The notes under the pieces are model-generated. The model made no database searches. It saw nothing but the letters and a program-made list of their open reading frames with translations, and was not told where the DNA came from. Of a stretch of 37,099 bases of DNA, positions 1 to 37,099 are shown piece by piece; within the stretch, counting starts at the first letter, position 1; every line of letters begins with the position of its first letter. The stretch covers positions 1 through 37,099 of the forward strand of contig JAGWHU010000009.1 in NCBI GenBank assembly GCA_028866575.1, in the 5' to 3' direction. The position numbers were made by a program, and so were the translations under genes. This DNA is from Candidatus Micrarchaeota archaeon. GTDB taxonomy: Archaea; Micrarchaeota; Micrarchaeia; Micrarchaeales; Micrarchaeaceae.

Positions 1-2
1 GG

Positions 3-86
3 GAGTATACCTTCTCGACAAATAATAAAATGAGAGAGAAGGAACTACTTCTGAAGGCGGTGGTGTACAACAGATTCTTGACGTAA
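3..86 (+). CDS. C-terminal end of an upstream gene (partial)
   Basis: One frame is open from the left edge to a TAA at 84-86, giving 27 residues that end in KAVVYNRFLT. It contains an internal ATG at 30. A strong hairpin follows 15 nt after the stop, as expected at the end of a transcription unit, so this is probably the tail of a gene lying mostly outside the window. Too little is present to assign a function. It could also be chance open frame. Confidence 0.3.
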   Translation, partial: EYTFSTNNKMREKELLLKAVVYNRFLT

Positions 87-101
87 CTCTCGTCAATAGA
101 C

Positions 102-136
102 AACTACTGAAAAGTGTGCCTAATTTTTCAGTAGTT
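102..136 (+). terminator. Hairpin, probable terminator of the upstream gene
   Basis: A perfect 12-bp inverted repeat (102-113 with 125-136) can be extended inward by a G-U and a U-A pair, leaving a 7-nt loop. The 3' arm begins with a run of T. It lies between the stop at 86 and the TATA box at about 162. Confidence 0.5.
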
Positions 137-161
137 ATTGGACACAGGCTGTTATACGAAT

Positions 162-172
162 AGTTTATATAT
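162..172 (+). promoter_or_regulatory. TATA box for the gene at 202
   Basis: AGTTTATATATC is an archaeal TATA element centred near 168. It predicts transcription start near 193-195, giving a leader under 10 nt before the ATG at 202. Confidence 0.55.
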
Positions 173-201
173 CTAAGCACCCTTGTTAGTCACGTGCAGG
201 A

Positions 202-1149
202 ATGACCTCAATTACTAAGTCCAAAATTGAAGAATCAGTGCCAAAAAAATCAGTGCAGGAAAAGTTGATGTGCCTGGCAAGGGGGATTTACGCCAAGGAG
301 AAAAGGGCCATCGCGGGAATCGTTTTGTCATCCATTGTTGCCACCCCCGCGCTTGCCAGGAAAAGGCATGAAAGGACTCTGTACAACCTTATGATCGGTG
401 AAACATTCAGGCACGATTCCGCAAGCATAGAGCGGATAGTCCACGCAGTGCCGCAGTTGATGGACCACGGCGGTCCCGCATATTTGATAAACGGGCTTAC
501 CGACAGCGGATGGTGGTATCAATTCGGAATTGAATACAAATGGCCATCAACTAACGAACGCAAAAAATTCTACTTCACCTATGAAATATGGGACAGCAAG
601 GATTCCAAATGCAACAATTCTGTGGCAGACGTCTCAATTATCTACCCGATGAAATTCCCGGATTCAAAAAACGCCGGCACCAATCCAATGCTCTACAGGG
701 AGACAAACTCCCTCAGGATAAAATCCGGAGACTGGGTAAAGCTGGGCATGAGGATTCAAAACGGCATGATAATCATGTCCGGAAAGGACACCCGCAACGG
801 CACAACAATGGAAATCGGCTTTAAGGCGAACGGCAGCAAATTTGTTGGGACAAGGGGCGACGACAGCGAGATAGCCGGGTGCTTCAGCGGGTTGCTGACA
901 GAGCTCTATACATATTCCAATATTCCTCCAAAAGAAAAGGAAGTGGAGTACATAAGCACCTACGGTGAAAAGAACAGGTCGCCTATAGTGTGGTGCACCT
1001 TTGACAGGCTGGTCAAGGACAGGTTCGACAACGAATACGACAAGGAGAAATCGATTAAAAGCCTTTCAACCGGTGCCACTTACATAAATATGGGGATAGC
1101 AAACATGGAAATTTCCTCGGACGTTTTCGTGACTGGCAACAAGAAATAA
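202..1149 (+). CDS. Orphan N-anchored, probably extracellular beta-rich protein
   Basis: A 315-residue protein I do not recognise. Residues 36-51 (AIAGIVLSSIVATPAL) form one hydrophobic segment after a Lys/Arg-rich stretch, which suggests a type II anchor or signal peptide. The rest is hydrophilic and beta-rich, with Gly-Trp-Trp near residue 102 and aromatic/glycine patterns (WWYQFGIEY, SGDWVKLGMRI) that recall concanavalin-like or thermopsin-like extracellular domains. That resemblance is weak and no catalytic motif is visible. The ATG at 202 follows a TATA box by about 30 nt and a short leader. The NUDIX gene downstream starts about 34-46 nt after the stop. Confidence 0.75.
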   Translation: MTSITKSKIEESVPKKSVQEKLMCLARGIYAKEKRAIAGIVLSSIVATPALARKRHERTLYNLMIGETFRHDSASIERIVHAVPQLMDHGGPAYLINGLTDSGWWYQFGIEYKWPSTNERKKFYFTYEIWDSKDSKCNNSVADVSIIYPMKFPDSKNAGTNPMLYRETNSLRIKSGDWVKLGMRIQNGMIIMSGKDTRNGTTMEIGFKANGSKFVGTRGDDSEIAGCFSGLLTELYTYSNIPPKEKEVEYISTYGEKNRSPIVWCTFDRLVKDRFDNEYDKEKSIKSLSTGATYINMGIANMEISSDVFVTGNKK

Positions 1150-1182
1150 GCCAACTCCAATCCTGGAAGTTCGCGTGATGAA

Positions 1183-1641
1183 TTGCAGAGGACCATGAAA
1201 CTAGTTGAGAGGGACGGCATTCATGCAGCGATAATAAGCGATGGGCGCGTACTCATACTAAAGAGGATGGACCTCCCGATAATACGCCATTTCATAACCC
1301 ATCCGGGAAAGTGGTATTTTGTCACCGGCGGAAGAAAAAATAATGAGAGGCACATAGATGCTGCATACAGGGAGATACGCGAGGAAACCGGCCTTCTAAA
1401 GAGCAACCTGGAATTGCTCGCGGATGAAATTGAGGTGACAATAACGGACAGGGACAAAGGAATCTACTGGAAAAACGAGTTCTTTGTTTTCCGCTCAAAT
1501 TCGCAAAAAGTAAAGCTGAACTTCGAGAACACGCAATGCAAGTGGCTTGATTTCCAGGAGCTTGCAGAGAACGAAGACATAAAGGAGATGCTGGTGAACA
1601 GGGACGAGATACTCGCCATCATGATGTCGCATATGCGATAG
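1183..1641 (+). CDS. NUDIX hydrolase
   Basis: A 152-residue NUDIX-family pyrophosphohydrolase. The Nudix box GX5EX7REUXEEXGU is complete, running from the GGRKNNE glycine through REIREETGL at about residues 49-71. The REXXEE core that binds the divalent metal is therefore intact and activity is likely, although substrates (nucleotide sugars, ADP-ribose, oxidised nucleotides) cannot be read from the box. The longest frame starts with TTG at 1183, preceded by GTGAT. An ATG at 1195, preceded by AGAGG, is an equally good start. The gene follows 202-1149 closely and converges with the regulator at 1647, leaving 5 nt between stops. Confidence 0.85.
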   Translation: MQRTMKLVERDGIHAAIISDGRVLILKRMDLPIIRHFITHPGKWYFVTGGRKNNERHIDAAYREIREETGLLKSNLELLADEIEVTITDRDKGIYWKNEFFVFRSNSQKVKLNFENTQCKWLDFQELAENEDIKEMLVNRDEILAIMMSHMR

Positions 1642-1646
1642 AAGGA

Positions 1647-2663
1647 TTATCTTTTGCCTGAGAATTGCGGAAAATTAAGACTTCCCTCGACATCCATGTT
1701 CCTTATCGGCAAGTTTCCGACGATCACATTGGTGATTTTTGCGTATGAGAGCGATGCATCATCATTTTCATAAAGGTTCTTGTGCGCTATTATCGCGCCC
1801 TTTATGGCATTTTCCTCATTTTCAAAGCAGCCTATCCCGAAAAAGGTATAGCTTCCGCTCAAGGTTGCCAGATACCCGAATGTGTTTATGATCGGCAATG
1901 TCTTGTTCAGATCCTTGTAGTACTGTATGCTGTTCCTGTACGTTGCGAAAATTGACGGCGTGTACTTGTGCTCCAAAAAGAACGCGATGTTGTAGTTGAT
2001 TGGTGCTTTTTTCAGCACTACGGTGAATTTGTGTATCAGCCCGGTTTTGGAGATTTTCTTCATCCTGTACCTTACCGTCTCCACGTCCTCCTTCAGTATA
2101 TTTGCCATGTCTATATAGGAAATTCGCGAATCCCCGTTCAACAGCATGATTATCTTCTTGTCCAGCCTGTCCAGCCGCAATTTGGAGATATCCAGGTTCC
2201 TGAGCACCTCGTTACCTATGGGTATAAATCCCGAATTCACGACGTTTACGATAGATGTTTTAATCGTGGGCCTGAACGGCAGCAATTTGCTCAGGGCCCT
2301 CACGCTCCAATCAATGTATTCCTCCCCTGAATTTATGACCATCTTCATGAGGAGGTCGAAATCCCCCTCCGTTTCTGCAGCAAAGAAAGCGAATTTGCTT
2401 TCCTTCAGCATGCTCATTATGTCCTTCCTGTCCGGCTTGCTGTCAAATTTTACGGTAATTATGTAGTTTTGCACAAAGCCGAGAAGACTCCTGTCCAATT
2501 CAAGCGTGTAGTACAGCCCGAATTCCTTCTCCAGGAACTTCATGTTATTCAATATGGTATTCCTGGAGCACTTCATTTTTTTCGCGAGGGCCGTAACAGG
2601 GATCCTTGAATTCTCGCTTAGCTCGCGCAGCAGAGCCCTCTTTACGTAGCTGTATTCCTTCAC
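1647..2663 (-). CDS. Double-HTH Lrp/AsnC-like transcription regulator, copy A
   Basis: A 338-residue regulator with two tandem HTH plus alpha/beta sensor units. HTH1 covers about residues 4-48, a RAM-like segment with EGDFDLLMKM about 98-108, HTH2 about 165-212, and a second sensor follows. I chose the GTG at 2663 because the paralogue's identity begins exactly at this codon and a TATA element (2685-2697) lies 27 nt upstream, which predicts a leaderless mRNA. The frame remains open to a TTG at 2714, with an ATG at 2708, giving 17 extra residues, but that extension overlaps the TATA box. The first 37 codons are identical in DNA to copy B at 2955-3965, while the rest has diverged to family-level similarity. 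The ligand is unknown. Autoregulation through the shared upstream repeat is an inference. Confidence 0.8.
   Translation of the reverse strand: MKEYSYVKRALLRELSENSRIPVTALAKKMKCSRNTILNNMKFLEKEFGLYYTLELDRSLLGFVQNYIITVKFDSKPDRKDIMSMLKESKFAFFAAETEGDFDLLMKMVINSGEEYIDWSVRALSKLLPFRPTIKTSIVNVVNSGFIPIGNEVLRNLDISKLRLDRLDKKIIMLLNGDSRISYIDMANILKEDVETVRYRMKKISKTGLIHKFTVVLKKAPINYNIAFFLEHKYTPSIFATYRNSIQYYKDLNKTLPIINTFGYLATLSGSYTFFGIGCFENEENAIKGAIIAHKNLYENDDASLSYAKITNVIVGNLPIRNMDVEGSLNFPQFSGKR
2553..2663 (-). repeat. 111-bp exact repeat (5' end of regulator A)
   Basis: This is identical base for base to 3855-3965 (offset 1302). It starts at the GTG start codon and spans exactly 37 codons, covering the first HTH up to the start of the recognition helix (CSRNTI). 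Identity stops at both edges. Confidence 0.95.
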
Positions 2664-2684
2664 GGGTAGGATACTCTTTGCAAG

Positions 2685-2697
2685 TTTATAAATATTT
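2685..2697 (-). promoter_or_regulatory. TATA box of regulator A
   Basis: On the minus strand this reads ATATTTATAAACT and lies 27 nt before the GTG at 2663. The matching element for regulator B is TTTTATATTC at 3984-3993, about 25 nt before its GTG. The same geometry in both copies supports leaderless transcripts starting at the GTG codons. Confidence 0.55.
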
Positions 2698-2754
2698 CTT
2701 CTTTTCATTGCCAAAGCCTAAATCTATTAATCGCCAAAAAAATACCCTTGAGAT

Positions 2755-2860
2755 TGAGCAAAAGGGTAAAAACCTTAATAAAATTATGAATAATTGAAAC
2801 GATATATATACTTTTGTTTTAAACTATCTACAAGGATACTGGGTTAAAGTACGTCACTGG
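2755..2860. repeat. 106-bp intergenic direct repeat, copy A
   Basis: It matches 4154-4259 with only two substitutions (at 2835 and 2848), in the same orientation, and lies upstream of regulator A. It contains a near-symmetric TATA-like core (about 2801-2810) usable on either strand and a GTAC/GGTTAA-rich segment near its right end. It is non-coding. Possible roles are an operator for the paired regulators, a promoter for plus-strand transcription, or a remnant of segmental duplication. Confidence 0.9.
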
Positions 2861-2878
2861 GTGGAAAAGGTTTTACAT

Positions 2879-2918
2879 GGGACGGTAAAAGCGGATTCTA
2901 ATACCCCCGCGCCGTCCC
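2879..2918 (+). other. Two-tier hairpin after repeat copy A; possible small RNA or terminator
   Basis: The outer stem GGGACGG/CCGTCCC (2879-2885 with 2912-2918) and the inner stem GCGG/CCGC (2891-2894 with 2907-2910) are separated by a TAAAA bulge. A T-rich tract follows (2921-2933). It would lie about 45 nt into a plus-strand transcript started from the TATA core in repeat A. No ORF of useful length is present. For minus-strand transcription it would sit between the two regulator genes, so a structured spacer is also possible. Confidence 0.35.
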
Positions 2919-2954
2919 AACATATTTTTATTTATCATCCTACCGGAATGGTAT

Positions 2955-3965
2955 CTACTTCCATTCTATGGGCTTGTAATCGTCCTTGAGGTAAATGCTC
3001 CTTATTGGATTGTATCCCTTTACGACTTCTGTTATTTTTGCAAAGCTTACCGTTGGATTGTCCTGACTGTAAATTTTTTTGTGCTCCATGACTGCCTCCT
3101 TTATTCCAGTTTCCTCATTTTCGAAGCAGCCCATACCAAAGAGCGTATAGCTTCCGCTCATGAGCGAAAGATACTGGAATTTGTTTACCGCATTCAGGTT
3201 CTCCTCAAAACCAATATAGTAATTGCGCGCCTTTTCATACCTTTCAATTATACCGGGTGAGAACTTGTAATTCATCAAGAACACTATGTTATAATCTGTC
3301 GGAGGTTTTTTCAAGACAATCGTGAATCTCCTTATAATGCCCGCATCCGACAAGGCCCTTATCCTGTACCTTATAGTCTCCACATCCTCCTTCAACATTT
3401 TTGCGATCTTTTTGTATGTGGTCCTTGAATTTTCATTTAGAATCACGAGTATGTTCCTGTCCAGGGGGTCAAAAGACTCCAAGCGGGCATTTTGCTTGAG
3501 ATCCTTTATCGTTGAATCCTGCAGGGGCATGAACCCTGTATGCACCATCGAAATCAGCGACGGCTCAACCACCGGCTTGTAGTCAAGGAGCCCGATGATG
3601 ATTTTTATGGCGCTTCTCATGTATTTTTCTCCTGAATAAGCGGCTATGTTCATGATCAGGTCGAAGTCCCCGCTTGTCCTTGCGGCAAACTGCACGGTGC
3701 CTTCCTCCTCAAGCAATTCCTTCAAATACTTGGTTTTAGGCTTCCTGCCGAACTTTATGCACCATATGTGGCTTTGTATGAACAGCATTTCGGTGTTGAA
3801 CTCGAGCGTATAATGCAGGTCAAATTCCCTTTCCAGGTATTTAATGTTGTTTACTATGGTATTCCTGGAGCACTTCATTTTTTTCGCGAGGGCCGTAACA
3901 GGGATCCTTGAATTCTCGCTTAGCTCGCGCAGCAGAGCCCTCTTTACGTAGCTGTATTCCTTCAC
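2955..3965 (-). CDS. Double-HTH Lrp/AsnC-like transcription regulator, copy B
   Basis: A 336-residue paralogue of 1647-2663 with the same HTH-sensor-HTH-sensor layout. The EDVETIRYRI helix belongs to HTH2, and a GDFDLIMNI segment to the first sensor. GTG at 3965 is the only usable start, because an in-frame TGA lies 18 nt upstream. A TATA element about 25 nt upstream indicates a leaderless message. The first HTH is identical in DNA to copy A, but the sensors differ clearly (for example LEFNTEMLFIQSHIW against LELDRSLLGFVQNYI), so the two proteins probably recognise the same DNA through HTH1 while answering different signals. That last point is inference. Confidence 0.82.
   Translation of the reverse strand: MKEYSYVKRALLRELSENSRIPVTALAKKMKCSRNTIVNNIKYLEREFDLHYTLEFNTEMLFIQSHIWCIKFGRKPKTKYLKELLEEEGTVQFAARTSGDFDLIMNIAAYSGEKYMRSAIKIIIGLLDYKPVVEPSLISMVHTGFMPLQDSTIKDLKQNARLESFDPLDRNILVILNENSRTTYKKIAKMLKEDVETIRYRIRALSDAGIIRRFTIVLKKPPTDYNIVFLMNYKFSPGIIERYEKARNYYIGFEENLNAVNKFQYLSLMSGSYTLFGMGCFENEETGIKEAVMEHKKIYSQDNPTVSFAKITEVVKGYNPIRSIYLKDDYKPIEWK
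3855..3965 (-). repeat. 111-bp exact repeat (5' end of regulator B)
   Basis: Partner of 2553-2663, with no mismatch over 37 codons starting at the GTG. Confidence 0.95.
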
Positions 3966-4153
3966 ACAGATATTTTTGCATCAGAATATAAAAACATTAC
4001 CATTAATATTGGGAAAATTAGGCAAATATAGGTCTTTAACGTGTAAATTATGTATTAATGTTAAGGTTGCCATATAAAAACTGATTAAAAACGTAAAAAT
4101 TTGTATTTATTTCAAAACCCTGTATTGCGTTTGTCATTATAAAAATATAAAAC
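3966..4153. other. AT-rich intergenic DNA upstream of regulator B
   Basis: No ORF or RNA gene is seen. It holds the regulator B TATA box (3984-3993) and long A/T tracts. The equivalent spacer in front of regulator A is only about 90 bp, so this part was not included in the duplication or has been replaced. Confidence 0.5.
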
Positions 4154-4259
4154 TGAGCAAAAGGGTAAAAACCTTAATAAAATTATGAATAATTGAAACG
4201 ATATATATACTTTTGTTTTAAACTATCTACAAGGGTACTGGGTTAAGGTACGTCACTGG
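4154..4259. repeat. 106-bp intergenic direct repeat, copy B
   Basis: Copy of 2755-2860 with 104 of 106 positions identical. On the plus strand its TATA core (about 4200-4210) could drive the ArsR-type gene at 4352 with a leader of about 120 nt. That leader contains a G-run/C-run hairpin (4275-4280 with 4305-4310) and ends in GGGTGGAAAA directly before the ATG. On the minus strand it lies 189 bp before the regulator B start. Confidence 0.9.
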
Positions 4260-4351
4260 TAGGGGGCAAGGCGTGGGGGGCTGAAAAATGTCATATCTGC
4301 GTCACCCCCTTATGATGATTAAGCAATAGGGTGGAATAATAGGGTGGAAAA

Positions 4352-4639
4352 ATGAGAATCTTCAGGACAAAAAAGGCCATCTTGGAAATGATATCTGGGA
4401 GTCCTAAGACTATGACTGACATAAGCAAGCAGCTGGGTCTTGCGCCGTCTACCGTAAGCCAGCATCTTACAGAGCTTAAGATGCTGGGCGCCGTGATGCT
4501 GGTGGACGCAAGCAGCAGGAGGAAGTGGAAATACTACAAAAAGGTTGACGGGTTCGACTTTGGAGTGGTTGAAAGGCTCAAATACGTGATTAACGTGAAG
4601 GCCCCGTTCATCAAGCTCAGGCCGTTCAATTACGTGTGA
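4352..4639 (+). CDS. ArsR-type winged-helix transcription regulator
   Basis: A 95-residue single winged-helix protein. Residues 5-65 carry the HTH, with TMTDISKQLGLAPSTVSQHL as helices 2-3 and SSRRKWKYYKKV as the beta wing, typical of ArsR/MarR-like archaeal regulators. No metal-binding Cys pair is visible, so a metal sensor is unlikely. The ATG is preceded by GGGTGGAAAA, a good ribosome site. A second near-identical site lies 14 nt further upstream. Transcription may start in repeat copy B about 120 nt upstream. The downstream pair at 4686/4889 may be its target or operon partner. Confidence 0.8.
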   Translation: MRIFRTKKAILEMISGSPKTMTDISKQLGLAPSTVSQHLTELKMLGAVMLVDASSRRKWKYYKKVDGFDFGVVERLKYVINVKAPFIKLRPFNYV

Positions 4640-4685
4640 GCTACTGGCTGTAATTTATGTGCCGTAAAATGTCAACGCAACCGCA

Positions 4686-4892
4686 ATGATTACTATGAGG
4701 GTAGAACTAAAGAGCAAAGTGAGGCCCAGGCTGATTATTACTGGTTCTCACGTGCTGGATTACCCGAATTTGGAATTTAAGGCGGCACCAGGCAAAAAGG
4801 TCTACTGGGTTTCCAAAAGGAACAGATACGGGCTAAAAGCAAATTCAGTCAAGGAAATATCTGTAATATCTGTATTGGATGGTGCCCGATGA
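4686..4892 (+). CDS. Small orphan protein coupled to the SHOCT membrane gene
   Basis: A 68-residue basic protein of unknown function, with no membrane segment. It is beta-rich (RPRLIITGSH, KKVYWVSKRN). Its TGA overlaps the ATG of the next gene (ATGA at 4889-4892), a classic translational coupling arrangement that supports it being expressed. The start could be ATG 4686 or ATG 4695, and neither has a strong ribosome site. It may serve the membrane protein encoded next. Confidence 0.55.
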   Translation: MITMRVELKSKVRPRLIITGSHVLDYPNLEFKAAPGKKVYWVSKRNRYGLKANSVKEISVISVLDGAR

Positions 4893-5455
4893 CCAGGGTT
4901 GTCAAAACAGGAAACATGGGACTGGGCGTAATAACCGGATTCATAGCCATGGTTATAATAGGATGGATACCTGTAGTTGGGGCTTTCATAGCAGGGATCA
5001 TTGCAGGGGCAATCGCAAAGGGCTCAGGCAGGGGAATGATGGCTGGGTTCCTCTCGGGGATATTCGGGCTTGTTCTCCTGGCGTTCCTGTTTACGGCACT
5101 GGGAGGCTCCATAGGCGGAGGGATAGGCGCATTGGTGGGCGGCCTCTTCGGGATAGGCGTAAGCAGTCTGCTAGGGCTTATAAGCATAGGCGGCATAATA
5201 CTGGTGACGATAGGCGGGCTGATTGGAGGATCTCTTGAGCCCAGGGTTATAGAGAAATCCGGAAAATACACAAAGGCAGATGTTGAAAACGATGACGACG
5301 AAGGGGACGAGCAGCCCGAAGATGCAGGCGACGACGCCCCAAGAGTCTCTGGAAAGCCAGACGAGGAGCACATGAAAATACTGAAGCTGAGATATGCGAA
5401 AGGGGAAATAACCAAGAAGCAGTTCGAGGCGATGAAGAAGGATCTGGGCTCCTGA
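4889..5455 (+). CDS. DUF5518-like membrane protein with C-terminal SHOCT domain
   Basis: A 188-residue protein. Gly/Ile-rich membrane segments occupy about residues 9-125 (GVITGFIAMVIIGWIPVVGA is the first), in a pattern of four or five helices like the archaeal DUF5518 family. An acidic linker follows (ENDDDEGDEQPEDAGDD, about 133-149). The last about 30 residues (EEHMKILKLRYAKGEITKKQ and onward) form a SHOCT motif, a short C-terminal oligomerisation-type domain found in many membrane proteins. The start codon overlaps the previous stop. The function is unknown, and a membrane-stress or packing role is speculation. Confidence 0.75.
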   Translation: MTRVVKTGNMGLGVITGFIAMVIIGWIPVVGAFIAGIIAGAIAKGSGRGMMAGFLSGIFGLVLLAFLFTALGGSIGGGIGALVGGLFGIGVSSLLGLISIGGIILVTIGGLIGGSLEPRVIEKSGKYTKADVENDDDEGDEQPEDAGDDAPRVSGKPDEEHMKILKLRYAKGEITKKQFEAMKKDLGS

Positions 5456-5533
5456 AGTCGCATTGCAGCTGTCATATAGGATATCCTAAACATTTAAATA
5501 AATTTCCGGACAGATTAATACTGGTGTTTAGAG

Positions 5534-5677
5534 ATGTGCGATAGAAAAGCCGCAATCGAGATAAGGAATTTCCTGACGGACAAGGAACTACTTGAGATGA
5601 TGAAGGACTACAGGAGGAGCCTGGAGACCGAGGTAAGGGAGCTGTCCAAGAGGATAGAAATGATGGAGAACAACTGA
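5534..5677 (+). CDS. 47-residue charged coiled-coil protein
   Basis: A short gene (MCDRKAAIEI to MMENN) that is predicted to be almost all helix, with heptad-like Leu/Met spacing after residue 14. It is supported by an ATTTAAATA TATA box at about 5490-5498 and a GGTG ribosome site 7 nt before the ATG. It lies alone between 4889-5455 and the convergent mtnP gene, 16 nt from its stop. I do not recognise the family. The single Cys at residue 2 is notable. Confidence 0.55.
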   Translation: MCDRKAAIEIRNFLTDKELLEMMKDYRRSLETEVRELSKRIEMMENN

Positions 5678-5693
5678 CATTCTATCCATATCA

Positions 5694-6494
5694 TCAGTTT
5701 GACGGCATGACCGCATCCTTAAGCGCGTCAGCGCATTTGCAGTTCCTCTGCCCTGGCACGCGCCCTGCCGTCTCCCTGACAAGGTCCTTTACCTTGCCGA
5801 TGTTCCTGGAAAAGGCCTCTATGACCTCCTTGTGGCTTACCGGCTCCACACCTTCCACTCCGATGAGCCCGGAGTCGTAGTCCGTCACAACGCCGAATGC
5901 AATGTAGCAGATGGATCTCTCCCTTGCAAGCGCAACTTCGGGGTACTGCGTCATGTTTATCAGGTCGAATCCCTGCTTCCTGAACAGCATCGATTCTGCC
6001 CTTGTCGAGAACCTCGGCCCGTTTATCACTATCACTGAGCCACTGCCAGAATAATCCAGGCCAAGGCTTTCGGCCGCGGAATTTGCTATGCCTCTCAATT
6101 CCGGGCAGTAAGGATCCGCAGTGCTCACGTGCGCAACCTCCTTCTCGAAGAACGTATCCTCCCTTCCGGAAGTGAAATTCACGAACTGGTCCAGCGCGAC
6201 TATCTGCCCTATCTTGTATTTAGGGTTCAGGGACCCGACTGCATTCGTAGCTATTATCCTGCTCACCCCAAGATCGTGCAGCGCCTGTATGTTCGCCCTG
6301 TAGGGCACTTTGTGCGGCGGTATGTTGTGCCTTTTCGAATGCCTCGGTATGAACGCCACCCTCCTGCCTGATATGGTTCCTACCGATATGCTGTCGCTCG
6401 GCTTGCCGTAATCCGTGTCCACGTCAATGCTCTCCGCATCCTCGAGAAGCGAATAGAACCCCGATCCGCCTATTATGCCTATTTCAGCCTCCAT
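5694..6494 (-). CDS. mtnP: S-methyl-5'-thioadenosine phosphorylase
   Basis: A 266-residue PNP/UDP-phosphorylase-fold enzyme that cleaves methylthioadenosine with phosphate to adenine and methylthioribose-1-phosphate, the first step of methionine salvage. Visible motifs are GGSGFY (9-14), the phosphate loop RHSKRHNIPPHKVPYRANI (51-69), GPRFSTRAES (159-168), the substrate-site NMTQYPEVALARE (180-192), and TDYD (204-207), whose Asp favours 6-amino purines. A CxC pair (252-254) near the C terminus is known from thermostable archaeal MTAPs. It is the last gene of a minus-strand operon with the SAM synthetase and a HAD phosphatase (12-nt gap). A broader purine phosphorylase activity cannot be excluded. 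Confidence 0.92.
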   Translation of the reverse strand: MEAEIGIIGGSGFYSLLEDAESIDVDTDYGKPSDSISVGTISGRRVAFIPRHSKRHNIPPHKVPYRANIQALHDLGVSRIIATNAVGSLNPKYKIGQIVALDQFVNFTSGREDTFFEKEVAHVSTADPYCPELRGIANSAAESLGLDYSGSGSVIVINGPRFSTRAESMLFRKQGFDLINMTQYPEVALARERSICYIAFGVVTDYDSGLIGVEGVEPVSHKEVIEAFSRNIGKVKDLVRETAGRVPGQRNCKCADALKDAVMPSN

Positions 6495-6506
6495 CTAATC
6501 ACCTGT

Positions 6507-7133
6507 TTATCTCCTTGAAAGACCACTCAAATCGCCATTTCCGTTACTTTTCCTGCCTTTTGCAATTCCCATGAGTATATCTGGTAGCTCGGGCCAGTTC
6601 ATCGCAACTGCAAAGTTCGGATTGCCCCTGTTCGCATTCCTGAAGTCCTCGTTCCACGGCTGCGCCAGCAGCACCGCACCCAATCCGGCATTTGCGAAGG
6701 CCTCTATGACCACGTGGTTGTCGTCCACAATCACGTCCACGCCAGATCGTGTCTTTTCCTTTGGATCCCTGCACCAGAATATGCTGTCGATGCCTGTTAT
6801 TCCCCTGTAATCCAGGTAGCTGTGTATGGTCTTTCTGTCAGCTACGGTTGATGTCACCTGCAGTATCCTGCCGTAAGTGCGCCTGAAATCCCTTACCATT
6901 TCCGGTATGCGCGGGTGCTCCAGCGGTATTGACCTGTAATCCCTCCAGACGTCCTCGAATGCGACCGTAGCCTGCTCCCTGGTGAGCCTCCTGAACGGCT
7001 CGTTTTCCGTCAGCTCGTGGTGCCTTATCTCCTCCTTGCTTGCCTTTATCCCGTGCCTTCTCTCCATCAAAAGAAGCATGGGCCTCCAGGTGTCCGTGAA
7101 AGTTCCGTCAAGATCGAATCCAATAGTGACCAT
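6507..7133 (-). CDS. HAD-superfamily phosphatase
   Basis: A 208-residue haloacid-dehalogenase hydrolase. Motif I is DLDGTFTD with Asp7 as predicted nucleophile and Asp9 as acid/base. Motif II is Thr94-Ser95-Thr96 in QVTSTVAD, motif III is the Lys in DPKEKTR (125 or 127), and motif IV is Asp137-Asp138 in VIVDDNH. A helical cap lies between motifs I and II. It sits 8 nt after mat and 12 nt before mtnP, so its substrate may be a phosphorylated methionine-salvage or nucleotide intermediate (inference). 5'-nucleotidase activity is an alternative. Confidence 0.85.
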   Translation of the reverse strand: MVTIGFDLDGTFTDTWRPMLLLMERRHGIKASKEEIRHHELTENEPFRRLTREQATVAFEDVWRDYRSIPLEHPRIPEMVRDFRRTYGRILQVTSTVADRKTIHSYLDYRGITGIDSIFWCRDPKEKTRSGVDVIVDDNHVVIEAFANAGLGAVLLAQPWNEDFRNANRGNPNFAVAMNWPELPDILMGIAKGRKSNGNGDLSGLSRR

Positions 7134-7141
7134 GAAAATAC

Positions 7142-8341
7142 CTAGAACATCTCGTATTTGCCCCTTGCAAGCTCCTCTGTTATGTAGCTCATGTTGCTTA
7201 CTGTTTCGCTCGCAATGTCCCTCACCTTGGAGCTTATGGGGTCAAGCCTTTCACCCCTCTCCATTATCGCCTCTATGTACAGGCTCTTGGGGTCGTTTAT
7301 CTTCCTGCCTATCTGCGATACCATCGCCACGTTGCACTCCCTTATCATCGGGTAGAGCTTCACTATGTCCTGCGCTATCTCCCTTGAGACTATGCTGTAT
7401 ATCTTGCCCACGTGGTTCACCGGGTTCTTTCCTGCTGCGGCCTCGAGGCTCATGTGCCTGAAAGGGGTTATGAGCCCGTTGACCCTGTTGCCCCTTCCGA
7501 CCGCGCCGTCATCCCCTGACTCGCAGCTCAGCCCTGACTTGGTAAGGTAAACCTCCCCGAGCTCGTGGGAATCGCCGTTGTTTATCGCTATGCTCACCTC
7601 CTTGCTCGTGATCTTCTTGGCGTTGCCCAGTATGTCTTTAGCTATCCTCTCCTTTGCAGCCGCATATTCGTCAATGCTGTTGATGAATCTGGCCACGAAT
7701 GCTATCGCTACGGTAAGCGTTATGCTGTCGTTCTCCCTGACTCCCATCACCTTCACGTCCTCCCCTACCATTTCCATTGCCCTCTTGTAATCCTTGCCGT
7801 TGAGGAACCTCTCCGTCTCAAGCGTGAGCCGCTCCGTTTCCGTGAACGGCGCAAAGCCCAAGCCGAAAGAGGTATCATTCGCAAGCGGCATCTCAGTCGC
7901 CCTTGCGAATATCTCGTTCAGGTCCCCGGATCCCTTCATTATCTTCGGCACTATCACCACCTCCTTTTCCAGGTCGAGGAACCTGGTGTGCTCCCTGAGG
8001 TAATCGAGCGCCGCCTTTTTCGCGATCTCGTCTACCGCAATCCTCTCGTTCTGGAAGTCCTGCGTGGCCCTTCCGGCAACTATGACCTCTATCGGCTTTG
8101 TTATGACTCCTTTCCCGAACTCCACCTCCGAAGACCCCCCTATTATGAGCCCCTTGTCAACGTTGTGGTGGAGTATGCGCCCAGCGTTCTCTATGTACTC
8201 CTTGTTCAGCTCCAGGCTTACGTTCTCCACTATCCCGTCTATGAGGCTGTCAGGATGCCCTACTCCCTTGCGCTCCACGAACTCCACAATCTGCTCGTCA
8301 ACGCGCACCCTGTCCTTCTGCTCTATGTGTATTGCCCCCAT
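7142..8341 (-). CDS. mat: Archaeal-type S-adenosylmethionine synthetase
   Basis: A 399-residue methionine adenosyltransferase of the archaeal family (PF01941), clearly not the bacterial MetK type. It joins methionine and ATP to make S-adenosylmethionine. Hallmarks are [15 protein letters not shown] near the N terminus, [21 protein letters not shown] and [17 protein letters not shown]. Length is normal. It is the first gene of a tight operon (mat, HAD phosphatase, mtnP) that couples SAM production with recycling of the methylthioadenosine by-product. The AT-rich upstream region (8342-8436) holds a TATA-like GATTTTTATT at about 8377-8386. Confidence 0.95.
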
Positions 8342-8436
8342 TTATTTCACGGAATTAAGACGCACACGCGGAATAAAAATCAATCGCGTGCAAAAAAAGA
8401 AAGGCGGTAAAAGAAATGCAAACTTCCGAATACCCG

Positions 8437-9261
8437 CTATTTCCTCATGAGCGATTTCATGTAGCCATCTGCATATTCCTCGAACTTCATGCCCTCCTGC
8501 CATGAAATCATGAGCGACGGCCTCTTTGCCCTGTAGAAGTGCGGCACCCATTCCGGTATCTCGACAATCTTGCACGGCAGTTGCGAGAACGTCTCTATCT
8601 GAAGGTTTGTCGCGGACTTCTGGGCCGTCCAGGCAACCTCGCCGTCCAGCAGCACCACGTGCTGCCTCTCCGGATGGGAATGCCCTCCCCTTGAGAACCC
8701 CTCATTCGTGTATGCTATCCTATATTCCTTCAGGCCCTGCTCCTCGTTGTAAGTCAGCGTCGTTACAGATCCCTTGCCGTCATCCTGCACCTTCATTGAC
8801 GCGGGAACGTGGCCGTTGCTTCGCACCGATGCGTTCCTCGATGCTATATAATCTCTCAACCCATCGTCAAGATACTGCTTGAAATCCCCCTCCAGCCACG
8901 TTACTATTACCGAGTCCTTTTCCGCCGTGAAAAAGTGCGGTATCCTTTCATTTATCACGAAATCCGTGTACAGCCTGTGCGCCGATGTGTTGAAGCCATT
9001 GCCCTCCAGCTTTTCCGTCCATGTCGCCTTGCCTTCCAACAGCACCGCATGCTGCTTCGTGGGATGTAAATCGCCCCCTCTGGAAAACCCCTCACGCGTG
9101 TATATTATCGTGTATTCCCTGGGACGCATGCCTGTGTTGTAATCCAGCGTGGTTATGGACCCCCTTTCATCCTGGTGCAAGATCCTTGAGACCAAAGCAG
9201 GCCTGCTTTGTTGTTGTACCGGTCCGGTTGCTTCACTTGTAAGAGTCTTTGTTACCCCCAT
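8437..9261 (-). CDS. Tandem cupin-like protein
   Basis: A 274-residue protein made of two similar beta-barrel units. Each has EGFSRGG.xHP...QHxVLLxG...W followed about 35 residues later by a (I/V)PHF(F/Y) strand and a W(L/Q)EG ending. The first unit has RGGDLHPTKQH, the second RGGHSHPERQH, so only the second keeps both motif-1 histidines. The PHF His would complete a metal site. The likely fold is the cupin/WxcM-like family, possibly a sugar-nucleotide or small-acid binding protein. The substrate is unknown. I prefer the ATG at 9261, because the TATA box (about 9298-9306) predicts transcription start near 9277, downstream of the alternative GTG at 9288. Confidence 0.7.
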   Translation of the reverse strand: MGVTKTLTSEATGPVQQQSRPALVSRILHQDERGSITTLDYNTGMRPREYTIIYTREGFSRGGDLHPTKQHAVLLEGKATWTEKLEGNGFNTSAHRLYTDFVINERIPHFFTAEKDSVIVTWLEGDFKQYLDDGLRDYIASRNASVRSNGHVPASMKVQDDGKGSVTTLTYNEEQGLKEYRIAYTNEGFSRGGHSHPERQHVVLLDGEVAWTAQKSATNLQIETFSQLPCKIVEIPEWVPHFYRAKRPSLMISWQEGMKFEEYADGYMKSLMRK

Positions 9262-9338
9262 GTTATCGCTCTTATTTAATACACGCACGCTTCTTCAATA
9301 TAAAAGCCTTTCCTATGAAATCCGCATGCATGAAACGT

Positions 9339-11093
9339 TCATAATTGCTGCTTTGCCGCATTTATTATGCTTCTTATCTTCTCGAGGAGCCCCCTCTCCT
9401 CGTCGCTTATGAGGTTTGAGAAGTCCTTCGTGAGCAGCTTATAGTCCTCCTCGCCTATGTAGGTGTAAAGGACCTGGTTCTCCCTTATCTGCCTGCCGAA
9501 TGTGGGCCCCTCTATGGATATGGCCATCCTGTCGCCCTTCTTTGCGGAATCAGCAGGCTCCTTCTCGTTCTGTATGCCCTTTATCTTGCCGAGCACTATG
9601 CCGCTGTCTGTAATCATCCGGTATCCCGGCTTGATCCTCCCCGATATCACGTTTATCCCGAATATTGCCGGGTGGGAGGCCCTGAAGCATGCCCCTGGGA
9701 GTATCTCCACAGCTCCAGGAAAGGTGATCCTGCCCTCCATCTTATCCGCAGAAAGCTTCTGTTCCTGCTCCACGAAAAGCTTGTAATCGTCTATGATCTT
9801 GTAGATTATGTTGCCCTCTATCACCTTCACGCCGCTGGTATCGGCAAGCTCGCGCGCATCATGCTCCATGCCAACGTTGAATGCTAGTATGACTGCGCTC
9901 AATGGATCCTGCCCCTTCATGCCGAACGCGTCTATGACGTCACGCTTGGTGATGCTGCCTATCTCCTTCTTGCTTATGCCGAATCCTGCACTGTTGACGA
10001 GCTTGGATATCGCGTCCATGCTCCCTATGGTATCCGCCTTCAGTATGACGCCGTTCTTGTCTGTCTTGAACACATCCCCTATCTCGGATTTTATCTCCTT
10101 GCTGTAGTCGGAATCTGTGACTTGTATTACAGGTGAGCCTGGCATCGCCTCGTCGAGACCGTTGCCGCTTATCTTCACGCCGCTTGCCGCGCCCACAGAA
10201 TCGACGTACGTGAATCCCGATGCGGAATCGCTCTGGCGACCCAGCTTCGGCTTCAGCAACGCCCTTATCTTTGCGGTTGATATGCCTGTGGCTGTCGCGA
10301 AAGCCACGGTGTCGTTCGCATGAAGCGTGCCGTCGTACAGTATGACGTCTATCGTAGTGCCTAGGCCCTTTATCTCCTTCTTCTCCAGTATGCTGCCCTT
10401 TCCAGCGCCGCTGATCTCTATCTTGAGCTTTGCCTCAAGGTACCTTTGCGCCAATCCTGTTACTACCATCAGCAGCTCTGCTATTCCCTCCCCGGTCTTC
10501 GCGCTCAGGGGTATTATAGCTATCTCCTTCTGGAAGTCCCTGACCCTGCTGAACAGCTCGCTGTTGAAGTCGAACTCGCTCAGTTTCCCCACCATTTCGT
10601 ATACCCGCGTATCCATCTCGTCGGACAGGCCGCCGTTCACCTTACTAAGAGATTCCATTAAGCTCTTGGATTTTGAGTCGCGCCAGCCGGTAATCAGGTC
10701 GATCTTGTTCGCGGCAACTACGAAAGGGGTCCTGTACTGCTTGAGTATCTCTATGGCCTCTATTGTCTGCGGCTCAAACCCCTTTGTTACGTCGACCACA
10801 AGTATCGCTATGTCGGCAACGCTCCCTCCCCTGACTCTAAGGTTGGTGAACGCCTCATGTCCTGGCGTGTCTATGAAGAGAAGTCCGGGTATGGTTATCT
10901 TTATGTTTGCCGCTTTCAGCAATGGCCCGCATATAGAATTGACAACATCTATGGGAACCTCGCTTGCTCCTATGTGCTGCGTTATTCCTCCTGCTTCCCT
11001 TGCCGCTACGGTGGAGTTCCTTATCTTATCCAAAAGACTCGTCTTCCCATGATCTACGTGTCCCATTACCGCTATTATGGGTTGCCTTATCAT
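9339..11093 (-). CDS. infB: Translation initiation factor aIF5B (IF-2 family)
   Basis: A 584-residue GTPase that promotes initiator-tRNA positioning and ribosomal subunit joining. The G domain has G1 GHVDHGKT (11-18), G2 GGITQHIG (35-42), G3 DTPGHE (75-80), G4 NKID (129-132) and a G5 SAKTGEG. Beta-barrel and C-terminal domains follow and the length is normal for archaeal aIF5B. The ATG at 11093 is chosen because AGGTGA sits 4 nt upstream. The frame continues to a TTG at 11123 but without such a site. An AT-rich divergent promoter region (11124-11225) separates it from the plus-strand gene at 11235. Confidence 0.95.
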   Translation of the reverse strand: MIRQPIIAVMGHVDHGKTSLLDKIRNSTVAAREAGGITQHIGASEVPIDVVNSICGPLLKAANIKITIPGLLFIDTPGHEAFTNLRVRGGSVADIAILVVDVTKGFEPQTIEAIEILKQYRTPFVVAANKIDLITGWRDSKSKSLMESLSKVNGGLSDEMDTRVYEMVGKLSEFDFNSELFSRVRDFQKEIAIIPLSAKTGEGIAELLMVVTGLAQRYLEAKLKIEISGAGKGSILEKKEIKGLGTTIDVILYDGTLHANDTVAFATATGISTAKIRALLKPKLGRQSDSASGFTYVDSVGAASGVKISGNGLDEAMPGSPVIQVTDSDYSKEIKSEIGDVFKTDKNGVILKADTIGSMDAISKLVNSAGFGISKKEIGSITKRDVIDAFGMKGQDPLSAVILAFNVGMEHDARELADTSGVKVIEGNIIYKIIDDYKLFVEQEQKLSADKMEGRITFPGAVEILPGACFRASHPAIFGINVISGRIKPGYRMITDSGIVLGKIKGIQNEKEPADSAKKGDRMAISIEGPTFGRQIRENQVLYTYIGEEDYKLLTKDFSNLISDEERGLLEKIRSIINAAKQQL

Positions 11094-11234
11094 AAAGTCA
11101 CCTTGCTTGCATATTCTGCGCAATAACCTAGGAAATGAATAAGTTATTATATTACATGCAATTTATAATATTTTAAGCTATGGTATCAATTTTGCAGCGG
11201 ATTCCGTTGCATAAAACCTATTTAAGTGATAATA

Positions 11235-11639
11235 ATGCACAAAATGCACGAAAAGGAGGAAGGCAGGCTGGATTCCATTTCCATGAAGGCGCTGGACCTG
11301 GCAATGAAGATACCTGCCAGGGAGAAGCAGGAAGTGGTTGAGGAGGGAAGCGGCGGCGAGGTTGTCCAGCACACATTCGCATACAAGGGAGGCAACCTGG
11401 GCATAGAGTACGGGTATACGGAATTCATGTCAAGCGAGGTCAGGAAGGTGTTCTTCAGGCACATGAAGATATCATACAAGGGAGAGCTGGTGCTTAGCGC
11501 GTACCTCAAGAGGGACAACAGGGTGGGCGGGTACACGATATTCAAGTGGAAGAAGGAATGGGAGGGCGAGCTTGACACGCTATACAAGCTGGGCAACAAG
11601 GACGCAAGCATAAAGCTCAGGGGCTCTAAGCCCGAATGA
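11235..11639 (+). CDS. Orphan 134-aa protein
   Basis: A charged soluble protein rich in Lys and Glu, with alternating beta-like segments in its second half (KISYKGELVLSAYLKRD, GGYTIFKWKKEWEGEL). I do not recognise a family, and there is no membrane segment or catalytic motif. A TATA-like CATAAAACC at about 11209-11217 predicts transcription close to the ATG at 11235, so the message may be leaderless. The frame also offers GTG 11226 and ATG 11244. It is transcribed divergently from aIF5B and followed by the antiporter after a TATA-bearing gap. Confidence 0.65.
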   Translation: MHKMHEKEEGRLDSISMKALDLAMKIPAREKQEVVEEGSGGEVVQHTFAYKGGNLGIEYGYTEFMSSEVRKVFFRHMKISYKGELVLSAYLKRDNRVGGYTIFKWKKEWEGELDTLYKLGNKDASIKLRGSKPE

Positions 11640-11717
11640 GGCCCACGTACCTGTTTTTCTGCAATCCGCAGGCTACCCCAACATTTAAATTAGTTGCAAG
11701 TGCATCTGAATGTTGGC

Positions 11718-12917
11718 ATGATAACCGCACTGCTTCAGCTGAGCTCAAGTTCGTCCATACTCATAGCAATAGCCCTTGTCATAATAATAGGATACATAGG
11801 CCTTGCCATCTTCAGGCGCACTAGGGTGCCGGAAGTCCTCATACTGATGCTCATAGGCATAATAATCGCGAGGATGGGGTTCGTAACCTTCGGCACCATA
11901 ACCACCCTGAGGTCCTTCGCGCCGCTGTTCGGGAGCCTGGCGCTGATAGTGATAATGTTCAACGGCAGCAGGCGCCTCAAGTTCGACAGGCAGTTCATGA
12001 CAGGGTGGAAGGGGAGCGCGCTCGGCATACTGGATACGCTTCTCTCCATGGTGGTGCTTTCCGCACTGATGCACTATGCCTTCGGGTGGCCGCTGATATA
12101 CGGAGCGATACTCGGCGCCATACTCGGGGAGACAACGAACATAGTTGTAATACCCTTCATAAAGAGGGTGAAGATAGAGTCCAACATATTCGACATATTG
12201 TTCATGGAGACGACGATAAACTCGGTGGCTGCGATATTCATATTCTCCATACTACTAGCCTTTTCAGGCAGCCAGGTTATTACCGCCTATTCCTCCGCAA
12301 GCTACCTGCTTGACTATGTGGGCATAGCTGTGATGATAGGGCTTGCCGCGGGGTTTGCATGGGTATTCGTAATGGGCTCCATCAAAAGCTCGAGGGAGTA
12401 CCTTGCAACAATAGCGATAGCGCTCCTCATATACGGCATAGTCGACGTGTTCAACGGGGCAGCAATAATATCTGTGATGATATTCGGTATGGTTATAGGG
12501 AACGAGAAGATCATAGCCGAGCCGCTGAAGCTTAACACGAGGATAAACAAGAAGGGCGAAATGTCGGTCGAAAGGGAGCTGGAGTTCCTGATAACGACAT
12601 TCTTCTTCGTGTTCATGGGCATGATAGCTGTGCTCTCGATACAGTATCTCGCATACGGGATAATCATAACCGCGGTTCTCGTAATAGCTAGGTACCTGGA
12701 AGGCAGGGCTATACTGAAAGGCAACAGCCCCAGGGACAGGAAGCTCTTCCTGGCGCTGATGCCGCGCGGCGTGGCTGTGGCGACGCTTGCCAGCATACTC
12801 TACGGCATAGGGGGATTCTACAACTCGCAGATATTCTACGTATCCTTCATGGTGATAGTGCTTACAAGCATACTCTCAAGCCTCATGCTTAACAGGATAA
12901 AGCTGGACAACGTATAG
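11718..12917 (+). CDS. CPA-type cation:proton antiporter homologue with altered ion site
   Basis: A 399-residue polytopic membrane protein with about 11-12 hydrophobic helices, matching the Na+/H+ exchanger fold (PF00999). Helix-5/6 equivalents read GAILGETTN (133-141) and METTINSVAAI (163-173), where typical CPA1/NhaP proteins have G-A-T-D-P and E-S-L-I-N-D. Both membrane aspartates thought to carry the ions are replaced (D to T, D to S), although Glu138 and Glu164 are present. Start: the ATG at 11718 follows a CATTTAAATTA TATA box (11681-11691) by about 30 nt. A TTG at 11694 would overlap the promoter. It is probably a transporter, but proton/sodium exchange is uncertain. Confidence 0.8.
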   Translation: MITALLQLSSSSSILIAIALVIIIGYIGLAIFRRTRVPEVLILMLIGIIIARMGFVTFGTITTLRSFAPLFGSLALIVIMFNGSRRLKFDRQFMTGWKGSALGILDTLLSMVVLSALMHYAFGWPLIYGAILGAILGETTNIVVIPFIKRVKIESNIFDILFMETTINSVAAIFIFSILLAFSGSQVITAYSSASYLLDYVGIAVMIGLAAGFAWVFVMGSIKSSREYLATIAIALLIYGIVDVFNGAAIISVMIFGMVIGNEKIIAEPLKLNTRINKKGEMSVERELEFLITTFFFVFMGMIAVLSIQYLAYGIIITAVLVIARYLEGRAILKGNSPRDRKLFLALMPRGVAVATLASILYGIGGFYNSQIFYVSFMVIVLTSILSSLMLNRIKLDNV

Positions 12918-12988
12918 CGGAAGCCACGCGGAAATGCCAAGGTGTACAAAAAGAATAATAAACATGCGCACGTATGTTTATTGTTGGA

Positions 12989-13474
12989 ATGACAACCACG
13001 ACAGTACCCAGGACCCAAAACAGCACGGTTGTTGAAGTTCTCGACCTGGATTGCGGCATCAAGGTTGCCGCGATAGGCAAAAAACTCTTCCTGCGCGGCC
13101 AGGCGTATTCCTTGGCTGGGCACATAAACGGGAGCGCGATTGACAAGTACAAGGCCCCAACAATATATTTCAAGACCAGGGACGGGAACGTCTACAGCAT
13201 AACCAACGGCGCAGTTATCGATGCGAATTCAAGCTCGAAAACCAACCTAAACAATCCCGAACTGAAGAGATTGACTATAAAGGTGGGGAGCAGGGTTTAC
13301 TACAAGAACGGCGACGAAGGCACAGCCCCGGTTTCGGAAATAATCGTTTTCGAAAGATACAAGATGCTGGACAATCGCATTAACGCATCTATGTTGAGAA
13401 AAGACGCCGCGCCCACGAAGATATACGATGAGTTCCGCAGGAGGCTTGACAGGGACAAGCTGCCGCTGGACTGA
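12989..13474 (+). CDS. Orphan 161-aa soluble protein
   Basis: No family recognised. The first about 110 residues are beta-rich (STVVEVLDLDCGIKVAAIG, PTIYFKTRDGNVYSI) and may form a small barrel. The C terminus is helical and charged (DEFRRRLDRDKLPLD). No membrane segment is present. ATG 12989 is preferred, because an AATAATAAAC TATA-like element at about 12953-12962 predicts transcription near 12982. ATG 12974 in the same frame would add five residues. The gene ends 15 nt from the 3' end of the convergent tRNA-Ala gene. Confidence 0.6.
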   Translation: MTTTTVPRTQNSTVVEVLDLDCGIKVAAIGKKLFLRGQAYSLAGHINGSAIDKYKAPTIYFKTRDGNVYSITNGAVIDANSSSKTNLNNPELKRLTIKVGSRVYYKNGDEGTAPVSEIIVFERYKMLDNRINASMLRKDAAPTKIYDEFRRRLDRDKLPLD

Positions 13475-13489
13475 TTGTGCCAAAAGCAA

Positions 13490-13582
13490 TGGTGGACTCC
13501 GCGGGAATTTCATAGCATTGCTAATTTGAACCCGCAACCTCCTGCATGCCATGCAGGCGCGCTACCGTTACGCCAGGAGCCC
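13490..13582 (-). tRNA. tRNA-Ala (anticodon GGC) with T-loop intron
   Basis: The complete cloverleaf is visible on the minus strand. The acceptor GGGCTCC (13582-13576) pairs with GGAGTCC (13500-13494) including G3-U70, the alanine identity pair. The D stem is GCGT/GCGC, and the anticodon stem CCTGC/GCAGG has loop ATGGCAT, giving anticodon GGC. The variable loop has 5 nt and the T stem is GCGGG/CCCGC. Discriminator A is followed by an encoded CCA. The T loop is interrupted by 18 nt that fit a BHB intron. Removal restores the canonical TTCAAAT loop. It lies 9 nt after the lsm stop codon on the same strand. Confidence 0.93.
13507..13524 (-). other. 18-nt BHB intron in the tRNA-Ala T loop
   Basis: Between the T-stem arms, the minus strand reads as helix TTCA/TGAA (4 bp) flanked by 3-nt bulges AAT and ATT, then an inner stem TAGC/GCTA with loop AAT. 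With the T stem this forms a canonical bulge-4 bp-bulge motif for the archaeal tRNA splicing endonuclease. Cutting after the second base of each bulge removes exactly 13524-13507 and joins TTCAAA to T, so the intron sits between positions 59 and 60. Confidence 0.88.
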
Positions 13583-13591
13583 ACGTTAGCA

Positions 13592-13816
13592 TCAAGCCGG
13601 CGACACAAATATTATGTTCCCGCCGCGCAGCAGGATAGTCCCTATCTTGGCCTTGAGTTCCCCGTCCTCAATCTCCTCTGCGTTCTCTATGACTACATTC
13701 ATGTGTGCGTCGAAAGATACAATCCTTCCTCTGATGTTCGTGTTGCCCTTCAGCCTTATCATTACCTGCTGGCCGAGGACCCTGTTCAGCAAATCAAATG
13801 GTCTTTCCTGTGGCAT
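13592..13816 (-). CDS. Archaeal Sm-like (Lsm) RNA-binding protein
   Basis: A 74-residue LSm protein. The Sm1 motif region (RPFDLLNRVLGQQVMIRLKG, then FDAHMNVVIENAEE) and Sm2 (GTILLRGGNIIFV) are both intact, including the Arg-Gly that lines the RNA pore. It should assemble as a heptameric ring that binds U-rich RNA. The ATG at 13816 has a GGTG ribosome site 7 nt upstream and a TATA box at 13855-13864. The longer frame to 13852 would overlap the expected transcription start. Its 3' end is 9 nt from tRNA-Ala on the same strand, and an AACATAATATTTG TATA-like stretch inside its last codons could serve that tRNA. Confidence 0.93.
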   Translation of the reverse strand: MPQERPFDLLNRVLGQQVMIRLKGNTNIRGRIVSFDAHMNVVIENAEEIEDGELKAKIGTILLRGGNIIFVSPA

Positions 13817-13854
13817 TGAATACACCGACAAAATGATAAGTAATAGGTGCATAC

Positions 13855-13866
13855 TCTTATATACCT
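13855..13866. promoter_or_regulatory. TATA box usable in both directions
   Basis: The element (TTATATACC on the plus strand, GGTATATAAG on the minus) lies about 40 nt before the lsm ATG (minus) and about 27 nt before the ATG of a small plus-strand ORF at 13889. Either or both may use it. Confidence 0.5.
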
Positions 13867-13888
13867 TGACATTAATCCCAAATTTTCA

Positions 13889-14017
13889 ATGTCACAAAAT
13901 GTCCGCGCGGTCGCATGGGAACAGGGCTTAGCAAGCGCTGCGCAAAGCGGAATGGCAGTTGCCGGCACGCGCCACGACAGAAAGCTTTTTAAATGGTTCT
14001 TAATGGCCAGGGGATGA
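13889..14017 (+). CDS. Possible 42-aa leaderless small protein
   Basis: An ORF from ATG 13889 to TGA 14015-14017 (MSQNVRAVAW to FLMARG), with GC-rich codons like the neighbouring genes rather than the AT-rich pattern of non-coding DNA here. A TATA element lies 27 nt upstream, the right distance for a leaderless mRNA. It includes an Ala/Gly-rich middle and a basic C terminus (RHDRKLFKWF). I recognise no family. It could instead be the 5' region of the gene at 14066. Confidence 0.35.
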   Translation: MSQNVRAVAWEQGLASAAQSGMAVAGTRHDRKLFKWFLMARG

Positions 14018-14065
14018 CAAAGGTATATATATCTCCTTAACTGCGAACTACTATAGGGTGTATTT

Positions 14066-14821
14066 ATGGTTACAATAAACAGAGCAGCAAATGTCGAAAG
14101 GGAAAGGTTTGACCAGGCGAGGAATGTCCCGTCAGCTTCCGCTCCGACAGAAAGCGTTTCGAATGATTCAGGAAGGAGGAAGATGGGATGGTTCGGCAAG
14201 ACTGCCGTAGTGGCCGCGCTTGCAATAGCATCAATTGACAGCTACCACTACATAAAGACAAACGAGGTACCTAACAAGGCGCCGATAGTCAGGATATCCA
14301 ACAATAACAGCAACACAAACTATGCTTATCCGAAGCACGCAAGGCACTACAGGCATTCAACAAGGCATGTAGCAACGCCTGCGCCAAGGGCCTACTCACC
14401 AAGTGAAAATGTACAGCCTGCGCAGCCGCAGTATGTGCAGCAGGCAGCGCCAGTGCCAGCGCCGCAGGTCAGCCAGGTTCCGCAGCAGCGATACGCTGAA
14501 GCGCAGCCGCAGCAAGTGGAGCAGGTGCAACAGCCATGCGCCAACGTTCAGACAACCTCGTGGAGCGGCGGAGGGGGTTTCGGCGGAGGCAGCCAGGCAG
14601 GCGTAAACGCGCAGATGCCTGTATGCGGAAGGCCTTATGACGTCCTTGTCTCGCAGACGCTGCAGTCCAACCAGAACGGCATAAGCAACGCGAACGCGAT
14701 GTCCAAGGCGGATATCAGGCGCGCAAACGCGATTGCAGACCAGGAATACATGTACGTGGCGCAGCAGGCGGCGGCAACTGCAAGCCAAGTTGCTAGCACC
14801 ATAAAGTACCTCAGGCGCTGA
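14066..14821 (+). CDS. Pro/Gln/Ala-rich N-anchored protein
   Basis: A 251-residue protein. Residues 1-40 are charged, residues about 46-60 (KTAVVAALAIASIDSY) form one membrane helix, and the remainder is probably outside the cell. Residues about 106-160 are low complexity (QPAQPQYVQQAAPVPAPQ), followed by a glycine patch (WSGGGGFGGGSQ) and a helical Ala/Gln-rich C terminus with two earlier Cys residues. No enzyme motif is seen. It has a TATA box GGTATATATATC (14022-14032) and a GGGTG ribosome site 6 nt before the ATG. It may be a cell-envelope linker or pilus-associated protein (speculative). Confidence 0.7.
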   Translation: MVTINRAANVERERFDQARNVPSASAPTESVSNDSGRRKMGWFGKTAVVAALAIASIDSYHYIKTNEVPNKAPIVRISNNNSNTNYAYPKHARHYRHSTRHVATPAPRAYSPSENVQPAQPQYVQQAAPVPAPQVSQVPQQRYAEAQPQQVEQVQQPCANVQTTSWSGGGGFGGGSQAGVNAQMPVCGRPYDVLVSQTLQSNQNGISNANAMSKADIRRANAIADQEYMYVAQQAAATASQVASTIKYLRR

Positions 14822-14867
14822 TTGGCTTGCTTTGATGAACTGCAATAAACAATAAAGCAGTTGCTTG

Positions 14868-14923
14868 CGCCTCTGCTTTCTATTTTTGTCTTTTATTTTT
14901 AATTCGGTTGCATAGCAGAGGCG
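14868..14923. terminator. Bidirectional terminator between convergent genes
   Basis: A 10-bp perfect inverted repeat (14868-14877 with 14914-14923) flanks a T-rich stretch. A smaller nested 7-bp hairpin (14854-14860 with 14873-14879) precedes TATTTTTGTCTTTTATTTTT on the plus strand. It lies between the stop at 14821 and the rpoA'' stop at 14930. Confidence 0.55.
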
Positions 14924-14929
14924 AAGCTT

Positions 14930-15973
14930 TCACTTCAGCTTCTTGATGTCTGCCTTCTTCACGATCAGCTTTATCCTGCCTGTGCCAAGGCCTATCTGCT
15001 TGCCTATGAGTATGTTCTCCGCAACTCCCTTCAATTGGTCGCGCTCCCCGAATACACCCGCATTGACGAAGTGCTTTACGGTTTCCTCGTATGCTGCCCT
15101 TGCAAGGACAGAGTCCTTGTCCCCCGCTATCCCGTGCCTTCCGGCGCTCCTTATGGCTCCGGTGTACGTCATCGCATCAGCTAGAAGCCCTATGTGCCTG
15201 AAGCTTACTGTTATGCCCTCGTCCTTTATCGTCTCTATGAGCTCGTTGGCAAGCATGTTCCTCGCTGCCTCTATGCCGTATACCCTTGCGACCTCGAACT
15301 GGTCGTTCGAGTATATTTTCCACTTGTCAACGCCGTCTATCTTCATGACCTCCTCCATGTTGCTGCCTGCCGTCGTTATGTAGAATGTCCCGTCGTCGTG
15401 CTGCTGTATCAGCGCCTTGTTGACCCCAGGTATGCCTATGATGGCAGAGCTTAGGACGTGGACGAACGTGGTCCTTGTGCTCCTCACGCTCTCCTTCTTC
15501 TTCACCTTTATCTTTATTTCATCCCCTTCCAATTCCGCGTCTATGTCCCCCCTCTTGGATAGCCTCGCAGCTATCGACCTGCCTGTCATCTCGTAGAAGG
15601 AAAGCTTTTCAGGATCCAGGTGCAATACAAGGGTGCCGGTCCTGAAGTTCTCGTCGAAGCCCTTTATCGTATTGGATACCTTGACCTCCTCCAGCTTCCT
15701 CCATATCTCCCTTGCCTTCTCGTAGTTCTTGCTTATGCCCTTCTCAAGGCTCACTATCATGGATGGGAACTTAGGCCTCTTCCTTGCGTCAACAAGCTCT
15801 ATTATTCGCGGAAGGCCCCTTGTCGCTATTACGGATGTTATTCCTGCGGAGTGGAAGGTCCTGAGCATCATCTGCGTGCTGGGCTCCCCTATAGACTGCG
15901 CAGCTACGGTGCCAGCTGCCTCCCCTGGGACAACCTTGAAGTCCTCTGCCTTTACCTTTGAATCCTTTGCCAT
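14930..15973 (-). CDS. rpoA2: DNA-directed RNA polymerase subunit A''
   Basis: A 347-residue C-terminal part of the split largest RNAP subunit, carrying the trigger-loop and jaw regions. The conserved PGEAAGTVAAQSIGEPSTQM (17-36) followed by LRTFHSAG is the bridge/trigger-loop signature, and the C terminus has VRHIG-like SFRHIGLLADAMTYTGAIRS and GRHGIAGDKDSVLARAAYEE. The start is ATG 15973, 4 nt after the rpoA' stop. It ends the rpoH-B''-B'-A'-A'' operon. No L30e, NusA-like or S12 gene follows, since a convergent gene intervenes. Confidence 0.97.
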   Translation of the reverse strand: MAKDSKVKAEDFKVVPGEAAGTVAAQSIGEPSTQMMLRTFHSAGITSVIATRGLPRIIELVDARKRPKFPSMIVSLEKGISKNYEKAREIWRKLEEVKVSNTIKGFDENFRTGTLVLHLDPEKLSFYEMTGRSIAARLSKRGDIDAELEGDEIKIKVKKKESVRSTRTTFVHVLSSAIIGIPGVNKALIQQHDDGTFYITTAGSNMEEVMKIDGVDKWKIYSNDQFEVARVYGIEAARNMLANELIETIKDEGITVSFRHIGLLADAMTYTGAIRSAGRHGIAGDKDSVLARAAYEETVKHFVNAGVFGERDQLKGVAENILIGKQIGLGTGRIKLIVKKADIKKLK

Positions 15974-15977
15974 AATA

Positions 15978-18515
15978 TCATCTCAGCCTCTCCTTTGTCG
16001 GGTCTATTCCGTCCCCTCCGTATATCGTCTGTATGAGGGATCCGCTGGCGTCCTTGACGCTCAGGTTCTCATCAACGTAGAAGTCCTGCATCGCATTCAC
16101 CAATCTTCTCTGCAGGTACCCGCTCTGCGCTATGACAAGGGATTTCGACATTGCCGAGTCCCTGGAGCCCATCGCGTGCATGAAGAACTCCGTCGGCTTG
16201 AGCCCTGTGGAGAAGGAAGATGTTACGAAGCCCTTTGCAGATGGCTCCCTGTCGTTCCTCCTGAAGTACGGAAGCACCCTCCCGGCATAGCCCCTTGAGG
16301 GCCTCTTGCCGCGCACCGCCTGCTGCCCGAGGAGCATGCTCGTCTGCACGAACTGGAGTATGTTGCCCCTTGCCTTGACCATAGCCATGAGCATCGTGCT
16401 GTTGTCCGGGCCTATGTTCTTGTTGAGCACCTTGGCAGCCATTGTCCTGGCGCCCTCCAGCTCTGCCATTATCTCCATCTCGAGCGTTTCCTTCCTCGTA
16501 TATCCGGGAAGCGAGTCAAGCTTCTTCTCCTTGTACTTCTGCACCAGCTCGCTGGCCTTGCCCTCGACGTCGTTGATTATGCTTGTCAGGTCCTTGTTTA
16601 CCTGCTCCGAATTGTAATAGTTCCTTATGCTTACCGTAGTGCCCATCGATGCGGTTACCCTTACCGACATCTTAGCCATCCTGAGCAGGAATTCGGTTGT
16701 GAAATCAGGGCCGTACCTCTCGAATATCCTGAGTATAAGCGATCCGTCGCTCTCCCCTACGAAGCCCTCGCTTATCATGCCCTCGGTTATCTCGCCCTTC
16801 TTTATGACAAGGGTGTTGCCCTTTGACTTGCCCTCGAACTCCATGTCCTCCGGCAGCAGCATGGAGAATATCGCCTTGCCGCTGTACATTCCCTTCCTGT
16901 CCGGCTTGGGCAGCTCGTATATGCCAACCGTGGCAAGCAGCAGGCATGCCTCGTCCTTCGAGAACACAGATCCGTCCCTTGTGAGGAAGTACATGCCTAT
17001 GAGCTCGTCCTCCTCTATCGACATTATCGGCTTGCCGTCTCGCGGCGAAAGTATTAGGTCCTTCGGCTGCATCAGGTAACGCGCCTCGGCCTGGGCCTCC
17101 AGCGACTGCGGAAGGTGGAAGTTCATCTCGTCTCCGTCGAAGTCCGCGTTGTATGGCGCGCATGCCGATACGTGTATTCGCATCGTCCTGCCCGGAAGCA
17201 CCTTGACTATGTGCGCCATTACCGAGAGCCTGTGCAGCGTCGGCTGCCTGTTCATCAGGCCTATGTCGCCGTCTATGAGCTGCCTCTCTATTATGTATCC
17301 CGGCATCAGCGATGCGAGCACGTCCTCCCTGTTGGTTTCCGTAACCCTTTTCCTTATCCCCTCCTTTGTTATTACGTTAAGAACGGTTGGGTATTCCTTG
17401 CTCTGCACGTACTTCTTTACGTGCTCCATGTTCCACTGCGTGGCATATATCGGGATTGTGAGGTTCTCCGCTATCCTCAACGGTATTCCAACCTGGTTTA
17501 TCGTCAGGCTCGCGTCAGGGGACACTACGGTCCTTGCTGAGAAGTTGACTCTCTTGCCGCTGAGGTTGTACCTCAGCCTGCCCTCCTTGCCCTTGAGCCT
17601 CTGCGCAAGAGTCTTGAGCGGCCTTGTCGACCTGTGCCTAGCTACCGGAATGCCCGGCGTTTCGTTGTTGAAGTATGTGGTTACCTGGTATTGCAGGAGC
17701 TCCCACAGGTCGTCTATTATTATCTGCGGCGCGCCGGCGTCTATGTCCTGCTCCAGACGCTGGTTTATTCTCATTATGTCTACCAGCTTGTGCGTGAGGT
17801 CGTCCTCGCTCCTCTCGCCGCTCTCAAGTGTTATGGACGGCCTTACGTTTACCGGCGGTACAAGCAGCACGGTTATGACGAACCATTCAGGCCTTGTCGC
17901 TACCGGGTCTATTCCCAGGAGCTTGAGGTCCTCGTCGCTTATCTTGGAGAGCCAGTCCCTCATCTCGTCAGGCTTCAGCTTGTTGGAGTCAACGTAAAAG
18001 AACGTCGGCCTCTCCAGCTTGAGCTTTCTCTGCACAGAGCCGCAGTATGGGCACTTCTTTACAGACTTGAGCTTCTTGAGCAGTTGTATCCTGTTGTCCT
18101 CCTCCTCTATGTTTGTTAGCACAGCAGCGTTTGCACCTTCCTCTTCCACTACTATACTCTTTATCGTGGATTTTATGTCGTCAGTCTGCTCCCCTGTCAG
18201 GAGCACCCTGTGGCAGTTGTAGCATGTTGACTGCAAAAGCGAGTATATCGTCTTCGCGAATTCGGGGTGCACCACAGGCCTCACCAGCTCTATGTGCCCG
18301 AAGTGCCCGGGGCATGTCTTCACCCTGCCGCCGCATGTCTTGCACCTCAGCCCAGGGTCTATGACTCCTAGCCTCTGGTCCACCAGGCCGCCGTCTATCG
18401 GATAGCCCTCGTCGTTGTACGTGTCGGGAACTATGAGCCTAGCAACGCTCATCTTCTTTATCGTCTGCGGGCTCAATGTGGTGAACCTTATATGATCTAT
18501 AACCTCAGCTTGCAT
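15978..18515 (-). CDS. rpoA1: DNA-directed RNA polymerase subunit A'
   Basis: An 845-residue N-terminal part of the largest RNAP subunit. Zinc sites are CxxC at 58-61 with CPGH at 68-71, and CxxC at 98-101 with 155-158. The catalytic Mg-binding NADFDGD is at 456-462. The GLMNRQPTLHR and RLRYNLSGKRVNFSARTVV motifs of the active-centre region are present. I chose ATG 18515 because GGTG lies 6 nt upstream, right at the rpoB' stop. The GTG at 18524 is within that ribosome site. The subunit is split between A' and A'' as in archaea generally. Confidence 0.97.
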   Translation of the reverse strand: MQAEVIDHIRFTTLSPQTIKKMSVARLIVPDTYNDEGYPIDGGLVDQRLGVIDPGLRCKTCGGRVKTCPGHFGHIELVRPVVHPEFAKTIYSLLQSTCYNCHRVLLTGEQTDDIKSTIKSIVVEEEGANAAVLTNIEEEDNRIQLLKKLKSVKKCPYCGSVQRKLKLERPTFFYVDSNKLKPDEMRDWLSKISDEDLKLLGIDPVATRPEWFVITVLLVPPVNVRPSITLESGERSEDDLTHKLVDIMRINQRLEQDIDAGAPQIIIDDLWELLQYQVTTYFNNETPGIPVARHRSTRPLKTLAQRLKGKEGRLRYNLSGKRVNFSARTVVSPDASLTINQVGIPLRIAENLTIPIYATQWNMEHVKKYVQSKEYPTVLNVITKEGIRKRVTETNREDVLASLMPGYIIERQLIDGDIGLMNRQPTLHRLSVMAHIVKVLPGRTMRIHVSACAPYNADFDGDEMNFHLPQSLEAQAEARYLMQPKDLILSPRDGKPIMSIEEDELIGMYFLTRDGSVFSKDEACLLLATVGIYELPKPDRKGMYSGKAIFSMLLPEDMEFEGKSKGNTLVIKKGEITEGMISEGFVGESDGSLILRIFERYGPDFTTEFLLRMAKMSVRVTASMGTTVSIRNYYNSEQVNKDLTSIINDVEGKASELVQKYKEKKLDSLPGYTRKETLEMEIMAELEGARTMAAKVLNKNIGPDNSTMLMAMVKARGNILQFVQTSMLLGQQAVRGKRPSRGYAGRVLPYFRRNDREPSAKGFVTSSFSTGLKPTEFFMHAMGSRDSAMSKSLVIAQSGYLQRRLVNAMQDFYVDENLSVKDASGSLIQTIYGGDGIDPTKERLR

Positions 18516-18524
18516 ACAAAACAC

Positions 18525-20354
18525 CTATTCGCTCTTCAGCCTTATCCTCGGCAGTATGTGCAGCGACTTTATCTCGTCGAACAGCAGCTTGAAGGCGTAG
18601 CTTATCTCAACCATCTCAAGGTTGTTGCCGCCGTCGTTCGGGCAGACCGGCACGTTCTTTATGTAGTCGTAATAGCCGACGTCGCCGCACTGCCTGCATA
18701 TCCATATCTCCGCCTTGTCGGACTGGTCAAGCATCCTCTCCTTGAGGAGAAGGCTTGCGCCGTGCGCAACCAGTGCGTCCCTTTCCATTTCGCCGAACTT
18801 GAGGCCTCCCCTCCTGGGCTTGCCCTCTGTCGGCTGGTGGGTGAGTATCTGCACAGGGCCCCTGCTCCTGACCTGCAGCTTGAGGCTGACCATGTGCATC
18901 AGCCTGTTGTAATATACTACGCCGGTGAAAACCTTGGCGTTGAATCTCTTTCCTGTCCTGCCGTCGTAAAGGACCTCGTCCCCGAACCTGTCGAAGCCGT
19001 ATCCCTCAAGTATCTTGCCGTATTCCTCTACAAGGCTCTTGCCCTCCGTCGCGAAGGCCGTCCCGTCAAGGCGCTCGCCCTTCAGCGAGCCGACCTTGCC
19101 GCCAAGCATCTCCAGCATGTGCCCGAATGTCATTCTGGAGGGCAGGCTGAGCGGGTTGAGCAGCAGGTCAGGCACTATCCCCGAGCTGGTGAACGGCATG
19201 TCGTTCTGGTCCACTATGAGCGCAACTACCCCCTTCTGCCCGTGCCTGCTGGCGAACTTGTCCCCGACCTCGGGCGTCTTGTTGCTCCTTATCCTGACCT
19301 TGGCTATCCTCGTTGCGCTTGTCGTCTCGCACATGAGAACGCTGTCCACTACTCCCTGCTCCCCTGCCTTAAGCGTTACCGAATTGTCCCTTCTCTTCTC
19401 CTCTCCTACGCCGAAGCTCGTCTGCTCCTCCAGGAACCTTGGCGGCGACACCTTGCCTATCAGAGCGTCGCCCTCGTTCACCTCTGTTTCCGTTTCTATT
19501 ATGCCGTCCTCGCTGAGCTTGGCGTACGAGTGCTCGCCCAGATACCCCTCAGTAGTCGCAGGAGGCACCTTGAAATAATCCTGCTGGCTTCCCGGATATC
19601 TCCTCTCCTCGTCAGAATATGTCTTGTAGGCTACGCTCCTTCCCAGTCCTCTGTCGACTGCCGCCCTGTTGAGTATTACCGCATCCTTCATGTTGTAGCC
19701 GTAATACGTTGAAAGTGCGACTACAAGGTTGTGCCCCGTCGGGTGCCTGTTCATCCTCAAGGTCCTGTATGCCAAGCTGTTGACTATCGGCTCCTGCGGA
19801 TAGTAGAGCAGGAAGGCCCTCGGATCGTATCTCTTGTTGAAGTTTATGGCGTAAAGCCCCTGGCTCTGCTTGGCGAAGTTGGACGATATAGGGTGCCTTC
19901 CTATTGAGTTGTATTCCGGGAAAACTATCAGGTTCATGGTGAGGCCTAGCATTGAGGCCTTGTCTATCTCCAGGTGGGTTGTCCTCGAGTCTATGAGGTT
20001 CGGCGTTAGCGCTGCTCTAGAGTTTTCCTCCTCCTCAGCATCCAGGTACTCTATGATGCCCCTCCTTACCAGGTAGTTGAAGTCTATCTCCCTGTTCTTC
20101 AGCCTCTCGCTCAGCTCCCCTGTCAGCTTGCTCGCTCCTTTCTCCACCACTATGTATGGCTTCCTGGCCCTTCCCCTGTCAGCATTTATGTGCACCTCGT
20201 TGAGCTTCTTGACGTATGCTACGTTCACCTCCCCTGATATGACGCCAAGCCTCCTGTTCTTCCTTATCTCCTCCGCAAGCTTCCTGCCCGACTTGACGTT
20301 GCCTATCAGCCTGCCGTCCAGGAACACATAGCATTTTTGCTGTTTTTCCGACAT
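18525..20354 (-). CDS. rpoB1: DNA-directed RNA polymerase subunit B'
   Basis: A 609-residue C-terminal part of the second-largest subunit. It has the conserved GYNMKDAVILNRAAVDRGLG segment, GDKFASRHGQKGVVALI (catalytic Lys region), LLNPLSLPSRMTFGHMLEM and the CxxC zinc ribbon CRQCGDVGYY with a CPND partner near the C terminus. ATG 20354 has GGTG 8 nt upstream. The frame opens at GTG 20363. The gap to rpoB'' is 13 nt. Separate B' and B'' genes match the split seen in several euryarchaeal and DPANN lineages. Confidence 0.96.
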   Translation of the reverse strand: MSEKQQKCYVFLDGRLIGNVKSGRKLAEEIRKNRRLGVISGEVNVAYVKKLNEVHINADRGRARKPYIVVEKGASKLTGELSERLKNREIDFNYLVRRGIIEYLDAEEEENSRAALTPNLIDSRTTHLEIDKASMLGLTMNLIVFPEYNSIGRHPISSNFAKQSQGLYAINFNKRYDPRAFLLYYPQEPIVNSLAYRTLRMNRHPTGHNLVVALSTYYGYNMKDAVILNRAAVDRGLGRSVAYKTYSDEERRYPGSQQDYFKVPPATTEGYLGEHSYAKLSEDGIIETETEVNEGDALIGKVSPPRFLEEQTSFGVGEEKRRDNSVTLKAGEQGVVDSVLMCETTSATRIAKVRIRSNKTPEVGDKFASRHGQKGVVALIVDQNDMPFTSSGIVPDLLLNPLSLPSRMTFGHMLEMLGGKVGSLKGERLDGTAFATEGKSLVEEYGKILEGYGFDRFGDEVLYDGRTGKRFNAKVFTGVVYYNRLMHMVSLKLQVRSRGPVQILTHQPTEGKPRRGGLKFGEMERDALVAHGASLLLKERMLDQSDKAEIWICRQCGDVGYYDYIKNVPVCPNDGGNNLEMVEISYAFKLLFDEIKSLHILPRIRLKSE

Positions 20355-20367
20355 AATCAACACACCA

Positions 20368-21831
20368 TCATATGAGCTTCTGCTCCTTCAGCTTCTCCTC
20401 CAGCGCCTTCGTATCTGCACCCACAGTTATCTTCGACATCAGCGCAAGGTATTTAGTGAGCCCTACGTCGGTTCCCTCAGGGGTCTCGCTCGGGCAGAGC
20501 TTGCCTATGTACGTGCCGTGGACGTCCCTTGCCTTGAAGTGCGGGTGCTTCTTGGATAGCGGCGACTTGACCCTCCTGAGGTGCGCGAGCGTGCTTGTTA
20601 GGTTCATCCTGTCCAGCACCTGGGATATGCCGGTCTGCCCGGCGGGCCATGAGCCAGTTCCCATTGAGTATAGCATCTTTTCCGTAAGCGTGTCAGGGTT
20701 TATGTTGGTCCTGACGCTGAGCTTCCTTCCCCTTGCCGTAGTGCGCTCTATGTGGTACTTTATGTCCTTTATGAAGAACTTGAACGCGTTGTTGAACAGC
20801 TCCTCCATGAGGTCTCCGGCAAGCTTTATCCTCTTGTTCGCATAATGGTCCTTGTCGTCGGCCTTGGCAAGCCTGTAGGCTACGAGCGACGCCCTCTCGG
20901 CCATCTTCAGCATGTAAAGCCCCTTCTCCTTCCTCACCTCTGGAGTTGATCCTAGGTGCGGAAGTATGTAAGTATCAAGCTGTATCTCGGCCCTTTTCTT
21001 CTGGTACTCCTTTGTCTGGTTCGGCGCTGCCATCCTGCCCAGTTCCATTATCGCCTCCGTTGACGTGAAGTCCTTGGCGACGCTGAGGTCCATGTTGAGC
21101 AGCAGGTCGTTCTCTATCTCCTTGCTTCCGGGGAAGCTCTCGGTAACGTCCTTTGGCCTTATACCTAGCGCCGAAAGCACCAGTATTAGGTCCATTCCCT
21201 TTGAAACCGTGGGGAACAGCACCTTGTATATGCCGTATTCGTCCCTTGTGACGCTGCACCGCGCCCTGAAGTTGACAGTAGTGGAGAACACCTTGCTCAC
21301 CACGTCGCCGTCGCCCTCCTTGGTGGTCATTATCCTGTTGGGCGCAAGGTCCTCAACCCCTACGAGAACCCTTTCCGTGCCCTTTATTATGAAATACCCT
21401 CCAGGATCGTCAGGATCCTCGCCCTCGCCCACGAGCTGCTCGCTGGACATGTTGTGCGTATAGCAAAGGTCGCTGTTTACCATCACAGGCATCTCCCCCA
21501 CGAAGGCCTCGCCTGATGCGTCCTCCTTCTCTATCCCGCTTATGACCGGCATGTACGTTATGTACATAGGCGCAGCATACGTGAGGTTCCTTGCAAGCGC
21601 CTCGTTGGGCATGACCTTCCTGGTTGAGCTGTCTGATTCTATTATTATAGGCTGCTCTATCCTTATGCCTATGAACTTTATCGCGAAGTCAGAGACCTCA
21701 GGCTCCACTATGTTGTTGTGGTCTATTACCTTCTGCATCCCTATCCTTATGAATCGGTTGTAGCTTTCTATCTGCTGGTGCACCATCGACGTAGTGCTCA
21801 GATAAGACTCTAGCAGTTCATGATCTTCCAT
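20368..21831 (-). CDS. rpoB2: DNA-directed RNA polymerase subunit B''
   Basis: A 487-residue N-terminal part of the second-largest subunit, with EGEDPDDPGGYFIIKGTERV (lobe region), RNAP Rpb2 domain 2/3 motifs and, near the end, RRVKSPLSKKHPHFKARDVH and GKLCPSETPEGTDVGL. ATG 21831 is the likely start. A GTG at 21840 lies in the same frame. It follows rpoH by 14 nt. Length and motif order are normal, and I see no intein. Confidence 0.96.
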   Translation of the reverse strand: MEDHELLESYLSTTSMVHQQIESYNRFIRIGMQKVIDHNNIVEPEVSDFAIKFIGIRIEQPIIIESDSSTRKVMPNEALARNLTYAAPMYITYMPVISGIEKEDASGEAFVGEMPVMVNSDLCYTHNMSSEQLVGEGEDPDDPGGYFIIKGTERVLVGVEDLAPNRIMTTKEGDGDVVSKVFSTTVNFRARCSVTRDEYGIYKVLFPTVSKGMDLILVLSALGIRPKDVTESFPGSKEIENDLLLNMDLSVAKDFTSTEAIMELGRMAAPNQTKEYQKKRAEIQLDTYILPHLGSTPEVRKEKGLYMLKMAERASLVAYRLAKADDKDHYANKRIKLAGDLMEELFNNAFKFFIKDIKYHIERTTARGRKLSVRTNINPDTLTEKMLYSMGTGSWPAGQTGISQVLDRMNLTSTLAHLRRVKSPLSKKHPHFKARDVHGTYIGKLCPSETPEGTDVGLTKYLALMSKITVGADTKALEEKLKEQKLI

Positions 21832-21845
21832 AGTAAACACTCAAG

Positions 21846-22079
21846 TTAACCCTTTACCACGAGCCTGTAGTAGATGTAGCTTCCCGTAGGATCGTTCCTG
21901 TGCACGGCTATGAGGTTTCCCGGCCTTGCCCCCAGCTTCTTCGCCTGCGGATCGCTCTCCAGTATCTTCGGGAACTTCTCCAATGGGGTTCCGTACCTCT
22001 TTATAGCCTTTTTCGCCTCGCTTGCGCTGAGCAATTCATGTTCGGTAATAAGTTCGGGCGTTTTAACCAACAGGCTCAC
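21846..22079 (-). CDS. rpoH: DNA-directed RNA polymerase subunit H
   Basis: A 77-residue homologue of the C-terminal domain of eukaryotic Rpb5. Signature segments are LITEHELLSASEAKKAIKRY, KFPKILESDPQAKKLGARPG and DPTGSYIYYRLVVKG. It opens the RNAP operon. The start is GTG at 22079. A TATA box at about 22122-22131 predicts transcription start near 22100, which leaves a short leader of about 20 nt and an inverted repeat lying across the start site. Confidence 0.96.
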   Translation of the reverse strand: MSLLVKTPELITEHELLSASEAKKAIKRYGTPLEKFPKILESDPQAKKLGARPGNLIAVHRNDPTGSYIYYRLVVKG

Positions 22080-22094
22080 CAGAGATACAAAGGA

Positions 22095-22131
22095 GTGTAA
22101 CGACTAGCTAAATCGGTTACACTAATATTTA
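22095..22131 (-). promoter_or_regulatory. RNAP operon promoter with inverted-repeat operator candidate
   Basis: The minus strand has a TATA element TTTAAATATTA (about 22121-22131). Immediately downstream is a 7-bp perfect inverted repeat, GTGTAAC/GTTACAC (22122-22116 and 22101-22095), around an AT-rich centre with the palindrome TAGCTA. With one bulged base the pairing can also be read as 6 plus 3 bp. The repeat fills the space between TATA and the predicted start site, a place where a repressor would block the polymerase. Confidence 0.5.
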
Positions 22132-22219
22132 AAGAAAAAGTAATATATACCTGATGCTGCGGTTCGTTTATGAAAATACACGCTGGGACCCCAAAAAGGG
22201 AAAAGAAAAAGTATCGCAG
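22132..22219 (-). terminator. Poly-T terminator after the membrane gene at 22220
   Basis: Read on the minus strand, the DNA after the stop at 22220 has two T-rich runs (CTTTTTCTTTTCCCTTTTT, about 22192-22210), typical of archaeal intrinsic termination. The remaining bases up to the RNAP promoter show nothing else. Confidence 0.4.
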
Positions 22220-22630
22220 CTATATCATTTCGAACGCGTTCGCGACCCATCCCAGTATGAATCCAACCACTACGAGCCAGAATGTGCTGGTCCAGAGCGG
22301 CGACACCGTAAGCGCAAGCAGCGAAAACGCGGCTACGGTCTGCACGTTAGTTGTTATGGACTTGGTCTTCCAGAGCATCCTTTGGTCCCCCTTGAACAGC
22401 ACGCCCGTGATGCTGCTGAAGAACAAAGCTATGGAGCTCAGGACAGCTGCACCGAAGAGTATCGGCAGCCACAGAGATCCTGCACCGTTGGTAACCCATG
22501 GGCTCCACCATCCTGCGCTTCCGCCCGTGCCCCCGAAAAGCACGTAAAGGAAAAACAGGCTGGCTATTAACCTCAACCCGTTGGACCATGAGCCTTTTGA
22601 TCCTGTTGCATCCTTGTCGGTTTTTGGCAT
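22220..22630 (-). CDS. Small four-helix membrane protein
   Basis: 136 residues. A charged N terminus (MPKTDKDATGSKGS) is followed by about four membrane helices (RLIASLFFLYVLFGG; SLWLPILFGAAVLSSIALFF; TVAAFSLLALTVSPLW; FWLVVVGFILGWVANAF). No known family or motif. The ATG at 22630 is the likely start: the frame runs on to 22765, but that part overlaps a TATA-like region (TTTATAAATG, 22640-22650) and reads like non-coding DNA. It lies between the RNAP operon and a membrane glycosyltransferase, all on the minus strand. Confidence 0.65.
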   Translation of the reverse strand: MPKTDKDATGSKGSWSNGLRLIASLFFLYVLFGGTGGSAGWWSPWVTNGAGSLWLPILFGAAVLSSIALFFSSITGVLFKGDQRMLWKTKSITTNVQTVAAFSLLALTVSPLWTSTFWLVVVGFILGWVANAFEMI

Positions 22631-22775
22631 GTTCTCACATTTATAAATGGCACCAAAAAGCTTTTTAACGTATCTAAAATTATGAGAAAGTAATGTAAAA
22701 CGCACGGCTTCCAAATAAGTGGAAAAACCGGCGTTAAGCCAGGATTGCGGCTTAATGAACCGCAAAAAAATTCCG

Positions 22776-23870
22776 CTAATCAGCCATTTTCGTTATGTCG
22801 TAGGTTATCCCGCGCCACTCTATGGTCTTCATGCCGCTTGCTGTCAAGAGGTTGTAGAGGTAGAGGAAATTGACCATGAAATACGCAGGAACCATATACG
22901 GGTCCCTGCCTGAGCGCAGGTAGAGCGCAATTGCGCCGACGGCAAAAGGCACCAGCAGGATGCCGAACAGGGCATTTACAAGCGCTGCCAGTATTATTGC
23001 AGATACGAGCAATATCGCGAAAACGGAGTAGAAGGCTATGCCGTAGTACAATATCCTCCTGCTCCCTGCTATCGAGAATGCGGTCTGCCTGTTGGACCAC
23101 TCTATGAACTGCGGAAATGTGTCGTCAGTCCTTACTATCGGGTTGGCTTCCGGAACGTACGCGATACCCAGGCCCTTCCTCCTGGCTATCCTAGTTATGG
23201 CTATGTCGTCAGATATAGATGATGCGAAGTAATCGAAGTCCTTCCTGCCGGAGAGCAGGCCTTTCCTGAATGCAAGGCTGCCTCCCCAGCCGAACCTTGT
23301 CATCTTCCTCTCCATAAGGCTCTGCCCGACGAAGCCCCATCCCTTCTTTACTTTTGACCAGAAGCCGCCCACCGGCTGGAAGAGCTGGAATGCTGTTGAT
23401 ATGCCTATGCGTTTATCAGCCAATGGAACCACCAGCATCTCAAGCCATTTGCTGCCGACCAGCGCATCGGAATCGAGTATGACGTAGGCGTCAAAGTCCT
23501 TGAACCTGACTAGCGCCGATGCGAGCGAACGCACCTTTGCGCTGCACTTGCCATTCTTGAAATCCGCAACGATGAAATCCGTAGATGTCTTCCTTATGGC
23601 CCTGAGCGCGCCGTCATCAGCTGATCCCACTACTGCTATCGCCTTGTAGTTCCTGTAGCTCTGGCCCTTTACAGCATTCAGGTTCTCCTCAAGCCCTATG
23701 TCAACGCCCTTGCACGGGATTATCACGAGAACCCTGGGCCTGTATCCCTTCACCTGTTTGTATACCTCCCTTTTCCTGGGCATCAGCGTGTTTGCCGCAA
23801 GGAACACAGACATCAGCGCCAGTAGCACAGCATATGCCTGAAAAACCGCATTGGAATATAAGCCATACAT
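22776..23870 (-). CDS. Membrane glycosyltransferase, GT2/GT21-like
   Basis: A 364-residue inverting glycosyltransferase. Residues 8-28 form a membrane anchor, the GT-A domain spans about 45-265 and two to four helices follow (about 277-315 and 330-350). Metal/nucleotide-sugar motif DSD is at 133-135, the acidic pair SDD at 220-222 precedes IAITR, and WSNRQ (258-262) stands where (Q/R)xxRW is usual. This layout resembles ceramide glucosyltransferase-like enzymes that glycosylate membrane lipids. The ATG at 23870 is chosen because the longer frame (to 24131) would overlap most of hjc with a low-quality sequence. It lies 32 nt after the hjc stop. Confidence 0.85.
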   Translation of the reverse strand: MYGLYSNAVFQAYAVLLALMSVFLAANTLMPRKREVYKQVKGYRPRVLVIIPCKGVDIGLEENLNAVKGQSYRNYKAIAVVGSADDGALRAIRKTSTDFIVADFKNGKCSAKVRSLASALVRFKDFDAYVILDSDALVGSKWLEMLVVPLADKRIGISTAFQLFQPVGGFWSKVKKGWGFVGQSLMERKMTRFGWGGSLAFRKGLLSGRKDFDYFASSISDDIAITRIARRKGLGIAYVPEANPIVRTDDTFPQFIEWSNRQTAFSIAGSRRILYYGIAFYSVFAILLVSAIILAALVNALFGILLVPFAVGAIALYLRSGRDPYMVPAYFMVNFLYLYNLLTASGMKTIEWRGITYDITKMAD

Positions 23871-23902
23871 GAACCACGACCTCTTTTTCTGATACTGAAG
23901 AA

Positions 23903-24394
23903 TCACAATATGATTGATTCCAGCCTCCTGTTTATCCCAATCACTACTTTCTTCGATACCGTCCTGGTCTTGTCGTTGCCCTTCATCTCCTCCAGCTTCA
24001 CGAAGTACCATCCCGTCCCGTTCATGCGCCACGCTATGAACGTGTCCATCTTCGTGTTGCGCCTCCAATCGACAAGCCCGTCGAACCTGCCGTTCTCTAT
24101 GGAAAGGCTGTCGCGGTCCCATGCCTTGCACTCGAACGCTATGCCCCTGCCGTCCCTTATCGCTATTATGTCAGGGCTAAGCGTGTTTATCCCGCTGCCT
24201 GCGCTCCTCATTACCGAATACCCCCTGCTGTGCAGGTCGTTGAGCAGTTCGCGTTCGCTTCTTGCGCCTTTTGAATACCTGGTCAAGTAATCAGTATAAT
24301 ATGCACCGGAAAGGATTAATATATCTTCTCGGGCGCGTGCCGAAGCAAAAGCCAGAGCGGCGCATGCGCGTTTCCGCGAAGCCGCATATTTCAT
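23903..24394 (-). CDS. hjc: Holliday junction resolvase Hjc
   Basis: An archaeal junction-resolving nuclease with the PD-(D/E)XK fold: Glu in RSERELLNDL, the RSAGSG motif, Asp in SPDIIAI and ECK in AFECKAW are all present. It cuts four-way DNA junctions during recombination and fork repair. The frame from ATG 24394 gives 163 residues and has GGTGGTG 5 nt upstream. Typical Hjc proteins are 120-145 residues, and a TTG at 24286 with a TATA element about 34 nt upstream would give 127. The first about 36 residues are Ala/Arg-rich and not typical of the family, so the start is unsettled. Confidence 0.9.
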   Translation of the reverse strand: MKYAASRKRACAALAFASARAREDILILSGAYYTDYLTRYSKGARSERELLNDLHSRGYSVMRSAGSGINTLSPDIIAIRDGRGIAFECKAWDRDSLSIENGRFDGLVDWRRNTKMDTFIAWRMNGTGWYFVKLEEMKGNDKTRTVSKKVVIGINRRLESIIL

Positions 24395-24494
24395 TTCAAC
24401 ACCACCTTATTTAAACTCTTTTATTTCTCGCAGCTACAAAAAAAACAATGGGAAGCGTTTAAATATTTTCCCCATGAAATTAGCTGTTGGGGGA

Positions 24495-25322
24495 ATGTAC
24501 AAGGCGCAAAGATTCATGAGGGTGGGGCACCGCAACAAGGACTCGTTGCAATCGGATAATTATTCGCTTACGAAAAACGAATCGGAGCAGGGCGGCAGGG
24601 AAACAAGGAACGATTACGGCAACATGGGCATATCGCTGCGCGAGAGGATGGAGAGCAGGCAGCGGCTCATGGAGTACAAACTGCAATGCGACAGGCCCAT
24701 GCCCTCCTTCCTCTGCGAGACTAGCAACAGGCCCTCATCCTTCATCTACAAGGACGACGAGGAGAAGCAGAGGCTTGCCGAGATGATACGCAGCGAAACG
24801 GTGCTCAAGAGGCGCACCCGCGTGCGCTCCAACTACGAGCTCATGTTCAAGAAGGAGATACTGAAGGGAGGGCTTTACGCGATATACGAGCCGTTCACAA
24901 TACCTGTGCTGAGCAGCCAGTATTATACCCCTGATTTCGTTTTCCCGCGCTACCAGATAAACGGCAAGGCGGTTGTCATGGAGCCGCACGGGGGCATGCT
25001 GATGTCCGGGGAATACATGAAAAAGCTGAAGGACATGAAGGACAACTATCCTGTGCACATAATACTGGTTTCTACACCCTCATTCGCAAGGACAGGCATA
25101 AGCCTGGGCACGATAAACGGCAGCGTAGACGAGTTCTGGTGCATAGACCACAATTCAACGGGGAGGAGGTTCCTGAAGGGCAAGCTTGCAGGGATGATGA
25201 ACAGGGTGAGGATAACATACGGCGACGCGCAGAACGACATAATAAGCTACACGATAGCAAAGCTCAGGATAAGGCCTGTGGGAGGAATGCCCGCAAGCCT
25301 TGTAGAGGCAGGCATGGCGTGA
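24495..25322 (+). CDS. Divergent PD-(D/E)XK nuclease-like protein
   Basis: A 275-residue protein divergently transcribed from hjc. Residues about 112-170 show the order expected of the restriction-endonuclease fold: a helix with Glu (SNYELMFKKEI), then YTPDF (144-148), then a strand VVMEPHG (160-166). The last usually reads ExK, so here His would replace the Lys. A further strand (YPVHIILVST) follows. The N-terminal 100 residues are charged and helical. ATG 24495 is preferred, because a GCGTTTAAATATTTT TATA box (24449-24463) lies 14 nt before the upstream ATG 24474, too close for that start. Nuclease activity is a hypothesis. It could be an inactive structural relative. Confidence 0.55.
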   Translation: MYKAQRFMRVGHRNKDSLQSDNYSLTKNESEQGGRETRNDYGNMGISLRERMESRQRLMEYKLQCDRPMPSFLCETSNRPSSFIYKDDEEKQRLAEMIRSETVLKRRTRVRSNYELMFKKEILKGGLYAIYEPFTIPVLSSQYYTPDFVFPRYQINGKAVVMEPHGGMLMSGEYMKKLKDMKDNYPVHIILVSTPSFARTGISLGTINGSVDEFWCIDHNSTGRRFLKGKLAGMMNRVRITYGDAQNDIISYTIAKLRIRPVGGMPASLVEAGMA

Positions 25323-25389
25323 GTCCAATGCTGCTGTCCAAACAAAGTCTTTTTAAATAAAGTACACAAATATTCATAGTTGGTTCGGG

Positions 25390-26328
25390 ATGCTAGACAA
25401 TTTCATAAGCAACATAAAGAACGGATTCAACATCGCAAACACCACCAGGAGAATAGTGTTCAGGGACAAGCAGCTGTTCGCCTATCCGATAGCCTCGACA
25501 GTGATCAGCATAGTTGTTGCAGTGCTGATATTCGCCGCAGCCTTCGGGATATACGTCTTCGGGCACATGCAAACGCTTGACAGCCACGTAGTAGGGTTCA
25601 TGTTCTTCGTAGTGGCTGTGATAGCGTATTTCATAATATTCTTCATAGGCACCTACTTCACAATGGCAATGCTCATAGCCTTCAGGGAATTCTCCAAGGG
25701 CAAAAGGATAACGATGGGGCAGGCACTCGGAATGACATCGCAATACAAGAAGCTGATACTGGAATGGTCCGCATTCTACATAATAATAGCGACGATAATA
25801 CACGTTGTGGAAGGGCTCATAAGGGGCGCCCTCTCAAGATACGGGTTCACAGGCAACATAATAAGCAGCTTCATAACCGGCGGGGCGAACCTCGCGTTCG
25901 CAGGAGCGGTTGCATTCTCGCTGCCAGTCATACTTGACAACAGGACCGGGCCGATAGAAACGATAAAGTCCAGCACAGGATTCATACTCAAGAACTTCGG
26001 CGACACCTTTGGCGGCCTTGTCTTCGCCGAGATATTCCAGATAGCGCTGACGCTGCTCGGCCTTGTGGTCATATTCCTTGCGTTTCTAGCACTGCCGTCT
26101 ATACTGCTGGCAATAGCGCTGTTCTCCATAGGTATGGTACTGATAGTCGCAGGGCTGCTGATGCGCTACGTGCTGTTCAACTGCTTCAAGCTGATAGTGT
26201 ATGATTACAAGACCAAGAAGGTACTGCCCAAGGGATTCGACGCGAAGCTGATAGAGAGCAGCATAAAGAAGAAGAAAAAATCCCCCGGTGGACGCATAAA
26301 CTTCAACCCCTTCCTGAAGATGAGCTAG
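25390..26328 (+). CDS. DUF6159-like integral membrane protein
   Basis: A 312-residue protein with about six long hydrophobic helices (about 32-60, 68-95, 127-150, 160-182, 212-240, 243-268) and a basic tail (SIKKKKKSPGGR). The layout and segments such as NTTRRIVFRDKQLFAYPI and FNCFKLIVYDY agree with archaeal and bacterial DUF6159 proteins, whose function is unknown. A CTTTTTAAATAAAG TATA box (about 25349-25362) lies about 30 nt before the ATG. It converges with hef, with 6 nt between stops. Confidence 0.75.
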   Translation: MLDNFISNIKNGFNIANTTRRIVFRDKQLFAYPIASTVISIVVAVLIFAAAFGIYVFGHMQTLDSHVVGFMFFVVAVIAYFIIFFIGTYFTMAMLIAFREFSKGKRITMGQALGMTSQYKKLILEWSAFYIIIATIIHVVEGLIRGALSRYGFTGNIISSFITGGANLAFAGAVAFSLPVILDNRTGPIETIKSSTGFILKNFGDTFGGLVFAEIFQIALTLLGLVVIFLAFLALPSILLAIALFSIGMVLIVAGLLMRYVLFNCFKLIVYDYKTKKVLPKGFDAKLIESSIKKKKKSPGGRINFNPFLKMS

Positions 26329-26334
26329 CACCAA

Positions 26335-27897
26335 TCACTTGGCGAGAAGGCGCTGGCCTCCTGATGGAGCACGGTAGTCGAATCCGCGGTCCATCCTGTC
26401 CTTTATCTTAAGTACGTTGTCCCTCATCCTCCTCTCCTTGACCCTTGATATGAAGAGATACGTCTCGTCCTTCGTACCCTTCGTAACCAGTATGAATATG
26501 CGCCCGAACTTCACCCTTCCGGCCCTTCCCTTGCGCTGTATGCTCCTTATCTCGTTCGGTATGGGCTCGTAGAAAACCACTGCATCGACATTGGGTATGT
26601 CAAGGCCCTCCTCACCTATGGACGTTGCCACGAGCACCTTGAACTTCCCGCTGCGGAAATCCCTTATTATGCGCTGCTGCTCCTCCTGTGTGACTCCTCC
26701 GCCCTTGCCTATGAACTCAGTTGCCTCTATGCCGTTCTCCTTCAAAAGCGCTGTGAGCCTCCTTGTAGTGGACCTGAACTGCGCGAACACTATCGCGCTG
26801 CTTCCGCCGAGGTCACCCTTCAGGAGCCTGACGACCATGGACATCTTCGGGTGCTCCTCCCCCCTCTCAATCGCCTCTACTGCGAGCTTCTTGGCAGCAA
26901 TCACAGACTTGTTGGAGAGTATGCTCTTTACGGTCCTGCTCTTCTTCTCGCGGCCCTCAAGGCTTTCCATGTAGCTTACGAAAGGGTAAAGCCCCTCGGT
27001 GCTCACCAGATCGTACGCATGCGCAAGGTCGAGCACGTAGACGTAGTTGAATATGCCCATGAACCTGTAGTTGCGAGCCTCTATCTTCCTTATTGCGTCG
27101 CCTATCTGCAGCAATCGTCCCTTCGGCATGTTCTGGAAGTCCCTGAAGGGGCTAAGCCCGTGCGAGTACAGGTTGGAAAGGTGGGTATCTATTACCGGCT
27201 TGAGCAGCGCAAGTATGCCTTCAACGACCCTGCCCTTGTCCGTCGTGATCACAGTGGTGTCCTTGCGCATCACGTACGGCTCGACATCCGGATCTGAGCT
27301 TATCCTTATCTCTATGTTCTCTATGCCTAGCTCGGATATGAGCGCGTTTATCTTCTTCCTGTCGCTCCCAGGTGAAGCGGTTAGACCTATGAGCTGCAGC
27401 CCGCGCAGCTTGGATTCCTCTGCTATGTAGGTATATGCGTATCTTCCAACTGCCCTGTGGCATTCATCGAATATGACCGCGCCGAAATCCTCAAGGGATA
27501 TGCGGCCCCGCTTCAAGTCGTTGGAAACAGTCTGCGGAGTTGCCACTATGACCTTGGCGCTGGCCTCGAGCTCCTGCCTCTTCGACCTGCTTATGCCTCC
27601 AGTCAAAAGGAGTATGCCCTCCTTGTCTATGTTGAGCATATCGGAGAGCGATTTGTAGTGCTGCTCACCCAATGGCTTTGTAGGAGCAAGTATTAGCGCC
27701 CTCTTCCCGTTGTGCAGCGACTGCGCTATCGCGAATATCGCTATGAGCGTCTTCCCGAGGCCGGTGGGCAGCACCACAAGGGTGTTCCTGCCAGAATATA
27801 TGCTCTTTATGATGTTTATCTGGTACGACCTCGGCTCTATGAGCGCTGTGTTCACAAGCCTATCATAAGGTGCAAGCTCGCCCCACGACAAGTCCAT
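26335..27897 (-). CDS. hef: Hef-type DNA helicase lacking the nuclease domain
   Basis: A 520-residue superfamily 2 helicase of the Hef/FANCM/MPH1 group, which remodels stalled forks and branched DNA. Motif I is LPTGLGKT (43-50), motif II DECH (144-147), motif III TASPG (173-177) and motif VI QRKGRAGR (454-461). An insertion of about 150 residues between the RecA domains is the family's branched-DNA binding part. Many euryarchaeal Hef proteins continue into an ERCC4-type nuclease domain, but this one ends about 59 residues after motif VI. TATA box GATTTAAATATGC (about 27919-27931) suggests a nearly leaderless mRNA. hjc lies nearby. Confidence 0.92.
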   Translation of the reverse strand: MDLSWGELAPYDRLVNTALIEPRSYQINIIKSIYSGRNTLVVLPTGLGKTLIAIFAIAQSLHNGKRALILAPTKPLGEQHYKSLSDMLNIDKEGILLLTGGISRSKRQELEASAKVIVATPQTVSNDLKRGRISLEDFGAVIFDECHRAVGRYAYTYIAEESKLRGLQLIGLTASPGSDRKKINALISELGIENIEIRISSDPDVEPYVMRKDTTVITTDKGRVVEGILALLKPVIDTHLSNLYSHGLSPFRDFQNMPKGRLLQIGDAIRKIEARNYRFMGIFNYVYVLDLAHAYDLVSTEGLYPFVSYMESLEGREKKSRTVKSILSNKSVIAAKKLAVEAIERGEEHPKMSMVVRLLKGDLGGSSAIVFAQFRSTTRRLTALLKENGIEATEFIGKGGGVTQEEQQRIIRDFRSGKFKVLVATSIGEEGLDIPNVDAVVFYEPIPNEIRSIQRKGRAGRVKFGRIFILVTKGTKDETYLFISRVKERRMRDNVLKIKDRMDRGFDYRAPSGGQRLLAK

Positions 27898-28015
27898 AAT
27901 ACATATTTCCCCTGCATATTTAAATCATGCAAGGCTCCGGGGACCAGCGCAGAAATCAATACAAATAAATATTACGGGAAGGAGAGAGATTACCATAAAT
28001 AAAACGGTAAATCGC

Positions 28016-28546
28016 ATGGAAGTGAGCATTTCAGCCGTCAAGAGGGCGGTGCGCGACAGGGCCAGGCAGCTCATGGAAGAGCACAGGAAAAGCGCATGCG
28101 AGAGGCTGGAAAAAAGGGCAGACAGGGAGCAATGGGAGGGGCGCAGCCTAGGTGCAGGCATACTGTACGAGAAGGCGTCCGCAAAGTTCCGGAAGCTCGG
28201 CGACAAAGAAAAGTCTCTAGGCATGCTTCTCCGCGCCGCTGACAATTACGAGGAATACGCCTCCGTGCAGGAGAGGAACGCATCCGGGGTTCCATATTTT
28301 TCCGTGGAAGCTACGTGCTACCTTTCCGAGGCGATGTGCGGGTTCGCGCATGCTGCGTATCTGGTGTATACCGCCGGGGAGCCGATGCTGCTGAGAAGGG
28401 CAAGGACGCTACTGACCAGGGCGAAACTGAACCAGTACGAGCTTGAGAAGGACAGCACATGCTACACGATGCTGCCCGGCACGTTCTTCCGCAGCGACGA
28501 TGCCCTGAACCAGATACACTTCCTGAGCAGCAAGCTGAAGGGATAA
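28016..28546 (+). CDS. Orphan helical 176-aa protein
   Basis: Mostly alpha-helical and rich in Arg, Glu and Ala. The middle (EKSLGMLLRAADNYEEYASVQ and following) resembles TPR-like helix pairs, but no motif is clear enough to assign. Two or three Cys residues are scattered. ATG 28016 lies about 20 nt after a TATA-like ATAAATAAAA that is flanked by a 5-bp inverted repeat (TTACC/GGTAA, 27990-28010). It is divergent from hef and followed by tRNA-Phe. Confidence 0.6.
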   Translation: MEVSISAVKRAVRDRARQLMEEHRKSACERLEKRADREQWEGRSLGAGILYEKASAKFRKLGDKEKSLGMLLRAADNYEEYASVQERNASGVPYFSVEATCYLSEAMCGFAHAAYLVYTAGEPMLLRRARTLLTRAKLNQYELEKDSTCYTMLPGTFFRSDDALNQIHFLSSKLKG

Positions 28547-28599
28547 GCGCGCAACGCTGTTATACCCTTTTATAACTATTTGCAGAATAGATAAATTGC

Positions 28600-28700
28600 G
28601 CCGCAGTAACTCAACCCGGGAGAGTGTCCGCCTGAAGAGGCTTTTAAAGTCTTACAAAGCAGAAAGCGGACTGTTGCTGGTTCAAATCCGGCCTGCGGCA
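28600..28700 (+). tRNA. tRNA-Phe (anticodon GAA) with intron after position 37
   Basis: Acceptor GCCGCAG (28600-28606) pairs with CTGCGGC (28693-28699) and discriminator A is at 28700. The D stem is ACTC/GAGT with a GGG-containing loop. The anticodon stem TCCGC/GCGGA encloses CTGAAG, an insert, and A. Joining across the insert gives loop CTGAAGA with anticodon GAA. The T stem GCTGG/CCGGC has loop TTCAAAT. CCA is not encoded, unlike the tRNA-Ala gene of this window. TATA-like TTTTATAACT lies upstream at about 28568-28577. Confidence 0.93.
28638..28664 (+). other. 27-nt intron of tRNA-Phe at the canonical 37/38 site
   Basis: The insert lies between G37 (28637) and A38 (28665). The flanks form a BHB-like motif: CTGA/GCAG as central helix (three Watson-Crick pairs plus A.G), 3-nt bulges AGA and AAA, and an inner stem GGCTT/AAGTC with one G-U pair and loop TTA. 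The central helix is weaker than the ideal. Confidence 0.8.
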
Positions 28701-28733
28701 ATCCTTACGTTACAAGCCGAAGAATTCCGCCGC

Positions 28734-28956
28734 TTAAAGAAGCTCAACAAAATCATCTACTTCTAATCCTACTTCCCTTATTATGGCTCTTAACGTTCCT
28801 TTAGAAATTTCTTTATGATGTGGTACAGTAACTCGCCTATGTGGAGGATTCTTATGCCTCAATATTATGTGGCTACCTGTCTGATGGTCTATCCGATAAC
28901 CAACTTTAGAAAGAGCCTTTACTACTTCTAACCACGAACAAAGGCAGTCTAGGCAC
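28734..28956 (-). pseudogene. hicA: HicA-like toxin gene with a single-base frameshift
   Basis: The reading frame from 28943 down to TAA at 28734 encodes a near-complete HicA (WLEVVKALSKVGYRID, QTGSHIILRH with the catalytic His, RRVTVPHHKEISKGTLRAII, VGLEVDDFVELL). It has no start codon: an in-frame TGA lies five codons upstream of the visible conserved part. The natural GTG start at 28956, overlapping the hicB stop, is one base out of phase. Deleting one T from the TTT run (28942-28940, minus strand) restores VPRLPCSWLEVVKAL, a typical HicA N terminus. It is either inactivated, a sequencing error, or read by frameshifting. Confidence 0.75.
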
Positions 28957-29161
28957 TTACCTCAACCACATCTTCATATATGGAAGGAGGTATCGGTTCA
29001 TTGTGTTTCTTTAAGCTATAAAGGTAACCTTTTATCGCATCCTTCACGTTCTTCAGAGCATCTTTTCTTGTTTTGCCTTCAGAAACGCATCCTGGTAATG
29101 AAGGTACTGTAGCTACATAAGCATTATCTTCGTCCTTTTCTATAAATATCCTAAATTTCAT
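28949..29161 (-). CDS. hicB: HicB-family antitoxin
   Basis: A 70-residue HicB with the partial RNase-H-like fold: MKFRIFIEKDEDNAYVATVP, LPGCVSEGKTRKDALKNVKD and an EPIPPS segment. It lacks the C-terminal DNA-binding extension found in longer HicBs. It neutralises HicA mRNA interferase. The ATG at 29161 lies about 25-30 nt after an ATTTAAAC TATA box (29184-29192). The hicB-before-hicA order is one of the known arrangements. The module is AT-richer than its neighbours and lies directly downstream of tRNA-Phe, which suggests acquisition by transfer. Confidence 0.85.
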   Translation of the reverse strand: MKFRIFIEKDEDNAYVATVPSLPGCVSEGKTRKDALKNVKDAIKGYLYSLKKHNEPIPPSIYEDVVEVSA

Positions 29162-29192
29162 ATTATAATTATTGCTAAATAAGTTTAAATAA

Positions 29193-29287
29193 CTAAGTCG
29201 TTTCGGAATTGCTGCAAATCCAATGCCGTAGCTATGGCAATTCCCTGATTATCCAGCATGAAATCCCAACCTAACAAAAAGGACCCC
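29193..29287. other. Intergenic hairpin region upstream of hicB
   Basis: It contains an 8-bp perfect inverted repeat, GGAATTGC/GCAATTCC (29205-29212 and 29237-29244), with an alternative inner TGCC/GGCA pairing. It lies behind the hicB TATA box, so it could be an operator or a terminator of something lost. No gene is seen. Confidence 0.3.
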
Positions 29288-29326
29288 TTTTATAAAATTT
29301 TAATTTCATATAATACGGGTGATTGG

Positions 29327-29545
29327 ATGGCTAACGAGGAAGATATACAGAAAAAGGCAACGGAAGCCACAAGGAGGGAGCAGGCAATGAAAGTGGAAGA
29401 GGAATACAAAAGGCAGCAGGCAGTGCTGAGGGAATCGCAAAGGCGCTACATGGCCGAGCAGAGAATGGGGGCGAAGGCGGCGCATGATAGGATTGCTGGA
29501 GACCCAAAGAGGATGAAAGGGAAGGGCGAGAAAAGAGGGGATTGA
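29327..29545 (+). CDS. 72-aa highly charged helical protein
   Basis: A Lys/Glu/Arg/Gln-rich protein predicted to be one long helix or coiled coil (DIQKKATEATRREQAMKVEE). It has a basic, Gly-containing tail (RMKGKGEKRGD) that could touch nucleic acid. No family recognised. The ATG at 29327 is selected because GGTGAT lies 3 nt upstream and a TTTTATAAAAT TATA box at 29288-29298. The frame's earlier ATG at 29258 precedes that promoter. A 17-codon ORF (29552-29605) follows and is probably chance. Confidence 0.6.
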   Translation: MANEEDIQKKATEATRREQAMKVEEEYKRQQAVLRESQRRYMAEQRMGAKAAHDRIAGDPKRMKGKGEKRGD

Positions 29546-29652
29546 TGCTACATGGAAAGCTCCGACAAACCGAAATCTAAACCGAAATTTGTGGTATACT
29601 GCTAAATATTTTGTGCGGATTTTTATATTAGGAATTGAGAAGGGGTTAAGTT

Positions 29653-31719
29653 ATGAGCATATACGGTAAAATATCGGTAATCGCAATAATATTCGTGATC
29701 GGGTGCATGGTAAGCATCCCCTACATGGGTGCAATAAACATACTTGGCATAGCGAACGCTGGAACGCTATACGCTTCTCCAAACCCTCCGTCCAGCTCCA
29801 ATGCCATAATCGACGTCGGGCAAACATCGGTGATAAGCACGATGATGGGAGGGGGCATTGCGCCCTATAACGCGTCATGGTCGTGGAGCGGGAGCAACGC
29901 AACGACCACCAAAAACAAGACGAATCCATACAGCTCAGGCAGCGGCGCACTCTCGCTTGCATTCAATCCTACATCAAGCGGAAGCGCTATAATAACGGTC
30001 AACGGGACACCATATGCCATCAACATCGGAAGCGGGAACATCTACGGCAACTGGTATTTCACAGCCAACGCCTCGGACTCAACAGGATTGAACAGCTACG
30101 TCACTTCTCCAGGGGCGGTTGAGGTGAACCCCGCGCTTGCGCTGATCAGCCTCAAGGACTCCGCGCAGCTCGTGACATCTGGCAAGGCGGAAACGCTGAC
30201 AACCACGATACAGGGCGGAACGCCGCCATACACGTACATTTATGACGTCTACAATTCTACGGGCGAAAAGGTATACTCTACAACATACATAACGTCCGGT
30301 ACGCAGAACCAATTCACGTTCAACGTTTCACGCGCATGGGGAACAGGGAACTTCAGGGCAAACGTTTCCGTTTCCGACAGCGCATCTACAAAGTCCAAAG
30401 TTAACTCCTCAACCAATTTCGGCGTTGGCAATGACGACAACCTGACAATGGCAATAAAGGGACCCGGAGGCGCGCAGGCAAACAGCATAATCTACGGAAC
30501 TGCGTCCTCCACTGTAACCGCTTCCATGTCCGGCGGCAGCGGGCCGTTCACGTTCTCATGGTCTGTGAACGGAAAGGGCATAACCGGAACAACAACAGGG
30601 AACAGCTCATACGTTGCAATACCAATTGAATCTGCAGGAAACTACACATACACCGTAACCGCAACCGATGCCGCAAACAACTATACTGCAACAGGATCAA
30701 AAACGCTAACGGTAACAAAGAACAACACGCTGTCAGCAAAGGTGAGCAATCCGGGCGTGGTCAGCTACTATGCCCCTGCAACAGTAACGTTTACAGGCGT
30801 AAGGACAATAAACAACCAATCCTCGTGGGCGCTGTATGTCGATGGTACGCTGTACGCGAGGACTGATTCGCTCATAAGCTGGTACGAGCAGGCAGAGCCA
30901 GGGCTTTATACCTTCATATTCAACAACCTCGGCAACCAGAACTACACCCCGTTCAACATAACCGCGACCCTGAACGTGCAGCAGGCCCAATCTACCTCAT
31001 CGACGCAGTCCTCATCCTCGCTGCATTCCTCATCGACCAGCACAACCGCGAAAACATCATCGACAACCATAAAGAGCACCGCGACAAGCACCTACAACAC
31101 GACAGCAACAACCACGATAAAGCCCAATGCGCTTCCTGGGACGATGCTATTGAACGCCACATATGCCATCAACAGCACTCCCACATCCATATACATACCA
31201 GGCGCAGGCACCACGATACTTTTGTCCTCAGCAAGCCCGGAATCGGTGCTCCTCAGGGTTTCCAACGTTACAAGCCTCTATACAGCTCCGCAAAACTACG
31301 CCACGATAGTGATACTCGACGTCAACGCGTCAGGTAGCAATTCATCAGGGATAAGCGCGTATTACACAATGGACTATCCGTGCTTCACGCCATCTAGCAA
31401 CCTTGCTGTGTACATACTCAACGGCACGTCGTGGTACCTTGCAGGAAATCTCACGCCGAACAAGATACTCTGCCGCGTGAAGTTCAGCGCGCCTGCGGAT
31501 CCGATAATAGGGCTCTTCAGGTACGACTCGCAAGGCAGCCAGTCATCCAACCCGCCTCCTACGATACAGCCCGCGCAGATGGTGCCGCAGGGGAACAGCA
31601 CGGCGGCAGCGGGCAGCAGATCGCCGCTCTCAGGCAACCCGATGAAGGAGTTCATAGCGGTTGCGATAGTGCTGGTGATAATAGTGGTAACCTACTACAT
31701 GGTTAGGGAATCAAAGTAG
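29653..31719 (+). CDS. Cell-surface protein with Ig/PKD-like repeats and Ser/Thr stalk
   Basis: A 688-residue type I-like surface protein. Residues 7-28 form a signal/anchor helix, and four PKD-like beta units lie at about 48-160, 160-260, 262-357 and 358-443 (GGSGPFTFSWSVNG and GGTPPYTYIYDVYN are typical starts). A Ser/Thr-rich stalk (446-489), a beta domain (490-625) and a membrane helix (665-683) before RESK complete it. Many N-x-S/T sites indicate N-glycosylation. It begins the surface island shared with the PIG-L and GT2 genes. TATA box TTTTTATATTAGG is at about 29619-29631. It is a likely adhesin or S-layer-associated protein. I see no protease motif. Confidence 0.8.
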   Translation: MSIYGKISVIAIIFVIGCMVSIPYMGAINILGIANAGTLYASPNPPSSSNAIIDVGQTSVISTMMGGGIAPYNASWSWSGSNATTTKNKTNPYSSGSGALSLAFNPTSSGSAIITVNGTPYAINIGSGNIYGNWYFTANASDSTGLNSYVTSPGAVEVNPALALISLKDSAQLVTSGKAETLTTTIQGGTPPYTYIYDVYNSTGEKVYSTTYITSGTQNQFTFNVSRAWGTGNFRANVSVSDSASTKSKVNSSTNFGVGNDDNLTMAIKGPGGAQANSIIYGTASSTVTASMSGGSGPFTFSWSVNGKGITGTTTGNSSYVAIPIESAGNYTYTVTATDAANNYTATGSKTLTVTKNNTLSAKVSNPGVVSYYAPATVTFTGVRTINNQSSWALYVDGTLYARTDSLISWYEQAEPGLYTFIFNNLGNQNYTPFNITATLNVQQAQSTSSTQSSSSLHSSSTSTTAKTSSTTIKSTATSTYNTTATTTIKPNALPGTMLLNATYAINSTPTSIYIPGAGTTILLSSASPESVLLRVSNVTSLYTAPQNYATIVILDVNASGSNSSGISAYYTMDYPCFTPSSNLAVYILNGTSWYLAGNLTPNKILCRVKFSAPADPIIGLFRYDSQGSQSSNPPPTIQPAQMVPQGNSTAAAGSRSPLSGNPMKEFIAVAIVLVIIVVTYYMVRESK

Positions 31720-31723
31720 GTGC

Positions 31724-31759
31724 CACTGGATTCCGCTAAAAGCGGATTTTATCCCAGTG
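31724..31759 (+). terminator. Nested hairpin terminator after the surface protein gene
   Basis: The inner stem TCCGCT/AGCGGA (31732-31737 and 31741-31746, loop AAA) is followed by TTTT. The outer stem CACTGG/CCAGTG (31724-31729 and 31754-31759) encloses it. Confidence 0.55.
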
Positions 31760-32002
31760 CCGGCATGCACTGCCTTATTTTGACGTCGTAAACCGAAACG
31801 AAAACCGTACCTTTACGATTTGTATTTATAGCTTGTCATTGAATTACTAGTGAATAGGTGTTATAGTACGAACGGAGAATGAACATGGGTTCCGATAAGC
31901 GTTGGAAGTAATTGTGCAAGACCATACCCTTTTTAACCACCCAAAAGTTGCACGGTTTTCCTACGCCTTGGAAGATTCATGTATTTGGTAGGGTGGAAAA
32001 AT
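31760..32002 (+). other. Intergenic region with possible promoter and leader
   Basis: No real gene is seen. A TATA-like TTGTATTTATAGC at about 31819-31831 could start a leader of about 150 nt in front of the PIG-L gene. A ten-codon ORF (31879-31911) behind GGAG is present in that leader but is probably chance. The last bases, GGGTGGAAAA, are the ribosome site for 32003. Confidence 0.35.
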
Positions 32003-32701
32003 ATGAAGAAAAACAAAAACGCAGTTGGAGCTATGGCCAGCGATCGGGAATCGCTAAAGCAGCTCGTCAGGAAGGACAACGTGCTGTTCGTTGGGGCGCA
32101 CCCCGACGACATAGAGCTCGGGTGCCTGGGGACGATAATGAACTACCTCAGGAAGGGCAAGGATATCACGTGCGTAATCGCATCGGACGGAGAGGACGGC
32201 AACAACAACGCCAAGAAGTACAACAGGCTCACGGAGAGCCGCAGGTCGCTCACAGGAGCAGGGCTGAAGGAGAATGACATAATATTCCTGCACCTGCCCG
32301 ACAGGAGGCTGGAAATACACAAGCTGGTGATGATAGAGAGGCTTGAGGACATCTTCAAGAAAAAAGGGATAAACAAGGTGTTCCTCCACACGAACAAGGA
32401 AACGCACCAGGACCACAAGACGGTCTACGAGGCAGCGACAAGCGCGGCAAGGAACGTGCCTGCAGTTTTCATATACGAGTCGAACTCATCCACTATATCG
32501 GACTTTTCGCCGAAGTACTTCATCAACATAGGGCCGTTCGTGGACAGGAAGGTGAAGCTGCTGCAGCACCACCAGTCGCAGCAGGACAAGAAGTACATGA
32601 TGGTGGACAGCGTCGCAGCGCTAGCAAGGCACAGGGGAACGCAGTCGAAGGTGCATGCCTATGCCGAGGGCTACGAGATATTCAGGGTAGCAGAGGATTG
32701 A
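32003..32701 (+). CDS. PIG-L/LmbE family de-N-acetylase
   Basis: A 232-residue zinc-dependent deacetylase. Motif AHPDDIELG (32-40) supplies the metal Asp/His ligands and the catalytic Asp, and THQDHK (134-139) carries the second histidine motif. Family members remove N-acetyl groups from GlcNAc-containing glycolipids, thiols or polysaccharides. The ATG at 32003 follows GGGTGGAAAA by 2 nt. An in-frame ATG at 31979 would place that site inside the gene. It is followed after 72 nt by a processive-type GT2, which suggests that both act on the same amino-sugar glycan (inference). Confidence 0.9.
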   Translation: MKKNKNAVGAMASDRESLKQLVRKDNVLFVGAHPDDIELGCLGTIMNYLRKGKDITCVIASDGEDGNNNAKKYNRLTESRRSLTGAGLKENDIIFLHLPDRRLEIHKLVMIERLEDIFKKKGINKVFLHTNKETHQDHKTVYEAATSAARNVPAVFIYESNSSTISDFSPKYFINIGPFVDRKVKLLQHHQSQQDKKYMMVDSVAALARHRGTQSKVHAYAEGYEIFRVAED

Positions 32702-32773
32702 TTCCATGGGAAAAACAAGCATAAATTGGATTGGCCCTGAAAAAGGGGAAAAATGGGAAAACCAGGTGATGGT

Positions 32774-34249
32774 ATGACTCCGATTACGATTCTGGCGTAT
32801 TTCATGCTGATATTCGGGTACATAATACTGTTCTTCGGAATAGCGCTTATGGTGCTCTCGGTATTCAACATATTCAAGGAGGAGGGATACAAGAAATACA
32901 AGAAGTACGAGCCGAAGTTCTCGCTCATAGCGCCAGCGCACAACGAGGAGCCTGTAATAGAGCGCACGATAAAGAGGTTCCTGCAGATAGAGTATCCGAT
33001 GCACAAGAAGGAGCTCATAATAATCAACGACGCATCTACGGACGACACCGAGGGCATAGCCATGAAGTATGCCGGCAGGGTGATAGACATGCAGAAGGGC
33101 ACTACAAAAAGCATAGCCCACAACTACCAGAACATAACCCTTGTCAACAGGCGCTCCGGAGGCAAGGGGAAGTCGTTCGCGCTGAACGACGGGAAGAAGT
33201 TCGCATCGGGCGACATACTGTTCTTCTTCGACGCCGACGTGCAGATAACGAAGAACGTGCTCAGGAAGGCCGCAAAGCACTTCTCCGACAGGAAAGTCGG
33301 GTCAATTACGGGATACGTGGACGTTGCAGCAGCCCCAGGGCTATGGAACAAGTTCATATCCTTCGAGTACATAGTAGGCCAGAAGATACTGAGGAGGGGG
33401 TTCAACGTCATGGGCGTGCACTACATAATACCTGGTGGGTGCGCAATATTCAGGAAGGAGCTGGTCGACGAGATAGGCGATTACCACCACGACACGCTTG
33501 CGGAGGACACGGACTTCACGTGGAGGGTCGTGACGGAAACGGATGCCAGGATAAACTTCGACCCTTCGATAACTGTAATAGCTGACGAGCCTACCACGCT
33601 TGAGGGGCTGTGGGACCAGAGGGTGAGGTGGGCGCGCGGCAACCTTGAGGTTACATGGAAGAACAGGAACAAGGTGGGCAGGAAGGAGTACGGAAGGCCG
33701 GCGAACCTGGGATACCCGTTCTGGATATCCTCCATGGTGCTGCCGTTCGCGTTCATATTCAGCGCGCTAGGATTCCTCATAATCACGCTGTTCGGGGGGA
33801 TAGCCCTCAACGTCGCGTATTTGCTGGGGTTCGTGCTGGCGGTGACGTTCTACGTGTCATGGTTCGCGGCAACGATGATGAACAAGGGTAAATACTGGCT
33901 GGAAGGTTTGCTGACTCCCGGCATACCGGTATTGATCAGCATAACCGCGTTCCTTTTCTGGCCCACTGGAATAGTCGGGCTGATAAACACCCTTTCAGGC
34001 ACCAACGCGGGCATCATAATAGGGACATTGCTGTCGCTATGGATAATAGTCTCCATACCAGGCACATATCTAGCGCTGAAGCTGGCAAGGAACGGCAGGA
34101 CGAAGGCAGCTGACATACTCCAGCTGCTGATATTCGGGTACTGGATGTTCACCATAGTAACTACAGTGGAAGCATACATACGCGAGTTCAAGGGATCGGA
34201 GAGGGTATGGATCAGGGCGCAGAGGGAATCATACCAGCAGTCTGCATGA
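32774..34249 (+). CDS. Processive-type membrane glycosyltransferase, GT2 family
   Basis: A 491-residue polysaccharide-synthase-like enzyme. Residues about 3-30 form a membrane helix, then comes a GT-A domain with APAHNEEPVIE, NDASTDDT, DAD (153-155), EDTD (244-247) and QRVRW (282-286). The D, D, D, QxxRW set marks cellulose/chitin/hyaluronan synthase-like enzymes. Four to five membrane helices follow. I prefer ATG 32774 because GGTGAT lies 3 nt upstream. ATG 32753 is in frame. With the neighbouring PIG-L deacetylase it resembles PgaC/PgaB- or NodC/NodB-type pairs that make partly deacetylated amino-sugar polymers, although the deacetylase family differs. Confidence 0.9.
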   Translation: MTPITILAYFMLIFGYIILFFGIALMVLSVFNIFKEEGYKKYKKYEPKFSLIAPAHNEEPVIERTIKRFLQIEYPMHKKELIIINDASTDDTEGIAMKYAGRVIDMQKGTTKSIAHNYQNITLVNRRSGGKGKSFALNDGKKFASGDILFFFDADVQITKNVLRKAAKHFSDRKVGSITGYVDVAAAPGLWNKFISFEYIVGQKILRRGFNVMGVHYIIPGGCAIFRKELVDEIGDYHHDTLAEDTDFTWRVVTETDARINFDPSITVIADEPTTLEGLWDQRVRWARGNLEVTWKNRNKVGRKEYGRPANLGYPFWISSMVLPFAFIFSALGFLIITLFGGIALNVAYLLGFVLAVTFYVSWFAATMMNKGKYWLEGLLTPGIPVLISITAFLFWPTGIVGLINTLSGTNAGIIIGTLLSLWIIVSIPGTYLALKLARNGRTKAADILQLLIFGYWMFTIVTTVEAYIREFKGSERVWIRAQRESYQQSA

Positions 34250-34252
34250 TGC

Positions 34253-34302
34253 GGGGAATGGGAAATGCAGGGAGTGCATGCACCGCACTTCCGCAATTCC
34301 CC
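34253..34302 (+). terminator. Extended hairpin after the GT2 gene
   Basis: The outer stem GGGGAAT/ATTCCCC (34253-34259 and 34296-34302) and an inner 8-bp stem with one G-T pair (34270-34277 and 34285-34292) are visible, and the perfect palindrome GTGCATGCAC (34274-34283) overlaps the inner stem. It lies 4 nt after the stop. Only a short A/T run follows, so an mRNA-stabilising role is an alternative to termination. Confidence 0.45.
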
Positions 34303-34372
34303 TAAAAACCTAAGCATAACTATAAACTTAAATAGGGAAATTGCATAACTACTCTACTGGGATGGGGGTGCT

Positions 34373-35611
34373 ATGCGGAATGGAATATACTGGAAGATAT
34401 CCGTCATCGCGCTGATGGCGTCTTTTTATGCGATAGCTGCAAGCCAGCTGAGCTATGCGATAGGCGCAGGCAACCTGCTTACCCTTGCTGCAAGCAATTC
34501 AGTGATCTATTCAGGGGCAACGGAAACATTCACATTGACCGCATCATGCCAGTCATGCACAGGCCCGCTAGATGCAGAGCTGTACAACGTGACAGGGGCA
34601 AGCCAGCAGGACGGCAACGTGCTATTGATGGGATCCGCACCCACGTTCACCAATACGATATCCATTGTTGCAGGAGCAACGGGAAACTTCATGTTCAATG
34701 CAATGGCGTACGACGCAGCAAGCTCGACGCTGCTGAGCTCAGGCTATACGACCATAACCGTGCTTTCGCCGACAACCACATCCGTCACGACCACTGAATC
34801 AACCTCCACATCCTCAACCGCATCAACCTCTTCAGCATCGACCTCCACATCCTCAACCTCATCATCATCGACCGCATCGACGTCAGTCACGTCCATAAGC
34901 ACCACTGCGCCAACCACATCAACATCGGTAAGCACTACGGAATCCACATCCGTATCATCAACAGCATCGACATCAGTCACAACCATACCAACTACATCCG
35001 AATCCACGACAACCGCTTCAACGACCGCATCCACGACAGCACCCACAACAACGGAATCGACATCTGTTCCTACGACATCGACATCATTGACTACCTCTAT
35101 ATTATCCACGGCTACCACATCCTCAACATCAACAGCATCCACAACAACAGAGCCCTCAACAAGCCTTACTACAAGCGTAAGCTCCACAACTTCAGTGCCC
35201 ACTACATCCACTACCATACCCAGCAACGGGTTCGCGACAAGGACCCCCGGATTCTGGAAGAACGACCACAATGGCGACACTACTTGCATATTCAACAGCG
35301 TACTGGGAGGCACCCTTACAATAAACGGTTTGATGAATCCCCCTGTAGTTTACACAAGCGCAACAGACCTGATCGCAGCGATAAGCCCGCACAACCAGTT
35401 CCTCTTCCAGCTCATATCCGCGAAGCTGAACTGCGCAGCGTTCGGGTGCAATGCAAGCACGCAGGGTTTGATAGCTCTTGCGGACAGCATATACGGGACC
35501 AACTCCCCGCTTATAGGCAGCGTGCACGACCAGCTTTCCGCATACGACAGCTCAGGGGAAAGCATAACCCCACAGTCGAACACATTGCCTACGTGCTGGG
35601 GAGGTAGCTGA
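34373..35611 (+). CDS. Secreted mucin-like protein with C-terminal TPGFWKN domain
   Basis: 412 residues. A signal peptide (IYWKISVIALMASFYAIAAS, 5-24) resembles that of the surface protein at 29653. A beta domain of about 100 residues with a CxxC follows, then an unusually long Ser/Thr-only stalk (132-282) and a C-terminal domain of about 125 residues beginning TRTPGFWKND (289-298) with several Cys residues (CIFNS, LNCAAFGC, PTCWGG). TPG(F/Y)WKN modules occur in surface proteins of bacteria and archaea. Their role is not established. The stalk is a probable O-glycosylation scaffold. No C-terminal anchor is visible, so it may be released or disulphide-bound. The ATG has GGGGGTG-like sequence 4-10 nt upstream. 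Confidence 0.78.
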   Translation: MRNGIYWKISVIALMASFYAIAASQLSYAIGAGNLLTLAASNSVIYSGATETFTLTASCQSCTGPLDAELYNVTGASQQDGNVLLMGSAPTFTNTISIVAGATGNFMFNAMAYDAASSTLLSSGYTTITVLSPTTTSVTTTESTSTSSTASTSSASTSTSSTSSSSTASTSVTSISTTAPTTSTSVSTTESTSVSSTASTSVTTIPTTSESTTTASTTASTTAPTTTESTSVPTTSTSLTTSILSTATTSSTSTASTTTEPSTSLTTSVSSTTSVPTTSTTIPSNGFATRTPGFWKNDHNGDTTCIFNSVLGGTLTINGLMNPPVVYTSATDLIAAISPHNQFLFQLISAKLNCAAFGCNASTQGLIALADSIYGTNSPLIGSVHDQLSAYDSSGESITPQSNTLPTCWGGS

Positions 35612-35662
35612 TTGGCTCATATGAGCATGCTTCCTATCCATGAAGCTCCGGCTCCATGCAAG

Positions 35663-35697
35663 ATGCCGCTTGCCTTTCCCCTTGGCATACTATTTTT
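35663..35697 (+). terminator. Terminator-like hairpin between convergent genes
   Basis: ATGCC/GGCAT (35663-35667 and 35684-35688) is followed by TATTTTTG. A separate 12-bp perfect palindrome GCTCATATGAGC lies at 35615-35626, directly after the secreted-protein stop. Confidence 0.35.
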
Positions 35698-36934
35698 GTC
35701 CCATCGCACTCAAACATTTCTCTTTGTCTAATTCAAAAAGGAATTTCCTGCCCATTGTCATTTTATGCATATAACCGAGACCAACCAGGTCTAACAAATC
35801 TGTTCTTGCTGTCTCATATGTTATATGGTAACGTTCTTGCATTTCCTCTATGGTCATGTGTTTTCCAGATTTACTCAAGATAATTATTATATCTGCTTGA
35901 CGGAAATTTAATTCCTGATCATATCTTATTGTTTCCATAATTTTTTGATTTTCAGCCTTAGTCTTGTCTATGTATTTCCTGAATAGATTAAGGGCAATGC
36001 GGAGAGCTCGTAGATTAAACTTTATGAAATAGGTAACGTCATTACGATCGTATTCGGAATAAAGGTATGCGGTGGCATATTGAACAGGTGCATCTTTTAT
36101 TGCTCTGGATATTGCTATATATTCAAGATAATCATAATTCTGGGATATTACATACCAGTAGAATAATGCCCTTGCGGTACGTCCGTTTCCATCTTCAAAG
36201 GCATGTATATAACCAACCATATAATGGATTACAATCGCCTTGACCAAAGGATGTAAGTAATATTCGTGAGAATCACTGTTTGCAAATTTACAAACTTCAT
36301 TTAAAAGAGGCTCTACTTCATGGTAATCGGGAGGGGTATGTAATAAAGTACCATCTTCTACAGACTCTACACGGACATCATTATTTGTCCTGAAAGTCCC
36401 TTCTAACCATTTGTTCCCGGACTTAAACGTATCCTTAGTTACTATCCTGTGAATCTCTTTTATTGTTTCTAACGCTAGCGGTTTTTTCGATTCAGTATGC
36501 TCTTTAATGTACTTCATGGTGAAATAATTATTGTAAATCATTTGCTCTGATTTATTACGCGGTTTCCTATTTTCTCGCAACATCTTCTTGGCTACTACCC
36601 TTGTAGTAACGGCACCTTCTAACTGGCTTGATGCAATGGCCTCTTCCATCAAGGAATTTACCAAATATTTCTTTCTCATATCTGGGGATGCCACCTCCTC
36701 CTCTAAAACTATATTGCCGCCTATCTTCATGTCTAAATCATGCAATGCTTTCTCAATTTGCGGCGTTTGGACGTAGCGAAGCTCCAATCCGCCAATTTTA
36801 ATTGGTCTTGTGTTATATTTCCTTGCAAGATTGGTATAACTCCACAAAAGTCTTAGGTCTTTTCTTGTTAGGGGTTCGTGGAATCTTATCAGTATGTCGT
36901 TCCAATACAGATACTTTGAATTGACTTCATCCAA
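35690..36934 (-). CDS. Fic-family protein with C-terminal winged helix
   Basis: A 414-residue Fic protein. The active-site motif HAFEDGNGRTAR (244-255) matches HxFx(D/E)GNGRxxR completely, so AMP or another nucleotide monophosphate could be transferred to target proteins. SSQLEG (102-107) matches the (S/T)xxxE(G/N) inhibitory helix placed N-terminally, which marks a class II self-inhibited Fic. Residues about 340-405 form a winged helix (MTIEEMQERYHITYETARTD) that could bind DNA. Codon use is AT-rich compared with genes to its left, which suggests recent transfer. The ATG at 36934 starts near an AT-rich region. Confidence 0.92.
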   Translation of the reverse strand: MDEVNSKYLYWNDILIRFHEPLTRKDLRLLWSYTNLARKYNTRPIKIGGLELRYVQTPQIEKALHDLDMKIGGNIVLEEEVASPDMRKKYLVNSLMEEAIASSQLEGAVTTRVVAKKMLRENRKPRNKSEQMIYNNYFTMKYIKEHTESKKPLALETIKEIHRIVTKDTFKSGNKWLEGTFRTNNDVRVESVEDGTLLHTPPDYHEVEPLLNEVCKFANSDSHEYYLHPLVKAIVIHYMVGYIHAFEDGNGRTARALFYWYVISQNYDYLEYIAISRAIKDAPVQYATAYLYSEYDRNDVTYFIKFNLRALRIALNLFRKYIDKTKAENQKIMETIRYDQELNFRQADIIIILSKSGKHMTIEEMQERYHITYETARTDLLDLVGLGYMHKMTMGRKFLFELDKEKCLSAMGQK

Positions 36935-36967
36935 GTATGGCTTTAATTTGTTTAATATTTAGGCAAG

Positions 36968-37056
36968 AATTCCACGACTTTTAAGTCGTTGGATGAATTG
37001 CACAATTTATCTATTCCTTATTATTGAATTCTTATCAATGGTGGCGTTAGCCACCA
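36968..37056. other. Two hairpins at the right edge, possible mobile-element end
   Basis: Hairpin 1: CCACGACT paired imperfectly with AGTCGTTGG (about 36972-36992), flanked by AATT repeats that extend the stem. Hairpin 2: TGGTGGC/GCCACCA with loop GTTA (37039-37056), perfect. Such subterminal imperfect hairpins resemble ends of IS200/IS605-type (TnpB) elements, but no transposase gene lies in the window. Simple terminators are an alternative. Confidence 0.3.
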
Positions 37057-37099
37057 GAGACAAGATCCCATGAATAGTGTAAACAGTACAAATAATATA

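Follow-up and report, generated by a model that had tools for sequence, protein, structure and literature searches.

A T-loop intron in the tRNA-Ala(GGC) gene of a Micrarchaeota archaeon, probably removed by an ARMAN-type splicing endonuclease

The tRNA-Ala(GGC) locus

The window, that is the whole stretch of 37,099 nucleotides analysed here, hosts a minus-strand tRNA-Ala(GGC) gene that is interrupted within its T loop (Table 1). Read along that strand, with the intron in brackets, the gene is GGGCTCC TG GCGTAACGGTAGCGC G CCTGC AT-GGC-AT GCAGG AGGTT GCGGG TTCAAA[TTAGCAATGCTATGAAAT]T CCCGC GGAGTCC A CCA. None of the four stems is disrupted; in those of the acceptor, anticodon and T arms every position is paired, and the single G-U among them is G3:U70, the pair that confers alanine identity. 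The T loop has 25 nucleotides in place of the normal 7, and the interruption lies at bond 59/60, a position other than the canonical 37/38.

The enlarged loop can be folded together with the T stem into a bulge-helix-bulge (BHB). The TTCA of the exon and the TGAA of the intron are paired in four of four positions, in a fixed register to the predicted splice sites. The bulges, AAT and ATT, are of 3 nt each, and the inner helix is TAGC/GCTA. In the precursor that we propose, the T stem would thus serve as the outer helix, exon bases 54-57 would form the 4-bp central helix with the intron, and the inner helix would cap the structure. When the 18 nt are excised in silico the T loop becomes TTCAAAT, and the T arm then equals that of intronless relatives.

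The neighbouring gene encodes an LSm (Sm-like) protein. It ends 9 nt before the tRNA gene on the same strand, and the end of an LSm-like reading frame likewise lies 5′ of tRNA-Ala(GGC) in the relatives G001 and G076. The LSm gene and the tRNA are likely to be co-transcribed.

Table 1. Positions of the interrupted tRNA gene, its parts and its neighbour in the window, and of the shared intron hairpin elsewhere (contig:position for this genome, locus numbers for relatives).
Feature	Position	Strand	Basis
tRNA-Ala(GGC) gene, including the 18-nt T-loop intron and the encoded CCA (13490-13492)	13490..13582	-	Sequence; ARAGORN on the spliced form; sole copy found
Intron, 18 nt, TTAGCAATGCTATGAAAT, bond 59/60	13507..13524	-	BHB register; 52 empty-site relatives; covariation
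Exon T-loop positions 54-59, TTCAAA; its TTCA provides the 5′ half of the BHB central helix	13525..13530	-	Sequence; order-wide covariation with the intron
Exon T-loop position 60 (T)	13506..13506	-	Sequence; intronless relatives have TTCAAAT or TTCGAAT
T stem 5′ strand GCGGG, the BHB outer helix	13531..13535	-	Sequence
T stem 3′ strand CCCGC	13501..13505	-	Sequence
Anticodon GGC	13548..13550	-	Sequence
LSm (Sm-like) protein gene, upstream of tRNA-Ala(GGC)	13592..13852	-	PF01423, E=3.6e-21
Hairpin matches in this genome	C2:51484-51509, C2:84397-84423, C4:67417-67446, C21:1006-1033		
Hairpin matches in relatives	L305, L308, L315-L344		

Detection and use of the gene

Standard tools overlook this gene. 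ARAGORN reports no tRNA in the whole window at default thresholds, and the Rfam tRNA model at its default threshold misses tRNA-Ala(GGC), which scores 21.4 bits where the cut-off is 29. Just one tRNA in the window, tRNA-Phe(GAA) at 28600-28700 on the plus strand, exceeds that value; it carries an insert of ~30 nt in the anticodon loop. With the 18 nt removed, ARAGORN reports tRNA-Ala(ggc) with a score of 119. Among random 18-nt inserts, a central helix in register arises with p ~0.014, and central and inner 4-bp helices in register together with p ~2.6e-4. The minimum-energy structure from RNAfold forms the T stem and the inner helix and leaves TTCA/TGAA open; the BHB call therefore rests on register and covariation rather than on computed stability.

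The genome to which the window belongs is a draft of 1.13 Mb in 53 contigs, 97.5% complete. Its tRNA set was taken as the matches to RF00005, and may be incomplete. A second, intact tRNA-Ala(GGC) gene, which the sequence-only reading had named as evidence against itself, was sought among these hits and not found; there is a small chance that one sits in an assembly gap. In the larger ORFs of the window, GCT and GCC make up 184 of the 621 alanine codons (30%). As this is the sole source of the GGC anticodon that we found, and these two codons are so frequent, the gene is very probably used by the cell.

Comparison across the order

The window's tRNA was searched against 164 genomes of the same order, 153 of which matched, and the tRNA-Ala(GGC) region was examined in 130. 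The gene is uninterrupted, with a T loop of 7 nt, in 52 of these; the remaining 78 carry 13-48 nt exactly at 59/60. The 52 genes without an intron serve as natural empty sites and define where the splice junctions lie.

The pairing expected of a BHB is found across these relatives. In 63 of the 75 distinct interrupted loops, four of four positions are paired at the BHB register, compared with 0-3 when the register is slid by 1-3 bases, a test that ignores phylogeny. Exon base 57 also changes in concert with its intron partner (A-T 52, G-C 12, G-T 3, A-C 0; Fisher 8e-11, again with phylogeny ignored). Inner helices of 4 bp or more are seen in 34 of 68 cases where 1.7 are expected. The G-C state is found in seven genera, and one genus, g27, contains both states. 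Register, empty sites and covariation together bear out the sequence-only reading, which had proposed a BHB intron at 59/60 with the cuts implied by Table 1 and a restored TTCAAAT loop; the mature T loop is intact and ARAGORN recognises the product.

Occupation of this bond varies within genera. Six genera are mixed, with some genomes that have the 59/60 intron and others that lack it, and the endonuclease tree, although poorly resolved, implies at least 5 intron changes among genomes of known state. In G001, the sister species, the bond is likewise interrupted, by an intron of another sequence. A conservative T-loop-intron pattern is found in 131 of the 164 genomes of the order (a reversed control gives ~30). 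The pattern also extends to other orders of the class, with 200 of 301 genomes of the phylum, where the control matches as well and single hits need checking. In a scan of 84,980 species, the relatives that could be named are Micrarchaeota, among them ARM-1 with its complete genome; some of the bins carry the label Marsarchaeota in their deposits, and one is entered as an uncultured archaeon.

Splicing enzymes and proposed route

Does the cell have the means to remove such an intron? The genome encodes a full-length epsilon2 endonuclease (the ARMAN-type, three-unit form) with 62% identity to the crystallised ARMAN-2 enzyme. ARMAN-2 EndA (PDB 4fz2) is matched over residues 1-390, its full length, with 553 bits (3e-165). 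The protein is a single chain of ~390 aa, arranged alphaN-alpha-betaC, with two PF01974 stretches in one frame. Its residues Y239, H254 and K285 align with the catalytic Y236, H251 and K282 of ARMAN-2, and K164 with K161 of the ARMAN-specific loop (ASL), following the residue numbering of PMC6379350. An epsilon2 endonuclease was found in 154 of the 164 genomes of the order. A homodimeric alpha'2 or a heteromeric enzyme was considered and rejected, as epsilon2 is the only strong PF01974 protein; the other match in the genome (C7:41397) has 13 bits and is below the cut-off. The genome also encodes an RtcB ligase. Broad specificity for non-canonical BHB substrates has been published for the epsilon2 enzyme (PMC4033280, PMC6379350, PMC12397907). 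The sequence-only reading had expected an endonuclease with a broad substrate range and had listed homodimeric, heteromeric and three-unit forms as the types to look for; the three-unit, broad-range type is the one that is present.

We consider it highly probable, on comparative sequence evidence, that this is a working tRNA-Ala(GGC) gene, split at 59/60 by an 18-nt archaeal BHB intron that would be removed by the epsilon2 endonuclease and RtcB. The homodimeric epsilon2 enzyme would cut both bulges and RtcB would join the exons to give TTCAAAT. Since bases 54-57 would be paired with the intron in the precursor, the contact between T loop and D loop (the elbow) and the modification of the T loop should follow splicing.

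Alternative explanations

Could the gene instead be a disrupted, non-functional copy, with GCC and GCU codons read by another tRNA? The failure of standard tRNA finders to report it would fit this. However, no other GGC gene was found in the genome, the stems, identity pair and CCA are all intact, the insert fits the BHB register, and 78 relatives carry inserts at the same bond between exons that have not decayed. We regard a disrupted copy as very improbable. It is also extremely improbable that the tRNA keeps the insert and functions with its T loop enlarged. While the insert does fold as a stable hairpin, the T loop of tRNAs is required for the elbow contact and by processing enzymes, the length of the insert varies from 13 to 48 nt between species with the cleavage pairing kept, and a matching endonuclease is encoded in the genome. 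An assembly or sequencing artefact is scarcely conceivable: the genome is a draft, but we found nothing to support an error, and an intron of different sequence occupies the same bond in G001, with others in many independent assemblies, including the complete genome of ARM-1.

A further suggestion concerns function, and would add to the splicing of a BHB intron rather than replace it. The intron could be spliced as proposed and yet be kept as a defence, by breaking the attachment site of integrating elements. This protection idea for tRNA introns is credited to Randau and Soll, as cited in PMC3293823. The integration-like footprint at tRNA-Leu(TAG), where a copy of the ~31-nt tail (L050) lies 3 kb off, is in keeping with such a role, as are the tail fragments of tRNA-like 3′ ends that are present in relatives. 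Presence and absence of the intron within genera would also be compatible with neutral gain and loss, however, and we consider the defence role unlikely.

Other interrupted tRNAs and known systems

About half of the ~45 tRNA genes in this genome are interrupted. By in-silico splicing, at least 8 have T-loop introns at 59/60, namely Lys(CTT), Lys(TTT), Arg(TCG), Arg(CCT), His(GTG), Ala(GGC), Leu(CAA) and Ser(GGA), the last of which (L049) was spliced by eye. Gln(CTG) and Leu(TAA) have D-loop introns, and about a dozen tRNAs have introns in the anticodon loop. T-loop position 55 is normally the site of a pseudouridine. In Lys(CTT) (L040, C1:51124) and His(GTG) (L043, C4:60383) it is a C, and the introns carry the opposing G, which is a further compensating change.

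As judged from these sequences, 59/60 is a recurrent intron site in the order. This is probably because nearly every tRNA supplies the exon half GGTTCRAA, so that an intron end of the form YGAAAN would fit almost any tRNA. The near-constant exon half may also explain why 59/60 serves as the junction of permuted tRNAs elsewhere (PMC3218864).

With comparable inserts at this bond in dozens of relatives, and none in others, the Ala(GGC) intron is by all comparative evidence real and functional, yet it belongs to a known class. Non-canonical tRNA introns have been published for ARMAN archaea (PMC4033280, PMC6379350, PMC12397907). The closest known systems are the non-canonical BHB introns of ARMAN and Micrarchaeota (Fujishima 2011 and Hirata 2012, as cited in PMC4033280 and PMC6379350; PMC12397907), which share with ours the lineage, the enzyme type, the conserved catalytic and ASL residues and a non-canonical BHB position. 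The initial view that the intron is notable in a DPANN-like genome was overstated, given at least 8 T-loop introns in this genome, occupation of the site in 78 of 130 relatives, and an ARMAN enzyme whose broad range is already published. Nor is the intron unusually short, as had been thought; relatives have introns of 13-17 nt at the same site. We saw neither the order-wide pattern of presence and absence nor the covariation at 59/60 in the literature examined, in which Fujishima 2011 figures only through citation.

The non-canonical and transposed introns of the Thermoproteales (Fujishima 2010, as cited in PMC4090602 and PMC4033280) resemble those of this genome in lying at many positions. 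The Thermoproteales belong to a different phylum, however, and a heterotetrameric (alpha-beta)2 endonuclease is reported for most Crenarchaeota (PMC4033280), whereas the enzyme here is epsilon2. In addition, the intron core shared between tRNAs here, described below, also occurs outside tRNA genes in relatives. The permuted tRNAs of Thermofilum pendens and Cyanidioschyzon merolae have their splice junction at the same T-loop bond, 59/60 (PMC3218864); in contrast, the halves of our tRNA-Ala(GGC) are in the normal order with the 18-nt intron between them.

A hairpin shared between introns

Several introns of this genome are alike. The 37/38 introns of Ala(TGC), Gly(TCC) and Thr(GGT) resemble each other, the 37/38 intron of Ala(TGC) resembles the 59/60 intron of Lys(TTT), and the introns of Lys(TTT) and Thr(GGT) resemble that of Ser(GGA) at 59/60; in each of these comparisons 0 of 2000 shuffles reach the score. 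The motif AAGTTTWATCAAAAG occurs 4 times in the genome with at most one mismatch, each time within a tRNA intron; the reversed control gives no match. A three-segment hairpin of ~30 nt, AAACTTYTT-nnnn-AARAAGTTTNATCAARAAG, also has 4 matches in the genome; three are part of 37/38 tRNA introns and the fourth of a 59/60 tRNA intron. The 18-nt Ala(GGC) intron was considered as a member of a shared family and rejected, as it is absent from all of the top-scoring intron pairs. It also lacks the hairpin, which is present in the Ala(GGC) intron of the relative G097.

A wider form of the hairpin pattern is found in 66 of the 164 genomes of the order, and in none of the reversed controls. Of 47 occurrences, 46 show covariation among the three segments of the hairpin (25 T-A-A and 21 C-G-G, with one exception). 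We inspected the contexts in a sample of 30 genomes, with one locus each. About 12 of the 30 are inside tRNA introns. A further 5 come directly after the 3′ end of a tRNA-Ala, 4 after a tail fragment of a tRNA-like 3′ end and 2 after a 23S rRNA; one hairpin from a narrower search follows a 16S rRNA. The contexts at tRNA-like tail fragments would resemble integration sites. Another 4 of the 30 matches, probably fortuitous, fall in pilin-like reading frames (KSFIKNQSAMEYL). The pattern also matches 74 viral stretches; their gap lengths vary, as expected of chance matches in AT-rich DNA, and they were set aside.

For the Thermoproteales, the sharing of intron sequences has been read as intron transposition (PMC4090602, PMC4033280). 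We tentatively suggest, while holding it to be somewhat doubtful, that in this order the hairpin acts as a short mobile element whose targets are tRNA introns and the 3′ termini of tRNAs and rRNAs, and that its insertion remodels or creates tRNA introns.

Implications

Standard annotation of genomes such as this one loses real tRNAs, as Ala(GGC) and several others with T-loop introns score below the cut-off of the Rfam tRNA model or are truncated by it. The comparison also offers a single bond of a single tRNA that is occupied in 78 genomes and empty in 52, with six mixed genera, so that the gain and loss of introns can be studied at one site. Cleavage is directly testable, because a structure in complex with RNA has been solved for an endonuclease from this clade. 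Lastly, the mechanism by which tRNA introns spread has been called unknown (PMC4090602), and the shared hairpin is a concrete candidate for it.

Further observations on the tRNA set

Four minor points arose from the tRNA hits of this genome. No tRNA-Cys was recognised among them; the gene may sit in an assembly gap or carry introns beyond the reach of the search. The tRNA-Ile for AUA (L019, C1:75049-75158) apparently has the anticodon UAU, with a 37/38 intron, where the usual archaeal anticodon is CAU. A degenerate second tRNA-Asp(GTC)-like sequence (L047, C5:61591-61651) has no matching 5′ strand of the acceptor stem, and an intact copy is nearby (C5:62426). Finally, the last ~31 nt of tRNA-Leu(TAG) (L035, C3:48803-48888) are repeated 3 kb away (C3:51905-51985), a duplication of the tail around a segment of ~3 kb that appears integration-like.
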